Assembly: GCA_020161065.1 (NCBI GenBank)
Contig: JAIUPH010000039.1
Location: 1 to 64,000 of the forward strand
DNA from: Pseudomonadota bacterium
Lineage (GTDB): Bacteria; Pseudomonadota; Gammaproteobacteria; Burkholderiales; Burkholderiaceae_C
Direction: 5' to 3'
DNA length: 64,000 nucleotides
The position numbers were made by a program, and so were the translations under genes. The notes under the pieces are model-generated. The model did no database searches. It was not told the DNA's origin and worked only from the letters and a program-made list of their open reading frames with translations. Shown one piece after another: positions 1 through 64,000 of this stretch (the stretch's first letter is position 1; the number at the start of each line of letters is the position of its first letter).

Positions 1-1
1 C

Positions 2-940
2 ATGGAAGTCATCATCGACTTCCTCAACGGCGACCCCGACTACCCCATCCTCACCGGCTGCGTCTACAACGCCACCAACATGCCCCCCTGGGGCCTGCCC
101 GACAACGCCACGCAAAGCGGCTGGCTGACCCGCAGCAGCAAAGGCGGCGCGCCGGGGGCAGGCCAGAAGAACGGCGCGGGGGATGCCAACGCCATCCGCT
201 TCGAAGACAAGGCGGGGCAGGAGCAACTCTGGCTGCACGCCCAGAAGGACCAGCTCACCGAAGTCGAGCACGACGAAGACAAGTGGGTCGGCAACGACCG
301 CCGCAAGACCATCGACGGCAACGAGACCAATGTCGTCCACAAGAACCGGACCGAGACGGTCGGCATCAACGAGAGCGTGACGATCGGCGCCAACCGCAGC
401 GTGAACATCGGCGGCAGCAAGACCGAGACCGTCGGCGGGGCGAAGGCCGAGACCATCGCCGCGGCCAAGGCGCTGACCATCGGCGCGGCCTACCAGGTGA
501 CGGTGGGCGCGGCGATGAACGAGACCATCGGCGCCGCCAAGTTCACCGAGGTGGGCGCCGCCAGCGCCGAGATCGTCGGCGCGGACAAGAGCATTGCGGT
601 GCGCGGCACGTTCGCGACCGATGCCGGCGACGCGGTGACCGTGCAGACCGGCGCCTCGGTACTGTCGATGAAGAGCGACGGCACGGTCGACCTCGGCGCC
701 AAGGAAATCAAGCTGCACACCAGCGGCGGCTACCTCCTCATCAAGGACGGCGGCAGCATCGAGATCAGCGGCACCGACATCACGATCAAGACCGCCGCCG
801 GCCAAGTGCACATCGACAGCGCCGGCATCATCAAGGCCGCCGGCACCGACGTGACGATGACGGCCGGCATCGGCAAGGTCAACGTCGACCCCGGCGGCAT
901 CGTCGACATCAAGGGCCCGATGGTCAAGATCAACACCTGA
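2..940 (+). CDS. vgrG: Type VI secretion tip protein VgrG, C-terminal part (5' cut by window edge)
   Basis: VgrG trimers form the spike at the end of the T6SS tube and carry effectors into target cells. The visible 312 residues start in the gp5-like OB-fold region (residues 1-60, with the family-typical stretch DFLNGDPDYPILTG). They continue into a long DUF2345-type beta-helix of short repeats rich in TVG, TIG and AAK (about 95-200). The first ATG is only a window-edge start, because this motif normally lies several hundred residues into VgrG, so the gp27-like base is upstream. The next gene, 8 nt downstream, encodes a PAAR protein, the usual partner that caps the VgrG spike. Confidence 0.93.
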   Translation: MEVIIDFLNGDPDYPILTGCVYNATNMPPWGLPDNATQSGWLTRSSKGGAPGAGQKNGAGDANAIRFEDKAGQEQLWLHAQKDQLTEVEHDEDKWVGNDRRKTIDGNETNVVHKNRTETVGINESVTIGANRSVNIGGSKTETVGGAKAETIAAAKALTIGAAYQVTVGAAMNETIGAAKFTEVGAASAEIVGADKSIAVRGTFATDAGDAVTVQTGASVLSMKSDGTVDLGAKEIKLHTSGGYLLIKDGGSIEISGTDITIKTAAGQVHIDSAGIIKAAGTDVTMTAGIGKVNVDPGGIVDIKGPMVKINT

Positions 941-948
941 CGCGCATC

Positions 949-1833
949 ATGAGCGGACAACCGGCTGCCCGCGTGGGCGACATGCACGTGTGCCCGATGG
1001 TGACCCCCGGCACGCCGCCGGTGCCGCACGTCGGCGGCCCGGTGTTGCCGCCGGGCGGCGTGACGGTGCTGATCGGCGCGCTGCCCGCTGCCCGCATGGG
1101 CGACCTGGCGGTCTGTGTGGGCCCGCCGGACAGCATCGTCAAAGGCGCGTTCCCGGTGCCGATCAGCCGCAACCCCGCGGCGCGCATGGGCGACCAGACG
1201 GCGCATGGCGGCACCGTGGCGATGGGCTGCCCGACGGTGCTGATCGGCCTGTCGGGCACGGCCGGCAACGTGCGCGTGGGCACCGCGATGTGCAATGCCG
1301 CGGCCGGCGGCCGCACGTCGGGCGCCACCCAGCAGACCTATAACAACTGCGGCGTCGAGTCGTCGCGCCAGGTCATCAACCGCGCCAACGGCAGCAACCT
1401 GAGCGAGAACCAGGTGCTGCAGAACGCCATCAACAACGGCTGGGCCAACGGCACGCCGGGCTCGCCGCCGGTGTTCGCCGACGGCGGCACCGGCGCCGGC
1501 AGCCGGCAATCCATCCTGGCCAATGCCGGCGTGCCGTCCACCGTGCAGGCCAGCAACCTGGACAACCTGGGGCTGGCGATGTCGCGCGGGCAGGGCACCA
1601 TCGCCAACCTGGACGCCGCGCAGCTCTGGGGCGGCACCACGCCGCCGGGCTCGCTGCACGCGGTGACGGTCACCGGCGTGCAGTACGACGACGCCGGCCA
1701 GGTCACCAACGTCATCATCAACGACACCGGCGCGGGGCAGTGCGGGCAGTCGGTGCCGATCGCGACCTGGAACGCCGCGGTCGGCGCGCACCCGAGCCCG
1801 AGGCTGAATGTCACCAACAACTCCATCCTGTGA
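949..1833 (+). CDS. PAAR-domain T6SS effector with C39/papain-like cysteine-peptidase domain
   Basis: This is a 294-residue two-part protein. Residues 1-110 are a PAAR domain with repeated PAAR-x-GD motifs (PAARVGD, PAARMGDLAV, PAARMGDQTAHGG), which caps a VgrG spike. Residues about 128-294 look like a C39/papain-type peptidase: Cys134 in NNCGVES, His237 in SLHAVTVTGV and Asp259 in IINDTG, in the family's Cys-His-Asp order. I infer a VgrG-delivered proteolytic toxin. The start ATG lies 8 nt after vgrG; a longer reading frame upstream in this frame is a shadow of vgrG. The peptidase assignment rests on motif order and spacing only, so a toxin of another fold is possible. Confidence 0.8.
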   Translation: MSGQPAARVGDMHVCPMVTPGTPPVPHVGGPVLPPGGVTVLIGALPAARMGDLAVCVGPPDSIVKGAFPVPISRNPAARMGDQTAHGGTVAMGCPTVLIGLSGTAGNVRVGTAMCNAAAGGRTSGATQQTYNNCGVESSRQVINRANGSNLSENQVLQNAINNGWANGTPGSPPVFADGGTGAGSRQSILANAGVPSTVQASNLDNLGLAMSRGQGTIANLDAAQLWGGTTPPGSLHAVTVTGVQYDDAGQVTNVIINDTGAGQCGQSVPIATWNAAVGAHPSPRLNVTNNSIL

Positions 1834-2458
1834 CGGGCGCCGGCGGCTGCTGCTGGCGCTGTTGGCGGGATGGGCTGGCGTGGGCCCGGCGGGCGCCGCG
1901 CGGAGAGCCGCCATGTCCGATGCCGCGATGAGTTTTTCGCAACTGATGAAGCTGGGCCGCACCCAGGCCGGCGAGCAGGTGAGCGAGCAGTCGCGCCAGT
2001 CGCTGCCGGTGCCGGTGCCGGCGCGCGAAGACCGGCCGCTGCGCATCGCCTTCATGTACTGCCCGTCGCAGGCGCTGCCCGGCGTCAACCGACTGGCGCC
2101 GCCCAGCCAGGTGGTGTGGCTGGACCCGAAGAGCGGCGCACTGATCGCGGTGCGCGCGGTGACGCCGCAGTCGTTCGGCCGGCAGGATCCGCCGCGCGAA
2201 GTGCTGGGCGAGTTCCGCCTTCCGCCGGGCATGACGGCCGACCAGTACCTCGCGCTGCGCGAGCGGCTGTTCCAGTTGTACGACCTGCTGTTCCCGGTCT
2301 GGGTGCAGCCTTCGTCGCAGCAGGACAAGGTGCTGCTGCAGGCCTCGGCGCGCGAGTTCCTGCAGATCTTCGGGCAGATCAGCGAGCCGCCGCTGATCCC
2401 CTACTACCACAGCCTCGGCCGCGTCTACTTCGACTGGGTGCGCGCGCTGGCCCGCTAG
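1808..2458 (+). CDS. Candidate immunity protein of the PAAR effector (unknown family)
   Basis: A 216-residue protein of no recognised family. It overlaps the end of the effector gene by 26 nt, the usual arrangement of a T6SS effector-immunity pair. From the first ATG it has an Arg-rich start and a hydrophobic stretch ending in GPAGA-ARRA that could be a signal peptide, so the mature part may be periplasmic. A second ATG at 1913, preceded by GGAGAG, would give a 181-residue cytoplasmic form without a signal. The choice matters for where the toxin acts. The rest is soluble, with a helical C-terminal half. The immunity role is inferred from position only. Confidence 0.55.
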   Translation: MSPTTPSCDGRRRLLLALLAGWAGVGPAGAARRAAMSDAAMSFSQLMKLGRTQAGEQVSEQSRQSLPVPVPAREDRPLRIAFMYCPSQALPGVNRLAPPSQVVWLDPKSGALIAVRAVTPQSFGRQDPPREVLGEFRLPPGMTADQYLALRERLFQLYDLLFPVWVQPSSQQDKVLLQASAREFLQIFGQISEPPLIPYYHSLGRVYFDWVRALAR

Positions 2459-2467
2459 GCGCGCGCG

Positions 2468-2489
2468 GCGGCCGTCCCCCAACGGCCGC
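2468..2489 (+). other. GC hairpin between candidate immunity gene and tagH
   Basis: Perfect 8 bp arms (GCGGCCGT and ACGGCCGC) around a 6 nt loop, 10 nt after the stop codon of the candidate immunity gene. There is no T-run after it, so it is at best a weak terminator or an mRNA 3'-end stabiliser. Confidence 0.35.
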
Positions 2490-2612
2490 AGGTTCGGCCG
2501 CCACCCGCGGCGGACGCTATGCTCAAGGCCCGGTGACATCGTTATGCTTCGCCGATCGGGCTTGCGCTGCGCGGCGGCAGTGGCCGCCTGATCCCCCGGA
2601 GACCCCCGCTGC

Positions 2613-4160
2613 ATGATCGTGCTGGCTGTCAAGACCTACAACGGCGCCGCCACCGAGCCGATCGAAGCCAGCTTCGACGCGTTGGGCGGCACCATCGGCC
2701 GCGCCGACAGCAACCGGCTGGTCCTGCCCGACCCCGACCGCACGATCTCGCGGGTGCACGCCACGGTGGCGCAGCGCAGCGGCGTCTTCGTGATCGAGGA
2801 CCGCGGCAGCAACCCCATCGTCGTCAACGGCAGTGCGCTCGGCAAAGGCGCCGCCGTGCCGCTGGCCGCCGGCGACGTGGTGCAGATCGGCGGCTACCTG
2901 CTCGAAGTGCGCGCCGCTGCCGTGGCGCCGCCGGCGGCGGCGACGCGCATGCCCGCCAGCCCGGTGCCGGCCGCCGGCGGGGTGATCCCGGCCAACTGGG
3001 ACCCGCTGCACACCGGCTCGGCGGCGCTGCCGACCAGCGCGCCGGCGGTCCCGGCTCCGGCCCCGGCCACGCCGATGCCGGCAGCGCCCGGCGGCACGCC
3101 GTCGATCGACGACCTCTTCGGCCTCGACGACCAACTGCCCCGCACCGACCCGCTGCCGCGGCGGATGCTGCCCGACGACCTGGGCCCGCTGCTGGCCGCG
3201 GCGCCGGCGCCGCTGTCGCGACCTTCCGCGCTGCCGTCGACGCTGCCGCCGTCATCGCCGTCATCGCCGTCATCGGCGCCGCCGCCGGCCACCGCCGGCG
3301 ACACGCGGCGGACGCCGGTGGTGTCCTGGGACGGCAGCCCGCGCCAGGCCACCATCGTCGCGGCGCCGGTGTCGGCCGCCGACGGCCGCCGCGCGGTGCC
3401 TACGGCCACCGGCGGCAGCGCCCGCCCGGGCTTGCGCTCGGCGGGGCCGGTGTCGGCCGCGGCGCCCGCGCACGCGGCGGCGCCGTCCAGCGGCGCGTCG
3501 CCGGCCGGCGCGCCGGCGGCGGACGGCCTGCTGCAAGCCTTTCTCGACGGCCTGGGCAACGGGCGCGCGCCGCAATTGGGCGCGCTGACGCCCGAGCTGA
3601 TGCACCTGCTCGGCAGCCTGCTGGCCGAGTCGGTGCGCGGCACCATCGACCTGCTGCATGCACGCGCGGTGGTCAAGAACGAGATGCGCGCCGACGTCAC
3701 CGCGATCCGCCCGCGCCAGAACAATCCCTTGAAGTTCTCGCCCACCGCCGAGGTGGCGCTGCAGCACCTGCTGACGCCCACGGTGCCAGGCTTTCTGCCG
3801 GCGCAGGCGGCGATGCGCGATGCCTTCCAGGACCTGCGCGCCCACGAACTGGCGGTGATGGCCGGCGTGCGCGCGGCGCTCAGCGGGCTGCTGCAGCGCT
3901 TCGACCCGAAGACGCTGGAGACTCACCTCGTGCGCAAGTCGGGCCTGGAGACCCTGCTCGCCGGCGGCCGCCGCGCCCAGCTCTGGCAGGCCTACCAGTC
4001 GCTGTTCAGCCAGTTGTCGGCCGAGGCCGAGGACGACTTCCACACCTTGTTCGGCCGTGCCTTCCTCGAAGCCTATGAAGACCACCTGGGCGAGTTGAAG
4101 GCCGCCGACCGCCAGCCGGCGCCGACCGGCGGCCGCCGGCCGGGAGGGGGAGGCGGCTGA
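2613..4160 (+). CDS. tagH: Type VI secretion-associated FHA-domain protein TagH
   Basis: This is the cytoplasmic phosphothreonine-binding scaffold of T6SS, part of the PpkA-PppA-Fha switch that controls assembly. The N-terminal FHA domain (about residues 20-98) keeps the key motifs GR at 29-30, SRVH at 46-49 and N72-G73. Residues about 105-290 are a Pro/Ala/Ser-rich linker that includes a 9 bp tandem repeat. Residues about 300-490 form the helical TagH C-terminal domain. At 515 residues it has typical length. The start ATG follows a GGAG about 10 nt upstream. Its stop overlaps the next start (TGATG), so it is translationally coupled to the phosphatase gene that would act on the same pathway. 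Confidence 0.92.
   Translation: MIVLAVKTYNGAATEPIEASFDALGGTIGRADSNRLVLPDPDRTISRVHATVAQRSGVFVIEDRGSNPIVVNGSALGKGAAVPLAAGDVVQIGGYLLEVRAAAVAPPAAATRMPASPVPAAGGVIPANWDPLHTGSAALPTSAPAVPAPAPATPMPAAPGGTPSIDDLFGLDDQLPRTDPLPRRMLPDDLGPLLAAAPAPLSRPSALPSTLPPSSPSSPSSAPPPATAGDTRRTPVVSWDGSPRQATIVAAPVSAADGRRAVPTATGGSARPGLRSAGPVSAAAPAHAAAPSSGASPAGAPAADGLLQAFLDGLGNGRAPQLGALTPELMHLLGSLLAESVRGTIDLLHARAVVKNEMRADVTAIRPRQNNPLKFSPTAEVALQHLLTPTVPGFLPAQAAMRDAFQDLRAHELAVMAGVRAALSGLLQRFDPKTLETHLVRKSGLETLLAGGRRAQLWQAYQSLFSQLSAEAEDDFHTLFGRAFLEAYEDHLGELKAADRQPAPTGGRRPGGGGG
3248..3274 (+). repeat. 9 bp tandem repeat, three copies, in the tagH linker
   Basis: Three exact copies of GCCGTCATC encode a Ser/Pro-rich segment of the disordered TagH linker. 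The unit is a multiple of three, so copy-number change would lengthen or shorten the linker without a frameshift. Confidence 0.8.
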
Positions 4161-4930
4161 TGCTGGGCATGGAGATCGCCATCCTGTCCGACCCCGGCGG
4201 CCGCTCGCACAACGAGGACGCCTGCGGCCACTGGCATTCCGACCGCCACCTGTGCTGCGTGCTGGCCGACGGCGCCGGCGGCCACGGCGGCGGCGACGTG
4301 GCCTCGCGCCTGGCGGTGCAGACGCTGCTGGAAACCTTTGCCGACCAGCCCACCGCCGGCGGCCCGGCGCTGACCGAACTGGTCGTGGCCACCAACCACC
4401 GCTTGCTGGGCCAGCGCGGCACCGACCCGCGTTTGCGCGACATGCACACCACCGTGGTGGCGCTGGTGATCGACTTCGTCGACCGCACGGCGCACTGGTC
4501 GCACGCCGGCGACTCGCGCCTCTACTGGTTCCGCGACGGCCGGCTGCGCCAGCGCACGCTGGACCACAGCCTCGTGCAAAGCCTGATCAGCGCCGGCGTG
4601 CTGACGCCCGAGCAGGCGCGCGGCCACCCGCGCCGCAGCGAGCTGCAGTCGGCGCTGGGCACCAAGCCCGAAGACCTGCAGATCAGCACCAGCGACGAAC
4701 TGGTGCCGGTGGCGCCGGGCGATGCCTTCCTGCTGTGTTCCGACGGGCTGTGGGAGTTCGTCGGCGACGAGGCGATGGAACACGCGCTGGGCAGCGCCGC
4801 CACGCCCAGCGCCTGGCTGGAATCGCTGGAGCGGCTGGTGCGCGAAGCCGTGCGCGGGCGCAGCAGCCACGACAACTTCAGCGCCGTGGCGGTGTGGCTG
4901 GTCGAGCCGCCGCCCGACGAGGCGGCTTGA
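4160..4930 (+). CDS. pppA: PP2C-family serine/threonine phosphatase (T6SS PppA)
   Basis: A metal-dependent protein phosphatase of 256 residues. The PP2C motifs are in order: R15 with HNED at 17-20, LADGAGGHGGG (D37-G38 as metal ligand), HAGDSRLY, LLCSDGLWE and DNFSAV near the end. In T6SS clusters PppA removes the phosphate that PpkA places on the FHA protein and so switches secretion off. Adjacency to tagH with a 1-nt overlap supports that role. No transmembrane segment is seen. The gene ends 4 nt before the convergent rlmJ. A generic PP2C is the alternative name. Confidence 0.9.
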   Translation: MLGMEIAILSDPGGRSHNEDACGHWHSDRHLCCVLADGAGGHGGGDVASRLAVQTLLETFADQPTAGGPALTELVVATNHRLLGQRGTDPRLRDMHTTVVALVIDFVDRTAHWSHAGDSRLYWFRDGRLRQRTLDHSLVQSLISAGVLTPEQARGHPRRSELQSALGTKPEDLQISTSDELVPVAPGDAFLLCSDGLWEFVGDEAMEHALGSAATPSAWLESLERLVREAVRGRSSHDNFSAVAVWLVEPPPDEAA

Positions 4931-4934
4931 GGGC

Positions 4935-5789
4935 TTAGGCGCTGCTCTCGCACTGCCAGCCGGCCGCGCCGGCATCCACCGCCAGCGTCTCGGCCAGCCA
5001 GGGCAGCGCCTGGCGCAGCGCCGGCGCCAGCGTGTGCGGCGGGTTGGCCACGAAGACCCAGCTGCCCAGCATGCCGAAGCCGCGCTCGCGTGGGCGTTCC
5101 ACCGTCAGCCGCGCCAGCAGCCAGCCCTTGGGCGCGGTGCCGGTGGCCGCCGCCTTCAGGCGCTGCGGTAGCCGCGCCGCGTCGAGCAACTGCAGCTGCG
5201 GCAGCCAGACCAGCACCACGCATTCGGCAAAGCGGCTCAAGGCCTCGCGCAACGCCGCCAGCACGCGCACGTAATCGGTCTTGATCTCGTAGCTGGGGTC
5301 GATCAGCAGCAGCGCGCGGCGGCTGGGCGGCGGCAGCAGCGCCTTCAGCGTGCCGAAGCCGTCGGCCGGCCGCACCTCCACCCGCGAGTCACCGCGCATG
5401 CGGCCGGCCAGCTGGGCGTGGTCGGTGGCGTGCAGCTCGAACAGGCGAAGCTGGTCGTGCTCGCGCAGCAGCGCGCGCGCCAGCTCGGGCGAGCCCGGGT
5501 AGCGCCGCAGCGCCGGCCCGGCGTTGAAGGCGCGCACCTGCTCGACGTAGGCCTGCACCAGCGGCGGCAGGTCGTCGCGCGTCCACAGCTGGCCGATGCC
5601 GCCGTCCGACTCGCGGTGCAGGCGCGCCTGGCGGCTGCCCAGCTCGTAGGCGCCGGCGCCGGCGTGGGTGTCGATCACCCGATAGGCCTTGTCCTTGAGG
5701 TTCAGGTGCTGCAGCAGCGCCACCAGCGTGCAGTGCTTGAGCACGTCGGCATGGTTGCCGGCGTGGAAGGCGTGGCGGTAGGCGAGCAT
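4935..5789 (-). CDS. rlmJ: 23S rRNA (adenine(2030)-N(6))-methyltransferase RlmJ
   Basis: An SAM-dependent enzyme that methylates A2030 of 23S rRNA. It has 284 residues, close to the usual length of about 280. The start MLAYRHAFHAGNHADVLKH is the family N-terminus, so the in-frame 40-residue upstream extension was rejected. The SAM-binding DTHAGAGAYEL is near residue 40. The catalytic motif reads DPSYEIKTDY, where many relatives have DPPY. It is convergent with pppA and divergent from pckG. Housekeeping function; no link to the T6SS genes is implied. Confidence 0.93.
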   Translation of the reverse strand: MLAYRHAFHAGNHADVLKHCTLVALLQHLNLKDKAYRVIDTHAGAGAYELGSRQARLHRESDGGIGQLWTRDDLPPLVQAYVEQVRAFNAGPALRRYPGSPELARALLREHDQLRLFELHATDHAQLAGRMRGDSRVEVRPADGFGTLKALLPPPSRRALLLIDPSYEIKTDYVRVLAALREALSRFAECVVLVWLPQLQLLDAARLPQRLKAAATGTAPKGWLLARLTVERPRERGFGMLGSWVFVANPPHTLAPALRQALPWLAETLAVDAGAAGWQCESSA

Positions 5790-5874
5790 GGCCGGACTGT
5801 GCCATGTGACGACCCGAAACCGGCCGGCCGTGGCAGGCATCACGCCATACCGGATTTGCATACTGCCATCCGGG

Positions 5875-5891
5875 CGGGTGGTTACCACCCG
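5875..5891. promoter_or_regulatory. 17 bp perfect palindrome, candidate operator
   Basis: The sequence CGGGTGGTTACCACCCG has 8 bp arms around one central base. It lies in the 242 bp space between the divergent rlmJ and pckG genes. Perfect short palindromes in a divergent intergenic region are typical repressor sites. The regulator is unknown. Confidence 0.4.
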
Positions 5892-5963
5892 ATTACATTG
5901 GGTCGACAATCCCCGTCCCCCTGCGGCGTTGCCCGGTGTTTCGGCGGCGGTGTTGCAGGCGGT

Positions 5964-5998
5964 ATTGGGCGAGTCCCGCGGCGCGGTGTTCGCCCAAT
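5964..5998. promoter_or_regulatory. Inverted repeat upstream of pckG
   Basis: 9 bp perfect arms ATTGGGCGA and TCGCCCAAT are separated by 17 nt and end 33 nt before the pckG start. It could be an operator or a leader hairpin. It lacks a T-run, so it is not an obvious attenuator. Confidence 0.35.
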
Positions 5999-6031
5999 CC
6001 CGTCTACTGCCATCACCCCTTGGAGCATCCG

Positions 6032-7900
6032 ATGAACCGTCCCGTGCTGGAAGGCTTGCGCCTGAACACGCCTGCCTACGTCAAACACGACCGCCTGATC
6101 GCCTGGGTCGCCGACATCGCCGCGCTGACCGAAGCCGCCGATGTCTACTGGTGCGACGGCAGCGACGAGGAATACCGGCGGCTGACCGAGCAGCTCGTGG
6201 CCGCCGGCACGCTGCTCAAGCTCAACCCCGAGCTGCGCCCGAGCAGCTTCCTGGCGCGCAGCGACCCCAGCGACGTGGCGCGCGTCGAAGACCGCACCTT
6301 CATCTGCAGCGCCAAGCAGGAAGACGCCGGCCCCACCAACAACTGGATGGCGCCGGCCGAGATGCGCGCGCTGCTGCAGACCGGCGACCAGGCCTTGTTC
6401 AAGGGCGCGATGCGCGGCCGCACGCTGTACGTGGTGCCGTTCTCGATGGGCCCGCTGGGCTCGCACATCGCCCACGTCGGCATCGAGCTGACCGACAGCC
6501 CCTACGTCGCCGTCAGCATGCGCGTGATGACGCGCATGGGCCGCCAGGTCTTCGACGTGCTGGGCAGCGACGGCGCCTTCGTGCCCTGCGTGCACACCGT
6601 GGGCGCGCCGCTGCAGGCCGGACAGGCCGACGTGGCCTGGCCCTGCAACAAGACCAAGTACATCGTCCACTACCCCGAGACGCGCGAGATCTGGTCGTAC
6701 GGCTCGGGCTACGGCGGCAACGCGCTGCTCGGCAAGAAGTGCTTCGCGCTGCGCATCGCCAGCACCATGGGGCGCGAGCAGGGCTGGCTGGCCGAGCACA
6801 TGCTGATCCTCGGCGTCACCAACCCGCAGGGCCGCAAGTACCACGTCGCCGCCGCCTTCCCCAGCGCCTGCGGCAAGACCAACTTCAGCATGCTGGTGCC
6901 GCCCGCCGGCTTCAAGGGCTGGAAGGTCACGACCATCGGCGACGACATCGCCTGGATCAAGCCCGGCGCCGACGGCCGGCTCTACGCGATCAACCCCGAG
7001 GCCGGCTACTTCGGCGTGGCGCCGGGCACCAACGATCACACCAACCCCAACTGCATGGCGTCGTTGAAGCGCGACGTGATCTTCACCAACGTGGCCCTCA
7101 CCGACGACGGCGACGTGTGGTGGGAAGGCATGACCGACACGCCGCCGGCGCACCTGATCGACTGGCAAGGCCGCGACTGGACGCCGGCGCTCGCCAAGGA
7201 GACCGGCAGCAAGGCCGCGCATCCGAACGCCCGCTTCACGGTGGCCGCCACCAACAACCCGGTGCTCGACGGCGACTGGGACAACGCCGACGGCGTGGCG
7301 ATCGACGCCTTCATCTTCGGCGGCCGCCGCAGCACCACGGTGCCGCTGGTGACCGAGGCGCGCAACTGGACCGAAGGCGTCTACATGGCCGCCACCATGG
7401 GCAGCGAGACCACCGCCGCCGCCGCCGGCCAGCAAGGCGTGGTGCGCCGCGACCCGTTCGCGATGCTGCCCTTCATGGGCTACAACATGGCCGACTACTT
7501 CCAGCACTGGCTGCAACTGGGCGCCAAGCTGCAGGGCCAGGGTGCCGCGCTGCCGCGCATCTACTGCGTCAACTGGTTCCGCAAGGGGGCCGACGGCAAG
7601 TTCGTCTGGCCGGGCTACGGCGACAACATGCGCGTGCTGGAGTGGATGCTGGGCCGCATCGAAGGCCGCTCGCAGGGCGCCGACAACGTCTTCGGCGTCT
7701 CGCCGCGCTACGAAGACCTGCGCTGGGACGGCCTGGCCTTCACGCGCGAGCAGTTCGCCACCGTGATCGGCATCGACAAGGCCGCCTGGCAGCAGGAGCT
7801 GAAGCTGCACGCCGAGCTGTTCAAGCAGCTCGAGCACGGCCTGCCGGCTGAGTTGCCGGCGACGATGCAGCGCATCGACGCCAGGCTGGCCGCCGGCTGA
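6032..7900 (+). CDS. pckG: Phosphoenolpyruvate carboxykinase (GTP)
   Basis: Converts oxaloacetate and GTP to phosphoenolpyruvate, CO2 and GDP, the entry step to gluconeogenesis, in the cytoplasm. It has 622 residues, the GTP-dependent class length. The kinase-1a loop FPSACGKTN with reactive Cys280 is present, as are the substrate motifs GGNALLGKK and NNPVLDGDW. The start ATG has GGAG about 7 nt upstream. The gene stands alone between the candidate regulatory palindromes and a strong terminator, so it is probably a single-gene transcript. Control by carbon source is usual for this enzyme; the regulator is not visible here. Confidence 0.97.
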
Positions 7901-7924
7901 CGGCGCGCCGGCTCTCCGGCAATC

Positions 7925-7956
7925 CAAGGGGCGGCCGCGGCCGCCCCTTGTTCATT
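7925..7956 (+). terminator. Strong intrinsic terminator after pckG
   Basis: A perfect 26 bp palindrome (two 13 nt arms, 7925-7937 and 7938-7950) lies 25 nt after the pckG stop and is followed by TTCATTT. This fits Rho-independent termination of the pckG transcript. Confidence 0.8.
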
Positions 7957-8008
7957 TCCGCACCCCCCGAATCGGGTGCCGTTGCGCCTGCCCGGCGGCG
8001 GCGCCGCC

Positions 8009-8024
8009 CGGGGGTCACGTTGCA
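8009..8024 (+). promoter_or_regulatory. Possible sigma-54 (-24/-12) promoter for the PEP-CTERM gene
   Basis: A GG at 8010-8011 and GC at 8022-8023 are spaced by 10 nt, and the -12 side reads TTGCA as in the consensus. The -24 side is poor (GGGGG instead of TGGCAC). The site is weak alone, but PEP-CTERM genes in related bacteria are known to be driven by sigma-54 with the PrsK/PrsR system. Confidence 0.25.
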
Positions 8025-8056
8025 GTCACGCCCCCATTCCTAGGCTGGTGCGTTGT

Positions 8057-8077
8057 GGGCCGGCTTGGTGCCGGCCC
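8057..8077 (+). other. Leader hairpin upstream of the PEP-CTERM gene
   Basis: GGGCCGGC and GCCGGCCC form a perfect 8 bp stem with a 5 nt loop, ending 34 nt before the start codon. It is probably in the mRNA leader. There is no T-run. Confidence 0.4.
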
Positions 8078-8111
8078 GCGTCTTCATCAACCTCGACGAC
8101 AAGGAATGGCA

Positions 8112-8888
8112 ATGCGTTTCGGATCTCGGCAGCTCATCGGCGGCGTGTTGGCCGCGGCGGCGGCGATGACGGCCTCGGCGGCGCCGGTCAGCGGGCAGGG
8201 CACCTGGGAAAGCACGCTGAAGGCGCGCGACATCGACGGCCACGCGGTGGCGCTCAACGACGCCTCGGCGGTGTTCTTCTACGACACGGCGCTGAACATC
8301 ACCTGGGCCCGCAACATGGAGCCCAACGGCGCCGCCAACTGGGCCATCTCCAACCAATGGGCAGCCGACCTCGTGCTGGGCGGCTACAGCGACTGGCGGC
8401 TGCCGCACGCCTTCGACAGCGGCGCCGCGGGCTGCGACTACAGCTACGCCGGCGGCACCGATTGCGGCTACAACGTGGCGTTGCAAAGCGGCGGCGTGAC
8501 CAATGAACTGGCGCACCTGTTCTACGTCACGCTCGGCAACCTGGCCGCCTATGCACCGGGAACCGGCTTTTACCGTGGCGGCACGCAGGGCGTGGCCTGG
8601 GGGCTGGTGAACACCGCGTACTTCCTGGGCAACTTCGCCGACGGCTATTGGACGGACCTGCTGGTGCAGGCCGGGCCATCGCCGGATGCGGTCTTCTTTC
8701 GATTCTTCGACGGCGAAACCCACCCCGGCGGCAACGGCATCCAAGACATGCTGGCCGTGCGCGACGGCGACGTGCTCGCCGGCGGCAGCACCGGCCCGGG
8801 CAACGGTGCGCCGGAGCCCGGCAGCCTGGTGCTGAGCCTCGCCGCGCTGAGCGGCTTGGGCGCGCTCGTCCGGCGCCGCCGACGCTGA
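8112..8888 (+). CDS. PEP-CTERM sorting-domain protein, DUF1566-like
   Basis: An exported protein of 258 residues with a Sec signal peptide (hydrophobic segment, cleavage near SAAPVSG). It has a DUF1566-like body with WARNMEPNG and SDWRLPHA motifs. The C-terminus has the full PEP-CTERM sorting signal: APEPGS, a hydrophobic helix, then RRRRR. Such proteins are processed by an exosortase and tied to exopolysaccharide; no exosortase gene is in this window. Start 8112 was chosen because AAGGA sits at ideal spacing; an ATG six bases earlier is possible. The substrate or ligand is unknown. Confidence 0.85.
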   Translation: MRFGSRQLIGGVLAAAAAMTASAAPVSGQGTWESTLKARDIDGHAVALNDASAVFFYDTALNITWARNMEPNGAANWAISNQWAADLVLGGYSDWRLPHAFDSGAAGCDYSYAGGTDCGYNVALQSGGVTNELAHLFYVTLGNLAAYAPGTGFYRGGTQGVAWGLVNTAYFLGNFADGYWTDLLVQAGPSPDAVFFRFFDGETHPGGNGIQDMLAVRDGDVLAGGSTGPGNGAPEPGSLVLSLAALSGLGALVRRRRR

Positions 8889-8957
8889 GTCGCTTCGGCA
8901 CGGCCCTGCGTCGCCAGGCGCAGACACAACACAAATCTTGAACCGAGGGAATCTACC

Positions 8958-9791
8958 GTGAGCAACCGCATCGACGACTCATCCAACTCGCGCCCGTCCG
9001 CCAGCGGGCGCCCCGGCGCCAAGTGCGCCGCCATCCTGGCCCTCCTCGGGCTGGCGGCGTGTGGCGGCGGAGGCGGCGGGGGAGACGGCGGCTCCACCAC
9101 GGGTGCCGGCAGCGGCACCGCCGGCACCGCGGCGGGCAATGGATGCATGGACTTCGCGCTCGCCACCACCGCCGGCACACGGACCGTGGCGGTATTGGAA
9201 GGCACGAGTTCGGGCCACTCGGGTCAGGTCCGCAACACCTACGACTGGACCGTGCTCGGCCCCGCCAGCTTCGAAGGCCAGGCCGCCACGGCGACGCGCA
9301 GCATCGTCACCGCCAGGATCCTAAGCAGCGGCGCCGAGACCACGCAGACGACGACCGACTACGCCAAACTCGACGCCGCCACGCAGATCATCACGCCATA
9401 CGGTTGGGACACCAGCACCCAGGTGGGCAACACGACGATCAGCACCAAGTTCGTGGCCAGCCCGCCGACCGTGCTGCAGAAATGGACGCTGCAACCCGGC
9501 CAGTCGACGTCCTACACCTGGCAAGGCAGCAGCACCACCGGCGGCAGCAGCGGCGCGCTGAGCGGCGGCGCCACCGACCGCTTCGTGGGCACCGAGACCA
9601 TCACCGTCGCCGCCGGCACCTACGAAACCTGCCGCTACGAAGCGGTGATGTCGGCCCAGCCCAATCTGACCATGACCTACTGGTATGTCAAGGGCAGCGT
9701 CGCGGCCTTCGTGCGCCTGGACAGCGTGACGCCGACCTCGAGCACCCGGCTGGAGGCGACTTCGCTCACCGTGAACGGCAAGAAGCTGTGA
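8958..9791 (+). CDS. Secreted lipoprotein of unknown function
   Basis: A 277-residue protein with a GTG start preceded by a GAGGGAA ribosome site. The leader is long (about 27 residues, polar) before a hydrophobic stretch and the lipobox LAAC, followed by a Gly-only run and a Ser/Gly/Thr linker that holds the domain away from the membrane. The rest is a Thr-rich, probably all-beta domain (about residues 65-277). No catalytic motif is recognised. It is 69 nt after the PEP-CTERM gene and overlaps or nearly abuts the next lipoprotein gene, so the three may be one transcript. Confidence 0.75.
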   Translation: MSNRIDDSSNSRPSASGRPGAKCAAILALLGLAACGGGGGGGDGGSTTGAGSGTAGTAAGNGCMDFALATTAGTRTVAVLEGTSSGHSGQVRNTYDWTVLGPASFEGQAATATRSIVTARILSSGAETTQTTTDYAKLDAATQIITPYGWDTSTQVGNTTISTKFVASPPTVLQKWTLQPGQSTSYTWQGSSTTGGSSGALSGGATDRFVGTETITVAAGTYETCRYEAVMSAQPNLTMTYWYVKGSVAAFVRLDSVTPTSSTRLEATSLTVNGKKL

Positions 9792-9865
9792 CGCGGGCCG
9801 CCACCTCTCGCGCGGCCACGGGCCCGCGACCGCTGCCGGGCGCGCGTTTCCGGGCTCGCGCGGGC

Positions 9866-11647
9866 ATGAGGGCGGCTGCGCTGGCAGGCCCGCTGCTGCT
9901 GGCCGGTTGCCTGGCCACCCAGCCCACCCAGCCAACACGGGCGCCCCAGACGCAGCCGCGAAAGCCGCCCTCCACCGTCGTGACGCGGCCGCCGCCTGAC
10001 CGCGCCGCTGCCATCGGGGCGGACGAAAGCGCCGCCCCGCTCACCGCCGGCGGCGGCGTGTCGGGAGCGCCGCGGTTCAGCCCGACCGACGAGATGCTCA
10101 TCGCGATGGGTCAGCACCCGCGCGATCTACCGCTGCGCAGCCTGTTGCAGCCGGGCCGCAACCCGCAGCGGCTGCTGAAGGCCCAGCCCACCGCCCAGGA
10201 CTACCAGCCTTCGAGCGTGCGAAGCGCCACCTATGCGGGCCCCGACGGTCGGCATGTCGAGGTCGCGCAGGCACAGATTGCCGAATGCGCGTACGAGCGA
10301 GAAATCGTGTCCTTCTGGTTTCGCATGCGCCCCGATCTGCCGCCCGCCGTCTTGAAGGGCGTCAGCGACGCCCGGCAAAGCCTGTTCGATGCGGCGGTGA
10401 CCCGCTGTCCGGCCACCATCGGCGCGGCGCTCCAGGCCGGCCTGGGCGATGGCGTGGATCAGCGCATCGAGCAGGCTCGAAGCGCATTCAAGGAAAAGTG
10501 GGACCGGCTGGACGCCCAGTCGCAAGCCAGGCGAGATGCTGAAGTCAACGCCCGCACTCGCTGGAAGGACGGCGCCGTGGTGCTGCAACCGGCGCGCGTG
10601 GCCGAGCTGCAGCGACGCATCGACAACGGGCTCAAACCGCTGGCAGCGGGCACGCCGGTGCTGAACGAACAGCCGGCCTCGCGCAACACGCCGCCGGCCG
10701 AGGCGTTGAAGACCAGGGTTAGCCGTGAACTGCATCCGCTCTTGCTGGAACTGGCGAAGTCGGCATGGGCCGAAGCCCGGGCGCTTCCCGCCGGAGAGGC
10801 GGGCCGGGCCGCGTTCGATGCCTGGGATCGCGGCGCGGCGGGGGCGGTGATGTCGTCCATCGGGCGCTTGCAGCGCCTGTGGCCCGATGGCTGGTGGAGC
10901 CTGGACCTGGTGGGGGCGATCGAGGCCGACCTCAGCCGCCTGTACGAAGCGCAACTGGCCGACAAGCCCGTGCTGGACGGCCGCGCGCGGCAGCAGGTGG
11001 CGCAGTCCCTGGCCCAGCGCCGGGTCGCGGCGGACTCTGCGCGCGCCGAGCCGCCGCAGGCGCTGGCAACGGCGCCCGCCGGCGTGAAGCGCGTGGTGTT
11101 CCTGACGCCGGGTGAGCTGGCGGCCTACCGGATCGGCCAGGACATCGGGCGCGGGATGAAGGACGCGCTGCAAGCCCGGGCCAAGGCCCAGCAAGCGGTG
11201 GAGGACCTGGATCGCAACCTGAAGCAATCGCGCGGCGCGTTCTGGTCGTGCTGGCAGCGCCGCTGCCCCGAGATCGCCGATCGCTATCTCGACTACAGCC
11301 GTTGGCTGAAAGAGAAGGATTGGTACCAGTTGACGCGCTATGCCCTCGAGGCGGCGGTGGCGACGTACTCGTCGCCCAAGGATCCTGGCATGGCACAGAT
11401 GCTGAGCGCCTTCATGGGCCTGCGCACCGTCGATCGGGGCCCGCAGCCATCGTGCCAGCAGGCGTTCGACCGCTGGATCGCGCCGGTCGGCACCTTCGTG
11501 CAGACCACCTTGCGCCGCAACCCATTCGACATCGCCGGGATCCAGGCCTTCAGCGACCGCCTCCTCGGCGGCCCTGAGCACCTGGCCTACCAGTCCTGCC
11601 GAGACGCGATGGAGTTCGTCTACCGACCGCGCCAGTCGCCCGCGTGA
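9866..11647 (+). CDS. Large lipoprotein of unknown function
   Basis: About 593 residues. A short signal MRAAALAGPLLLAGC ends in a clear lipobox, followed by a Thr/Pro/Gln-rich linker and a mostly alpha-helical body rich in Arg, Ala and Glu. Several Cys pairs are present (for example FWSCWQRRC), which may form disulfides in the periplasm. No known domain is recognised. A GTG at 9788 overlaps the previous stop (GTGA) and would add 26 Arg-rich residues; the ATG at 9866 gives a normal lipoprotein leader and is preferred. The last codons face a decayed gene on the other strand. Confidence 0.65.
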   Translation: MRAAALAGPLLLAGCLATQPTQPTRAPQTQPRKPPSTVVTRPPPDRAAAIGADESAAPLTAGGGVSGAPRFSPTDEMLIAMGQHPRDLPLRSLLQPGRNPQRLLKAQPTAQDYQPSSVRSATYAGPDGRHVEVAQAQIAECAYEREIVSFWFRMRPDLPPAVLKGVSDARQSLFDAAVTRCPATIGAALQAGLGDGVDQRIEQARSAFKEKWDRLDAQSQARRDAEVNARTRWKDGAVVLQPARVAELQRRIDNGLKPLAAGTPVLNEQPASRNTPPAEALKTRVSRELHPLLLELAKSAWAEARALPAGEAGRAAFDAWDRGAAGAVMSSIGRLQRLWPDGWWSLDLVGAIEADLSRLYEAQLADKPVLDGRARQQVAQSLAQRRVAADSARAEPPQALATAPAGVKRVVFLTPGELAAYRIGQDIGRGMKDALQARAKAQQAVEDLDRNLKQSRGAFWSCWQRRCPEIADRYLDYSRWLKEKDWYQLTRYALEAAVATYSSPKDPGMAQMLSAFMGLRTVDRGPQPSCQQAFDRWIAPVGTFVQTTLRRNPFDIAGIQAFSDRLLGGPEHLAYQSCRDAMEFVYRPRQSPA

Positions 11648-12350
11648 ATCAAGCCGGCCCGCCAGCACCGCCTGGTTGACGCGGTTGCGCGCCATGTAGC
11701 CGGTGCGCCAGACGGCGTCGACGTCGTCGCGCAGCCGTTCGTCGATCCAGTCGGTGCTCCTGCTGCGCGGTGGCGATGGCGATCGTGCGTTCGGTGTACT
11801 CGATGGCTTCGTTCAGGCGCCCGACGCGGTCCAGCAGATGGCCGCGCAGCGACAAGGACGTGAGCTGCTGCAGCGGCGCCACCGGCCGCGGCGTCGGCGC
11901 AGGCGGCGAACTGGCCGGTCAGCAACCGCTTGTGCGCCCGGGTGGCCTGGGCCTGGGCGCGCTGCGACGCCGTGCCCAGCAGTTCACCGCGCGCGGCACC
12001 GGCGTCGGCGTGCAGCGCGGCCTCCAGCCGCTGCAGGTCGACGCTGACACCGGCCTGCAGCGCCAGCCCGGTCGTGCCGTCGAGCCTCTGCAAGCCCTGG
12101 CGGCAGTGGTTCTGCATCCGCGAGATGCGCTGCCGCAGGTTGGCGCGCGGGCCTTCGGACTCCGCCAGCGGCCACAGCCAGGCGGCCAGTTGCGCCCGGG
12201 ACTGGCCGCTTTCGAGCGCCAGCCGGGCCAGCAGCGCGCCGTCCTTGAAGCGCAGGCGCAGCGGCGGCCGGCTGGCGATGCGCAGCTCCGGGGTGTCGAG
12301 CAGGCGCAGTTCGATCGACAGCAGGCAATGTGCTGGGAAGGCGGATTCAT
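11648..12350 (-). pseudogene. Decayed SARP/BTAD-type transcriptional activator with TPR remnants
   Basis: Three reading frames in succession on the minus strand give pieces of one protein. From about 12336 to 11900 there is an OmpR-type winged-helix and BTAD-like start (IELRLLDTPELRI, then AWLWPLAESEGPRANLRQRI and DLQRLEAALHADAG). From about 11880 to 11760 there is a TPR-like piece (GHLLDRVGRLNEAIEYTERT). From about 11755 to 11650 there is a tail (STDWIDERLRDDVDAVWRTG). At least two frameshifts separate them. An internal part is missing, as full-length relatives run to several hundred residues more. No intact start joins the first piece; ATG 12350 is one frame off. Confidence 0.7.
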
Positions 12351-12432
12351 TGCGGCGTCGGCGGGCGGGGTCGGGGGATGTCGTTCGATGCTGGCGAAGC
12401 CGCCGTGATCATCGCGTGACCTGACACAGACA

Positions 12433-13218
12433 ATGCAGCCGATGAAGCTGCAATTGCTGTCCGACCTGCACCTCGAAACCGAGGCCTTCGACCCCGTGCC
12501 CGCGCCCGGGGCCGAGTTGCTGGTGCTGGCCGGCGACATCGACGCCACCTGGGCCGGACTGCAGCGCTTTGCCGGCTGGCCGGTGCCGGTGATCTTCGTG
12601 CCCGGCAACCACGAGTTCGACGGCCGCGACGTGGAACAGGTGCTGCCGGCCTTGCGCGAGCGTTGCGCGGCGCTCGGGCTGCGGCTGCTCAACCGCGAAA
12701 GCCTGGTCGTCGACGCCGCCGACGGCGAGCGCGTGCGCTTCGTCTGCGTGCTGCGCTGGAGTGATTTCGACGTCTTCGGCGCCGCGCAGCGCGAACGCGC
12801 GATGCGCGCCGCCAGCTATTTCCAACGCGTGATGAACGCCACCCGCAGCGGCGCGCCGTTCGACGCCGATGCCGTGCGCCGCGAAGGCCTGGCCGACCGC
12901 GCCTGGCTCGAAGCCGAACTGTCCCAGGCCGCCGGCGGCCGCTGGGACCGCACCGTCGTCGTCACGCATTTCGCGCCCAGCCTGCGCAGCGCCGACCCGC
13001 GCTTCGGCCGCCAGCCCGGCACGGCCAGCTTCTGCAACGCCGACGACGACCTGATCCCGCGCGCCGACCTCTGGCTGCACGGCCACCTGCACTGCCGCCA
13101 CGACTACCGGGTGCAGCGGCCCGGCCGCGCGCCGACGCGCGTGGTCTGCCAGGCGCGCGGGCTGGCGTCGAAGGGCGAAGCTGCAGGCTTCGACCCCTTG
13201 CGCCTGATCGACCTTTGA
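12433..13218 (+). CDS. Calcineurin-like metallophosphoesterase
   Basis: A cytoplasmic protein of about 260 residues with the full set of metal-binding blocks: SDLHLE at the N-terminus, AGDID, GNHEFDG, VVTHFAPS and HGHLHCRHDY. These bind a two-metal centre that hydrolyses phosphoesters; the substrate cannot be told from sequence. The start may be ATG 12433 or ATG 12442 (MKLQLLSDLHLE); neither has a strong ribosome site. It lies alone between the pseudogene and the stress-protein gene. Confidence 0.88.
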   Translation: MQPMKLQLLSDLHLETEAFDPVPAPGAELLVLAGDIDATWAGLQRFAGWPVPVIFVPGNHEFDGRDVEQVLPALRERCAALGLRLLNRESLVVDAADGERVRFVCVLRWSDFDVFGAAQRERAMRAASYFQRVMNATRSGAPFDADAVRREGLADRAWLEAELSQAAGGRWDRTVVVTHFAPSLRSADPRFGRQPGTASFCNADDDLIPRADLWLHGHLHCRHDYRVQRPGRAPTRVVCQARGLASKGEAAGFDPLRLIDL

Positions 13219-13249
13219 CGGCCTGGGTGCATGCCACACTCGCTGCCAA

Positions 13250-13269
13250 GGGCCGAGCGGTTTCGGCCC
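13250..13269 (+). other. Hairpin in front of the universal stress protein gene
   Basis: GGGCCGA and TCGGCCC arms with a 6 nt loop lie just before the GAGGAGG ribosome site of the next gene. The hairpin could end upstream transcripts or shape the leader; no T-run follows. Confidence 0.3.
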
Positions 13270-13286
13270 GCTGACGAGGAGGCCCG

Positions 13287-13709
13287 ATGAAGATCCTGGT
13301 CGCTGCCGACGGCAGCCCCTACACCAAGCACATGCTCGCCTATCTGGCGGCACACGACGAATGGCTGGGCGGCGCCCACGAGTACACCGTCATCCACACC
13401 GTCACGGCGGTGCCGGCGCGCGCCGCCTCGGTGCTGGACAAGCAGGTGCTGAAGGACTACTACGAGTCGGAAGGCGAGAAGGTCTTCAAGCCCATCCGCC
13501 AGTTCTTCGAGAAGCAGGGCATCCAGGCGAACTACGTCGCCAAAGTCGGCCCGGCGGCGGAAACCATCGCGGCGACGGCCGACAAGGGCAAGTTCGACCT
13601 GCTGATGATGGGCTCGCACGGCCACGGTACGCTGACCAACCTGGTCATGGGCTCGGTGGCCACCAAGGTGCTGGCCAACTGCAGCACGCCGGTGCTGCTG
13701 GTTCGTTGA
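13287..13709 (+). CDS. Universal stress protein (UspA family)
   Basis: A 140-residue single Usp domain. It starts ILVAADGSPYTKHML and ends with the ATP-binding motif G-x2-G-x9-GS (MGSHGHGTLTNLVMGSVA), followed by the strand CSTPVLLVR. Usp proteins bind ATP and protect cells under starvation or oxidative stress. A strong GAGGAGG ribosome site precedes the start. It is convergent with a small minus-strand gene. Confidence 0.93.
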   Translation: MKILVAADGSPYTKHMLAYLAAHDEWLGGAHEYTVIHTVTAVPARAASVLDKQVLKDYYESEGEKVFKPIRQFFEKQGIQANYVAKVGPAAETIAATADKGKFDLLMMGSHGHGTLTNLVMGSVATKVLANCSTPVLLVR

Positions 13710-13715
13710 TGGGCT

Positions 13716-13925
13716 TTAGCTGCCGCTCCACTGCGTGAGGCGGCGCCACCAGCCGGTGCCGCCGGGGGCGCCGGTCGGCTGCGTGGCCGAGGGCTCGTCG
13801 TCGGGCAGCATGCTCAGTTCCAGCCCGAAGGCGGTGCCCACGTCGTCGGGCTCGGCGGCGTGGCTCGGGTCCGTGCGGCGACGCCACAGGTCGAGCAGCC
13901 GGTTGGGTTTGCTGGATTCGCTCAT
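13716..13925 (-). CDS. Small conserved-looking hypothetical protein
   Basis: A 69-residue polar protein with an Arg/Lys-rich helix (NRLLDLWRRRTDPSH), an acidic middle and a Trp-rich end (GTGWWRRLTQW). An AGAGG lies at a proper distance before the ATG. No family is recognised and no signal peptide is seen. The Trp/Arg ends suggest a membrane-surface or protein-binding role, which is a guess. Confidence 0.5.
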   Translation of the reverse strand: MSESSKPNRLLDLWRRRTDPSHAAEPDDVGTAFGLELSMLPDDEPSATQPTGAPGGTGWWRRLTQWSGS

Positions 13926-14040
13926 GGTGGGTGCCTCTCGTTCGCGCAGTGTGCGGCCCGTCGGGGAATCGTGATCGCCCGAATTGCCTAACGCGCGTGC
14001 CCCAGTTCACGGCGACACGCGAAGCGGCGACAAGCACCCC

Positions 14041-14046
14041 TAGAAT
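14041..14046 (+). promoter_or_regulatory. Possible -10 element (TAGAAT) before the Hsp70-like gene
   Basis: The string CTAGAATCCG occurs 43 nt before the start of this gene and again 36 nt before purB (41342-41351). TAGAAT fits a sigma-70 -10 box; no clear -35 box is seen at either place. Confidence 0.3.
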
Positions 14047-14088
14047 CCGCGCCCCCCTTGATCGAGTGCCCTTGCCGGCCGCCCGCCC

Positions 14089-15402
14089 ATGCCAGCACCC
14101 GGTTTCGCCGCCATCGACTTCGGCACCTCCAACTCGGCGATCGCGCTGCCCGGCGACGGGCCCGACGGCGCGCCCGGCGTGGCCCTGGTCGAGCTGGAGC
14201 CGGGCTTTCGCACCATGCCCACGGCGGTGTTCTATCGCGCCGACGAACCCGGGCGTTATTTCGGCCGCGCCGCCATCGCCGCCTACGTCGACGGGCTGGA
14301 CGGCCGGCTGATGCGCTCGATGAAAAGCGTGCTCGGCTCGGCGCTGATCGAGCAGAGCACCGAGGTCGGCGGCGGCCAGAGCGTGAAGTTCACCGACGTC
14401 ATCGCCGGCTACCTGCTGCACCTGAAACGTTGCGCCGAAGCCAGCGCCGGCGCCGAGCTGCGCCGCGTGGTGCTGGGGCGGCCGGTGTTCTTCGTCGACG
14501 ACGACCCGGCGCGCGACGCCCGTGCCCAGGCCGCGCTGGAGGCGGCGGCGCGCAGCATCGGCTTTGCCGAGGTGCTGTTCCAGTACGAGCCGATCGCCGC
14601 CGCGCTGGACCACGAGCGCCGCGTCGAACGCGAGCAGCTCGTGCTGGTGGCCGACATCGGCGGCGGCACTTCCGACTTCTCGCTGCTGCGCCTGGGCCCC
14701 GCGCGGCGCGGCCGGCTGGACCGCCGCGACGACATCCTGGCCAACCACGGCGTGCACATCGCCGGCACCGATTTCGATCGCCACGTCGAGCTGGCCGCCG
14801 TGCTGCCGCTGATGGGCTACCGCACGCTGCGCCCGAGCGCGCGCCCCGGCGACGCACCGCGCGAGCTGCCCAGCAGCCTTTACTTCGACCTCGCCACCTG
14901 GCACTTGATCAACACCTGCTACGCGCCGGCGCGCGTGGCCGAGCTGCGCCGCATGCATGGCTGGTACGCCGACCCGGCCCACCATCGCCGGCTGCTGGCC
15001 GTGCTGCAGCAGCGCCTGGGCCATGCGCTGGCGGCCGCGGCCGAGCAGGCCAAGATCGACGTGGCCAACCTCGGCGCGGGCGGCCAGGCGCTGATCGACC
15101 TCGGCGACGTGGAGCCCGGCCTGCAGGCCGGCCTGGCCGAGCCGGCCGCGGCGGCGGCGATCGAGGCCGATCTGGAGCGCATCGTCGACGCGGCGCGCCA
15201 GACCGCGCGGCTGGCCGGCGTGGCGCCGGCGGCGGTGGACACGCTGTACTTCACCGGCGGCTCCACCGGGCTGCAGCCGCTGGTGGCGCGCATCGGCGCC
15301 GCGTTCGCCGGCGCTAGCGCCGTGCGCGGCGACCGCTTCGCGAGCGTGGCCCAGGGCCTGGGCGTGCATGCCCGGGCGGTGTTCGGCGCCGCGGCTGCGT
15401 GA
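14089..15402 (+). CDS. Hsp70-family protein, YegD-like
   Basis: A 437-residue protein with an actin/Hsp70 ATPase fold: phosphate-1 motif IDFGTSNSAIAL (D10), phosphate-2 motif ADIGGGTSDFSLL (D189) and adenosine motif LYFTGGSTGLQPLV near the end. It lacks the C-terminal substrate-binding domain of DnaK, as in YegD. Its role is unclear; a chaperone-like ATPase is likely. Its last 89 bp overlap the convergent yecA-like gene, so the two mRNAs are antisense to one another at their 3' ends. Confidence 0.88.
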   Translation: MPAPGFAAIDFGTSNSAIALPGDGPDGAPGVALVELEPGFRTMPTAVFYRADEPGRYFGRAAIAAYVDGLDGRLMRSMKSVLGSALIEQSTEVGGGQSVKFTDVIAGYLLHLKRCAEASAGAELRRVVLGRPVFFVDDDPARDARAQAALEAAARSIGFAEVLFQYEPIAAALDHERRVEREQLVLVADIGGGTSDFSLLRLGPARRGRLDRRDDILANHGVHIAGTDFDRHVELAAVLPLMGYRTLRPSARPGDAPRELPSSLYFDLATWHLINTCYAPARVAELRRMHGWYADPAHHRRLLAVLQQRLGHALAAAAEQAKIDVANLGAGGQALIDLGDVEPGLQAGLAEPAAAAAIEADLERIVDAARQTARLAGVAPAAVDTLYFTGGSTGLQPLVARIGAAFAGASAVRGDRFASVAQGLGVHARAVFGAAAA

Positions 15403-15991
15403 CGTCGGCGATCAGCATCACGCTGCGCACCAGGTCCTGCACCGCCTCGGCCAGGTCGTCGGGCGGCTCCAGCGTGTCGATCACGGCCAGCAGCGCGTCG
15501 GCGTCTTCGAGGTCGTCGCGCTCGAAGTGCAGGTACAGCAGCGCCAGCGGCTCCACCAGCGCCGGGTCGTCGCTGGCCATCAGCCCCGGAAAGCGGTCCT
15601 GCGCCGCGGCGAAGCCGGCGACCCACGGGAGGACGGCTTCAGAAGGCATGGCTTCCTCGTCGAGCTGGAAGACCCAGGGGTCGAACCAGTCGCGCCGGGC
15701 GATGGCCTGCGCCAGCTCGGCGTGGCGGCGCTGCACCAGCGCTTGCAGCTCGGCGGCGTCGAAGCCGGCCGGCAGCGGCCGCGCATCGACGTCGACCACG
15801 CCCGGCCACCACTGCGCCGGCAGCACCGGCTGCGGTTGCAGCAGCACGCCGCACAGGTAGCCGTCGAGCGCGCTCACGTCCAGCGGCTCCAGCGGCGCGG
15901 GCACGCCGTCGAGCAGCGCCTGCAGACGCTGGATGTCGTCTTCGGTCAGTGGGGGCGGCGTGGCGGTCGGCGGGGTCATCGGCGCGATCAT
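15314..15991 (-). CDS. YecA/UPF0149 family protein
   Basis: A protein of about 225 residues with the UPF0149 body: TEDDIQRLQALLDG, SALDGYLCGVLL, EEAMPSEAVLPWVAGFAAA and an acidic DDLEDADALLAVIDTL segment. The start used gives MIAPMTPPTA; the in-frame 58-residue upstream extension was rejected as non-family. A second ATG at 15979 is also possible. The Arg/Pro-rich tail (last 25 residues) lies wholly in the overlap with the Hsp70-like gene and looks unlike the family, so an ancestral stop may have been lost. Function is unknown; no SEC-C zinc motif is seen. Confidence 0.78.
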   Translation of the reverse strand: MIAPMTPPTATPPPLTEDDIQRLQALLDGVPAPLEPLDVSALDGYLCGVLLQPQPVLPAQWWPGVVDVDARPLPAGFDAAELQALVQRRHAELAQAIARRDWFDPWVFQLDEEAMPSEAVLPWVAGFAAAQDRFPGLMASDDPALVEPLALLYLHFERDDLEDADALLAVIDTLEPPDDLAEAVQDLVRSVMLIADVTQPRRRTPPGHARPGPGPRSRSGRRARR

Positions 15992-15999
15992 GCCGCGGA

Positions 16000-16200
16000 T
16001 GCCGCCCCCGGTGCAGGCCCGATACCGGCCCGATTGGGGACCCTGGGAAAGCCCCGCAGCCCCGGGATGGCTGCCGGCGCCGCCGGCGCGTACAGTCGGA
16101 GCCGACTCCAGGCGCCGTGGGACGCGCCACGTTGACCTTCCGATGTCCTCGTCGAAGGACTTCACCGGCCCCCCGCTTCGTTGGGAGGGCCGGTTTTTTC
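16000..16200 (+). ncRNA. Candidate small RNA ending in an intrinsic terminator
   Basis: The space between two minus-strand genes holds a plus-strand terminator with no plus-strand coding gene within 600 nt upstream. The simplest reading is a small transcript starting somewhere after about 16000 and ending near 16200. An upstream helix is possible (CCTCGTCGAAGG around 16147-16159). The promoter and 5' end are not identified; 3' read-through from the Hsp70-like gene is the alternative. Confidence 0.3.
16164..16199 (+). terminator. Intrinsic terminator, plus strand
   Basis: ACCGGCCC (16164-16171) pairs with GGGCCGGT (16187-16194), followed directly by a run of T. The T-run is on the plus strand only, so it does not serve the minus-strand gene that ends at 16223. 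Confidence 0.75.
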
Positions 16201-16222
16201 GTCGGCCGCGGCTCGGCCGGCG

Positions 16223-16780
16223 TCAGGGGCCGGGCAGTTCCAGTTCCGGCTCGTCGGTCGCCAGCCCGGCCTGCTGCTTGAAGGCCAGGTTCATGCGGCT
16301 GCGCGCCGGCGCGGTGCAGCGGCGCACCGCGGCCTGTTGGCCGTCCTTCAGCACCATCACCCCGGCCTTGCGGCCCCAGCCGCGGCCGCTGGCGCTGTAG
16401 ACCACGTAGTCGAAAGGCGGCGCGGCAAAGCGCAGGTAGGCGCCGCCGCCGCCGGCATACATCACCTGGCCGGCCTTGACGCCGGCGCGCCAGTCCGCGG
16501 CGGGGGCGGCGGAAGCCGGCGGCCATTGCAGTTCGACCTTGCCCGGCCGGCCGAAGCGGTACTGCAGCGTGCCGGCGCTGGCCGACAAGTCGGCGCTGGC
16601 GCACACCGCGGCGCGCCGGCCACCGGCCAGCGGGCAGTCGAAGACCGTGGTCTCGGCGGCGCTGCACAGGCTTGGCGCCGCGGGCGCCGCGGGCGCCGCG
16701 TCGGCGCGGGCCGGGCCGGCGGCCGCCAGCCCCATCAGCGCCAAGCCGGCCCAGGCCGGCGCGAGGCGTGGCCGCCTCAT
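16223..16780 (-). CDS. Exported protein of unknown function, possible immunity partner
   Basis: A 185-residue protein with an N-terminal signal peptide (Arg start, hydrophobic ALMGLAAAGPARA, cleavage near ADAAP). The mature part opens with SLCSAAETTVFDCPL, has four Cys residues likely paired in the periplasm, and seems beta-rich (YVVYSASGRGWGRKAG). It overlaps the upstream GH19-like hydrolase gene by 4 nt (ATGA), so the two are co-translated. A periplasmic partner directly after a leaderless cell-wall hydrolase fits an immunity protein; this is inference. No family assigned. Confidence 0.7.
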   Translation of the reverse strand: MRRPRLAPAWAGLALMGLAAAGPARADAAPAAPAAPSLCSAAETTVFDCPLAGGRRAAVCASADLSASAGTLQYRFGRPGKVELQWPPASAAPAADWRAGVKAGQVMYAGGGGAYLRFAAPPFDYVVYSASGRGWGRKAGVMVLKDGQQAAVRRCTAPARSRMNLAFKQQAGLATDEPELELPGP

Positions 16781-17862
16781 GGCAGCGGCATCGTCTTCAC
16801 CGCCGGCGCGGCGGTCTTGGCCGCTGGCGCCACCGCTGGCTTGGGCACCGGCTTCGCCGCGGCCTTGGCCTTGACCGTCTGCCGCGCCTTGGACGCCACC
16901 ACCAAGCCCAGGTAGCGCCGGCCGGCGGCGAACGCTTCGCGGAATGCCGGCAGCCCGTGGCTGCCGCCGTTGACCAGCTTGCGCGCGCGCGCCAGGTCGT
17001 TGTGCTTCAGCGCCTGGCGGATCGCCGGCTCCTTGTTCTTGAGGAACTGCGCCAGCACCGCGGCGGCCACCGCCGGCTCGTTGGCGCGGTCGGGGTCGGC
17101 CAGCAGGTCCACGCCCACCTGGCCGCCCACGGTCTGGTAGTTGTCGTGCCCGGTCAGCTGCACGAAGCCGCGGCCCTTGTACAGCGCGCCGTCGCCGTCG
17201 CCGGCGTTGCCCAGGTCGCTGCGGTCGTCGTACAGGTCGAAGGCATGGCGGCCTTCGGTGCCCTTGGGGCTGGTGTTGTACTTGGAGATGCCTTCGTCGA
17301 TGGGCTGGAAGGCCGCCGACTCGGCGCGCACCGTGCCCAGCGCCATCATCAGCATGTCGGTGTCGTTGAGGCCGCGTTGCGTCAGTGCCTGCAGGATGAA
17401 GGGCAGGTGGCTGCGGATGTTGCCGCTGACCTTCTCGACCTTGACCTCGCGCTTCATCACCATCTTGCCGTTGACGAGCTGCGGCGTCTGCACCGTGCTG
17501 CGCTTGGTGCGGTCGACGCCGCCGGGCACCATCGCCGCGGCCAGGCCGTAGGTCTCGCTCGACAGGCTGGCCGCCAGGCGCTGGCTGTCTTCCCCGCTTT
17601 GCACGAGAAACTGGAACAGCGTGTCGTTCGTCTCCAGCTTGTTGTCGGGGTCGGCCTCGCCGAAGAAGTACTGGTTCTCCACCGCCTGCAGCGCGGCGGC
17701 CACCGTGGCGTCCCAGCCGCCTTCGGCCGCCAGCGTGATCGGCGGCTGCAGGAAGCCGCGGTTGCTGAAGTCGATGAGCGCCTGGCGCAGCAGACGCAGG
17801 TCGTCGGGCCGATTGGGCTGGCCCGGGCCGACCGGGGCGCTGAGGGTGGGGGTGGTGGCCAT
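16777..17862 (-). CDS. GH19-like peptidoglycan/chitin hydrolase without signal peptide
   Basis: A 361-residue protein. The C-terminal half carries a lysozyme-like glycoside hydrolase 19 core: GTVRAESAAF with candidate acid Glu181, Glu190, and YKGRGFVQLTGHDNY (228-242). Residues 1-150 form a separate helical domain of unknown role, and the tail (325-361) is an Ala/Pro/Lys-rich linker. No signal peptide is seen. Leaderless murein hydrolases are either phage lysins or secreted-system effectors; no phage genes surround it. The start is the ATG giving MATTPTLSAP. It is followed by an overlapping gene for an exported protein. Confidence 0.78.
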   Translation of the reverse strand: MATTPTLSAPVGPGQPNRPDDLRLLRQALIDFSNRGFLQPPITLAAEGGWDATVAAALQAVENQYFFGEADPDNKLETNDTLFQFLVQSGEDSQRLAASLSSETYGLAAAMVPGGVDRTKRSTVQTPQLVNGKMVMKREVKVEKVSGNIRSHLPFILQALTQRGLNDTDMLMMALGTVRAESAAFQPIDEGISKYNTSPKGTEGRHAFDLYDDRSDLGNAGDGDGALYKGRGFVQLTGHDNYQTVGGQVGVDLLADPDRANEPAVAAAVLAQFLKNKEPAIRQALKHNDLARARKLVNGGSHGLPAFREAFAAGRRYLGLVVASKARQTVKAKAAAKPVPKPAVAPAAKTAAPAVKTMPLP

Positions 17863-17891
17863 GGCGTACGGTCGTTGATCAACGGGCCATG

Positions 17892-19106
17892 CTAGCGCGC
17901 AGGCTTGGCAGCCTGCCATCCCGAGCCCAGGCGCCGCGCCAACGCCGCGATGCGCCGGCAGCCTTCGGCCAGCGCCTCGTCGGGCACCGTCAGGCTCAGG
18001 CGCAGCATGCCGGCGGCCGTTGGCCCGAAGGCCGCGCCGGGCATCACGGCCACGCGCTCCTCGTCGAGCAGGCGCAGCGCGAAGGCTTCGCCGTCGAGGC
18101 CAAGATCGCCCACCGACAGCATCACGAACATCCCGGCCTGCGGCGCGTGCACCTGCAGCCCGGGCACGCCGGCCAGCGCCTGGGCCACGAGGCGGGCGCG
18201 CGCGGCGTAGTTGTCGCGCATCTGCGCGGTGATCGCGAACTCGTGCGACAGCGCTTGCGCCGCCATGTCGGCGATGAAGGGCTGGGCGCCGAAGAGCATG
18301 GTCTCGGCCAGCGGCAGCAGCCGGCTGATGAAGCCCGGCGGCCCGGCGCACCAGCCGGCGCGAAAGCCCGGCGCGGCGTGCGACTTCGACAGCGACGAGG
18401 CGACCACCGTGCGCTCCGCGAGCTCGGCTTCGTCGAAGGGCGAGGCGAAGCGGCTGCCGTCGCCGTTGTCGAACACCAGCGACTCGTAGACCTCGTCGCT
18501 GAGGATCCACAGGTCGTGCGCGCGCGCCACCTCGCCGATGGCGCGCACGTCGTCGCGCGTCAGCACCGCGCCGGTGGGGTTGTGCGGCGAGTTGAGGAAG
18601 ACCAGCCGCGTGCGCGGCGTGACGGCGCGCGCCAGGTCGTCGGCCGCCAGCCGGAAGCCGCGCGCCGGGCGCAGCGCCACCGGCACCGCGCGCGCGCCGG
18701 TGGCCTGCACCAGGCCGTGGTAGGTGGCGTAGCAGGGGTCGGCCAGCAGCACCTCGTCGCCCGCTTCGACCAGCGCCATCAGCAGCAGGAACAGCGCGCT
18801 CTGCGTGCCCGGCACCCAGATGAACTGGTCGGTGCCGACCGCGCGTCCGCTGCGCGCCGTGTACTTGGCGGCCAGCGCGCGCAGCACCACGCCTTCGCCG
18901 CGGCCGTTGGAGTAGCCGGTGCGGCCGGCGCGCAGCGCACGCGCCGTGGCCTCGATCAGCTCCGGCGGCGTCGGCCGGTCGGGCTCGCCGATGGTCAGCA
19001 GGATCACGGCCTCGCCCTGGGCCATCAACTGCCGCGCGCGCACGTGCACGCGCCATTTGTCCGAGCCGAGGCCGGCCACGCGGTCGAGAATGCTGGCGGT
19101 TTGCAT
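17892..19106 (-). CDS. PLP-dependent class I/II aminotransferase
   Basis: A 404-residue fold-type I aminotransferase. Motifs are GEPDRPTPPELI, YSNGRG, the SPHNPTGAVL block, DEVYESLVF and the PLP lysine K241 in SSLSKSHAAPGFRAGW. It resembles aspartate/aromatic aminotransferases of the AlaC/AspB type; the exact amino acid is not determinable. Its start lies 54 nt from the divergent Rid-protein gene of the catabolic operon, so it could share control with that operon. Confidence 0.88.
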   Translation of the reverse strand: MQTASILDRVAGLGSDKWRVHVRARQLMAQGEAVILLTIGEPDRPTPPELIEATARALRAGRTGYSNGRGEGVVLRALAAKYTARSGRAVGTDQFIWVPGTQSALFLLLMALVEAGDEVLLADPCYATYHGLVQATGARAVPVALRPARGFRLAADDLARAVTPRTRLVFLNSPHNPTGAVLTRDDVRAIGEVARAHDLWILSDEVYESLVFDNGDGSRFASPFDEAELAERTVVASSLSKSHAAPGFRAGWCAGPPGFISRLLPLAETMLFGAQPFIADMAAQALSHEFAITAQMRDNYAARARLVAQALAGVPGLQVHAPQAGMFVMLSVGDLGLDGEAFALRLLDEERVAVMPGAAFGPTAAGMLRLSLTVPDEALAEGCRRIAALARRLGSGWQAAKPAR

Positions 19107-19160
19107 GGGGCGATCGTAGCCAGCCCTTAGACTGCGCCGACTCGGCCTTCAAGCACATCG

Positions 19161-19622
19161 ATGAGCGATTCCGGCGACGTGGCCCAACCATTGGCGCGCT
19201 ATGCGGCCTGGCGGCGGGCGGGTGACCTGGTCTTCCTGTCCGGCGTGATCGCCGTCGACCCGGCGCGCAAGCTGATCGTGCGCGGCTACGACGACATCCC
19301 GGCCGACGCGCGCCGGCTGCTGGGCGCGACCGGCGAGTTCAGCACCGACTTCCGCGAAGGCCCGATCCTGGCGCAGAGCTGGTTCGTGCTGGACCGCATC
19401 CGCGCGACGGTGGAAGCCGCCGGCGGCCGCATGAGCGATGTCTTCAAGCTGGTGCAGTACTTCAAGCAGCTCGACCACTTCCCGCACTACAGCCGCGTGC
19501 GCCGGCTGTTCTTTCCCGGCGAGCCGCCGGCCAGCACGGTGGTGGAGGTGAGCGGCATGCTGCCCAGCGCCGACATCCTGGTCGAAGTGGAAGCCACGGC
19601 CTTGATTCCGCTGCATGGCTAG
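19161..19622 (+). CDS. Rid (YjgF/YER057c/UK114) family protein, catalytic Arg missing
   Basis: A 153-residue single Rid domain, likely a trimer (GDLVFLSGVIAVDPA, LDRIRATVEAAGG, VFKLVQYF, VEVSGMLPSADILVEVEATA). True RidA enzymes that hydrolyse 2-aminoacrylate have Arg in the PARS block; here the aligned block reads PAST, so the Arg appears replaced by Ser and classical imine deamination is doubtful. Non-RidA Rid proteins are often found in catabolic operons. It is the first gene of the operon and its stop overlaps the next start by 8 nt. Confidence 0.85.
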   Translation: MSDSGDVAQPLARYAAWRRAGDLVFLSGVIAVDPARKLIVRGYDDIPADARRLLGATGEFSTDFREGPILAQSWFVLDRIRATVEAAGGRMSDVFKLVQYFKQLDHFPHYSRVRRLFFPGEPPASTVVEVSGMLPSADILVEVEATALIPLHG

Positions 19623-21015
19623 CGGCCTCATCCTGGGCGCGCAGGCGCTGTGGACCGGCCGCCCCGGCGCCGCGATGCGCAGCACCGACGGCTGCGACCT
19701 GCGCTACCGCGACGGCGTGATCACGGCGGTCGGCCGCCTGCAGCCCGAGCCCGGCGAGGCCGTGCTGCGCGCCGACGGCTGCGTGGTCTACCCCGGCTGG
19801 GTCAACACCCACCACCATCTGTTCCAGAGCCTGCTCAAAGGCGTGCCGGCCGGCCTCGACATGCCGCTGCTGCCTTGGCTGGCGGCGGTGCCGATGCGCT
19901 ACCGCCGCCGCTTCGACCACGAGGCCGCGCTGCGCCTGGCGGCGCGCATCGGCCTGGTGGAGCTGGCGCTGTCGGGCTGCAGCACCGTGGCCGACCACCA
20001 GTACCACGACGGCGAAGGCATGCCCTTCGACGCCTCGGCCGCCGTCTTCGACGAAGCCGAAAAGCTCGGCTTGCGCTGCGTGCTGTGCTGCGGCGGCCAG
20101 ACGCAAGCGCGCCCCAGCAGCGAGCCGCTGCCGCGCTGGGCGCTGCCGGAATCGCTGGACCACTTCATGGCCCGCGTCGAGCGCGACGTGCGCCGCTTCC
20201 ACGACCCCGGGCCGATGGCGATGCGCCGCGTGGCCAGCGCCATCACCACGCCCAACTGGAGCTGCGCAAGCGATCACCTGAAGCCGCTGGCCGAGCAGGC
20301 GCGCCAACTCGGCATCCGCTTGCACAGCCACCTGAGCGAGACCCACGACTACGTGCGCTGGGCGCGCGAGCAGCACGGCTGCACGCCGCTGCAGTTCGTC
20401 GCCGAGCGCGGCTGGGTCGGCCCCGACGTCTGGTACGCGCACATGGTGCATCTGTCCGACGACGAGCTGCGCCTGTGCGCCCAGACGCAGACCGGCATCG
20501 CCCACTGCCCGCAAAGCAACGCGCGGCTGGGCAGCGGCATCGCGCGCATCCCCGAGGCGCTGGCCCTGGGCGTGCCGGTGGGGCTGGCGGTGGACGGTGC
20601 GGCCAGCAACGAAGCCGCCGACATGGCCAGCGAAGCGCACGCCGCCTGGCTGCTGCACCGCGCCGACCCGCGTGCTGGCGAACGCGCGGGCCAACCCGGC
20701 GGCGATGCGGGCGCGATCACCGTGGAAGACGTGGTCCACATCGGCACCGCCGGCGGCGCGCGGCTGCTGGGGCTTTCCGGCATCGGCACGCTGGCGCCGG
20801 GCATGGCGGCCGATGTCGCGGTGTACGACCTCGACCAGCCGCGCCACTTCGGCTTGCTGGACCCCGCCATCGCGCCGGTGGCCAGCGGTGGCCGGCCGAC
20901 CTTGCGCGCGCTGCTGGTGCAAGGCCGCATGGTGGTCGAGCACGACCGCATCCCCGGGCTGGACCTCGCGGCGCTGCGCCGCGAGGCGGCGGATTTCGTC
21001 GGCTCGCTAGGCTAA
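19615..21015 (+). CDS. TRZ/ATZ-type amidohydrolase, 8-oxoguanine deaminase-like
   Basis: A 466-residue metal-dependent hydrolase of the amidohydrolase superfamily. It shows the HxH metal site in NTHHHLFQSLLK (H66, H68), LHSHLSETHDYVRW, YAHMVHLSDDEL, AHCPQSNARLGSG and the final metal-site Asp in VDGAASNEAADM. This set matches 8-oxoguanine, hydroxyatrazine and related deaminases that release ammonia from an N-heterocycle. Substrate is not provable from sequence. It is translationally coupled to the Rid gene and 10 nt ahead of the oxidase gene, so it probably supplies or receives a shared intermediate. Confidence 0.86.
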   Translation: MASGLILGAQALWTGRPGAAMRSTDGCDLRYRDGVITAVGRLQPEPGEAVLRADGCVVYPGWVNTHHHLFQSLLKGVPAGLDMPLLPWLAAVPMRYRRRFDHEAALRLAARIGLVELALSGCSTVADHQYHDGEGMPFDASAAVFDEAEKLGLRCVLCCGGQTQARPSSEPLPRWALPESLDHFMARVERDVRRFHDPGPMAMRRVASAITTPNWSCASDHLKPLAEQARQLGIRLHSHLSETHDYVRWAREQHGCTPLQFVAERGWVGPDVWYAHMVHLSDDELRLCAQTQTGIAHCPQSNARLGSGIARIPEALALGVPVGLAVDGAASNEAADMASEAHAAWLLHRADPRAGERAGQPGGDAGAITVEDVVHIGTAGGARLLGLSGIGTLAPGMAADVAVYDLDQPRHFGLLDPAIAPVASGGRPTLRALLVQGRMVVEHDRIPGLDLAALRREAADFVGSLG

Positions 21016-21025
21016 CCAACAAACC

Positions 21026-22273
21026 ATGCATATTGCCGTCGTCGGCACCGGCATCGTGGGCGTGTGCACTGCCGCCTGGTTGCAGCGCGACGGCCACCGC
21101 GTCAGCTTCGTCGACCCGCGCGACGCCGGCGAGGCCTGCTCGTTCGGCAACGCCGGCTCGCTGTCGCCCAGCGCCTGCCTGCCGGTGGGCATGCCGGGCA
21201 TGTGGAAGCAGGTGCCGAAGTGGCTGGCCGACCCGCTGGGGCCGCTCACCGTGCGTTGGGCCTACCTGCCGCGCGCGCTGCCCTGGCTGCTGCGCTTCCT
21301 GCGCCACAGCTCGCGCGACGAGGTGGTGCGCATCGCCACCGCGATGCGGCAGTTGCTGGTGCCCATCTTCGACAGCTATGGCCCGCTGGTCGAGCACGCC
21401 GGCGCGGCGCACCTGGTGCGGCGCAGCGGCTGCCTCTACGTCTATTCTTCGCAGCAGGCGGCGGCGCGCTGGGCCTGGGGCATGAAGCTGCGCCGCAGCC
21501 TGGGCGTCGAATTGCGCGAAGTCGGCCAGGACGAGCTGGAAGCGATGGAGCCCGACCTGCGCGGCGCTTTCCGCTTCGGCCTGCTGGCGCCGGAGAACGG
21601 CAGCACGCCCGACCCTTCGGCGTTGGTCAAAGCGCTGCACGCGCAATGCCTGCGCGACGGCGCCGAGCATGTGCGCGCAACCGTGCAGGGCTTCGACCGC
21701 CAGGGCCGCCGCGTGCGCGCGCTGCGGCTCGCCGGCGGCGAGCCACTGGCGGTCGACGGCGTGGTGGTCGCGGCCGGCGCCTGGTCGGGCCCGCTGGCGC
21801 GCCAGCTCGGCGCGCGCGTGCCGCTGGAAACGCAGCGCGGCTACCACGTCACCGTCGGCAGCTCGAACCTCGGCTTGCGCCACACGGTGATGGCGCTGGA
21901 GCACAACCTGATGGTCAACCCGATGGCGATGGGGCTGCGGCTCGCCGGCTCGGTGGAGTTCGCCGGGCTGCGCGCGCCGCCGCAATACGCGCGCGCCGAC
22001 GTGCTGCTGCACAAGGGGCGCCAGCTGTTTCCGCACCTGGACACCTCGCGCACCACGCAGTGGATGGGCCACCGCCCCTGCCTGCCCGACAGCCTGCCGG
22101 TGATCGGCGCCGCGCCGGCGGTGGACAACGCCTGGCTCGGCTTCGGCCACGGCCACGTCGGCATGTGCGGCGGCGCCAGCACCGGGCGCGAGCTGGCGGC
22201 GCTGGTCGCCGGCCGCGCGCCGCAGGTCGACCTGCAGCCCTTCCGGCCCCAACGTTTCAGCGGACTTTTCTGA
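21026..22273 (+). CDS. FAD-dependent oxidoreductase, D-amino-acid dehydrogenase (DadA)-like
   Basis: A 415-residue flavoprotein of the DAO family. Its N-terminal dinucleotide-binding motif is VVGTGIVGVCTAAWL. The ACSFGNAGSLSPS stretch is typical of DadA, and the C-terminal FAD block reads LPVIGAAPAVDNAWLGFGHG. It likely oxidises an amine or D-amino acid made by the pathway, passing electrons to the quinone pool. Its last base is shared with the start of the next gene (TGATG), a sign of coupling. Confidence 0.88.
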   Translation: MHIAVVGTGIVGVCTAAWLQRDGHRVSFVDPRDAGEACSFGNAGSLSPSACLPVGMPGMWKQVPKWLADPLGPLTVRWAYLPRALPWLLRFLRHSSRDEVVRIATAMRQLLVPIFDSYGPLVEHAGAAHLVRRSGCLYVYSSQQAAARWAWGMKLRRSLGVELREVGQDELEAMEPDLRGAFRFGLLAPENGSTPDPSALVKALHAQCLRDGAEHVRATVQGFDRQGRRVRALRLAGGEPLAVDGVVVAAGAWSGPLARQLGARVPLETQRGYHVTVGSSNLGLRHTVMALEHNLMVNPMAMGLRLAGSVEFAGLRAPPQYARADVLLHKGRQLFPHLDTSRTTQWMGHRPCLPDSLPVIGAAPAVDNAWLGFGHGHVGMCGGASTGRELAALVAGRAPQVDLQPFRPQRFSGLF

Positions 22274-24375
22274 TGCAAGCGGAGGCGCTGGCACTGGTCA
22301 CCAACCGCGGCATGGCCGACGTGCTGCTGCTGGGCCGCCAGAACCGCCGTGAGCTGTACCGCGCGCAGCCGCGGCTGGACGGCGTGCTGCCCGTGCTGCC
22401 GGCGCTCCGGCTGGAAGCGGCCGGCCGCATCGACGCCCAGGGCCGCGAGGCGGAGCCGCTGGACGAGGCCGAGCTGCAAGGCCTCGCCGAACGCATCGCC
22501 GCCGCCGGCGTTCGCGCGGTGGCCGTCTGCGGCCTGTTCGCGCATCGGAACCCGGCGCACGAGCAGCGCATCGCCGCCGTGCTGGCGGCGCGCGTGCCGG
22601 GGCTGCGCCTCTTGCAGTCGCACGAGGTCGTGGCGCCGTCGCCCGACGCGCTGCCGCCGCGCGAGTACGAGCGCTTCCGCGCCACCGTGCAGCAACTGCT
22701 GGGCGACGATGCCGCGGCGCCCGCGGCCGCGCCGCCGCCGGCCGACGCGCCGGCCGATGCGCCGGCCGACGCGTCGGCCGATGACGTGGCCGCCTTGGGT
22801 CAGACGTTGGCCGAGATCACCGACCGCCAACAAGCGCTGCTGATGCGCGAGGCGCGGTCGAGCATCGCCCGCGAGGCCGGCGACTGCGCCGCGGCGCTGT
22901 TCCTGCCCGACGGCCGCCTGCTGGCGCAAGCGCGCTGGCTGCCGCTGCTGCTGGGCTCGCTGATCGGCGCGGTGCAGGCGGTGCTGAAGCATTTCGCGGT
23001 CGAGCGCATGCAGCCCGGCGACGGCTTCCTGCTCAACGACCCCTGGGACGGCGGCACCCATTTGCCCGACCTGACGCTGGTGGTGCCGCTGTTCGACGCT
23101 GGCGGCGGCCGCGTGCAGGCGCTGGCCGCCTGCAGCCTGCACCACCAGGACGTGGGCGGCATCGCGCCCGGCTCGGTGCCGCCCGACGCGCGCAGCATCT
23201 TCGAAGAAGGCCTGCGCGTGCCGCCGCTGCAATCGCACCGCAACGGCTGGCTCGACCCCGTGCTGCGCGCGCTCCTGGCCGCCAACAGCCGCACGCCCGA
23301 CCACCTGCTGGCCGACCTGCAGGCGCAGTGGCATGCCGCCGCGCTGGCCGCCGCCGAACTGCAGCCGCTGTGGGCGGGCGCTGGCGCCGTCGAAGCCTTT
23401 GCCCGCCGCGCACAAGCGCTGCTGGCGCGCACCGAGGCACTCACGCGCCAGGCGCTGGCCGCCGCGCCCGACGGCCGCTGGACCGTGCGCGACCAGCTCG
23501 ACGGCGACGGCGTCGACGACCGCCCCGTGCCGCTGCAGGTGACGCTCGCCAAGCAAGGCGACGCGCTAACGATCGACTTCGACGGCTCGTCGGCGCAGAC
23601 CCGCGGCCCGGCCAACGCCTCGCCGGCCTGCCTGCTGGCGGCGCTGCTGTACTTCGTGCGCACGCTGGCGCCCGACGCGCCCGACAACGGCGGCGGCCTG
23701 GCCGCCGTCACGCTGCGCCTGCCCGAAGGCAGCGTCGTCAACCCGCGCTTCCCCGCCGCGGTGAACGCGCGCACCGCCACGGTGAAGCTGGCGGCCAACG
23801 CGCTGCTGGCGGCCTGGGGGCAGCAGGCGGCGGCCGTTTCGGCGGCGGCCAACGGCGGCGTTGCGGTGGTGCTGTCGCTGGGCGGGCAGGACGACGCGGG
23901 CCGCGCCTTCGCCTACACCGAGATCATCGCCAGCGGCGCCGGCGCCAGTGCCTTGGGTGATGGCGAGAGCGCTGTCTCCACCGACGTCGGCAACGCCCGC
24001 AACACGCCGGTGGAAGTGATCGAGGCCCAGGCCCCGGTGCGCGTGGAAGCCTGCGAGCGCCGCCGCGGCTCGGGCGGCGCCGGCCGCCACCGCGGCGGCG
24101 ACGGCGTGCGCCGCGTCTACCGGCTGCTGCAAGGCCAGGCGCAGCTGTCGTACCGCGGCGAGCGCCACCGCAGCCAGGCGGCCGGCGCGGCCGGCGGCGC
24201 GCCCGGCGCCGGCAGCGCGGCCCGCGTCTTGCGTGCCGACGGGCGCGTCGAAACGCTCGATGCCCGCGCCCGGGTGTTGCTGCGCGCCGGCGACCGTTGG
24301 ATCATCGAAACCGCGGGCGGCGGCGGCTGGGGGCCGGTCGACGCTGCACCCGACGATGCAGGAACTGCACCATGA
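22273..24375 (+). CDS. Hydantoinase B/oxoprolinase-type protein fused to a HyuA N-terminal fragment
   Basis: A 700-residue protein. Residues 1-140 match only a middle slice of the HyuA N-terminal domain (ALVTNRGMADVLLLGRQNR, then RIDAQGREAEPLDEAELQGL and AVCGLFAHRNPAHEQR); the DVGGTFTD start and the large HyuA ATPase domain are absent. A short Ala/Pro/Asp linker with 12 bp repeats follows. Residues about 170-690 are a full HyuB domain (LLNDPWDGGTHLPDLTLV, SLHHQDVGG). HyuA/HyuB enzymes open hydantoin or oxoproline rings with ATP; without HyuA catalysis its action is unclear. It overlaps both neighbours, so it sits in mid-operon. Confidence 0.83.
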   Translation: MQAEALALVTNRGMADVLLLGRQNRRELYRAQPRLDGVLPVLPALRLEAAGRIDAQGREAEPLDEAELQGLAERIAAAGVRAVAVCGLFAHRNPAHEQRIAAVLAARVPGLRLLQSHEVVAPSPDALPPREYERFRATVQQLLGDDAAAPAAAPPPADAPADAPADASADDVAALGQTLAEITDRQQALLMREARSSIAREAGDCAAALFLPDGRLLAQARWLPLLLGSLIGAVQAVLKHFAVERMQPGDGFLLNDPWDGGTHLPDLTLVVPLFDAGGGRVQALAACSLHHQDVGGIAPGSVPPDARSIFEEGLRVPPLQSHRNGWLDPVLRALLAANSRTPDHLLADLQAQWHAAALAAAELQPLWAGAGAVEAFARRAQALLARTEALTRQALAAAPDGRWTVRDQLDGDGVDDRPVPLQVTLAKQGDALTIDFDGSSAQTRGPANASPACLLAALLYFVRTLAPDAPDNGGGLAAVTLRLPEGSVVNPRFPAAVNARTATVKLAANALLAAWGQQAAAVSAAANGGVAVVLSLGGQDDAGRAFAYTEIIASGAGASALGDGESAVSTDVGNARNTPVEVIEAQAPVRVEACERRRGSGGAGRHRGGDGVRRVYRLLQGQAQLSYRGERHRSQAAGAAGGAPGAGSAARVLRADGRVETLDARARVLLRAGDRWIIETAGGGGWGPVDAAPDDAGTAP
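22741..22776 (+). repeat. 12 bp tandem repeat, three copies, in the HyuA/HyuB linker
   Basis: Three near-identical units of GCCGAYGCGYCG encode an Ala-Asp-Ala-Pro type linker between the HyuA-like fragment and the HyuB domain. It marks the fusion joint. Confidence 0.75.
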
Positions 24376-25364
24376 TGAAGAACGACAACCGCCGCCAGGC
24401 CATCGCTCGAAGCCTGGCACTGGCGTTGGCAGCGACCGCCGCGCCGGCGTTCGCGCAGGCGCCGGGCTTTCCGAGCCGGCCGCTGCGCCTGGTGGTGCCC
24501 TTCCCGCCCGGCGGCAGCACCGATTTGCTGGCGCGCCGCATCGGCGACAAGCTGGCCGCCGCCTTCGGCCAGCCGGTGGTGGTGGACAACCGCCCCGGCG
24601 CCGGCGGCGCCACCGGCAGCGTGGAGGTGGCGCGCGCCGCGCCGGATGGCTACACGCTGCTGTTCGGCGTGACCGGCACGCACGCCATCAGCCCGGCCAT
24701 CAACCCCAAGCTGGGCTACGACCCGCGGGCCGACTTCGCGCCGGTGTCCATCGTCGTCAGCGCGCCGCTGGTGCTGGTGGTGCGCGCCGACTCGCCGCAG
24801 CGCACGATGGCCGAGTTGGTCGCCTGGGGCCGCAAGAACCCCGAGCGGTTGACCCACGGCTCGCCGGGCAACGGCACCACCATGCACCTGAGCGGCGAGA
24901 TGTGGGGCCTGGCCACGCAGGTGAAAGTGACGCACGTGCCTTACAAGGGCAGCGCGCCGGCGCTGCAGGATCTGCTGGGCGGGCAGATCGAAGCGATGTT
25001 CGGCGACCTGCTGGTCGTGTTGCCGCAGATCACGGCCGGCAAGCTGCGCGCGCTGGCCGTCAGCTCGCGCCAACGCCACCCGCTGCTGCCGGCGGTGCCG
25101 ACGATGATCGAGGAAGGCCTGCCCGACTTCGAGGCCTTGTCGTGGCAGGGCCTGTTCGTGCCGGCCGGCACGCCGCCGGCGGTGCTGGAGCGCTTGAATG
25201 CCGAGGTCGTGAAAGCCGTGCGCGCCCCCGAGCTGAAAGACTTCTTCGCCGAGCGCGGCTTCGTGGTCGAGGCGAAGTCGGTCGACGAATCGCGCCGCTT
25301 CATCGACGGCGAGGTCGCCAAGTGGGCGCGCATCGTCAAGATCGTCAACCCGCAGACCAACTGA
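24372..25364 (+). CDS. Bug-family tripartite tricarboxylate transporter substrate-binding protein
   Basis: A periplasmic solute-binding protein of about 330 residues. The signal peptide (RRQAIARSLALALAATAAPAFAQ) is followed by the Bug-family landmarks PLRLVVPFPPGGSTDLLAR, VDNRPGAGGATGS, APDGYTLL, HVPYKGSAPALQDLLGGQI and LAVSSRQRHPLLPAVPTM. Members capture carboxylates or small amides for TctAB-type carriers, but no tctA/tctB lies here, as is common for Bug orphans in Burkholderiales. The start overlaps the previous stop (ATGA). Confidence 0.93.
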   Translation: MMKNDNRRQAIARSLALALAATAAPAFAQAPGFPSRPLRLVVPFPPGGSTDLLARRIGDKLAAAFGQPVVVDNRPGAGGATGSVEVARAAPDGYTLLFGVTGTHAISPAINPKLGYDPRADFAPVSIVVSAPLVLVVRADSPQRTMAELVAWGRKNPERLTHGSPGNGTTMHLSGEMWGLATQVKVTHVPYKGSAPALQDLLGGQIEAMFGDLLVVLPQITAGKLRALAVSSRQRHPLLPAVPTMIEEGLPDFEALSWQGLFVPAGTPPAVLERLNAEVVKAVRAPELKDFFAERGFVVEAKSVDESRRFIDGEVAKWARIVKIVNPQTN

Positions 25365-25380
25365 CGAGCCGACTGGGCCC

Positions 25381-25968
25381 ATGCGCGTGCTGCTGATCTA
25401 CTGCCATCCGCGTGCCGACAGCTACAACGCCGCGGTGCACCGCGAGGCGCTACGCGCGCTGCGCGAAGCCGGCCACGAGGTGGACGACTGCGACCTGCAC
25501 GCCGAAGGCTTCAACCCGGTGCTCGGTGCCGCCGATCTGGGGCTGTACCCGCAAAGCCCCGCCAACCGCGCGCCGGTGCAGGCCTACGTCGACCGGCTGC
25601 TCAACGCGCAGGCGCTGGTGTTCGTGTTCCCGGTCTGGAACTTCGGCCTGCCGGCCATGCTGAAGGGCTGGTTCGACCGCGTGCTGCTGCCCGGCGTGTC
25701 GTTCGACATGAGCGACCCGCGGCACATCCAGCCGGGCTTGACGCATCTGCGCCACGTGGTCGCCCTCACCACCTACGGCACGCCGCGCTGGCGCGCCTGG
25801 TACCTGGGCGACGCGCCGCGCACCTTGATGCGGCGCTTCATGCGCCGCCTGACCGACGGCCGCGCGAGCATCCGCTACCTGCCGCTGCACGGCATGAACA
25901 CCGCCACGCCGGCGATGCGCGAGGCGCACCTGCAGCGCGCCGCCGCCGCCATGCGCAAAATCACCTGA
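25381..25968 (+). CDS. NAD(P)H-dependent oxidoreductase, flavodoxin-fold quinone reductase type
   Basis: A 195-residue member of the NAD(P)H dehydrogenase (quinone)/MdaB-like family: MRVLLIYCHPRADSYN start, VFVFPVWNFGLPAMLKGWFDR at the flavin site and LTTYGTP. It binds FMN or FAD and reduces quinones or nitrogen compounds. It lies 16 nt after the Bug gene and 18 nt before the creatininase gene, so it is operonic. Its place in the pathway is not clear; electron disposal is a guess. Confidence 0.85.
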   Translation: MRVLLIYCHPRADSYNAAVHREALRALREAGHEVDDCDLHAEGFNPVLGAADLGLYPQSPANRAPVQAYVDRLLNAQALVFVFPVWNFGLPAMLKGWFDRVLLPGVSFDMSDPRHIQPGLTHLRHVVALTTYGTPRWRAWYLGDAPRTLMRRFMRRLTDGRASIRYLPLHGMNTATPAMREAHLQRAAAAMRKIT

Positions 25969-25986
25969 CCGGGCTTCCGACGCACC

Positions 25987-26844
25987 ATGCTCCACGGCTA
26001 CACCCCCGCCCCGCGCTACCTGCCCTACTTGAGCTGGACCGAGATCGCGGCGCTGCCCGACCGCGAGAACACCGTTGTCGTGCTGCCCGCCGGCGCTACC
26101 GAGCAGCATGGCCCGCACCTGCCGATCGCGGTCGACACGGTGATCTGCGCCGGCGTCATCGGCCATGCGCTGGCGCGGCTGCCGGCCGCGGTGCCGGCCT
26201 TCGCGCTGCCGCCCATCACCTACGGCAAGAGCGAAGAGCACCTGCACTTCCCCGGCACCTTCACGCTGACGGGCAAGACGCTGCTGGACACCGTCACCGA
26301 GGTCGGCGAATCGGTCTACCGCTCGGGCTTTCGCAAGCTGCTCATCGTCAACGGCCATGGCGGCCAGCCGCAGGTGATGGAGATGGCCGCGCGCGAGCTG
26401 CGCCTGCGCCATGGCGACTACGTGGTGGTGCCGCACTCGGTGTGGCGCATGCCCAATGCGGCGTCCAAGTTCACCAGCGAGCGCGAAAAGCAGCTGGCGA
26501 TGCACGCCGGCCACGGCGAGACGGCGCTGATGCTGGCGCTGCTGCCCGACAGCGTGCGCATGGACCGCGCGGTGGCCAACTACCCGCCGCCGTTTCCATC
26601 GAAGCTGCTGTCGCCCGACGGCCGCCCGGCCTGCGCGTGGACGACGCGCGACTTTGGCAAGAGCGGCGTGATCGGCGACCCCACCGGCGCCACGCGCGAG
26701 CAGGGGCTGGAGATCCTGGCCACGCTGGCCGACAGCTGGGCGCGCGCGATCACCGAGCTGCACGCGCTGCGCTGGGTGGTGCGCGACGAAGTCACCTGGG
26801 GCCGCGGCGCCGAGCGCGGCCACATCGAAGAGCCCGATTCCTGA
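25987..26844 (+). CDS. Creatininase-family amidohydrolase
   Basis: A 285-residue cytoplasmic enzyme with the metal-binding blocks of creatininase and the 3-dehydro-scyllo-inosose/formamide hydrolase group: LPAGATEQHGPHLPIAVDT (E39, H41, D50), EEHLHFPGTFTL, IVNGHGGQPQVM and HAGHGETALM. The family cleaves cyclic or linear amide C-N bonds (for example creatinine to creatine). It likely performs a ring-opening or amide cleavage step on the compound taken up by the ABC system encoded directly after it. Confidence 0.87.
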   Translation: MLHGYTPAPRYLPYLSWTEIAALPDRENTVVVLPAGATEQHGPHLPIAVDTVICAGVIGHALARLPAAVPAFALPPITYGKSEEHLHFPGTFTLTGKTLLDTVTEVGESVYRSGFRKLLIVNGHGGQPQVMEMAARELRLRHGDYVVVPHSVWRMPNAASKFTSEREKQLAMHAGHGETALMLALLPDSVRMDRAVANYPPPFPSKLLSPDGRPACAWTTRDFGKSGVIGDPTGATREQGLEILATLADSWARAITELHALRWVVRDEVTWGRGAERGHIEEPDS

Positions 26845-26873
26845 ACCCCCCTCTCACACACCGGAGCGCCTGC

Positions 26874-27842
26874 ATGAAACCGCAAACCATTGCCGTGATC
26901 TCGTCGCTGCTGCTGGCCGGCGCCGCGCACGCGCAGGAGAAGTTCGTCTACCAGACCAACTGGTACGCGCAGGCCGAGCACGGCGGCTTCTACCAGGCGC
27001 TGGCCGAAGGCCTGTACAAGAAGCAGGGGCTCGACGTCACCATCAAGGCCGGCGGCCCGCAGCTCAACGGCCTGCAGATCCTGGCCGCCGGCCAGGCCGA
27101 CTGCATGATGAGCACCGACATGGCGATGCTGATCGCGCGCAACACCGGCGTGCCGGTGGTCACCGTGGCCTCGGTGTTCCAGAAGGATCCGCAGGTGCTG
27201 ATCGCGCACGAGGACGTCAAGTCCTTCGCCGAGCTGAAGGGCAAGACCATCTTCATCGGCGCCGCCTCGCACCGCACCTTCTGGCCTTGGCTGAAGGCCA
27301 AGTACGGCCTCACCGACGCCCAGGTGCGGCCCTACACCTTCAACGTGCAGCCCTTCGTCGGCGACGCCAATTCGGCGATGCAGGGCTTCCTGACCAGCGA
27401 GCCCTTCGCGCTGCAGAAGGCCGGCGTGAAGATCAACGTGCTGATGTTCAGCGACCACGGCTACCCGGCCTACAACACCACGATCTCGTGCATGGAGAAG
27501 ACCGTCACCGAGCGCAAGGCCGCGCTCGCCGGCTTCGTGCGCGCCACGATGGAAGGCTGGAAGAGCTACCTCGCCAACCCGGCGCCGGGCAACGCGCTGA
27601 TCCGCAAAGACAACCCCAACATGACCGAGGAGCAGCTCGCCTACAGCGTGGGCAAGCTGCGCGAGCTGGGCATGGTGACCGGCGGCGATGCGCAGAAGCT
27701 CGGCATCGGCGCCATCACGCCCGAACGGCTGAAGGCCAGCTACGAGCTGATGGTCGGCTCCGGCGTGATCGACCCCGCCAAGGTCGAGCTGGCCAAGAGC
27801 TATACCACCGAGTTCGTGCGCGACCTCAAGGTGATGCCCTGA
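26874..27842 (+). CDS. ABC importer substrate-binding protein, NMT1/THI5-like
   Basis: A 322-residue periplasmic protein: signal peptide (SSLLLAGAAHAQ), then the NMT1-type domain with TNWYAQAEHGGFYQALAEGLYKKQ, AAGQADCMMSTDMAML, a GKTIFIG motif and FLTSEPFALQKAG. Relatives bind pyrimidines of thiamine metabolism, sulfonates or other nitrogen compounds. It is the first gene of a three-gene importer, with GGAG ahead of the ATG. With the creatininase and amidohydrolase genes nearby, a small N-heterocycle is the likely ligand (inference). Confidence 0.92.
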   Translation: MKPQTIAVISSLLLAGAAHAQEKFVYQTNWYAQAEHGGFYQALAEGLYKKQGLDVTIKAGGPQLNGLQILAAGQADCMMSTDMAMLIARNTGVPVVTVASVFQKDPQVLIAHEDVKSFAELKGKTIFIGAASHRTFWPWLKAKYGLTDAQVRPYTFNVQPFVGDANSAMQGFLTSEPFALQKAGVKINVLMFSDHGYPAYNTTISCMEKTVTERKAALAGFVRATMEGWKSYLANPAPGNALIRKDNPNMTEEQLAYSVGKLRELGMVTGGDAQKLGIGAITPERLKASYELMVGSGVIDPAKVELAKSYTTEFVRDLKVMP

Positions 27843-28636
27843 TGGCCGTGGCGCCGCCCGTCGCCGTCGAAGTCGACGGCGTCGACAAGACCTACCCCGA
27901 TGGCACGCACGCGCTGCAGCCGGTGCATTTGCGCGTGGCCGAGGGCGAGTTCGTCACGCTGCTGGGCCCCTCGGGCTGCGGCAAGAGCACGCTGCTCAAG
28001 CTGATGGCCGGGCTGCTGCCGCTCGATGCCGGGCGCCTGGCGCTGTGGGGCCAGCCGCCGGCGCAGCTCAACGCCGGCGGCCGCCGGCTGGCCTTCGTCT
28101 TCCAGTCGCCGACGCTGATGCCCTGGGCCGACGTGCAGACCAACGTTCGGCTGCCGCTCGACCTGGCGCGCCTGCCGGCCGCCGAGGCCGAGGCGCGCGT
28201 CGCCGAGGCGCTGGCGCTGGTGGGCCTGCGCGGCTTCGAGCGCGCGCTGCCCAACGCCTTGTCGGGCGGCATGCAGATGCGCGTGTCGATCGCCCGCGCG
28301 CTGGTCGTGCGGCCGCAACTGCTGCTGATGGACGAGCCCTTCGGCGCGCTCGACGAGTTCACCCGCCACAAGCTCGACGCCGAGCTGCTGGAGCTGTGGC
28401 GCCAGCGCGGGCTGACGGTGGTCTTCGTCACCCACAGCATCGCCGAAGCCGTGTTCCTGTCGCAGCGCGTGGTGATGATGGCGGCGCGGCCGGGCCGCGT
28501 CACCGACGAGCTGCGCATCGCCGAGCCCTACCCGCGCCGGCGCGACTTCCTGGTCACGCCGCGCTTCGCCGAACACGCCAAGGCCTTGCAGGACAGCCTC
28601 TACCGCGCCAGCGGCGAAGCGCTGGAGAGCGCATGA
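27842..28636 (+). CDS. ABC importer ATP-binding protein (SsuB/ThiZ type)
   Basis: A 264-residue ATPase with Walker A GPSGCGKSTLLKLM, Q-loop VFQSPTLMPW, signature LSGGMQMRVSIARAL, Walker B LLLMDEPFGALDE and H-loop VTHSIAEAVFLSQR. This is the nitrate/sulfonate/taurine class of importer ATPases. It energises uptake by the permease encoded next; both junctions overlap (TGATG before, ATGA after). Translation is therefore coupled in a fixed 1:1:1 order with the binding protein and the permease. Confidence 0.94.
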   Translation: MAVAPPVAVEVDGVDKTYPDGTHALQPVHLRVAEGEFVTLLGPSGCGKSTLLKLMAGLLPLDAGRLALWGQPPAQLNAGGRRLAFVFQSPTLMPWADVQTNVRLPLDLARLPAAEAEARVAEALALVGLRGFERALPNALSGGMQMRVSIARALVVRPQLLLMDEPFGALDEFTRHKLDAELLELWRQRGLTVVFVTHSIAEAVFLSQRVVMMAARPGRVTDELRIAEPYPRRRDFLVTPRFAEHAKALQDSLYRASGEALESA

Positions 28637-29436
28637 CGGCGGCCGCCGCCGCCGCGTCGCCGCAGCGCCGCCGCATCGAGCGCGTGGCCTACCCGCTGGC
28701 GCTGGCGGTGCTGCTGGTGGCGCTGTGGCAGGGGCTGGTCACGGGCCTCAAGCTGCCGCATTACCTGGTGCCATCGCCGCTGCTGATGGTGCAGACGCTG
28801 GTCACCCACTTCGGCGCCTTCATGTCGGCGCTGGCGGTCACGCTGCAGGTCACGCTGCTCGCCTTCGTGCTGGCCACCGTGGTCGGCGTGGCGGTGTCGT
28901 TCCTGTTCGTGCAGAGCCGGCTGGTCGAGACCACGCTGTTCCCCTACGCCATCTTGCTGCAGGTGACGCCCATCGTCGCGGTGGCGCCGCTGATCATCAT
29001 CTGGGTGAAGAACCCGACGGCGGCGATGGTGGTCTGCGCCGCGCTGGTGGCGCTGTTCCCCATCATCGCCAACACCACGCTGGGCCTGCGCAGCGTCGAC
29101 CCCGACCTGCAGGCCTACTTCCGCATGAACGGCGCCACGCGCTGGCAGACGCTGCGGCGGCTGCGCATCCCCAGCGCGCTGCCCTACTTCTTCGGCGGGC
29201 TGCGCATCAGCAGCGGGCTGTCGCTGATCGGCGCCGTGGTCGCCGAGTTCGTCGCCGGCACCGGCGGCACCGGCTCGGGCCTGGCCTACCAGGTGCTGCA
29301 GGCCGGCTTCATGCTGGACATCCCGCGCATGTTCGCGGCGCTGCTGCTCATCTCGCTGACCGGCGTGCTGCTGTTCGTCGCGATGGCCTGGCTCACCCGC
29401 CGCTTCATCGGCCGCTGGCATGCCAGCGAAATGTGA
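28633..29436 (+). CDS. ABC importer permease (SsuC/ThiX type)
   Basis: A 267-residue inner-membrane protein with about six hydrophobic segments. The EAA-like cytoplasmic loop reads FRMNGATRWQTLRRLRIPSALPYFFGGLRIS, the coupling-helix contact to the ATPase. The periplasmic end VVAEFVAGTGGTGSGLAYQV is typical of the sulfonate/thiamine-pyrimidine permeases. It overlaps the ATPase gene by 4 nt. A palindromic repeat follows, which may separate it from the oxidase gene. Confidence 0.93.
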   Translation: MTAAAAAASPQRRRIERVAYPLALAVLLVALWQGLVTGLKLPHYLVPSPLLMVQTLVTHFGAFMSALAVTLQVTLLAFVLATVVGVAVSFLFVQSRLVETTLFPYAILLQVTPIVAVAPLIIIWVKNPTAAMVVCAALVALFPIIANTTLGLRSVDPDLQAYFRMNGATRWQTLRRLRIPSALPYFFGGLRISSGLSLIGAVVAEFVAGTGGTGSGLAYQVLQAGFMLDIPRMFAALLLISLTGVLLFVAMAWLTRRFIGRWHASEM

Positions 29437-29520
29437 ACCCCCCCGAAGCGCCTTCGGCGCCTCCCCCCGAGGGGACGCCGCCAGCGGACCGGCAGAGCCG
29501 GATCCGCGGCGGCCGCTTGG
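29437..29520. repeat. GC-rich palindromic intergenic repeat, copy 1
   Basis: It contains a small hairpin AGCGCC-TTC-GGCGCC, the block CCCCCGAGGGGAC (29464-29476) and a near-palindrome GCGGACCGGC/GCCGGATCCGC (29484-29507). The CCCCCGAGGGGAC block recurs, inverted, in the element inside the ABC ATPase gene (38909-38921). Such mosaics are common between genes in Burkholderiales. Here it lies between the ABC permease and the FAD oxidase genes. Confidence 0.65.
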
Positions 29521-29572
29521 TTGCGGTTGATTCATGCGACGCGGGTGCCGCTTGGCGCCATGGAGAACCGAT

Positions 29573-30922
29573 ATGAGCCACGACGTGAGCGCCCTGCAGG
29601 CCGAACTGCCCGAGCTGGACTGGACCACCGACGGCGAGCGGCTGGCGGTGCTGTCGCGCGACTTCTCGTGGTTCAGCCCCATCCTCAAGCGCGCGCTGGC
29701 CGGCGCGGTGGCCGACATCGCGGTGCGCCCGCGCGACGAGGCCGAGCTGACGCACCTGGCCGCCGCCTGCGCCCGCCACGCCGTGCCGCTGACATTGCGC
29801 GGCGCCGCCACCGGCAACTACGGCCAGTGCACGCCGGTGCAAGGCGGCGTGCTGGTCGACATGGGCGGCCTCAACCGGCTGCTGTGGCTGCGCGACGGCG
29901 CCGCGCGCGCGCAAGCCGGCATCCGCCTGGGCGAGCTGGAACGCCGGCTGCGCGAGCAGGGGCACGAGCTGCGCACCATGCCGTCGACCTTCCGCCTGGC
30001 CACGCTGGGCGGGCTGTTCGCCGGCGGCTTCGGCGGCATCGGCTCGATCACCTGGGGCCCGATCGCCGCGCCGGGCAACGTGGCCGGCGCGCGCGTGCTG
30101 TCGGTCGAGCCGCAGCCGCAGGCGGTGGAGCTGCGCGGCCCCGACGCGCTGGCGCTGCACCACAACTGGGGCACCACCGGCATCGTGCTGGAGCTGGAAC
30201 TGGCGCTGGCGCCGGCGCAGGACTGGCACGAAGTGGTGATCGCCTTCGCCGGCTTCGACGCCGCGCTCGACTTCGCCCAGGCGCTGGCCGCCGACCCCGC
30301 GCTGCCCAAGCGCAACGTGGCGCTGCTGGCACAGCCGCTGCCGGCTTACATCCAACGTTGGGAGGCGAGCTTCCCCGCGGCGCACGACGCCGTGGTCGCC
30401 GTGGTGGCGAGCGCCGCGCTGCCCGCGCTGCAGGCGCTGGCGGCGCGCCACGGCGGCCGCGTCACGCACCAGGCCGACAGTGTCGACGCGCAACGCCGCA
30501 ACCACTCGGTGCTGGAGCTGTGCTGGAACCACAGCACACTGCACGCGATGAAGACCGACCCCGGGCTGACCTACCTGCAGTGCAGCTTCAGCGCCGGCAG
30601 CCACCTGCAGCAGGTGCGCGCCGTGCGCGCGCGCTTCGGCGACGCGCTGCTGCTGCACCTGGAATTCATCCGCAGCAGCGAAGGCGCGCTGATCTGCACC
30701 GCGCTGCCGCTGCTGCGCTACGTCGACGAGGCGCACTTGCAAGGCGTGGTCGACGGCATCCGCGGCCTGGGCGTGCGCGTCAACAACCCGCACCACCGCC
30801 ACGTGGAAGACGGCCGCTTCGGCGGCACGCTGCCGCCCGAGGCCGCGGCGGCCAAGCGCCGCTTCGACCCGCTGGCGCTGCTCAACCCCGGCAAGCTGCG
30901 CGTCTGGCCGCTGCCGGGTTGA
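29573..30922 (+). CDS. FAD-binding (PCMH-type) oxidoreductase
   Basis: A 449-residue flavoprotein of the GlcD/VAO type. The FAD-binding domain (about residues 40-215) has ADIAVRPRDEAELTHLAAAC, the glycine-rich LRGAATGNYGQC and GGLFAGGFGGIGS; the C-terminal part ends in the family-typical FDPLALLNPGKLRVWP. It probably oxidises an alpha-hydroxy acid or a ring compound made in the pathway. GGAG lies 9 nt before the ATG. It is 136 nt after the permease, across a palindromic repeat, so operon membership is likely but not certain. Confidence 0.87.
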   Translation: MSHDVSALQAELPELDWTTDGERLAVLSRDFSWFSPILKRALAGAVADIAVRPRDEAELTHLAAACARHAVPLTLRGAATGNYGQCTPVQGGVLVDMGGLNRLLWLRDGAARAQAGIRLGELERRLREQGHELRTMPSTFRLATLGGLFAGGFGGIGSITWGPIAAPGNVAGARVLSVEPQPQAVELRGPDALALHHNWGTTGIVLELELALAPAQDWHEVVIAFAGFDAALDFAQALAADPALPKRNVALLAQPLPAYIQRWEASFPAAHDAVVAVVASAALPALQALAARHGGRVTHQADSVDAQRRNHSVLELCWNHSTLHAMKTDPGLTYLQCSFSAGSHLQQVRAVRARFGDALLLHLEFIRSSEGALICTALPLLRYVDEAHLQGVVDGIRGLGVRVNNPHHRHVEDGRFGGTLPPEAAAAKRRFDPLALLNPGKLRVWPLPG

Positions 30923-30925
30923 GGC

Positions 30926-31990
30926 TCACGCCTCCCATTGGACGAGGCCGAGGAACAGACAGGCCTGCAGGAAGCTCAGCAGGTCGGCGACCTGGATGCG
31001 GACGTGGCGGCGCAGCTCCGACGGCGACGCGGGGCCCTGCTGCAGGCGGCGCATCAGCTCCTGGTGGCGGGGCTGGCGCGAATAACGTTCGATCTGGTGC
31101 GCGGCGGTGCCGACCAGGCGGGCGTGCCAGTAGTCGGGCGGCGATTGCAGCAGCGGGTAGCGGCCGCAGGCCATGCCCAGGTGCCAGACGATCTCGTCGA
31201 GGTCGTGCACGACGGCCTGGTCGGTCAGGCCGACGGCCTCGTTCAGGCGCGGCAGTTCGCGGCGCACGCGCAGGCCTTGCAGCGCCTGCGGGTCCAGCGA
31301 CACCAGGCGCGCCGCGAAGTCCATGCGCAGCGCCGCCTGCGGGCCGTAGCCGGCCAGCAGCACCTCGGCGCTGTCGTCGTGCAGGCCGCGCAGCACATGC
31401 GCCACCAGCGCGCGCGTGTCGGCGTCGGGCGCCTGGGCGCGCAACTGCTCGGCCTGCAGCATGGAGTCGAAGTCGGTGTCGAAGGCCAGGTCGAGCGTGC
31501 TGCCGCCGTGCGGGCGCGACGGCTGCGGCGTCGGCAACGGCCGCGCCTGCTCGGCGGCCAGCAGGCGCAGCACCGGCTCGCGGCACGGCGGCAGGTGGCT
31601 CAGCTGGCGCAGCAGCTCGCTGCGCAGCAGCCCGGCGCGGTCGGGCAGGCTGTCGTCGGGGCGCTCGAACAGCAGCACCGTGCGATCGCCGGTCAGCGCC
31701 TTGACGATGGTGGCCGGCGTGCGGCCGACGTAGTCGATGTCCAGCAGCACGGTGTCGCGCTCGCCGCCGTTGAGGTCGAAGCGCATCTGCAGCTCGTCGC
31801 CCAGGCGCTCGAACAGGCCGCGCAGGAGTTGCAGGTCGCGCTGCGCGACGCCGATGGGCTGCAGCACCAGCAGCGGCCGGCGGTCGCGCGCCAGGCCCCG
31901 GCGCAGGCGCTGCCACCAGCGCTGGCCGGAGCCGCCGGCCGTGCGGCGGGGATGGCGGCTGGGCGGAACGGAATGGAGGCTGAGGTTCAC
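30926..31990 (-). CDS. Protein of unknown function
   Basis: A protein of about 354 residues with no recognised domain. It has an Arg-rich start, then a stretch like an alpha/beta domain (PLLVLQPIGVAQRDLQLL, DTVLLDIDYVG, VLLFERPDD), a middle with LRMDFAARLVSLDPQAL, and a helical C-terminal half ending FLQACLFLGLVQWEA. No signal peptide or membrane helix is evident. The start is uncertain: GTG 31990 is used here; GTG 32026 is equally open. It is convergent with the FAD-oxidase gene and not part of that operon. Confidence 0.6.
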   Translation of the reverse strand: MNLSLHSVPPSRHPRRTAGGSGQRWWQRLRRGLARDRRPLLVLQPIGVAQRDLQLLRGLFERLGDELQMRFDLNGGERDTVLLDIDYVGRTPATIVKALTGDRTVLLFERPDDSLPDRAGLLRSELLRQLSHLPPCREPVLRLLAAEQARPLPTPQPSRPHGGSTLDLAFDTDFDSMLQAEQLRAQAPDADTRALVAHVLRGLHDDSAEVLLAGYGPQAALRMDFAARLVSLDPQALQGLRVRRELPRLNEAVGLTDQAVVHDLDEIVWHLGMACGRYPLLQSPPDYWHARLVGTAAHQIERYSRQPRHQELMRRLQQGPASPSELRRHVRIQVADLLSFLQACLFLGLVQWEA

Positions 31991-32229
31991 GATGGGCGCC
32001 GAAAGACGGAAGTTGACGCTGTCCACTCTAGGCAAGCGATCCCTCGAACGACATCGGGCCGCGGCGCGGCGTCCGCTCAGGACAAACCTGAAAAACCCTG
32101 AACAGAACACGGGATCAGGGGGGTCGGAGCGATCAAATGCGGCGGATGCGGTACACGCCGCGCGAACACCGGTGGCCACCGCGCCTTTAGCATCGCGGCC
32201 CGGCGCCGCTTTCAGGCGCTTGCCTCACG

Positions 32230-32736
32230 ATGGACGCCGACACCACCACCGAACTGCGCGCGCTGCTGCAAGACCAACCCATCGCCGCCTTGGGCACGCT
32301 GCACGAGGTGCGCGGCACCATCGAGCCCTTCGTCTCGATGGTGCCGGTGGCCTGGGGGCCCGACGGGCAGCCGCTGATCCACGTCAGCGGCCTGGCGCCG
32401 CACACCCGCGACCTGCAAGCGCATCCGCAGGTCAGCCTGATGTTCACCGCGCCGCTGGCGCCGGCGGCCAACCCGCAGGCGCTGGCGCGCGTCACGCTGC
32501 AGGCCCGCGCCGTCGTCATCGCGCGCGACGATGCCGACTGGCCGGCCGCGCGCGCCGTCTACCAGGGCCGCTTTCCGCGCAGCGAGCAGACCTTCGCCCT
32601 GGGCGACTTCCTGCTGGTGCGGCTGCAGCCGCAGTCGGCGCGCTTCGTCGCCGGCTTCGGCCGCGCCTTCGGGCTGACGGCGGCGGCGCTCGCCGCGCTG
32701 CTCAAAGACCTGCCGGCGCCGCAGGCCGGCGTTTAA
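32230..32736 (+). CDS. FMN-binding split-barrel (pyridoxamine phosphate oxidase-like) protein
   Basis: A 168-residue protein with the PPOX/HugZ-type fold: IAALGTLHEVRGTIEPFVSMVP at the N-terminal strand, HVSGLAPHTRDLQAHPQVSLM, and YQGRFPRSEQTFALGDFLLVRLQP. Members bind FMN or haem and reduce or degrade small cofactors. No catalytic residue fixes the substrate. It lies upstream of the second Bug gene by 36 nt and may be co-transcribed with it. Confidence 0.83.
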   Translation: MDADTTTELRALLQDQPIAALGTLHEVRGTIEPFVSMVPVAWGPDGQPLIHVSGLAPHTRDLQAHPQVSLMFTAPLAPAANPQALARVTLQARAVVIARDDADWPAARAVYQGRFPRSEQTFALGDFLLVRLQPQSARFVAGFGRAFGLTAAALAALLKDLPAPQAGV

Positions 32737-32772
32737 GCTTCGCGTCCTTTGCAACCACCGCCGCTTGCCGCC

Positions 32773-33762
32773 ATGAACCAGCCCGTGTCCCCTCGTCGCC
32801 GCCGCCTGCTGCAAGCCGCCGCCGCCACTTCGCTGCTGGCCGGCGCCGGCATCGCGCGCGCGCAGTCGCGCACCATCCACCTGCTGGTGGGCTTTCCGCC
32901 GGGCGGCGGCACCGATGCCATCGCGCGCATCCTGGGCGACGCGCTGAAGGACGAACTGGGCGGCGCCACCGTGCTGGTGGAGAACAAGCCCGGCGCCGGC
33001 GGCCAGCTGGCGGCGCAGGCGCTGAAGGCCGCGGCGCCCGACGGCAACACGCTGTTCCTGACGCACGACCACACGATCTCGATCCTGCCGCAGGTGGTCA
33101 AGACGCCGGGCTTCGACCCCGCGAAGGACTTCGTGCCGGTGGCCGGCTTCGCCACCTTCGTCAATGCCTTCGCGGTCTCGGGCGGCACGCCGGCGAAGAG
33201 CTTCAACGAGTACGTGGCCTGGGTGCGCAGCGCCGGCGGCGGCAAGGGCGTGGTCGGCGTGCCGGCGCCGGCGTCGGTGCCCGAGTTCCTGGTCAAGGTG
33301 ATCGGCGAGAAGAACAAGCTCGACCTGGTGGCCGCGCCCTACCGCGGCAGCGCGCCGCTGATGGCCGACATGCTGGGCAACCAGATCGCCGCCGGCGTGG
33401 CCAGCATTCCCGACTTCATCGAGAACCACAAGAGCGGCAAGCTGCGCGTGGTGGCCGTGCTCGGCGGCGCGCGCCAGGCGGTGATGCCCGACGTGCCGAC
33501 CTTCGCCGAGCTGGGCCTCGCCGGCTTCGAGGACGTGCCCTACTACGGCCTGTTCGCGCCGGCCGGCACGCCGCGCACGGCGATCGACCAGATCGCGGCC
33601 GCCGTGGCCAAGGTGATCGCGCGGCCCGCGGTCCACGAGCGGCTCACCGCGATGGGCCTGACCGTCGGCGCCATGTCGCCCGACCAGCTCGGCCAGCGCG
33701 AACGCGCCTACACCGCGGTGTGGACGCGCATCATCAAGGCCACCGGCTTCGTGCCGCAGTAG
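32773..33762 (+). CDS. Bug-family substrate-binding protein (second copy)
   Basis: A 329-residue periplasmic binding protein. The leader SPRRRRLLQAAAATSLLAGAG has consecutive Arg before a hydrophobic core and may be a Tat signal, ending in ARAQS. Bug landmarks are IHLLVGFPPGGGTDAIAR, VENKPGAGGQLAAQ, APDGNTLF, APYRGSAPLMADMLGNQI and MPDVPTFAELG. No TctAB membrane genes are nearby. The two Bug proteins of the window differ clearly in sequence, so they bind different ligands. Confidence 0.92.
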   Translation: MNQPVSPRRRRLLQAAAATSLLAGAGIARAQSRTIHLLVGFPPGGGTDAIARILGDALKDELGGATVLVENKPGAGGQLAAQALKAAAPDGNTLFLTHDHTISILPQVVKTPGFDPAKDFVPVAGFATFVNAFAVSGGTPAKSFNEYVAWVRSAGGGKGVVGVPAPASVPEFLVKVIGEKNKLDLVAAPYRGSAPLMADMLGNQIAAGVASIPDFIENHKSGKLRVVAVLGGARQAVMPDVPTFAELGLAGFEDVPYYGLFAPAGTPRTAIDQIAAAVAKVIARPAVHERLTAMGLTVGAMSPDQLGQRERAYTAVWTRIIKATGFVPQ

Positions 33763-33832
33763 GCGCACGCGGTTTAACCCCGCCGGCACGGCCGGTGCGT
33801 ATCAGCCTGCACCAACCCTTGCAGGAGCTGCC

Positions 33833-34684
33833 ATGCACCGCGCCGCCGTCCCCGCCACCCTCTCCCGCCGGCTGCTGCTCGGCAGCTTCGCCACGCTGGC
33901 GGCCGCCTGGGCGCTGCCCGGCTGCGCGCACCCGGCGGCCGACGGCGGCCCGCCGCTGGCCAGCCTGGAGGTGGTGGACCGCGACAACGGCCAGGTGCTG
34001 CCGGTCTACCACCACCAGGGCCGGCGCTACGTGCCGGGCCGGCCGGGCGCGCGCTACGCGCTGCGCCTGCGCAACCAGAGCAGCGGGCGGCTGCTGGTGG
34101 TGCTGTCGGTGGACGGCATCAACGTCATCAGCGGCCAGACCGCCGACTGGGGCCAGACCGGCTACGTGCTGGAGCCCGGCCGCTGGCACGACATCACCGG
34201 CTGGCGCAAGTCCGACACCCAGGTGGCGGCCTTCGAGTTCGCGCCGATCGAGCAGTCCTACGCCGCGCGCACCGGCCGCGCCGGCGAGGTCGGCGTGATC
34301 GGCATGGCGGTGTTCCGCGAGCGGCCTTTGCCGCCACCGCCGCCGGCCGCGCCGCCGGTCGCCATGGAGTCCGCGGCCCCGGCCCCCGCCAGCAACACCG
34401 CCCAGGTGCGCCGCGAGGCGCGCGAGCGCACGGCCGACGCCTCGGCCGCCGCGGCGGCGCCGGCGGCCAAGCTGGGCACCGGCCACGGCGCGCGCGAGTG
34501 GTCGGCCATCACGCGCACCCAGTTCGAGCGCGCCGCGGCCATGCCCGACCAGTTGCTGCAGATCGAATACGACCGCTTCGAGCGGCTGGTGGCGGCCGGC
34601 GTCATCCGCCAGCCGCCGCCGATCGCCCCGCGGCCGCTCGCCTTCCCGGGCAACACGAGCTACGTGCCGGACCCGCCGCGCTGA
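33833..34684 (+). CDS. Lipoprotein of unknown function
   Basis: A 283-residue protein with a Tat-like or Sec lipoprotein leader (SRRLLLGSFATLAAAWALPGC, lipobox ALPGC). Residues 40-165 form a beta-rich domain with GINVISGQTADWGQTGYVL and WRKSDTQVAAFEF, a pattern I associate with conserved hypothetical envelope proteins of proteobacteria. Residues 165-225 are a Pro/Ala-rich linker and the C-terminal part is helical. AGGAG precedes the ATG. Function unknown. Confidence 0.75.
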   Translation: MHRAAVPATLSRRLLLGSFATLAAAWALPGCAHPAADGGPPLASLEVVDRDNGQVLPVYHHQGRRYVPGRPGARYALRLRNQSSGRLLVVLSVDGINVISGQTADWGQTGYVLEPGRWHDITGWRKSDTQVAAFEFAPIEQSYAARTGRAGEVGVIGMAVFRERPLPPPPPAAPPVAMESAAPAPASNTAQVRREARERTADASAAAAAPAAKLGTGHGAREWSAITRTQFERAAAMPDQLLQIEYDRFERLVAAGVIRQPPPIAPRPLAFPGNTSYVPDPPR

Positions 34685-34706
34685 GCGCGCGGCCGCCCGC
34701 CGGCGC

Positions 34707-34955
34707 TCAGGGCTTGGACGCCGGCGGCACCATGAACGAGCCCGCCAGCGCCACGGCGCCGGCGATGGCCGCCCAGATCGCCAGGAACACCAGCGTGTAG
34801 ATGGCCAGCGGCGACAGCGCGTCGCCGACGCCGTCGCTCCAGCGCGTGGCCGACGGCTCGAACATCGAGAACACCAGCCCTTCGATCACGATGGTGGCCA
34901 GGAAGGCCGGCCACAGCACCGCCAGGATGCGGATGGTGCGGGTCGATGGACTCAT
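34707..34955 (-). CDS. Small inner-membrane protein, two transmembrane segments
   Basis: An 82-residue protein with two hydrophobic helices (ILAVLWPAFLATIVIEGLVF and IYTLVFLAIWAAIAGAVALAG). Its first loop has the acidic SDGVGDALSP. AAGGAAAG lies before the ATG. It is upstream-adjacent to nothing else on its strand but lies just after ccoG in the same orientation, so it may be made with the cytochrome-oxidase assembly factor. Not recognised as a known family. Confidence 0.6.
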   Translation of the reverse strand: MSPSTRTIRILAVLWPAFLATIVIEGLVFSMFEPSATRWSDGVGDALSPLAIYTLVFLAIWAAIAGAVALAGSFMVPPASKP

Positions 34956-35073
34956 GAACGGCTTTCCTTGCGATGAATCAAGCCCGCACTCTGCGGGGGA
35001 CGGCGGCGGCCGACCATCAGGGCTTGTGCGGACCGCGGCCGCCGCCGCGGCAGGCTGCCCACCGCCGAGCCGA

Positions 35074-36543
35074 TCAGCGCGGCACCACGAAGGTCGACTT
35101 CTCGCGCACGCGCACCGGCGCCTCGCCGGCGCCGGCGGCGTCGCGCTGCACCTCGAAGTGGATCTCGTGGGCGCCCGGCCCGCCGCTGCGCGCCGCCTCG
35201 GGCGGCAACTGCACGTGCAGCGTCACCCAGCGCGCCTCGGCCGGGCCGAGGTCCAGGCTGGTGGCGTCGGCGATCGCTAGCCCCGGCAGGCCGTCGACCT
35301 TGAAGGCATAACGCTGCGGCTGCTCGGCGTTGTTCATCACCTGCAGGCGGTAGACGTTCTCGACGCGGCCGTCGTCGACGATGCGCGCCAGCGACGCGCG
35401 GTCGCGCACCACGTCGACGCGGAACGGGTTGCGCACCGCCAGGCTCCAGCCGAACAGCACCAGGATCACGCCCAGGATGGCCGTGTACACCAGCACCCGC
35501 GGCCGCAGGATGCGGCGCAGCATGCTGGTCTTGTCCAGGTGCTGGGCCAGGCCGTTCTGCGTGGCGTAGCGCACCAGGCCGCGCGGGTAGCCCATCTTGT
35601 CCATCACGCCGTCGCACACGTCCACGCAGGCGGCGCAGCCGATGCACTCGTACTGCAGGCCCTTGCGGATGTCGATGCCGGTCGGGCAGACCTGCACGCA
35701 CAGCTCGCAGTCGACGCAGGCGCCCAGGCCCATCTGCTTGAAGTCGGCCTTCTTGTTGCGCGCGCCGCGCGGCTCGCCGCGCTCGCTGTCGTAGCTGATG
35801 ATCAGCGTGTCCTTGTCGAACATCGCGCTCTGGAAGCGCGCGTAAGGGCACATGTACTTGCAGACCTGCTCGCGCATCCAGCCGGCGTTGCCGTAGGTGG
35901 CGAAGCCGTAGAACAGGATCCAGAAGGTCTCCCACGGCGACAGCCCGGCCGACAGCACGGCGCCGGCCAGCGTGCGGATGGGCGTGAAGTAGCCGACGAA
36001 GGTGAAGCCGGTCCACAGCCCCACCGCGATCCAGGCCGACTGCTTGGCCGTCTTGCGCCACAGCTTGTCGAAGGTCCAGGGGCTGCGGTCGAGCTTCATG
36101 CGGCGCTGGCGGTCGCCTTCGAGCTTGCGCTCGATCCACATGTAGATCTCGGTGTACACCGTCTGCGGGCAGGCGTAGCCGCACCACAGCCGCCCGGCCA
36201 CCGCGGTGAACAAGAACAGCGCGTAGGCCGAGATCATCAGCAGCGCCGACAGGTAGATCAGGTCCTGCGGGTACAGCACCAGCCCGAAGATGTAGAAGCG
36301 CCGCGCCACCAGGTCGAACAGCAGCGCCTGGCGGTCGTTCCAGGTCAGCCAGGGCAGCCCGTAGTAGGCGATCTGCGTCAGCCAGACCAGCGCCCAGCGC
36401 CAGTTGACGAAGAAGCCGCTGACCGAGCGCGCGTAGATCTTGCTCTGCTTCTGGTACAGCGAGACGACGGTCACCGAGCTGTCGGCGTCAGCAGCGGCGG
36501 CGGCCGCGGTCGCTGGCAAGATAGGGGCTGGGGTATCAGGCAT
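35074..36543 (-). CDS. ccoG: Cytochrome c oxidase accessory protein CcoG
   Basis: An inner-membrane iron-sulfur protein of 489 residues needed for copper reduction and assembly of cbb3 oxidase. It has about five membrane helices. Cys motifs are GRLWCGYACPQTVY, the ferredoxin-type CVDCELCVQVCPTGID and CIGCAACVDVC, with further Cys in CKYMCPYARFQ. The periplasmic C-terminal domain (about residues 370-489) is an immunoglobulin-like fold. The ccoNOQP genes it usually accompanies are not in this window, so here it stands apart, next to an ABC importer. Confidence 0.95.
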   Translation of the reverse strand: MPDTPAPILPATAAAAAADADSSVTVVSLYQKQSKIYARSVSGFFVNWRWALVWLTQIAYYGLPWLTWNDRQALLFDLVARRFYIFGLVLYPQDLIYLSALLMISAYALFLFTAVAGRLWCGYACPQTVYTEIYMWIERKLEGDRQRRMKLDRSPWTFDKLWRKTAKQSAWIAVGLWTGFTFVGYFTPIRTLAGAVLSAGLSPWETFWILFYGFATYGNAGWMREQVCKYMCPYARFQSAMFDKDTLIISYDSERGEPRGARNKKADFKQMGLGACVDCELCVQVCPTGIDIRKGLQYECIGCAACVDVCDGVMDKMGYPRGLVRYATQNGLAQHLDKTSMLRRILRPRVLVYTAILGVILVLFGWSLAVRNPFRVDVVRDRASLARIVDDGRVENVYRLQVMNNAEQPQRYAFKVDGLPGLAIADATSLDLGPAEARWVTLHVQLPPEAARSGGPGAHEIHFEVQRDAAGAGEAPVRVREKSTFVVPR

Positions 36544-36602
36544 GGGTCGGATTGTGCGCCGATGACGGGGCCGGTGCGTGATCTTCGTCAATTCGCACGG
36601 GG

Positions 36603-37538
36603 TCAGCGCTCGCCCTTGCGGTACGGCTTCATCAGCGCCTGCGGATAGGCCGCCCGCCGCGCCACCAGCACTAGCGCGACGATGGCCATCGCATAAGGCA
36701 GCATCAGGTACAGCTGGTACGGCAGCTCCAGCCCGAAGGCGCCGCCGCCGGTTTGCTGCAGCCGCAGCTGCAGCGCGTCGAAGAACGCGAACAGCAGCGC
36801 GCCCAGCAAGGCCTTGCCGGGCCGCCACGACGCGAACACCACCAGCGCCACGCAGACCCAGCCGCGGCCGTTGACCATGTTGAAGTAGAAGGCGTTGAAG
36901 GCCGACAGCGTGAGAAAGGCGCCGGCCACGCCCATCAGCGCCGAGCCCGCCATCACCGCGCCGTAGCGCAGCGCCGCCACGTTCAGGCCTTGGCCTTCGG
37001 CGGCGGCCGGGTTCTCGCCGACCATGCGCCAGGCCAGGCCGAGCGGCGTGCGCATCAGCAGCCAGGCGACCAGCGGCACCAGCAACAGCGCCAGCACGGT
37101 CAGCGCGGTCTGCGCATTGAGCACCGGGATCGGCCAGCCGGCCAGCGGCGCGAAGGGCTGGATGGTCGGCGGGCTGTCGACCTTGGGAAAGCTCACCCGG
37201 TAGGCATAACTGGCCAAACTGGTGGCCAGCAAGGTGATGCCGAGGCCCGAGACATGCTGCGACAGCCCCAGGCTGACCGTCAGCGCCGCGTGCAGCAGCC
37301 CGAAGGCCGCGCCGGTCAGCGCCGCGACGCCGACCCCCGCCCACAGCGAGGCGCCCTGGTACACCGCCACCCAGCCGGCGAAGGCGCCGGCGACCATGAT
37401 GCCTTCGATGCCCAGGTTGAGCACGCCGGCCCGCTCGCACAGCAGCACGCCCAGCGTGCCCAGGATCAGCGGCGTCGCGATGCGCAGCACGGCCACCCAG
37501 AACGGCGCCGACGCCAGCAACTCCAGGGTTTCGCTCAT
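36603..37538 (-). CDS. BMP-type ABC importer permease (YufQ/NupC class)
   Basis: A 311-residue inner-membrane protein with about eight hydrophobic helices, of the branched-chain/sugar (LivM-RbsC-like) permease superfamily. The landmark GVLNLGIEGIMVAGAFAG and MVGENPAAAEGQGLNV are shared with nucleoside-importer permeases (YufQ). It is the last gene of a four-gene importer and overlaps the preceding permease gene by 4 nt. Substrate is likely a nucleoside or purine, as for other BMP-family systems. Confidence 0.92.
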   Translation of the reverse strand: MSETLELLASAPFWVAVLRIATPLILGTLGVLLCERAGVLNLGIEGIMVAGAFAGWVAVYQGASLWAGVGVAALTGAAFGLLHAALTVSLGLSQHVSGLGITLLATSLASYAYRVSFPKVDSPPTIQPFAPLAGWPIPVLNAQTALTVLALLLVPLVAWLLMRTPLGLAWRMVGENPAAAEGQGLNVAALRYGAVMAGSALMGVAGAFLTLSAFNAFYFNMVNGRGWVCVALVVFASWRPGKALLGALLFAFFDALQLRLQQTGGGAFGLELPYQLYLMLPYAMAIVALVLVARRAAYPQALMKPYRKGER

Positions 37539-38593
37539 CGCCGGATCCGGTACTGCGTCAGCAGCGTCGCCACCAGCATGCCGATCAGCGCGATGGCGAC
37601 GATCACGTCGGCGATGTAGGTCGGCACCGCGACGGCGCGGCTCATGCTGTCGGCGCCCACCAGCATGCCGGCGACGAAGACGGCGGCCGCCACCACGGCC
37701 AGCGGGTTGAGCATCGCCAGCATGGCGATCACCACGCCGCTCATGCCGTAGCCGGGGCTCATGTCCAGCGTCACGTAGCCGGTGCGGCCGGCCACCTCCA
37801 CCGCGCCGGCCAGCCCGGCCAGCGCGCCCGACAGCAGCGCCACCTTGACGGCGGTGGCCGCCACCGGCATGCCGGCAAAGGCCGCGGCGCGCGCGCCCGA
37901 GCCGACGGCGCGGATCTCGAAGCCCAGCGTCGTGAAGCGCAGCAGCGCCCACAGCGCCGCGCTCAAGGCCAGCGCCGCCAGCAGCCCCGTGTGCACGCGG
38001 CTGCGCGGCACCAGCTTGTCGAGCTGCAGGCTGTCCTGCAGCGCCACGCTTTGCGGCCAGCCCATCGCGGTGGGGTCCTTCATCGGCCCGTCGAGCAGCG
38101 CCGAGACGGCCAGCAGCACGATGAAATTGAGCAGCAGCGTGGTGACGACCTCGTCGACGCCGAAGCGGCTTTTCAGCAGCGCCGGGCCCAGCAGCAGCAG
38201 CGCGCCGGCGGCCATCGCGGCGCCGATCATCAGCGCGAACAGCAGCGGCGCGGGCGCCGCGAAGCCGCTGCCGCCGTGCAGCCCGCCGACCGCCACCGCG
38301 GCGATGGCGCCGGCGTAGAGCTGGCCCTCGATGCCGATGTTGTAGAGCCGCGCGCGAAAGGCCAGCGCCGCCGACAGGCCGGTCAGGATCAGCGGCGTGG
38401 CGCGCGTCAGCGTCTCGGTCAGCGCGAAGCGCGAGCCGAAGCCGCCTTCGATCAGCAGCGCATAGGCGCGGCCCACCGGCGCGCCGGCCCAGGCCACCAG
38501 CAGCGAGCTGAGCGCCAGCGTCACCGCCACGGCGGCCAGCGGCGCCGCCAGCAGCGCCAGGCGCGACGGGCGGTCGCGGCGCTCAAGCCGCAT
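37535..38593 (-). CDS. BMP-type ABC importer permease (YufP/NupB class)
   Basis: A 352-residue inner-membrane protein with eight or more hydrophobic helices. The motif RARLYNIGIEGQLYAGA near residue 80 and VGSGARAAAFAGMPVAATAV are the hallmarks of YufP-type subunits. With the next permease it forms the heterodimeric channel of the importer. Its start overlaps the end of the ATPase gene by 11 nt. Confidence 0.92.
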   Translation of the reverse strand: MRLERRDRPSRLALLAAPLAAVAVTLALSSLLVAWAGAPVGRAYALLIEGGFGSRFALTETLTRATPLILTGLSAALAFRARLYNIGIEGQLYAGAIAAVAVGGLHGGSGFAAPAPLLFALMIGAAMAAGALLLLGPALLKSRFGVDEVVTTLLLNFIVLLAVSALLDGPMKDPTAMGWPQSVALQDSLQLDKLVPRSRVHTGLLAALALSAALWALLRFTTLGFEIRAVGSGARAAAFAGMPVAATAVKVALLSGALAGLAGAVEVAGRTGYVTLDMSPGYGMSGVVIAMLAMLNPLAVVAAAVFVAGMLVGADSMSRAVAVPTYIADVIVAIALIGMLVATLLTQYRIRR

Positions 38594-40229
38594 GCCGTGG
38601 CTCCGCTGGCGCTGCCGTCCCGGCCATCGCCAGCCCGATCTCGGCCAGCGTCCACGCGTCGCGCGGCCGCGCCGCCGTCAGCCGGCCCTGGTGCATCACC
38701 GCGATGCGGTCGGCCAGCGCGAAGATCTCGTCGAGGTCTTCGCTGATCAGCAGCAGCGCCCTGCCGGCGGCGCAGGCGTCCAGCAACTGCTGGTGCACGT
38801 AGGCCACGGCGCCGATGTCAAGGCCCCAGGTGGGCTGGTTGGCGACGATCAGGCGCGGCGGTGTGTCGCCCGCCGGCCCGAGCGCCGGGCCGCCCCAAGC
38901 CGGGCCGGGTCCCCTCGGGGGACCGGCCGCGGTACTCCGCGGCCGAGGGGCCGACATCAACGCGCGCCCCAGAATCAACTTCTGCATGTTGCCGCCGGAG
39001 AGGCCGCGGGTGACCGTGTCGACGCCGCCGCCTTCGGTACCGCGCACGTCGAAGCGCTGCACGATCTGCGCCGCATGCGCGCGCGCGACGCGGCGCTTGA
39101 TCAGCCCGAAGCGCGCGAAGGCCGGCGCCGCATAACGCTCCAGCAGCGCGTTCTCCCACAGCGGCAGGTCGCCGACCACGCCGACGGCCTGGCGGTCTTC
39201 GGGGATGCGCGCCACGCCGGCGGCCACCCACTCGCGCGGCCGCGCCGGCAGCGGCCGGCCGTCGAGCTGCAGCGTGCCGCCGTCGAGCGCACGCTCGCCG
39301 CTCAGCACTTCGGCCAGCGCCTGCTGGCCGTTGCCGGCCACGCCGGCGATGGCCAGCACCTCGCCGGCGCGCAAGCTCAAGGCCACGCCGTCGAGCAGCG
39401 GCCGCGCGCCGTCGCCGCGCAGCACGGCGCCCTGCAGTTGCAGCACGACGTCACCCGCCGCGCGGCGCTGCTTGACGGGCGGCGCCACGCGGCGGCCGAC
39501 CATCGCTTCGGCGATCAACGCCTTGTCGGCGCCGGCGGCCGGCAGCACGCCGACCAGGCGGCCGCCGCGCAGCACGGCGATGCGGTGGGACACCCGCAGT
39601 ACCTCGTCGAGCTTGTGGCTGATGAAGATCACCGCCAACCCGGCGGCCACCATCTGGCCGAGCGTGTCGAACAGGCTGGCGCTTTCCTGCGGCGTCAGCA
39701 CCGCGGTCGGCTCGTCGAGGATGAGGATGCGCGCGCCCTGCTTGCGGCCGAACGAGACCAGCGCCTTGAGGATCTCCACGCGCTGGCGCTCGCCCACCGA
39801 GAGCGCGGCGACGCGCGCCTCCGGGTCCACCGCCAGCCCGAAGCGCGCGGCCGTTTGCAGCAGCGCGGCGCGCGCCTCGCGCCGGCGCGAGCGCGGCTGC
39901 CACAGCGGCTCGGTGCCGAGCATCACATTGTCCAGTACGCTCAGGTTGTCGGCCAGCGTGAAGTGCTGGTGCACCATGCCGATGCCGGCGGCCAGCGCGG
40001 CCGCGGGCTGGCCGGGCGGCAGCGGCCGGCCGTCGACCTCGATGCGGCCGGCGTCGGCCACGTAGTGCCCGAACAGGATGGACACCAGCGTGCTCTTGCC
40101 GGCGCCGTTCTCGCCCAGCAAGGCCAGCACCTCGCCGCGTTCGAGGTCCAGCGAGATGCCGTCGTTGGCCAGCAGCGCGCCGAAGCGCTTGGCTATGCCT
40201 TGCAGCCGCAGCAGCGGCGCGCTCGTCAC
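38583..40229 (-). CDS. BMP-type ABC importer ATPase (double NBD) with in-frame palindromic insertion
   Basis: A 548-residue protein with two nucleotide-binding domains. NBD1 has GENGAGKSTLVSILFG, LSVGERQRVEILKAL and ILILDEPTAVLTPQE. NBD2 lacks a true Walker A (GVAGNGQQALAEVLSG), as is normal here, and has LSGGNMQKLILGRAL and RLIVANQPTWGLDIGA. Between those two NBD2 motifs lie 30 extra residues (429-458), rich in Pro, Gly, Ala and Arg and not found at this place in relatives. They are encoded by a palindromic repeat. Relatives are about 510-520 residues long. Whether the ATPase still works is unknown; the frame is kept. Confidence 0.9.
   Translation of the reverse strand: MTSAPLLRLQGIAKRFGALLANDGISLDLERGEVLALLGENGAGKSTLVSILFGHYVADAGRIEVDGRPLPPGQPAAALAAGIGMVHQHFTLADNLSVLDNVMLGTEPLWQPRSRRREARAALLQTAARFGLAVDPEARVAALSVGERQRVEILKALVSFGRKQGARILILDEPTAVLTPQESASLFDTLGQMVAAGLAVIFISHKLDEVLRVSHRIAVLRGGRLVGVLPAAGADKALIAEAMVGRRVAPPVKQRRAAGDVVLQLQGAVLRGDGARPLLDGVALSLRAGEVLAIAGVAGNGQQALAEVLSGERALDGGTLQLDGRPLPARPREWVAAGVARIPEDRQAVGVVGDLPLWENALLERYAAPAFARFGLIKRRVARAHAAQIVQRFDVRGTEGGGVDTVTRGLSGGNMQKLILGRALMSAPRPRSTAAGPPRGPGPAWGGPALGPAGDTPPRLIVANQPTWGLDIGAVAYVHQQLLDACAAGRALLLISEDLDEIFALADRIAVMHQGRLTAARPRDAWTLAEIGLAMAGTAAPAEPRHAA
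38856..38945 (-). repeat. 90 bp palindromic element inserted in frame in the ABC ATPase gene
   Basis: Exactly 30 codons sit between ...GRALMSAP and RLIVANQ. The DNA holds a perfect inverted repeat CGGCCGCGG/CCGCGGCCG (38924-38932, 38937-38945) and a near-palindrome at 38903-38928. It shares GTCCCCTCGGGGG (38909-38921) inverted with the repeat at 29.46 kb, and GGGGGACCGGCC (38917-38928) with the hairpin at 54.30 kb. It has no stop codon in the coding frame. It resembles the coding palindromic elements described in Rickettsia in principle only. Confidence 0.7.
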
Positions 40230-40241
40230 CCGGCGGGCGGC

Positions 40242-41243
40242 CTACTTGGCGCTGCCCTTGGGCTGGCCGTCGTCGACCTTGACGCTGAACTTGCCGTCGG
40301 CGATGTCTTTCTCGCGCGCGCGCACCTTCGCCAGCAGCTCGGCCGGCAGCTTCTTCTCGAAGGTGCCCAGCGGCGCCAGCTCGGAGCCCTTGTACTTCAT
40401 GGTGCTGTACTTGCCGTAGTCCTCGGCCTTGAACTGGCCGGCCTTCACGGCCTTGAGCGCGGCGTCGATCGTCGGCTCCATGTTCCACAGCGCGCTGGCG
40501 GCCACGGTGTCGGGGTACTTGTCCTGGGTGTTGATGACGTTGCCGATGGCCAGCACCTTGCGCTCCTTGGCGGCGTCGCTGACGCCGAAGCGCTCGGCAT
40601 ACATCACGTCGGCACCCTTGTCGATCATCGCGAAGGCGGCTTCCTTGGCCTTCGGCGGGTCGAACCAGCTGTTGATGAAGCTGACCGCGAAGGTCACCTT
40701 GGGGTTGACCTCGCGGGCGCCGGCCATGAAGGCGTTCATCAGGCGGTTGACCTCGGGGATCGGGAAGCCGCCGACCATGCCGATCTTGCCGCTCTTGCTC
40801 AAGCCGCCGGCGATCATGCCGCTGAGGTAGGCCGGCTCCTGGATGTAGTTGTCGAAGACGCTGAAGTTGGGCGCCTGCGGCTTGCCGCTGCTGCCCATCA
40901 GGAAGCTGACCTTGGGGTAGTCCTTGGCCACCTTGCGCGCCGCGGCCTCGACGGCGAAGCTCTCGCCGACGATCAGCGTGTTGCCGCCCTCGGCGTACTG
41001 GCGCATCACGCGCTCGTAGTCGGCGTTGCTGACGTTCTCGCTGAACACGTACTCGACCTCGCCGCGCGCGACGGCGGCCTTCAGCGCCTTGTCGATGCGG
41101 CTGACCCACTGCTGCTCCACCGGCACGGTGTAGATCGCCGCCACCTTCAGCTTGGCTTGCGCGGCGGCAATGGTGGGCAGGCTGGCGGCGGCGGCCAGTG
41201 CCATCAACGGCAGGACCAGGGTGTGGCGGCGGTGCAAGGCCAT
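40242..41243 (-). CDS. BMP-family ABC importer substrate-binding protein
   Basis: A 333-residue periplasmic binding protein of the basic membrane protein (Med/TmpC/PnrA) family. The signal peptide runs to AAAQAKLK. Landmarks are AAIYTVPVEQQWVSRIDKAL, FLMGSSGKPQAPNFSVFDNY, EPAYLSGMIAGGLSKSGKIGMVGGF and INSWFDPPKAKEAAFAMIDKGADVMYAERFG. The family binds purine nucleosides or similar ligands. Start 41243 is used because GAGGAG lies at good spacing; ATG 41267 is possible. It heads the importer operon, divergent from purB. Confidence 0.93.
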   Translation of the reverse strand: MALHRRHTLVLPLMALAAAASLPTIAAAQAKLKVAAIYTVPVEQQWVSRIDKALKAAVARGEVEYVFSENVSNADYERVMRQYAEGGNTLIVGESFAVEAAARKVAKDYPKVSFLMGSSGKPQAPNFSVFDNYIQEPAYLSGMIAGGLSKSGKIGMVGGFPIPEVNRLMNAFMAGAREVNPKVTFAVSFINSWFDPPKAKEAAFAMIDKGADVMYAERFGVSDAAKERKVLAIGNVINTQDKYPDTVAASALWNMEPTIDAALKAVKAGQFKAEDYGKYSTMKYKGSELAPLGTFEKKLPAELLAKVRAREKDIADGKFSVKVDDGQPKGSAK

Positions 41244-41341
41244 GGGGCGCTCCTCGTGTTGGTGCATCGGGCTGGAAAGACCCCGAGGTTAGCAAGCCGC
41301 GCGCCCGTTCCGGCGCGCGCGCGGCGCGCGGCGACGCACTT

Positions 41342-42749
<1,408 letters not shown>

Positions 42750-42764
42750 AGGGGGCGCGACGGC

Positions 42765-43613
42765 ATGGACTTCAGCCAGCAACTCGCCGCCGCCCAGGCG
42801 CGCCAGCAATCGCTGCTGTGCGTCGGCCTCGACCCCGAGCCGGCGCGCTTTCCCGGCGCCTGGAAAGGCGACGCGTCGCGCATCGCCGACTTCTGCTGCG
42901 CCATCGTCGACGCCACGCACGACCTCGTGTGCGCCTTCAAGCCGCAGATCGCCTACTTCGCCGCGGCGCGCGCCGAAGACCAGCTGGAGCGGCTGCTCGC
43001 CCACATCCGCCGCGTGGCGCCGGCGGTGCCCGTGATCCTCGACGCCAAGCGCGGCGACATCGGCGCCACCGCCGAGCAGTACGCGCGCGAGGCCTTCGAG
43101 CGCTACCAGGCCGACGCGCTGACGCTCTCGCCCTTCATGGGCTTCGACTCGATCGAGCCCTACCTGCGCTACGCCGGCAAGGGACTGTTCCTGCTGTGCC
43201 GCACCAGCAACCCCGGCGGCAGCGACCTGCAGGCGCAGGAATTGGCCGGCGGCGAGCGGCTGTACGAGCGCATCGCCCGCCTGGCCGCCGGCGACTGGAA
43301 CCGCAACGGCCAGCTCGGCCTGGTGGTCGGCGCCACCTACCCCGGCGAGATCGAGCGCGTGCGCGCGCTGGCGCCCACGCTGCCGCTGCTGATCCCCGGC
43401 ATCGGCGCCCAGGGCGGCGACGCCGAGGCCACGGTGCGCGCCGGCTGGCGCGCCGGCGGGCCCATCCTCGTCAGCTCGTCGCGTGCCATCCTCTATGCCG
43501 GCGGCGCGGGGGCGAGCTTGGGTGCGGGCAGCGCCGACTTCGCCGCCGCGGCGCGCCGCGCCGCCGAAACCACGCGCGAGCAGTTGCAGCGCGCCCGACC
43601 GCTGCCGACGTGA
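42765..43613 (+). CDS. pyrF: Orotidine 5'-phosphate decarboxylase (type 2)
   Basis: Last step of UMP synthesis: decarboxylates OMP. It has 282 residues, the longer type-2 form common in betaproteobacteria and actinobacteria. The catalytic motif DAKRGDIGATAEQYA has K95 with D93 and D98; the phosphate-binding end reads GIGAQGGD and LVSSSRAILYAG. It follows purB by 15 nt. About 50 nt separate it from the histidine kinase gene downstream. Confidence 0.96.
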   Translation: MDFSQQLAAAQARQQSLLCVGLDPEPARFPGAWKGDASRIADFCCAIVDATHDLVCAFKPQIAYFAAARAEDQLERLLAHIRRVAPAVPVILDAKRGDIGATAEQYAREAFERYQADALTLSPFMGFDSIEPYLRYAGKGLFLLCRTSNPGGSDLQAQELAGGERLYERIARLAAGDWNRNGQLGLVVGATYPGEIERVRALAPTLPLLIPGIGAQGGDAEATVRAGWRAGGPILVSSSRAILYAGGAGASLGAGSADFAAAARRAAETTREQLQRARPLPT

Positions 43614-43662
43614 AGCGCCACCCCCGGGATCCGGCGGGGGCACAAGCCGTGCCGGGCAGGGC

Positions 43663-46600
43663 ATGCTCGGCATTCCGCCGGATGCCGCCGTGAGCTCAGA
43701 CAGCCTGCTCGACGAGTCCATCATCACCGAAGGCCCCGAGTCGCTGCTCGGGGCGGTGCCGCCGCTGCGTTCGCGCGCCGACCCGGGCCGCGAGCGCGTC
43801 GGCCTGCAGCCGGTGGTGACGCGCAACCTGTTCGCCACGCTGGCGGTGCTGGCGGGGGCCGCCGGCATCGTCGTCGTGCAGGCCAGCCCGCTGGCCGACG
43901 ACGGCCGCCGCTGGGCGCTGCTGGCCGCCTACGCCACGCTGATGCTGCTGTCGGCGTGGTCGATCCGGCTGCCGCAGCGCCGCGCCGAGTCGGCCGTGGT
44001 CGGCCTCATCAGCCTGGCGGTGGTGATCGTCGGCTGCAGCGCGGTGGTCATCGGCTGGGGCCTGGCCGGGCCCGGGCTGGCGGTGTTCGGGCTGCTGGCC
44101 TGCTTCGTCTGCGCGCTGGCGCGGCGCCGGCTGGCGGTGCCCGCCGTCGCGCTGATGGTGCTGACGCTCGTGTTGGTGCACGCCGCCGTCGGCGATGGGC
44201 AGCCCGCGGTGGCCGGCGCCATCGGCGGCCACACGCGGCTGCTGATCCACCTGCTGGTGGTGGGCGCCGGGGTGTCCGGCGGGCTGGCCATCGCCAACGT
44301 GGTGGCGCGCCACATCCGCGCCGCCATCGAGCGCGAGCACCGCTTCCGCAGCCTGCTGGCGATCGCCGCCGACGCCTACTGGGAGATCGACGAGCGCTAC
44401 CGCCTGGTGGCCGGCACCTCGCCGCGCGACGGCAGCTTCGGCCTCGGCCCGGGCGGCGCCGGCGCGCTGGGCCTGCTGCCCTGGGAGCTGCCGCAGTTCG
44501 GCTGCGACGAGGAGACGCTGGACCTGCTGCAGGCCGACCTCGACACGCGCGCGCCGTTTCGCAACCTGCCGGTGCAGTGGCGGCTGGCCGACGGCACCGT
44601 GCGCCACCTGATGGCCAGCGGCGAGCCGCGCTTCGACGAGCGCGGCGTCTTCACCGGCTACTGGGGCGTGGCGCGCGACGTCACCGCCGACCGCCTGGCG
44701 CGCCAGGCGCTGGCCGCCACCGAGACGCGCTACCAGGAGCTGTTCTCGCGCATCCCCACGCCGCTGGTGATGCACCGCGCCGGCCGCGTGATCGATGCCA
44801 ACCCCGCCGGCGTGGCGCTGTTCGGCTACGACAACCTGTCGGCGATGGTCGGCCGCGATTTGCTGGCCAGCTACGAGAGCGGCGATTCGCGCGAGCGCGA
44901 GCGCCGCCGCATCGACGAGTTGGACCACCTGCCGCCCGGCCAGGGCCTGCCGGTGACCGACTTCCGCGTCAGCGGCCGCGTCGGCCGCCGCGTCTCGGTG
45001 CGCGCCACCGGCGTGCGCGTGGAGGCCGAGGACGGCCCGGCGGTGCTGTCGATCTACGTCGACGACACCGAGCGCCGCGCCGCCGAGGAGGCGGTGCGCC
45101 GATCGGAGGCCATGCTGTCGCACCTGGTGGCGACCAGCCCCGACGTCATCACCCTCACCGACCTGGCCACCGGCCGCTACGCGATGGTCAACCAGACCTT
45201 CGAGCGCATCACCGGCTACACCGCGGCCGAGGTGGTGGGCCGCACCTGGATCGAGCTGGGCATCTGGCAGGACGGCCTGGTGCGCGACGAGTTCATCAAC
45301 CGGCTGCGCGACCAGGGCCGCGTGCAGGACCAGCCCGGCGCCTTCGTCAACAAGGCCGGCCAGGGCGTGCAGATGCGGGTGTCGGGCGCGCGCTTCTCGA
45401 TGGACCGCCGCGAGTACGTGGTGATCAACGCGCGCGACGTCACCGCCGCCGAACGCGCGCGGCTGGAGCGCGAGGCCATCCTGGAGACCGCGGCGATCGG
45501 CATCGCGGTGACGCGCGAGCGCCGCTTCGTGCTGGCCAACCCCTGGTTCGAGCACCTCTACGGCTGGCCCGCCGGCGGCCTGGTCGGCCAGCCGATGGGC
45601 CTGATCTGGCCCAGCGACGAAGCCTGCGAACAGGTGAGCCTGCAGATCGAGCAGGAGCAGGCTCGCGGCGCGCCGATCGAGCTGGACGCCGAGTGCCGCC
45701 GCCGCGACGGCAGCAGCTTCACCGGCCGCGTGATCGCCAAGCCGATCGACCCCGAGCACCCGTCGCGCGGCGGCACGCTGTGGATCGTGCAGGACGTCAC
45801 CGAGCGCCGCCAGTTCGAGGCCACGCTGGCGCGCGCCCGCGACGACGCCGAGGCCGCCAGCCGCGCCAAGAGCGCCTTCCTGGCCAACACCAGCCACGAG
45901 CTGCGAACGCCGCTGCACGGCATGCTGGGGCTGGCCGACCTGGCGCGCTCGGCCGAGGTCGACGAGGCGCGCCGCCGCCAGTACCTGGACCAGATCTCCG
46001 AGACGGCGCAGTCGCTCACCGGCATCATCAGCGACATCCTCGACCTGTCGAAGATCGAGGCCGGCAAATTGCAGATCGAGACCACGCACTTCGACCTCGG
46101 CGAGCTGCTGCGCGCCGTCTGCCGCGCCTACGGCACGCTGGCGCAGGGGCGCGACCTCGCGCTGCGCCTGCAGCTCGAAGCCGGCAGCGAAGGCATCGTG
46201 CGCGGCGACCCGCTGCGCGTGCGCCAGATCGTCGGCAACTACCTCAGCAACGCCGTCAAGTTCAACCAGCGCGGCGAGGTGCGGCTGAACGCGCGGCGCC
46301 TCGGCGAGCGCGTCCGCATCGAGGTGCAGGACAGCGGCGCCGGCATCGCCGCCGACGTGCAGGCGCGGCTGTTCCGCCCCTTCACCCAGGCCGACGAGTC
46401 GACCACGCGGCGCTTCGGCGGCACCGGGCTCGGCCTGTCGATCTGCCGCGAGCTGGCGCACCTGATGGGCGGCGAGGTCGGCGTGCGCAGCGCGCCCGGC
46501 ATCGGCAGCTGCTTCTGGGCCGAGCTGCCGCTGCCGCCGCTGGACACGCCGGCGCCGGCCCTGGCCGCGCCGCTGGCGCCGGTGGCCGGGCCGTCGGCCG

Positions 46601-47004
46601 CCGAGCGGCTGCGCGGCGCCCACGTGCTGATGGTGGAAGACAACGCCGTCAACATGCTGATCGCCGTGGCCATGCTCGAGCGCTGGGGCGTCGAGGTCGG
46701 CCAGGCCGCCGACGGCGAAGAGGCGGTGCAGCAGGTGCAGCAGGCCGCGGCGCAAGGCCACCCCTACGACGCGGTGCTGATGGACCTGCAGATGCCGGTG
46801 ATGAGCGGCTACGAGGCCACGCGCGCGCTGCGCGCGCTGGAGGAAGGCCGCCGCGTGCCCATCATCGCGCTGACGGCGGCCGCGCTGGTCAGCGAGCGCG
46901 AACAGGCGCTGGCCGACGGCATGGACGACTTCCTCACCAAGCCGATCGACGCCAGTCGCCTGAGCGCGACGCTGGCGCGCTGGGTCGGTACGCGCAAGGA
47001 ATAA
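43663..47004 (+). CDS. Hybrid sensor histidine kinase with four PAS domains and a receiver domain
   Basis: A 1113-residue inner-membrane sensor. Residues about 50-225 hold six or so hydrophobic helices. Four PAS segments follow (about 230-345, 350-470, 475-595, 600-720), then HisKA with His745 in ANTSHELRTPLHGML, HATPase_c (VGNYLSNAVKF, DSGAGI, GGTGLGLSI), and a C-terminal receiver with Asp1041 in VLMDLQMPVMSGYEA. No Hpt domain or separate response regulator is encoded nearby, so its output is unknown. The start ATG 43663 is used; GTG 43690 (SSDSLLDES) is an alternative. The signal is not predictable. Confidence 0.93.
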   Translation: MLGIPPDAAVSSDSLLDESIITEGPESLLGAVPPLRSRADPGRERVGLQPVVTRNLFATLAVLAGAAGIVVVQASPLADDGRRWALLAAYATLMLLSAWSIRLPQRRAESAVVGLISLAVVIVGCSAVVIGWGLAGPGLAVFGLLACFVCALARRRLAVPAVALMVLTLVLVHAAVGDGQPAVAGAIGGHTRLLIHLLVVGAGVSGGLAIANVVARHIRAAIEREHRFRSLLAIAADAYWEIDERYRLVAGTSPRDGSFGLGPGGAGALGLLPWELPQFGCDEETLDLLQADLDTRAPFRNLPVQWRLADGTVRHLMASGEPRFDERGVFTGYWGVARDVTADRLARQALAATETRYQELFSRIPTPLVMHRAGRVIDANPAGVALFGYDNLSAMVGRDLLASYESGDSRERERRRIDELDHLPPGQGLPVTDFRVSGRVGRRVSVRATGVRVEAEDGPAVLSIYVDDTERRAAEEAVRRSEAMLSHLVATSPDVITLTDLATGRYAMVNQTFERITGYTAAEVVGRTWIELGIWQDGLVRDEFINRLRDQGRVQDQPGAFVNKAGQGVQMRVSGARFSMDRREYVVINARDVTAAERARLEREAILETAAIGIAVTRERRFVLANPWFEHLYGWPAGGLVGQPMGLIWPSDEACEQVSLQIEQEQARGAPIELDAECRRRDGSSFTGRVIAKPIDPEHPSRGGTLWIVQDVTERRQFEATLARARDDAEAASRAKSAFLANTSHELRTPLHGMLGLADLARSAEVDEARRRQYLDQISETAQSLTGIISDILDLSKIEAGKLQIETTHFDLGELLRAVCRAYGTLAQGRDLALRLQLEAGSEGIVRGDPLRVRQIVGNYLSNAVKFNQRGEVRLNARRLGERVRIEVQDSGAGIAADVQARLFRPFTQADESTTRRFGGTGLGLSICRELAHLMGGEVGVRSAPGIGSCFWAELPLPPLDTPAPALAAPLAPVAGPSAAERLRGAHVLMVEDNAVNMLIAVAMLERWGVEVGQAADGEEAVQQVQQAAAQGHPYDAVLMDLQMPVMSGYEATRALRALEEGRRVPIIALTAAALVSEREQALADGMDDFLTKPIDASRLSATLARWVGTRKE

Positions 47005-47012
47005 GTTAGCTC

Positions 47013-47672
47013 GTGATCCGCCTGCACTACCACCCCAGCAACGCCAGCTTCGTCGTCAACGTGCTGCTGCGCGAGCTGGGCCAGCCTTTCGAGCCGGTGC
47101 TGGTCGACCGCGCGCAGGGCGCGCACCAGGCGCCGGCCTACCTCAAGCTCAACCCGAACGGGCTGATCCCGGTGCTGGAGCACGACGGTCTCGTGCTGTA
47201 CGAAACGGCGGCGATCTGCCTGCACCTGGTGGACTGCTTCCCGCAGCCGCGGCTGGCGCCGCCGCTGGCCACGCCCGAGCGCGCGCACTTCTACAAGTGG
47301 CTGGTCTGGCTGACCAACACGTTGCAGGCGACGCTGATCCATTACTTCTATCCCGAGCGGATGGTCGAGGCCGGCAATGCCGACGGCGCGCGCCAGGTGC
47401 GCGCGGCGGCCCAGGCGCGCGTGGTCGCGCTGCTGCAGCAGATCGACGAGCAACTCGGCGCGCACGGCGGGCCCTGGCTGCTGGGCGCCGACTACAGCGC
47501 CGTCGACCCCTACGCCTTCATGCTGTGCCGCTGGACGCGCGGCTTCGATCCCGTGGGCAGCCGCCCGGCGCGCGACTTCGCGCACATCGGCCCCTGGATG
47601 CAGCGCGTGCTGCAGCGCCCCGCGGTGCAGGCCGCAATCGCGCACGAGCAGTTGCAGCCGCCGTTGATCTGA
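47013..47672 (+). CDS. Glutathione S-transferase family protein
   Basis: A 219-residue protein with a GTG start. The N-terminal thioredoxin-like domain (IRLHYHPSNASFVVNVLLRELG, AYLKLNPNGLIPVLEHDGLVLYETAAICLHL) binds glutathione; the helical C-terminal domain carries GGPWLLGADYSAVDPYAFML. The Ser near residue 9 may be the activating residue. Role is likely detoxification or thiol transfer. It starts 8 nt after the histidine kinase gene and may be co-transcribed with it. It is convergent with a TTC38-like gene. Confidence 0.92.
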   Translation: MIRLHYHPSNASFVVNVLLRELGQPFEPVLVDRAQGAHQAPAYLKLNPNGLIPVLEHDGLVLYETAAICLHLVDCFPQPRLAPPLATPERAHFYKWLVWLTNTLQATLIHYFYPERMVEAGNADGARQVRAAAQARVVALLQQIDEQLGAHGGPWLLGADYSAVDPYAFMLCRWTRGFDPVGSRPARDFAHIGPWMQRVLQRPAVQAAIAHEQLQPPLI

Positions 47673-47693
47673 GGCGGCGGCTTCAGGCCCGCT

Positions 47694-49034
47694 TCAACGG
47701 CCGTCCTCGCCCATCTCCATCGCCTCCATCCAATGCCGCGTCAGCGGCGTGCGCGGCTTGGCCATCAGGCGTTCGCGCAGCAGCGCGCGGCCCATCGCGC
47801 GGCGGCTGCCGCGGGCGGCGGCGGCCAGCAAGGTCAGGTCGATCAGGTCGCGCTGCGCATGGCTGCCGCCGAAGCGCTGGGCGCTGCCGCGCATCGCGTA
47901 CAGGCCGTCGGCGGCGGCGTCGAAGTCTTCGCGCGCAAAGGCCAGCAGCGCGCGCAGCAGCGGCAGGCCGACCTCGCGCGCCATCAGGTGGTTGCTGCGC
48001 CGCGCGTCGCCGGCTTCCAGCACGCGCTCGGCGCAGTGCGCCAGCCAGGCCTCGGCGGCCGGCAGCTCGCCGGCGCCCAGCATCGCCAGCACCAGGTGCA
48101 CGTCGTTGAAGGCGTAGTAGCCGGCGCCGGCTTCGTTGCGGTCCCAGCCGGCCAGCAGCGCGGCAAAGGCCGCCGACATGTCGTGCCCCAGCAGGTGCAG
48201 CCGCCACAGCATGGCCGCGCCGTCCACGCGCTGCAGCGTGATCTGCAGCGCGTCGCCGCTGAGGTGGGTGTCGAGCACGCGCATCACGCCGGCGGCGTCC
48301 AGCGCCTCCAGCCGGAACAAGGCCTTGTGCCACCACAGGTGGCAGGCGAAGCCGTTGCCTTCGGCCCAGTGCGGCTGGTGCTGGCGCAGCCAGGCGCCGC
48401 CTTCCTCGAAGCGGCCCTGCATCTCCATCACGTGGGCCACCGCGTGCACCGCCCACGGCACGCGCGGGTCGAGCGCCAGCGCGCGGCGGCCGGTCTCCTC
48501 GGCCTGCGGGTGCAGGTTGCATTCCTCCAGCCCGAAGGCGTGCAGCGCCAGCACGCAGGGGTACAGCGGGTCGGCCTCGTCCCAGGTGGGCAGCGCGCGC
48601 GCCGGGCGCTGGCGCAGGCCCGGCGCGTCGCCGCGGTAGAAGTCCCACAGCTGGCACCACTGCAGCGCCAGCGCGTCGCGCGGCTGTTCGAGCAGCAGCT
48701 CGTCCCAGATGCGCACGGCGCCCTGCCAATGGCCATCGGCCACCTGCGCCACGGCCTGCAGGTGGGCCTGCTCGCGCGGCGGGCCGGGCTTGAGCGTGCG
48801 CGCGTGGGCGAGCTGCGCTTGCGCCTCGGCCAGCAGCGCGGGCTCGGTCAGGCTGAGCAGGAAGCCGGCCTTCATCACGTGCGGCAAGGCCCAGCCGGGG
48901 TCGGCGGCGATGGCGGCGTCGAGGTCGGCAATCGGCGGCTCGTAGAAGGCCATCATGCGCCACAGCGCCTGCTCGGCCGCGGCCGCGGCGCTGCCGGACT
49001 CGGTGCCCAGCCGGTTGCCGCGAACGTCTTTCAT
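47694..49034 (-). CDS. TTC38-like tetratricopeptide repeat protein
   Basis: A 446-residue all-helical protein that matches the TTC38 family, which is better known from animals: AEQALWRMMAFYEPPIADLDAAI, ALAVDP-type TPR turns, HAFGLEECNLHPQAEETGRRAL, WAVHAVAHVMEMQGRFEEGG and HLWWHKALFRLE with conserved His and Trp. Neither catalysis nor a signal peptide is apparent. It is the last gene of the peptide-ABC/amidase operon, 63 nt after the amidase gene. Function unknown. Confidence 0.82.
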   Translation of the reverse strand: MKDVRGNRLGTESGSAAAAAEQALWRMMAFYEPPIADLDAAIAADPGWALPHVMKAGFLLSLTEPALLAEAQAQLAHARTLKPGPPREQAHLQAVAQVADGHWQGAVRIWDELLLEQPRDALALQWCQLWDFYRGDAPGLRQRPARALPTWDEADPLYPCVLALHAFGLEECNLHPQAEETGRRALALDPRVPWAVHAVAHVMEMQGRFEEGGAWLRQHQPHWAEGNGFACHLWWHKALFRLEALDAAGVMRVLDTHLSGDALQITLQRVDGAAMLWRLHLLGHDMSAAFAALLAGWDRNEAGAGYYAFNDVHLVLAMLGAGELPAAEAWLAHCAERVLEAGDARRSNHLMAREVGLPLLRALLAFAREDFDAAADGLYAMRGSAQRFGGSHAQRDLIDLTLLAAAARGSRRAMGRALLRERLMAKPRTPLTRHWMEAMEMGEDGR

Positions 49035-49097
49035 GCTGCCGCCTTCCAGCCAGTCGACTCAGCCGTGAATCTACCGCGTGTCGCGGCCGGCGCTCTT

Positions 49098-50483
49098 TCA
49101 GGGCTGTGGCCAGGGCCGCGGCGGCGGGCGCAGCCGCTCCCAGGCGCGCGCCAGGCGCAGCACGCCCAGGTCGTCGTGGCGGTGGCCGGTGATCTGCAGG
49201 CCGATCGGCAGCCCGCCGCGCGTCTGGCCGGCGTCGATGCTGATCGACGGCTGTTCGCTCATGTTGAAGGGTAGCGTGAAGCCGATGTGGTGCATCGCGG
49301 TGGCCGCATCGTTGGTCGGCATCGCCCACTCGGCCGCAAAGCCGGGCACCGGGGCCACCGGGCTCAGCACGAAGTCGAAGGGCTGCGTGGCGGCAACCGC
49401 GGCGTCGCGCAGCACGGCGATCTGCGAGAAGCCCTTGAACAGCTCGGCCGCGCCGATGGCCGCGCCCGGCGCCACCCAGTCGCGGATGAAGGGCAGCACC
49501 AGCGCTTGGCGCGCGGCCGGCAGTGCCTGGATGTCGAGCCACGAGCGCACGCGCCAGAAGCGGTCGATGCCCTCGGCCATCTCGGCGCGCAGGAACGGCG
49601 CCAGCGGCTCGACGATGGCGCCGGCCGCCTCGAAGCGCCGCGCCGCGGCCTCGACCGCAGCGCGCACCTCGGGGTCGACCGCCAGGCCCCAGCCGGCGTC
49701 GAGCTGCAGGCCGAGCTTGAGGCCTTTGAGATCGAGGTCCAGCGCCAGCCAGTCGATGGCCTGCGGCGGCAGGCTGGTGGCGTCGCGCCAGTCGGGCTGG
49801 GCCAGCACGCTCATCAGCAGCGCGCCGTCGGTCACGCTGCGCGTCAGCGGCCCGGCGACGCGGCCGATGTACGGCGGCTTGATCGGCACGCGGCCGTTGC
49901 TGGGCTTGAGGCCGACCACGCCGCACCAGGCGGCCGGCAGCCGGATGCTGCCGCCGATGTCGGTGCCCAGGTGCAGCGGCCCGTAGCCGGCGGCCGCGGC
50001 GGCGCCGGCGCCGGCGCTGCTGCCGCCGGGGTTCTTGCTCAGGTCCCAGGGGTTGCGCGCCAGCGCGTGGAAGCTCGACAGCCCCGACGACAGCATGCCG
50101 TAGTCGGGCATCGTGGTCTTGCCCAGGAACACGCAGCCGGCCTCGCGCAGGCGCGCCGCCGGCGGCGCGTCTTCGGGCGCCGGCACCAGTTCGGTGGCCG
50201 CGGTGCCCAGCGGTACCGGCACGCCGCGGGTGGCGATGTTCTCCTTGATCGTCACCGGCACGCCGTCCAGCGGCGAGCGCGGCTGGCTCAGGCGCCAGCG
50301 CGCCTCCGACTCGCGCGCCATCGCCAGCGCCCCCTCGGGGTCGAACTGCCACAGCGCGTGGAGCTTGGGCTCCCAACGTTCGACATGAGCGATGACGGCC
50401 TGCGCCGCCTCGACCGGGGAAGCTTCGCCGCGGCCGAACAGGGCCGACAGGGCCTGGGCGCTGAGTTCGTGCAGGGCGCTCAT
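49098..50483 (-). CDS. Amidase (amidase signature family)
   Basis: A 461-residue hydrolase with the Ser-Ser-Lys triad: K80 in VTIKEN, S155 in NPGGSSAGAG and nucleophile S179 in GTDIGGSIRLPA. It cleaves carboxamides; the family is broad and its substrate is not fixed. It sits 10 nt after the second ABC ATPase gene, so it is likely to hydrolyse something the importer brings in, such as a peptide amide. No signal peptide is seen, so it is cytoplasmic. Confidence 0.92.
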   Translation of the reverse strand: MSALHELSAQALSALFGRGEASPVEAAQAVIAHVERWEPKLHALWQFDPEGALAMARESEARWRLSQPRSPLDGVPVTIKENIATRGVPVPLGTAATELVPAPEDAPPAARLREAGCVFLGKTTMPDYGMLSSGLSSFHALARNPWDLSKNPGGSSAGAGAAAAAGYGPLHLGTDIGGSIRLPAAWCGVVGLKPSNGRVPIKPPYIGRVAGPLTRSVTDGALLMSVLAQPDWRDATSLPPQAIDWLALDLDLKGLKLGLQLDAGWGLAVDPEVRAAVEAAARRFEAAGAIVEPLAPFLRAEMAEGIDRFWRVRSWLDIQALPAARQALVLPFIRDWVAPGAAIGAAELFKGFSQIAVLRDAAVAATQPFDFVLSPVAPVPGFAAEWAMPTNDAATAMHHIGFTLPFNMSEQPSISIDAGQTRGGLPIGLQITGHRHDDLGVLRLARAWERLRPPPRPWPQP

Positions 50484-50493
50484 CGCGGTCCTT

Positions 50494-51294
50494 TCAAGGC
50501 GTGGCCAGCGCGGCGCCGGGCACGGCGGCCAGCAGCCGTTGCGTGTAGGGGTGCTGCGGGCGGCGGAACAGCGTGTCGGGGTCGCCCTGCTCGACGATGC
50601 GGCCGTGCTGCAGCACGATGACCTCGTCGCACACGAGGTCGACCACCGCCAGGTCGTGGCTGATGAAGAAGTAGGTGACGCCGAAGCGGTCCTGCAGGTC
50701 CTGCATCAGGTTGAGCACCTGGGCCTGCACCGAGACGTCGAGCGCGCTGACCGGCTCGTCGGCGACGATGAGCTGCGGCCGCGTGACCAGCGCGCGCGCG
50801 ATGGCGATGCGCTGGCGCTGGCCGCCGCTGAATTCGTGCGGGTACTTGTCGAGGTCGCTGGCGCGCAGGCCCACCGCGTCCAGCACCTCGGCGGCGCGCT
50901 CGCGCTGCTCGGCGCTGCCGGCACCGTGCAGCACGGCCAGCGGCTCGGCCACGGTCTGCAGCACGCGGCGGCGCGGGTCCAGGCTGCCATACGGATCCTG
51001 GAACACCATCTGGAAGCCGGCGCGGGCGCGCCGCAGCGCCGCCGGCGACAACGCGTTCAGGTCCTGCCCGTCGAACACCACGCGGCCTTCGCTCGGCGCT
51101 TCCAGCGCCATCACCAGCCGCGCCAGCGTGCTCTTGCCCGAGCCCGACTCGCCGACCAGCCCCAGGCTGCGCCCCTTGTGCAGCGTGAAGCTGACGCCGT
51201 CGAGCGCCTGCACCAGCGGGCGCGGGCCGAACAAGCGCTCGCGCGGCAGGCGGTATTGCTGGTGCAGGTCTTCGGCCTGCAATAACACGGTCAT
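50494..51294 (-). CDS. Peptide-type ABC importer ATP-binding protein (DppF/OppF class)
   Basis: A 266-residue ATPase: Walker [18 protein letters not shown]-loop [13 protein letters not shown], signature [15 protein letters not shown], Walker [15 protein letters not shown] and H-loop ISHDLAVV. The C-terminal [16 protein letters not shown] is typical of oligopeptide importers. It overlaps the DppD-like gene by 4 nt. The matching permease genes may be those at 56008-57800, about 4 kb upstream on the same strand. Confidence 0.93.
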
Positions 51295-52265
51295 GCCGCG
51301 GCCGCCTCCCAGCGCAGGCAGCGCACCTCGTGGCCCGGCGTCACGACGAGCGGCGGCACCGGCGCGCGGCGGCACTCGTCGATGGCCAGGCCGCAGCGCG
51401 GCGCGAACGGGCAGCCGGCGGGCATGTCGGCCAGCTCGGGCACGCGCCCGGCGATGGTGGCCAGCCGCGTGCCGCGCGCCAGGCCCAGCCGCGGCCGCGC
51501 CGCGAACAGGCCGCGCGAATATGGGTGCGCCAGCCGGCGGAAGACCTCGGCCGTCGGGCCGCTTTCGACCACCGTGCCGCCGTACATCACCAGCATGCGC
51601 TGCACGGTGTCGGCCATCACGCCGAGGTCGTGGCTGATCAGCAGCAGGCCCATGCCGTCCTCGCGCACCAGCTCGGCGATCAGCGCCAGCACCTCGCGCT
51701 GCAGCGTCACGTCGAGCGCGGTGGTCGGCTCGTCGGCGATCAGCAAATCGGGCCCGCAGGCCAGCGCGATGGCGATCACCACGCGCTGGCGCTGGCCGCC
51801 GGATAGCTGGTGCGGATAGGCGTCGAGCCGCTGCGCGGCTTGCGGTAGCTGCACGCGCTCGAGCAGCCGCAAGGCCTCGGCGCGCGCCGCCGCGCGCGAC
51901 AAGCCCTTGTGCAGGCGCAGCGATTCGCCGATCTGGTGGCCCACCGTGTGCAGCGGGTTGAGCGCCGTCATCGGCTCCTGGAACACCATGCCGATGCGGT
52001 TGCCGCGCAACTGGCACAGCTGCGCTTCGGGCAGCGTGGTCAGCTCGACGCCGTCGAAGCGGATCGAGCCCGCGACCTGCGCGCCTTCGGGCAGCAGCCC
52101 CATCAGCGCCAGCGCGGTGATCGACTTGCCGCAGCCCGATTCGCCGATCAGCCCGACGGTGTCGCCGCGCGCCATCGCGAACGACACGCCGCGCAGCGCA
52201 TCGGCCGGGCCGCGAGCGGTGTGGAGGGTGACGCGAAGGTCCTGGACGGCAAGCAGCTCAGCCAC
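51291..52265 (-). CDS. Peptide-type ABC importer ATP-binding protein (DppD/OppD class)
   Basis: A 324-residue ATPase with Walker [21 protein letters not shown]-loop [13 protein letters not shown], signature [15 protein letters not shown] and Walker [15 protein letters not shown]. The C-terminal oligopeptide domain has [15 protein letters not shown], a Cys cluster that may hold an iron-sulfur centre in relatives. The start is the GTG giving [11 protein letters not shown]; it overlaps the epimerase gene end by 8 nt. It pairs with the DppF-like subunit. Confidence 0.92.
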
Positions 52266-53250
52266 CCGCCAACGATAACGGAGCCTGGCGGCCCGGCCCC
52301 GGCCCGAAGCCGAGCCCGCGCAAGGCCTGTTGCAAGGCCTGCGGCAGCGGCGTGGCCGGCAGCGCGCCCACGTGGCGGCGCAGCGCCGTGCCGTCCAGCG
52401 CATGCGGCACGCGCCACAGGTAGCGCATGCGGACGATCTCGCGCAGCATCGGCCGCACCAGGCCCAGCGCGCGCATCGCCGGCCACGGCAGGCCGCCGAC
52501 GCGAAAGCCCTGCGCCGGCCGCAGGCCCAGTTCGCCGGCGGCCGCCTGCAGCGCCGCGCTGAACTCGTGCCCCGTCACCGCCACGCCGGCGAAGTGCAGG
52601 CGCAGCAGGCCGCGGTGGCCGCCGTCGCCGGCCACCGCGACGAAGGCCTGCGCCAGGTCGGGCAGGTAGGCCCAGGCGTGCAGCACGTCCAGCGGGCCCG
52701 GATAGACCAGCTGGCCGCGCGCCAGGTCCTTGGCGATCACCAGGTCCAGCCAGCTGCCGCGGCCGCTGCCGAAGAAGTCGCCGGCGCGGATCACCACGGC
52801 GTCCAGGCCTTGCGCGGCGCGGCGCGCCAGCTCGTCTTCCATCGCCGCGCGCAGCTCGCCCTTGCGCGTGCTGGGGCGCGGCGGCGTGTCTTCGCGCAGC
52901 AGCGGCGGCATGGTCTGGCCGTAGGCGTAGACGTTGCCCGGCAGCATGAAGCGCGCGCCCAGCCGTTCGGCCACCGCCAGTCCCTGGCGGAACAGCGGCA
53001 GCAGCTCGCGCTCCCAGCGCGTGTAGGGCGGGTTGATGGCGTGCACCACCAGCGTGGCGCCGGCGGCGGCGCGGGCCAGCGCCGGCGCATCGGCCAGGCC
53101 CAGCTGCAGCAGCCGCGCGTTGGCCGGCAGCGCCGGCGGGGGCTGCCGCTGCTGGGCCAGCACGGTCCAGCCGGCGGCGGCGAAGGCCTGCATCGCGGCG
53201 CCGCCGAAGCGGCCGCCGGCGCCCAGGATCAGCACGGTGGAGCGGGTCAT
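52258..53250 (-). CDS. NAD-dependent epimerase/dehydratase family protein
   Basis: A 330-residue short-chain dehydrogenase of the extended type: Rossmann motif LILGAGGRFGGAAMQAFA, then RFMLPGNVYAYG, RAGDFFGSGRGSW and a C-terminal substrate domain. The usual YxxxK pair is not obvious at the standard place. Start 53250 has AAGGAACCACC in front; the longer in-frame start was rejected. It is divergent from a LysR gene 83 nt away, a typical regulator-target pair, and heads the ABC/amidase operon. Confidence 0.85.
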   Translation of the reverse strand: MTRSTVLILGAGGRFGGAAMQAFAAAGWTVLAQQRQPPPALPANARLLQLGLADAPALARAAAGATLVVHAINPPYTRWERELLPLFRQGLAVAERLGARFMLPGNVYAYGQTMPPLLREDTPPRPSTRKGELRAAMEDELARRAAQGLDAVVIRAGDFFGSGRGSWLDLVIAKDLARGQLVYPGPLDVLHAWAYLPDLAQAFVAVAGDGGHRGLLRLHFAGVAVTGHEFSAALQAAAGELGLRPAQGFRVGGLPWPAMRALGLVRPMLREIVRMRYLWRVPHALDGTALRRHVGALPATPLPQALQQALRGLGFGPGPGRQAPLSLAGG

Positions 53251-53333
53251 GGTGGTTCCTTCGATCGGCAGCGGGGCGGTCAGTGTCGGGCCGGCGGCGT
53301 TCTGCAACAATCGGCGAGCCACGTTCAACAGCT

Positions 53334-54239
53334 ATGCAAGACGGCATATCCCCCGAGCGCTTCGACTGGACCCTGGTGCGCAGCTTCCTGGCGGTGCTGG
53401 ACGCCGGCAGCCTGCTCGGCGCGGCGCGCAAGCTGGGCGCCCAGCAGCCGACGCTGGGGCGGCACGTGGCGCAGCTGGAAGCGCAGCTCGGCGCGCCGCT
53501 GTTCGAGCGCACCGGGCGCGGCGTGACGCCGACGGCGCTCGCGCTGGAGATCGCCGATGCGGCGCGTTCGATGGCGCGCGCCGCCGAGGCGCTGTCGCAA
53601 GGGCTGGCGCAGCGCCGCGCCATCGCCGGCGGCACGGTGCGCATCAGCACCAGCCAGGTGGCCGCGTGCTGGCTGCTGCCGCCGCTGCTGGCGCGGCTGC
53701 AGCAGGACGAGCCGCAGATCCAGGTCGAGCTGGTGGCCTCCAACGCCTTGAGCAACTTGCTGCGGCGCGAGGCCGACATCGCGGTGCGCATGGTGCGGCC
53801 GGTGCAGGCCTCGCTGGTGGCGCGCAAGCTGGGCGAGGTGCCGCTGGTGGCCGCGGCGCACGCCGGCTACCTGGCGCGCGCCGGCACGCCGCGCCAGCCG
53901 GGCGACCTGCTGCGCCACCGGCTGATCGGCTACGACCGCGACGACACGCTGCTGCGCGGCTTCGCGGCGCAGGGGCTGGCCATCACGCCGGCGCAGTTCG
54001 CGCTGCGCACCGACGACCAGGTGGCCTACGGCTGTCTGGTCGCCGCCGGCGCCGGCATCGGCTTCGTCGCGCGCTACAACCTGCCCTACTGGCCCGGCGT
54101 GCAGCCGCTGCTGCCGGCGCTGAAGATTCCGCCGCTGCCGTGCTGGCTGGCGGTGCACCGCGAGATCCGCGGCAACCCGCTGGTGCGCCGCGTCTACGAC
54201 TTCCTGGCCGCGGCGCTGCCGCCCGCGCTCTCAAGTTGA
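53334..54239 (+). CDS. LysR-family transcriptional regulator
   Basis: A 301-residue DNA-binding regulator. The N-terminal winged helix (FDWTLVRSFLAVLDAGSLLGAARKLGAQQPTLGRHVAQLE) is followed by a periplasmic-binding-like effector domain (about residues 95-295). It lies divergently from the NAD-epimerase gene, which it probably controls along with the ABC/amidase operon. The start at 53334 gives the family-length N-terminus. A palindromic repeat follows its stop codon. Confidence 0.93.
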   Translation: MQDGISPERFDWTLVRSFLAVLDAGSLLGAARKLGAQQPTLGRHVAQLEAQLGAPLFERTGRGVTPTALALEIADAARSMARAAEALSQGLAQRRAIAGGTVRISTSQVAACWLLPPLLARLQQDEPQIQVELVASNALSNLLRREADIAVRMVRPVQASLVARKLGEVPLVAAAHAGYLARAGTPRQPGDLLRHRLIGYDRDDTLLRGFAAQGLAITPAQFALRTDDQVAYGCLVAAGAGIGFVARYNLPYWPGVQPLLPALKIPPLPCWLAVHREIRGNPLVRRVYDFLAAALPPALSS

Positions 54240-54263
54240 TCCGGCTCCGCCGGGCAACTTGAT

Positions 54264-54330
54264 CCCCCGCGGGGGGCGGGCCGGTCCCCCGGCCCGGACC
54301 CGGGGGACCGGCCCGCAGCGCCGTAGGGGG
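54264..54330. repeat. GC-rich palindromic intergenic repeat, copy 3
   Basis: A perfect inverted repeat of 17 bp arms (54276-54292 and 54300-54316) with a 7 nt loop, preceded by CCCCCGCGGGGG. It shares GGGGGACCGGCC (54302-54313) with the element inside the ABC ATPase gene. It lies between the convergent LysR and YXWGXW genes and could act as a two-way transcription stop, although no T-run is present. Confidence 0.75.
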
Positions 54331-54687
54331 CTATCGCCGTCCCCAGTAGCCGCCGCGGTAGCGCCAGCCGTCGCCGTAGCGGCCCCACGAGCCGGGCACC
54401 CACGAGCGGCCGGCCGGCGGCATTGCCCAGCGGCCGCCGATCCAGACGTGGCGGCCCAGGTTCCAGCCCCAGTAGCCGCCGATCCACACGTAGCCCAGGC
54501 CCGGCGCGGCGGGAACCACTTCGTACTGCGGCGGCGGCGGCGCGACGCCGACCACCGGGCCGTCTTCGGCGGCGTAGGGGTCGCGCCCGCCGTAGCCGTA
54601 ACCGTAGCCGTAAGGCGCGACCACGCAGCCGCCCAGCGAGACGAGCAAGGCCGCGGCCAGGGCCGGGCGCAGCAGCTTGGATGTCAT
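54331..54687 (-). CDS. YXWGXW-repeat lipoprotein
   Basis: A 118-residue small lipoprotein: signal MTSKLLRPALAAALLVSLGGC with a Cys at the lipobox, a Gly/Tyr-rich segment (PYGYGYGYGG), then tandem Trp-rich repeats such as GYVWIGGYWGWNLGR, HVWIGGRWAMPPAGRSWVPG and SWGRYGDGWRYRGGYWG. The YXWGXW family is common in Burkholderiales; its function is not known. A GGAG lies before the chosen ATG; a longer in-frame start adds 24 non-signal residues and was rejected. Confidence 0.85.
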   Translation of the reverse strand: MTSKLLRPALAAALLVSLGGCVVAPYGYGYGYGGRDPYAAEDGPVVGVAPPPPQYEVVPAAPGLGYVWIGGYWGWNLGRHVWIGGRWAMPPAGRSWVPGSWGRYGDGWRYRGGYWGRR

Positions 54688-54765
54688 GGCGATCTCCACC
54701 CTTGGGGGTTTGCAAACCGTCTCAACGCCGGCGGCCGGCGCGCCGGTGACGCGCGCCACGAAGCT

Positions 54766-55323
54766 TTACTTCGTGAAGCTGTGTTGCCCGTCGGCGCGGC
54801 CTTCGAGGTCGCCATCGAGATCCACATAGGCGCCGGCCAGGCGTGGCGCTGCGGCCAGCCCGAGGTCCAGCATGCACTGCTCGGCGATGGCCTGGCCTTC
54901 GGCGTCGGACTGGCCGGGCTGCAGCACCACTTCCAGCTCCAGGAAGTCGCCCAGGCCTTGCACGCGGTCGAGGTGGATGCGGGTCTGGCCGGCCAGCAGC
55001 AGCCAGCGGCGCTTCACCACGCGGCCGGCGGCGCCGAGGGCGCGGCCCAGCGCCGCGGCCAGCGCGTCGGCGTCGGGCACCGCCACGCGCAGGTAGTCGG
55101 AGGCGCGCGCTTGCGTGCCGTCCGGCCGCTGGTAGTGGATCAGCTCGGCGCTGCCGTCGGCGAAGCGGCGCAGCTTCAGGCGGCCGTGGCCCGGCGGCAC
55201 GCGGAAGAACTGGTCGTCCTGCTCGATCAGCCGCGGCGCGCCGCCGCCGGCCAGCGCCTGTGCGCGCGGCAGCAGCGCCTCCACGCCGTCGATGCGCGCC
55301 TTGATCTCGATGTTGCGCGGCAT
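54766..55323 (-). CDS. CYTH-domain protein (class IV adenylate cyclase/ThTPase-like)
   Basis: A 185-residue single CYTH domain. It starts MPRNIEIKARI, the class IV form of the EXEXK motif, then LIEQDDQFFRVPPGHGRLKLRRF, RVVKRRWLLLAGQTRIHLD and FLELEVVLQPGQS. The barrel binds a triphosphate; members make cAMP or cleave inorganic or thiamine triphosphate, and this cannot be decided here. It lies 15 nt after the DsbA-like gene and may be co-transcribed. Confidence 0.88.
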   Translation of the reverse strand: MPRNIEIKARIDGVEALLPRAQALAGGGAPRLIEQDDQFFRVPPGHGRLKLRRFADGSAELIHYQRPDGTQARASDYLRVAVPDADALAAALGRALGAAGRVVKRRWLLLAGQTRIHLDRVQGLGDFLELEVVLQPGQSDAEGQAIAEQCMLDLGLAAAPRLAGAYVDLDGDLEGRADGQHSFTK

Positions 55324-55338
55324 GCGGTGCCGGGCGCG

Positions 55339-55995
55339 CTAAGTCGCCTCGGGCGCCGCGGGGGCATCGGCCGCGATCTTGCGCAGCGCCTGCTCGAACA
55401 CTTCGACCGGCTGGCCGCCGGAGATCAGGTGCTTGCGGTCGATCACCACCGCCGGCACCGAGTGGATGCCGGCGCGCTGCCAGAACTGCTCGCGCTCGCG
55501 CACCTCGTCGGCGTAGGCGTCGCTGGCCAGCACCGCGCGCGCCTGCTCGGCGTCGAGCCCGGCGGCGGCCGCCAGTTCCAGCAGCACCGCGGGGTCGCCG
55601 GGGTTGCGGCCCTGGCCGTGGTAGGCGGCCAGCAGCGCATGCTTCAGCGCGCGCTGGCGGTCGGCGCCCTGCTCGCCGGCCCAGGCCAGCAGGCGGTGCG
55701 CGTCGAAGGTGTTCCAGACGCGGCTGCGCTCGCCGAAAGCGAAGCCGAGCGCGGCGCCGCGCTCGCGGATCGCCGCCTGGTTGGCCTTGATCTGCTCGGG
55801 CGCCATGCCGTACTTGCCGGCCAGGTACTGCAGCGTATCGGCGCCTTCGGGCCCCAGCGTCGGGTTCAGCTCGAAGGGCTGGAAGCTCAGCTCGACCGGC
55901 AGTTCGGGGCCGATGCGCGCCAGCGCCTGCTCCAGCGACTGCAGGCCGATCGCGCACCAGGGGCAGGCAACGTCGGAGACGAATTCGATCTTCAT
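55339..55995 (-). CDS. DsbA-family oxidoreductase (FrnE-like)
   Basis: A 218-residue cytoplasmic thioredoxin-fold protein with active site C11-P-W-C14, the FrnE/DsbA_like variant. QPFELNPTLGPEG and the ending HSVPAVVIDRKHLISGGQPVEVFEQAL (cis-Pro in SVPAV) match the family. There is no signal peptide. It may reduce or isomerise disulfides in the cytoplasm. The start is preceded by GGAAG; it follows the DppC-like permease gene by 12 nt. Confidence 0.92.
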   Translation of the reverse strand: MKIEFVSDVACPWCAIGLQSLEQALARIGPELPVELSFQPFELNPTLGPEGADTLQYLAGKYGMAPEQIKANQAAIRERGAALGFAFGERSRVWNTFDAHRLLAWAGEQGADRQRALKHALLAAYHGQGRNPGDPAVLLELAAAAGLDAEQARAVLASDAYADEVREREQFWQRAGIHSVPAVVIDRKHLISGGQPVEVFEQALRKIAADAPAAPEAT

Positions 55996-56007
55996 GGCAG
56001 CTTCCAT

Positions 56008-56841
56008 TTAGCGCTTGCGCGCTAGCTTGGGGTCCATCAGGTCGCGCAGGCCGTCGCCCATCAGGTTGAGGCCCAGCACGCTCAGCACGATCGCCACGCC
56101 CGGCCACAAAGCCAGCAACGGGGCCTGGAACAGCAGCGTCTGCGCCTCGCTGAGCATGCGGCCCCAGCTCGGCTGCGGCGGCTGCGTGCCCAGGCCCAGG
56201 TACGACAACGCGGCCTCGGCCAGGATGGCGGTGGCGAACGAGATGCTGGCCTGCACGATCAACTGGCTGGCGATGTTGGGCAGCACGTGGTCCCAGGTGA
56301 TGCGCCAGCCGCTCTTGCCGGCGGCGCGCGCCGCCAGCACGAATTCGCGCGCCCACACCGCCTGCGCGGTGCTGCGCGTGATGCGCGCGAACACCGGGAC
56401 GTTGAAGATGCCGATGGCGACGATGCTGGTCACCAGGCCGGGGCCGTAGATGGCGGTCAGCATGATGGCCGTCAGCAGCGCCGGGAAGGCGAAGGTGAAG
56501 TCGCTGGCGCGCATGATCAGCTCGTCGACCCAGCCGCCGCGCGCCGCCGCCAGGCAGCCCAGCGCGACGCCGGCGACCAGCCCGATGCCGACCGCGATCA
56601 CGCCGACCAGGATGCTGGCCTGCGCGCCCACCAAAAGCTGCGAGGCCACGTCGCGGCCGAAGGCGTCGCTGCCCAGCCAGCGGGCGGCGCTGGGCGGCTG
56701 CAGCTTGAGCGCCATGTCGATCTCGGCCGGCGGGTGCGGCTGCCACACCAGCGACAGCAGCGCGGCGGCCGCCAGCAGCAGGCTCAAGCTGCCGCCGACG
56801 ACGAAGCTCGGGTGGCGCAGCGCCCTGCTCCAAAAGCTCAT
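56008..56841 (-). CDS. Peptide-type ABC importer permease (DppC class)
   Basis: A 277-residue inner-membrane protein with about six hydrophobic helices. The OppC/DppC landmark LGSDAFGRDVASQLLVGAQASILVG is near residue 55. The EAA coupling loop reads AAGKSGWRITWDHVLPNI and the C-terminus LGTQPPQPSWGRML is also typical. It overlaps the DppB-like gene by 4 nt. No peptide-binding protein gene lies in the window. Confidence 0.92.
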   Translation of the reverse strand: MSFWSRALRHPSFVVGGSLSLLLAAAALLSLVWQPHPPAEIDMALKLQPPSAARWLGSDAFGRDVASQLLVGAQASILVGVIAVGIGLVAGVALGCLAAARGGWVDELIMRASDFTFAFPALLTAIMLTAIYGPGLVTSIVAIGIFNVPVFARITRSTAQAVWAREFVLAARAAGKSGWRITWDHVLPNIASQLIVQASISFATAILAEAALSYLGLGTQPPQPSWGRMLSEAQTLLFQAPLLALWPGVAIVLSVLGLNLMGDGLRDLMDPKLARKR

Positions 56842-57800
56842 GCATCCGCCCTGCGCAGCCGTGGATCGACGATGGCATACAGCACGTCGACCACGAAGTT
56901 GACCAGCACCACCACGGCGGCCAGCAGCATCACCACGTCGCGCACGACGACGAGGTCGCGGTTGCTGATGGCCTGGAACACCAACCGGCCGATGCCCGGC
57001 AGCACGAAGACGTTCTCGACCACGATGGTGCCGGTGACGAGGTTGGCGAACTGCAGCCCGCTGATCGTCAGCACCGGGATCATCGCGTTGCGCAGCACGT
57101 GGCGCCACAGCGCCTGGCGGCGGCTCAGGCCCTTGGCGCGCGCGGTGCGCACGTAGTCTTCGCGCATCACTTCCAGCACGGCCGAGCGCGTCACGCGCGC
57201 CAGGATGGCGGCCTGCACCAGCGCCAGCGACAGCGCCGGCAGCAGCAGCGCGGCCAGCGCCTCGGCGGGCGAGCCGCCTTCGTCCTCGGTCCAGCCCGGA
57301 AAACCGCCGGCGCTGACCCATTGCAGCTTCACCGCGAAGACCAGGATCAGCAGCATCGCGAACCAGAAGTTCGGCACCGCCACGCCGAGCTGGCTGGCGG
57401 CCATCACGCCGATGTCGCCGGCGCGGTTGTGGTGCGAGGCGGCGTACAGCCCCAGCCCGATGGCCAGCACCACGGTCAGCGCCATCGCCATCACGGCCAG
57501 CGGCAGCGTCACGCGCAGCCGCTCGGCGATCAGCTCGGCGGTCGGGCTGCCGTAGCTGATGCTGTCGGCGCTGCGGCCTTGCAGCCAGCCGCCGACCCAG
57601 TCGAGGTAGCGCTGCAGCGGCGGCCGGTCGAGGCCCAGCTTGGCCTGCAGCGCGGCCACCGCCTCGGGGGTGGCCGTGTCGCCGAGGATCACCTCGGCCG
57701 CGTTGCCCGGCAACAGCTCGAGCACCGCGAACACCAGCACCGACGCCACCGCCAGGGTGGCCACGAAGGTCGCGAAGCGCTTCAGCAGGAACAGGCCCAT
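56838..57800 (-). CDS. Peptide-type ABC importer permease (DppB class)
   Basis: A 320-residue inner-membrane protein: first helix FATFVATLAVASVLVFAVLELLPGN, then the family motif LGLDRPPLQRYLDWVGG, a long loop, and the coupling sequence ARAKGLSRRQALWRHVLRNAMIPVLT. With the DppC-like protein it would form the channel of a peptide or nickel-type importer. It starts a minus-strand operon with dppC-, DsbA- and CYTH-type genes. Confidence 0.92.
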   Translation of the reverse strand: MGLFLLKRFATFVATLAVASVLVFAVLELLPGNAAEVILGDTATPEAVAALQAKLGLDRPPLQRYLDWVGGWLQGRSADSISYGSPTAELIAERLRVTLPLAVMAMALTVVLAIGLGLYAASHHNRAGDIGVMAASQLGVAVPNFWFAMLLILVFAVKLQWVSAGGFPGWTEDEGGSPAEALAALLLPALSLALVQAAILARVTRSAVLEVMREDYVRTARAKGLSRRQALWRHVLRNAMIPVLTISGLQFANLVTGTIVVENVFVLPGIGRLVFQAISNRDLVVVRDVVMLLAAVVVLVNFVVDVLYAIVDPRLRRADA

Positions 57801-57854
57801 CGGCCGCGATGATGCCTCAGCGCCGTGGCGGCCCGTCGCCGCGGGGCGGCGCGC

Positions 57855-58106
57855 TCAGCGCTCGAGCAGCGCTTCGTGGCGGTCGGCGGCGGCGCGCAGG
57901 TCGGCGGCGAAGCCGGGGTCGCTGTCCTGCATGCTGGCGGCCAGCGCGCGCACCGAGGCGGCTTCCTTCAGCAGCTTGGCGCGGCTGGGCGGGCGGCGCT
58001 CGAACAGCGCGGCCAGCGCGGCGTACAGCGCGGCGGCGATGGAAGAGCCGCGCGGCATCGCGGGGGTCGGAACGTGCAGGGTCTGGATGGTGGTCGAGTG
58101 GCTCAT
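57855..58106 (-). CDS. Small hypothetical protein divergent from LysR
   Basis: An 83-residue protein with an excellent ribosome site (AAGGAGTTGTC). It has a short hydrophobic helix (SIAAALYAALAALF) and then a charged helical C-terminal half (LLKEAASVRALAASMQDSDPGFAADLRAAADRHEALLER). No family recognised. It faces a LysR gene across a 126 nt space that holds a clear palindrome, so it is probably that regulator's target. Confidence 0.65.
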   Translation of the reverse strand: MSHSTTIQTLHVPTPAMPRGSSIAAALYAALAALFERRPPSRAKLLKEAASVRALAASMQDSDPGFAADLRAAADRHEALLER

Positions 58107-58152
58107 GACAACTCCTTCAATGCGGTCTCGGGTCGAAACCAACGGACGGCAT

Positions 58153-58170
58153 ATTAGGGTCAACCCTAAT
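58153..58170. promoter_or_regulatory. Perfect palindrome, candidate LysR operator
   Basis: ATTAGGGTCAACCCTAAT has 8 bp arms around 2 bases, in the unusually AT-rich space between the small gene and the LysR gene. Its size, symmetry and ATTA-N10-TAAT shape suit a LysR-type binding site that controls both divergent genes. Confidence 0.6.
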
Positions 58171-58232
58171 GCTTCATCATGAAAGATGTGCATGTAAGCT
58201 ATCAATCGAATTCATAACGTGCAGGACCTCGC

Positions 58233-59165
58233 ATCAACTTCCGCCAACTGGACCTGAACCTGTTGCGCGTGTTCGACCGCGTAATGGCCGACGGCAGCCT
58301 GACCCGCGCCGCGGCCGAGCTGGCGATGACGCAGCCGGCGGTCAGCCACGCGCTCAAGCGGTTGCACACGGCCGTCGGCGAGGCCTTGTTCGTGCGCACC
58401 GCCTTCGGCATGAAGCCCACGGCGCGCGCCGAGGCGCTGTGGCCGCTGGTGCGCGACGCGCTGACCAGCCTGCAGGACGCGCTGGCGCCCGAGCGCTTCG
58501 ACCCGCGCGCCGGCAACGCCACCTTCCGCCTGGCGATGGCCGACGCCACCGCGGCCATGCTGACGCCGCCGCTGATGGCCTTGCTGCAGGCCGAGCGCGC
58601 GCGCGTCGGCCTGCGCGTGCTGCCGCTGACCACGCGCGACCCGCGCCGGCTGCTGCTGCAGGGCGAGGCCGACATGGCGATCGGCCACTTCCCGGTGGCG
58701 GTGGCGGCGTTGACGGCCGAGGGCCCGTCATCGGGCCTGCGCCAGCAGCACCTGTACGAAAGCCGCTACGTCTGCGTGATGCGCCGCGGCCATCCGCTGG
58801 CCGAGCGGGCGCTCACTTTGGACGACTACTGCGCGGCCGAACACCTGCTGGTCAGCTTCTCCGGCCGGCCGCAGGGGCTGATGGACCAGGCGCTGGCGGC
58901 GCTGGGCCGGCGGCGGCGCATCGTGCTGACGGTCAACCAGTTCTTCACCGCCGGCCGCGTGGTCAGCCGCTCCGACCTGCTGACCGTGCTGCCGGCGCAC
59001 TTCGTGCCGGCCACCGGCTACGCCGACCAGCTGGTCACGCGCGAGTTGCCGTTCCAGATGGACCCGGTGTCGGTGCAGATGCTGTGGCCGTTGCGGCTGG
59101 ACGCCGACGCCGGCCAGCGCTGGCTGCGCGAGCGGCTGCTGAAGGCGGCCGCCGCGGAAGCCTAG
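58233..59165 (+). CDS. LysR-family transcriptional regulator, possible AUC start
   Basis: A 310-residue regulator: winged helix (FRQLDLNLLRVFDRVMADGSLTRAAAELAMTQPAVSHALKRLH) then the effector-binding domain. The family N-terminus INFRQLDLNLL is encoded upstream of the first usual start (TTG 58263), and a stop codon lies at 58215 in frame. No ATG, GTG or TTG lies between. ATC at 58233 has an AGGA 6 nt ahead of it. So translation may begin at AUC, or the gene has lost its start. It is divergent from a small gene across a palindrome. Confidence 0.82.
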   Translation: MNFRQLDLNLLRVFDRVMADGSLTRAAAELAMTQPAVSHALKRLHTAVGEALFVRTAFGMKPTARAEALWPLVRDALTSLQDALAPERFDPRAGNATFRLAMADATAAMLTPPLMALLQAERARVGLRVLPLTTRDPRRLLLQGEADMAIGHFPVAVAALTAEGPSSGLRQQHLYESRYVCVMRRGHPLAERALTLDDYCAAEHLLVSFSGRPQGLMDQALAALGRRRRIVLTVNQFFTAGRVVSRSDLLTVLPAHFVPATGYADQLVTRELPFQMDPVSVQMLWPLRLDADAGQRWLRERLLKAAAAEA

Positions 59166-59168
59166 GGT

Positions 59169-60359
59169 TCAAAGCAGCGCCGCGATCGCCTCCGCGGTGC
59201 GCTCGACGTTGCCGGTGTTCAAGCCCGCCACGCAGATGCGGCCGGAGCGGATCAAGTAGACGCCGAACTCTTCGCGCAGCCGGTCGACCTGCGCCGCGCT
59301 CAAGCCCGTGTAGCTGAACATGCCGCGCTGGCTGAGGAAGTAGCCGAAGTCGCGCCCCGGGCGCTTGGCGGACAGCACGCCGTGCAGGCTGCGCCGCATC
59401 GCCAGGATGCGCTGGCGCATGGCGGCCACGTCGGCCTCCCAGCTGGCGCGCAGCGTCGGATCGCCCAGCACGCGGGCGATGATGCCGGCGGCGTGGATCG
59501 CCGGGCTGGAGTAGTTGCGGCGCACCGTGGCCTTGAGCTGGCCGAGCACGCGCTCGGCCTCGGCGGCGTCGGCGCAGACCACGCTCAAGGCGCCACAGCG
59601 CTCGCCGTAGACGCTCATGCTCTTGCTGAACGAGTTGGCGATGAAGAAGCGCAAGCCCGCGGCGGCCAGCGCGCGCGGCGCGAAGGCGTCTTCGGCGATG
59701 CCGTCGCCGTAGCCCTGGTAGGCCAGGTCGAGGTAGGGCAGCAGCTCGCGTTCGCGCAGCAGCGGGATCAGCGCCTCCCACTGCGCGCGGCTGAGGTCGA
59801 CGCCGGTCGGGTTGTGGCAGCAGGCGTGCAGCAGCACCACGCTGTGCCGCGGCAGGCCGCGCAGCGTGTCGAGCATGGCCTCGAAGCGCAGGCCGCCGGT
59901 CGCCGCGTCGTAGTAGGGGTAGGTGTTCACCACCAGCCCGGCGCCTTCGAACATCGCGCGGTGGTTGTCCCAGGTGGGGTCGCTGACCCACACCTGGCTC
60001 GTCGGGAACCAACGTTTGAGGAAATCGGCGCCGACCTTCAGCCCGCCGCTGGAGCCGATGGTCTGCAGCGTGGCGATGCGGCCGCCGGCCACCGCCTCGT
60101 GCCCGGCGCCGAACAGCAGGGCTTGCACGCCGGCGCGCGCCGCGGCGTCGCCTTCGATCGGCAGGTAGGGTTTGGGGCCGGCGTGCTCCAGCATCTGCGC
60201 CTCGGCGCGGCGCACGCAGTCGAGCACCGGGATGCGGCCTTCGTCGTCGAAGTAGATGCCGATCGACAGGTTCACCTTCAGCGGCCGCGGGTCCTTCTGG
60301 AAGTCCTCGTTGAGGCTGAGGATGGGGTCGCCGGCATAGGCGTCGAGGTGCTGGAACAT
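59169..60359 (-). CDS. Aromatic/aspartate aminotransferase (class I, PLP)
   Basis: A 396-residue enzyme of the AspC/TyrB type: start MFQHLDAYAGDPILSLNEDF, family block KVNLSIGIYFDDEG, HACCHNPTGVDLS, DLAYQGYGDG and PLP lysine K246 in ANSFSKSMSVYGERCG, matching the AspC numbering. C-terminal SGRICVAGLNTGN completes the active site. It transfers amino groups between aromatic amino acids or aspartate and 2-oxoglutarate. It lies 22 nt after the glutathione peroxidase gene. Confidence 0.95.
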   Translation of the reverse strand: MFQHLDAYAGDPILSLNEDFQKDPRPLKVNLSIGIYFDDEGRIPVLDCVRRAEAQMLEHAGPKPYLPIEGDAAARAGVQALLFGAGHEAVAGGRIATLQTIGSSGGLKVGADFLKRWFPTSQVWVSDPTWDNHRAMFEGAGLVVNTYPYYDAATGGLRFEAMLDTLRGLPRHSVVLLHACCHNPTGVDLSRAQWEALIPLLRERELLPYLDLAYQGYGDGIAEDAFAPRALAAAGLRFFIANSFSKSMSVYGERCGALSVVCADAAEAERVLGQLKATVRRNYSSPAIHAAGIIARVLGDPTLRASWEADVAAMRQRILAMRRSLHGVLSAKRPGRDFGYFLSQRGMFSYTGLSAAQVDRLREEFGVYLIRSGRICVAGLNTGNVERTAEAIAALL

Positions 60360-60381
60360 GGCGGCTCTCGGGAGTCTTTCG

Positions 60382-60873
60382 TCAGGCGGCGAGCGCCGCT
60401 TCGATGTCCTTGCGCAGCGAGTCGGGCGCGTCGTTGGGCGCATAGCGCTTGAGCACCTGGCCATTCTTGCCGACCAGGAACTTGGTGAAGTTCCACTTGA
60501 TCGCCTCGGTGCCCAGCAGCCCCGGCGCCTGCGACTTCAGCCACTTCCACAGCGGGTGCGCCTGCGCGCCGTTGACGTCGACCTTGGCCATCATCGGAAA
60601 GCTCACGCCGTAGTTGCGCTGGCAGAAGCCGGCGATCTCGTCGTTGCTGCCGGGGTCCTGGCCGCCGAACTGGTTGCTCGGAAAACCGACGATCACGAGG
60701 CCGCGGTCGCGGTAGTCCTCCCACAGCTTCTCCAGCCCGGCGAACTGCGGCGTGAAGCCGCACTGGCTGGCGGTGTTGACGACCAGGATCACCTTGCCGC
60801 GCTGGCTGGCCAGTTGCGCGGGCTTGCCGTCGATCGACAGCGCGTCGAAGTCGTAGATCGTCTGCTCGGCCAT
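60382..60873 (-). CDS. Glutathione peroxidase
   Basis: A 163-residue thiol peroxidase of the glutathione peroxidase family, using thioredoxin or glutathione. The peroxidatic Cys38 is in NTASQCGFTPQ, the Gln in PSNQFGGQDPGS and the Trp in IKWNFTKFLVG complete the catalytic set; a second Cys in IAGFCQRNYGV may resolve it. Cytoplasmic, no signal. The start MAEQTIYD was chosen by family N-terminus. It sits between the aminotransferase and an exporter gene. Confidence 0.95.
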   Translation of the reverse strand: MAEQTIYDFDALSIDGKPAQLASQRGKVILVVNTASQCGFTPQFAGLEKLWEDYRDRGLVIVGFPSNQFGGQDPGSNDEIAGFCQRNYGVSFPMMAKVDVNGAQAHPLWKWLKSQAPGLLGTEAIKWNFTKFLVGKNGQVLKRYAPNDAPDSLRKDIEAALAA

Positions 60874-60918
60874 GGTCGTTCCATGCTGAAGGAAAGGGCG
60901 TCGATCGTAGTTCAAGCC

Positions 60919-61797
60919 TCAGCCGCGCGCCGCCAGCAGGGCAGCGGCGACGATCAGCGCGCCGCCCAGCGCCAGCGAGGCGCTCGGCTGCGTGGCGCCG
61001 AGCAGCAGCGCCGAGACGGCGGCGAACAGCACCTCGGTGATCATGATCACCGCCGTGGCGTTGGCCGGCAGCCGCGCGGCGCCGTACTGCAGCGCCAGGT
61101 TGCCGGCCAGGAAGGCCAGCGCCAGCAGCGCCGCGCCGGCCACCCAGCCCGGCGCCGGCGCCGGCGGCGCGGGTGCACCCAGCAGCAGCGCCAGCAGCGC
61201 GGCCACCAGCGCGCCGCCGCAGAACATCGCCAGGCTGCGCGCCGCGGCCGGCCGCGCGGCCTCGCGCCGCAGCATGACGTTGTTGAGTGCGAAGCTGAAG
61301 CCGCCGACGATGGCCAGCCCATCGGCCAGCCCGCGCGGCAGCGGCCAGCCGCCGCCGGCCGGCCACAGCACCACGGCGGCGCCGGCCAGCGCCAGCGCCA
61401 CGCGCAGCAGCGCCAGCGCGGTGAGCCGCTCGCCCAGCAGCACGCGCGCCAGCAGCACCGCCCACAGCGGCATCAGGTAGAACAGCAGCACCACGCGCAC
61501 CACGTCGTCCAGCGTGGTGGCCCAGTTGAAGCAGGCATTGGTGGTGCCCGAGGCCAGCACCAACACCCACAACGCCGGCGTGCGCAGCACCTGCCCGAAG
61601 GCCAGCGGCCGGCGCAGCCCGATCACCGCCGCCGCCACCAGGTAGATCAGCGCCGTGGCCCACAGCGGGTGCAGCCCGGCCGCCTGCAACTGGCGGAACG
61701 GCCACCACGAGACGCCCCAGGTCAGCGCGTTCAGCGCCAGTGCCAGCGACGGCAGCCATCGGGCGCCGGCGCCGCCGGCACGACGCTCAATGTCCAC
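60919..61797 (-). CDS. DMT-family transporter (EamA)
   Basis: A 292-residue inner-membrane protein with ten hydrophobic helices in two EamA halves (for example LALALNALTWGVSWWPFRQLQA and LFAAVSALLLGATQPSASLALGGALIV). EamA proteins export amino acids or metabolites. The N-terminal MDIERRAGG is short and cytoplasmic. Its start overlaps the end of lplT by 11 nt. Substrate unknown. Confidence 0.92.
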   Translation of the reverse strand: MDIERRAGGAGARWLPSLALALNALTWGVSWWPFRQLQAAGLHPLWATALIYLVAAAVIGLRRPLAFGQVLRTPALWVLVLASGTTNACFNWATTLDDVVRVVLLFYLMPLWAVLLARVLLGERLTALALLRVALALAGAAVVLWPAGGGWPLPRGLADGLAIVGGFSFALNNVMLRREAARPAAARSLAMFCGGALVAALLALLLGAPAPPAPAPGWVAGAALLALAFLAGNLALQYGAARLPANATAVIMITEVLFAAVSALLLGATQPSASLALGGALIVAAALLAARG

Positions 61798-63067
61798 CGT
61801 CGCTGCGCGCGATGGCCAGCAGCCGTTCGACCTCGTCGCGGTGCTTGATCGTGTTGCTGACGTGCCAGCGGCGGATGGCTTCCATCACGCCGGCGGTCAG
61901 CAGCCCGAAGGTGGCGATGGCGACGAAGGCCGAGAGGCCGAACTTGGTGAGGCCGCTGTAGAGCGCGCCGACGCCCAGGATGCAGGCCTGCTCGTTGAAG
62001 TTCTGCACCGCGATCGAGCGCCCGGCGCCCATCAGGTTGTGGCCGCGGTGCTGCAGCAGCGCGTTCATCGGCACGATCAGGAAGCCGCACAGCGCGCCCA
62101 GCAGCACCAGGAAGGGCGCGGCCACCCACACGTTGGTGATGACGTTGAGCCCGATCATCAGAAAGCCCACCGCGATGGCCAGCGGCAGCACGCGCGTGGC
62201 CTTGTCGAGCTTCATCGTCGCCGACGCGGTGACCGCGCCGATCACCGAGCCGATGATCACCACCCCGGCCAGGCCCGAGGCCTGCGTGGTGGTGTAGCCC
62301 AGCGCCGCCGCGGCCCAGGCGAAGACGATCAGCCGCAGGTTGCCGAAGATGCCCCACAGCAGCGTGGTGGTGGCCAGCGTGATCTGGCCCAGGCGGTCGG
62401 CCCACAGCCGCGCGTTGCAGTGCGAGAAGTCGCGCACCATCGCCGCCACGCCGCCGGTCATCGGCTGCAGCGGCGCGTCGGTGCGCGGGATGTAGAGGTT
62501 GAAGATCGCGGCGATCACGTAGATGAAGACGATCACCGAGATCGCGGCCTCGGGCGGCGTGTCGATGCCGGTGTCGATCCAGGGCAGGTCGAAGCCCAGC
62601 AGCATCGGCGCCAGCTTCGGGCCGACCAACTGGCCGCCGAGCACGAAGCCCAGGATGATGGACGCGACCGTCAGCCCTTCGATCCAGCCGTTGCCCTTGA
62701 CCAGTTGCGACGGCGGCAGCAGCTCGGTCAGGATGCCGTACTTGGCCGGCGAATACGCCGCGGCGCCCAGCCCCACCACCGCGTAGGACAGCAGCGGGTG
62801 GCTGCCGAACAGCATCATCAGGCAGCCCACGACCTTGATCGTGTTCGAGATGAACATGACCGTGCCCTTGGGCATGCTGTCGGCGATGGCGCCGACGAAA
62901 GGCGCCAGCACCACGTAGAACAGCGCGAACATCGGCGCCAGCGCCGGCGTCTGCCACGACGGGGCATGGTTCAAGCGCAGCAGCTCGACGGCAGCCACCA
63001 GCAACGCGCTGTCGGCCAGCGAGCTGAAGAACTGCGCCGACATGATGGTCGAGAAGCCTTTTTTCAT
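61787..63067 (-). CDS. lplT: Lysophospholipid transporter LplT
   Basis: A 426-residue major-facilitator protein with about 12 helices that flips lysophospholipids to the inner leaflet for repair. The MKKGFSTIMSAQFFSSLADSALL start and GAAAYSPAKYGILTELLPP are LplT landmarks. The acyltransferase Aas that acts with it in enterobacteria is not adjacent. It is divergent from the alanine racemase gene, an arrangement I recognise from betaproteobacteria. Confidence 0.93.
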   Translation of the reverse strand: MKKGFSTIMSAQFFSSLADSALLVAAVELLRLNHAPSWQTPALAPMFALFYVVLAPFVGAIADSMPKGTVMFISNTIKVVGCLMMLFGSHPLLSYAVVGLGAAAYSPAKYGILTELLPPSQLVKGNGWIEGLTVASIILGFVLGGQLVGPKLAPMLLGFDLPWIDTGIDTPPEAAISVIVFIYVIAAIFNLYIPRTDAPLQPMTGGVAAMVRDFSHCNARLWADRLGQITLATTTLLWGIFGNLRLIVFAWAAAALGYTTTQASGLAGVVIIGSVIGAVTASATMKLDKATRVLPLAIAVGFLMIGLNVITNVWVAAPFLVLLGALCGFLIVPMNALLQHRGHNLMGAGRSIAVQNFNEQACILGVGALYSGLTKFGLSAFVAIATFGLLTAGVMEAIRRWHVSNTIKHRDEVERLLAIARSDGGH

Positions 63068-63196
63068 TGTCTCGCGCGCGCTGCGGCACCCCCCGCATGC
63101 GGCCGGCGCTACTGTCTCCGTCTGGAAGGCGGCGGTTTATAGCATGGGGGTCGGGGCCGACCCCGGCGCGCGAGGCGCTGGCAGAATGCCGCGGCC

Positions 63197-64000
63197 ATGC
63201 CCCGTCCGATCGAAGCGCTGATCCATTCCGCGGCCCTGGCCGGCAACCTGGCCCGCGCGCGCGCCGCCGCGCCCGACGCCAAGGTGTGGGCCGTGGTCAA
63301 GGCCAACGCCTACGGCCACGGCATCGAGCGCGTCTACGAAGCCTTGCGCGGCGCCGACGGTTTTGCGCTGCTCGACCTGGCCGAGGCCGAGCGCATCCGC
63401 GCCCTCGGCTGGCGCGGCCCGGTGCTGCTGCTCGAAGGCTGCTTCGAACCGCGCGACCTGGAGCTGTGCTCGCGCCTGGACTTGTGGCACGCGGTGCATT
63501 GCGACGCGCAGATCGACTGGCTGGCCGTGCACAAGACGCACAAGCCGCACCGCGTGTTCCTGAAGATGAACAGCGGCATGAACCGCCTGGGCTTCACGCC
63601 GGCGGCCTACCGCGCCGCCTGGGCGCGGCTGAACGCGCTGCCGCAGGTCGACGAGATCTCGCTGATGACGCACTTCAGCGACGCCGATGGCCTGCGCGGC
63701 ATCGCCCACCAGTTGGCCGCCTTCGAGGCCGCCGTGCAGGACCTGCCGGGCGAGCGCAGCCTGGCCAACAGCGCGGCCATCCTGCGCCACGCGACGGCCG
63801 GCGACGGCCGCGCGGCCGTCCACCACGACTGGGTGCGCGCCGGCATCCTGGTCTACGGCAGCGCGCCCGACTTCCCCGAGCACGACATCGCCCACTGGGC
63901 CTTGCGGCCGGCGATGACGCTGCGCTCGCGGCTGATCGGCGTGCAGCCGCTGGAACGCGGCGACGCGGTCGGCTACGGCAGCAGCTTCACGGCGCCGGGG
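63197..64000 (+). CDS. alr: Alanine racemase, 3' end beyond the window
   Basis: PLP enzyme that makes D-alanine for peptidoglycan. The visible 268 residues carry the PLP lysine K35 in [11 protein letters not shown], the substrate-barrel blocks [12 protein letters not shown] and HFSDADG, then SLANSAAIL and [12 protein letters not shown], and AVGYGSSF before the cut. The C-terminal beta domain with the catalytic Tyr lies beyond 64000. The ATG is preceded by a weak ribosome site. The full enzyme should be about 360-370 residues. Confidence 0.96.

Follow-up and report, generated by a model that had tools for sequence, protein, structure and literature searches.

A BRE-like palindromic repeat in frame within an ABC ATPase gene and in other conserved proteins of Betaproteobacteria

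The ATPase gene and its insert

The stretch of DNA analyzed here (the window, 64,000 nucleotides in full) carries on its reverse strand, at 38583..40229, an open reading frame of 548 amino acids for a two-domain ABC ATPase with an insert in its second nucleotide-binding domain. The Pfam scan matched ABC_tran in two stretches of the protein, and a Walker A motif (GENGAGKS) can be recognized by eye in the first domain and a signature motif (LSGGNMQK) in the second. We take the protein to be the ATPase of a BMP/nucleoside importer, and the genes next to it, judged from their translations, presumably form with it an operon of the BMP type. A first-pass annotation, made from the letters of the window, had described a stop-free palindromic repeat at 38856-38945, and the frame is indeed unbroken from 38583 to 40229. 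The location of the insert stands, but its edges are approximate, as the match to the repeat family covers 38873-38950 and seemingly continues to 38957.

The repeat, found by blastn and by a covariance model termed R1 (E = 6.9e-7, with the window copy among the 26 training copies), occupies 38873..38950 on the forward strand, antisense to the ATPase gene. It is palindromic, as had been claimed: on that strand, stem 1 lies at 38873..38908, with arms at 38873-38880 and 38901-38908 and the conserved loop GCCGGGCCGCCCCAAG; a central hairpin with CCCC and GGGG arms, common to the family, lies at 38908..38924; and a third hairpin with a perfect 9-bp stem lies at 38924..38945 (arms 38924-38932 and 38937-38945). 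The right end, 38945..38957, reads GAGGGG-CCGA-CAT, in which CAT pairs with the Met codon in ..ALM.. on the gene's strand, and the element seems to run up to this CAT at 38955-38957. The left end of the insert (38856..38872, same strand) has an uncertain boundary; by eye it resembles TGTGTC..CCG before some intergenic copies and may be an optional 5' extension of the element. The copy itself has a G+C content of 87% within a window of 72.6%, and the RNA fold of the insert stretch gave z = -1.97. Between 38700 and 39100 no Rfam family reached its gathering score, the best match scoring 18.3 bits where 59 were needed.

The ATPase was matched in 17 genomes, in 13 of which, own genome included, the insert site is readable. 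The loop at this site has 7-18 residues in 11 of the 13 same-genus proteins, against 36 in the window protein and 40 in that of genome G021, and the span from LSGG to GLD is 62 residues in the window ATPase versus 33 in the shortest relatives. Not all relatives run straight on across the site, then: the loop is variable and G021 has the insert. There the same insert occupies the same site (locus L156), 12 nt longer and still in frame, and one stem pair differs from that of the window on both sides (GGTCC..GGACC against GATCC..GGATC). Within this genus, which is the scope of the comparison, 2 of 13 proteins have the insert, in line with the view that it is not a common Pro/Gly loop. Outside the loop the ATPase has dN below dS (0.21 and 0.44), and dN lies under dS in three comparisons. 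A test of five insert-free relatives for loops in register with the end of the element gave a P-value under 0.05 for G022 alone (25 of 31 positions, P = 0.046). In genome G014 a copy (L148) lies at the C terminus of a gene, at that genome's match to the same ATPase (contig C166), so that the same region has been struck at another point in a relative. In the 24 genomes searched outside this family but within the order, nothing matched the window ATPase at E<=1e-100.

The repeat family and its hosts

A blastn search of the own genome with positions 38840-38965 found 41 places, 18 of which, besides the window copy, match over at least 77 nt with 78-86% identity (best E 6.5e-20). R1 was complemented by a second model, R2, built from 13 copies with other loops; in the own genome R1 found 67 places at E<=10 and R2 101 at E<=1, the two sets overlapping in part. 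Copies share a layout in which a loop-bearing stem is followed by a central hairpin (CCCC-GGGG) and then by a third one that varies, and the element terminates in GGGG. They can be sorted into types by the loop of the stem: GCCGGGCCGCYCCAAG in types A and B, GATCCGG..CCGG in type C, and GCCCGGCCG..CCGAA in type D. Own-genome copies have a mean G+C content of 80% (range 70-91%) and, as cut at approximate ends, a length of 70-83 nt (45 copies). Tandem pairs of the element occur in the own genome (contig C39) and in Bordetella genomosp. 4.

Two further members lie in the window, both called intergenic: one with the loop GATCCGG at 54229..54306 on the forward strand (R2, E = 4.3e-9) and a more diverged one at 29439..29508 on the reverse strand (R2, E = 1.8e-5). 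Both belong to the R2 training set; R1, which was not built from them, scores them at E = 0.08 and E = 0.23, respectively. The first-pass annotation had related the insert to these places (29464-29476 and 54302-54313), and they do look like distant members under R2, for which they served as training copies. The shared blocks of 13 and 12 nt on which it relied carry no weight, in that, of 200 90-mers drawn at random from the window, 94% contain a 13-mer that recurs at another place within it.

Four own-genome copies (L376, L383, L410 and L418) contain an extra hairpin-like piece, CCAGGACCAG..CTGGGACC, within the central hairpin, which gives the impression of an insertion into the element. Identical copies with the same right flank were also seen at two contig ends of the own genome (G000:C26:27-105 and C39:20-190), where the assembly probably broke on account of tandem repeats.

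At E<=0.001, R1 found copies in 30 of 61 genomes: the own genome, 28 of the 36 that belong to its genus and one of the 24 that represent other families of the order. Copy number within the genus ranges from 0 to 65, the latter in G014. R1 also counted 27 copies in Bordetella genomosp. 4 and 10 in Delftia tsuruhatensis, while two Polaromonas genomes had 29 and 8. An exact pattern scan of named genomes returned at least 119 stretches. The matches listed include Variovorax, Hydrogenophaga, Polaromonas, Rhodoferax, Acidovorax, Delftia, Achromobacter, Bordetella, Pigmentiphaga, Trinickia and others, as well as some Rhodocyclales and MAGs titled only to class or phylum (Proteobacteria/Pseudomonadota); the named carriers among them are Betaproteobacteria.

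Placement between genes and inside proteins

We classified 183 copies (103 from the own genome, and 80 from relatives, of which 79 come from nine same-genus genomes and 1 from G056) by their position relative to genes predicted with a codon-usage gene caller trained on the window, a procedure that detects frame-keeping insertions alone and not disrupted genes. Outside this classification stand 17 of the 67 R1 places, several of which entered through R2, 20 weaker own-genome R2 places and the copies of relatives beyond those 80. The repeat is mostly intergenic (149 of 183), with 16 copies internal to genes, 14 at a C terminus and 4 at an N terminus, which bears out the proposal that a family living mainly between genes has entered a gene in frame. 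At two loci with a C-terminal copy, L084 (own genome) and L178 (G025), the copy sits just upstream of a MetW-like start; the L084 gene is presumably MetX-like, and the gene after it starts as we would expect of MetW.

The copies were gathered in a first census of 130 and a second of 53 found by R2 only; counts of flanking repeats, frames and CAT leave out five of the 130 that have no readable core, and counts of orientation relative to genes exclude the 53. The first census has 102 intergenic copies; a gene was called on either side of 99, of which 93 sit between genes of the same direction. When the copy is in sense orientation, 4-5 nt separate the element end from the start codon in 31 of 42 cases, so placed that GAGGGG or GGGGG mostly lies 4-5 nt upstream of that codon. 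Between genes, right ends adjoin CAT far more often than expected by chance (background 7.1%): of 125 copies, 52 have their first CAT after GGGG at offset 4 and 20 have it at offset 3, and CAT occurs at offset 0-5 in 31/40 sense and 36/51 antisense intergenic copies alike, and the preference is therefore independent of translation of that ATG. Among the 53 R2-only copies, 24 have CAT within 8 nt and 29 do not. At internal sites it lies within 8 nt in 5 of 15 (P = 0.003), with 5/12 in the first census (P = 0.0009) and 0/3 in the second. Because 10 of 15 internal sites, 29 of 53 R2-only copies and the three identical copies considered below are without it, CAT is a preference, perhaps of only part of the family.

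The 16 internal copies occupy 15 sites, in frame and with at least 30 codons of the gene on either side; nine come from the 103 own-genome copies and seven from the 80 of relatives, and seven are sense and nine antisense. Besides the window copy, one lies at the same ATPase site in G021 and 14 at other sites. The 14 proteins at these other sites, all of which matched known families on scanning, are from the own genome GlnE (L075), a hydroxyphenylpyruvate-dioxygenase-like protein (L083), UvrA (L085), NtrB (L086), HypD (L091), an RlmI-like methyltransferase (L392), RecB (L399) and a hydantoinase A/B protein (L409), and from relatives a metallo-hydrolase (L157), an error-prone DNA polymerase (L158), urocanate hydratase (urocanase, L177), Tex (L182), alanine racemase (L183) and a pirin named by Pfam only (L205).

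Eight insert-bearing proteins were aligned to solved structures, and in six of them (urocanase, Tex, pirin, HypD, alanine racemase and RecB) the alignment has a gap at the insert. In the urocanase structure (1uwl) the insert falls between chain residues 164 and 166; the structures of Tex (3bzc) and pirin (6uts) run on without loss; and HypD, alanine racemase and RecB show a net gain of ~25 residues. The remaining two were UvrA, in which residues 136-212 are unaligned, a stretch wider than the insert that we did not count as a clean gap, and the window ATPase, whose alignment covered its first domain only, with the insert region outside. Since frames are intact, flanks are conserved and the ATPase insert is found in a second species, we infer that the inserted peptide is made.

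Nothing about the copies looks adapted to coding, because they are neither stop-poor nor enriched in multiples of three: on average 5.01 of six frames are open versus 5.13 in shuffles (125 copies), and copy lengths show no surplus of multiples of three. A stop-free design under selection was unsupported, with open frames at shuffle level. Three of the 15 internal sites are in the uvrA, recB and error-prone polymerase (dnaE2) genes, against 0.06 expected for repair genes (P ~3e-5), in a test conceived post hoc, after the overlap had been noticed, and with an expectation based on nine genes of approximate length totaling ~23.5 kb.

Mobility, alternatives and comparison with known systems

Three copies of type C agree in every letter over 78 nt, are followed by TGCTCAG and lie in unrelated flanks; the copies have therefore moved, and their identity points to a family that was recently mobile. 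Among the 90 copies that lack the standard A arm, 13 are flanked by direct repeats of at least 7 nt, where 3.4 are expected; 2000 permutations never gave more than 11, and two of the 13 are tandem copies. The window copy belongs to the 90 and is outside the 13, with no flanking direct repeat seen, and among 35 standard A-type copies the excess was not significant (P = 0.087). At three loci (L138, L169 and L079) the flanking repeat doubles as an arm of stem 1, and the copies read in Bordetella genomosp. 4 have T-rich arms, two of them (L358 and L360) lying in T-tracts just after terminator-like hairpins. These few cases hint that one arm of the element reads or copies its target.

Taken as a whole, the observations are very probably best explained by a BRE-type mobile palindrome that landed in frame in the ATPase gene and is translated as a loop. 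Such an element would be small (~75-110 nt) and non-autonomous, with no gene of its own and with three hairpins ending in GGGG, and some enzyme would place it in trans, joining being favored beside CAT and accompanied in part of the family by a short target duplication. As CAT/ATG marks start codons, many copies would settle at gene junctions, where those in sense orientation would bring their purine-rich GGGG end 4-5 nt upstream of the next start codon. A few would hit ATG codons or other sites within genes, and would survive there if the frame is kept, no stop is introduced and the 24-30 added residues fall in a loop that tolerates them. The window copy would have landed in antisense orientation at the Met codon of ..GRALM.., in the part of the second domain that separates the signature helix from the Walker B strand, and the ribosome would read it as a loop rich in Pro, Gly and Ala.

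Among the alternatives, an old palindrome, immobile now, could have been copied through recombination or gene conversion; the ATPase insert would then come down from an ancestor of the genus and have been lost elsewhere. The insert at the same site in G021 and the in-register loop of G022 speak for this account, but the three identical copies at unrelated loci and the range of 0 to 65 copies within the genus speak against it, and we consider it improbable. Shared descent with losses and two separate insertions are both possible for the ATPase insert itself, because the tree of the 13 proteins with the loop removed, in which 7 of 10 inner branches are open, does not join the own genome (G000) and G021; they were united in 0% of 200 bootstrap trees, and a single origin was accordingly unsupported.

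That the insert is a REP mobilized by a RAYT (Y1 tyrosine transposase), as GTAG REPs are, strikes us as quite unlikely. The two resemble each other in size, in their palindromes, in favoring intergenic sites and in having the occasional coding copy, going by the REP features described in PMC3733652, and Y1_Tnp had matches at E<=0.001 in 7 of 14 further genomes, 6 of them over the cut-off. However, no GTAG or CGTC end tag was apparent by eye, and Y1_Tnp is absent from the own genome, the 65-copy G014, G036, G008, G006, G017, Bordetella G061 and Aquincola G067. A RAYT as mobilizer was thus unsupported, and no transposase could be tied to the element.

It is still harder to credit that the inserted RNA is removed or bypassed, as in an intron or by translational bypass, so that the peptide is missing from the protein. 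The hairpins are strong, and the pairing of the 5' flank with an internal arm in stem 1 at L138, L169 and L079 is reminiscent of exon-guide pairing; however, the element is much smaller than known self-splicing introns, intergenic copies would gain nothing, no Rfam family was matched at its cut-off, and a frame that removal would make needless is kept at 15 of 15 sites, though the gene caller is blind to any others. Least credible of all is an ordinary lineage-specific Pro/Gly-rich ATPase loop that looks palindromic in a G+C-rich genome, which the variability of the site in the genus, the G+C content of the window and the modest fold z-score would allow but which is refuted by the 18 long matches elsewhere in the genome and by repeats of this kind at 14 further sites in proteins.

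For the mobile palindrome, the closest described family is BRE (Hot et al. 2011, PMC3110155), reported from Bordetella and Comamonadaceae as G+C-rich elements of 75-91 bp that occur singly and in tandem, mostly between genes and with some copies wholly inside coding sequences. Judged by such features, namely length, tandem arrangement and hosts, the window family fits BRE. Own copies of 70-83 nt as cut and five copies of Bordetella genomosp. 4 of 76-77 nt agree with its length; tandem pairs, 149 intergenic and 16 internal copies agree with its habit; and its hosts Bordetella, Polaromonas, Delftia, Rhodoferax and Acidovorax are all among the scan matches listed. The five Bordetella genomosp. 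4 copies (66-70% G+C) also fall within the range published for BRE in Bordetella (63.7-78.9%, mean 69.0%; PMC3110155), whereas the window copy at 87% lies beyond it, and own-genome copies are richer too. In the BRE account of PMC3110155 the discoverers proposed no function, and its section 14 makes no mention of frame, translation, CAT or start-codon spacing. Within the open-licence literature searched, the frame-keeping of BRE in many conserved proteins and its preference for CAT and start codons appear to be new, and would give BRE an insertion preference and a possible influence on expression through start-codon spacing.

The coding palindromes of Rickettsia (RPE), to which the insert had first been likened, are 105-146 bp long, lie between genes and are also fused in frame to conserved proteins, and one RPE-bearing kinase has been assayed, according to PMC2229807. 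The likeness holds as an analogy, in-frame fusion to conserved proteins being found here too, but not as membership: the named carriers are Betaproteobacteria, the fusions are known here from sequence and likened by description, and features and hosts point to BRE. The in-frame variable segments within bacterial genes described in PMC2884548 are, from that description, different from the window element. The family would thus be a further one, beyond those of Rickettsia and the tagged REPs, to add peptide loops to conserved enzymes, and its 15 natural insertion points, several in proteins with solved relatives, bear on what proteins tolerate.

Going one step further, and more speculatively, BRE could be a target-reading mobile palindrome that joins at CAT, in part of which a stem 1 arm has the target sequence and the opposite arm its reverse complement, either as a guide that chooses the site or as a copy made on insertion; it would rewrite the ribosome-binding site of the next gene and add translated loops, repeatedly in DNA-repair proteins that unrelated REPs decorate as well. 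We hold this joint reading to be doubtful, if less so than any of the alternatives above. The REPs in question are built of units 20-40 bp long that bear a GTAG or CGTC tag, RAYT genes going with the former, and have intragenic copies in several species, over half of them dimers or groups encoding 20-30 residues; PMC3733652 regards the Bordetella repeats as REP-like sequences without conserved terminal motifs. The ends of the window family, judged by eye, differ from these, with GGGG..CAT on one side and a variable stem arm on the other, and the own genome (G000) and G014 have no Y1_Tnp. Yet UvrA, RecB and the error-prone polymerase carry window-family copies, and uvrA, recB and dnaE2 are among the genes named in 2013 as bearing these other REPs (PMC3733652), an overlap that turns the choice between simple tolerance and a link to DNA repair into a testable question.
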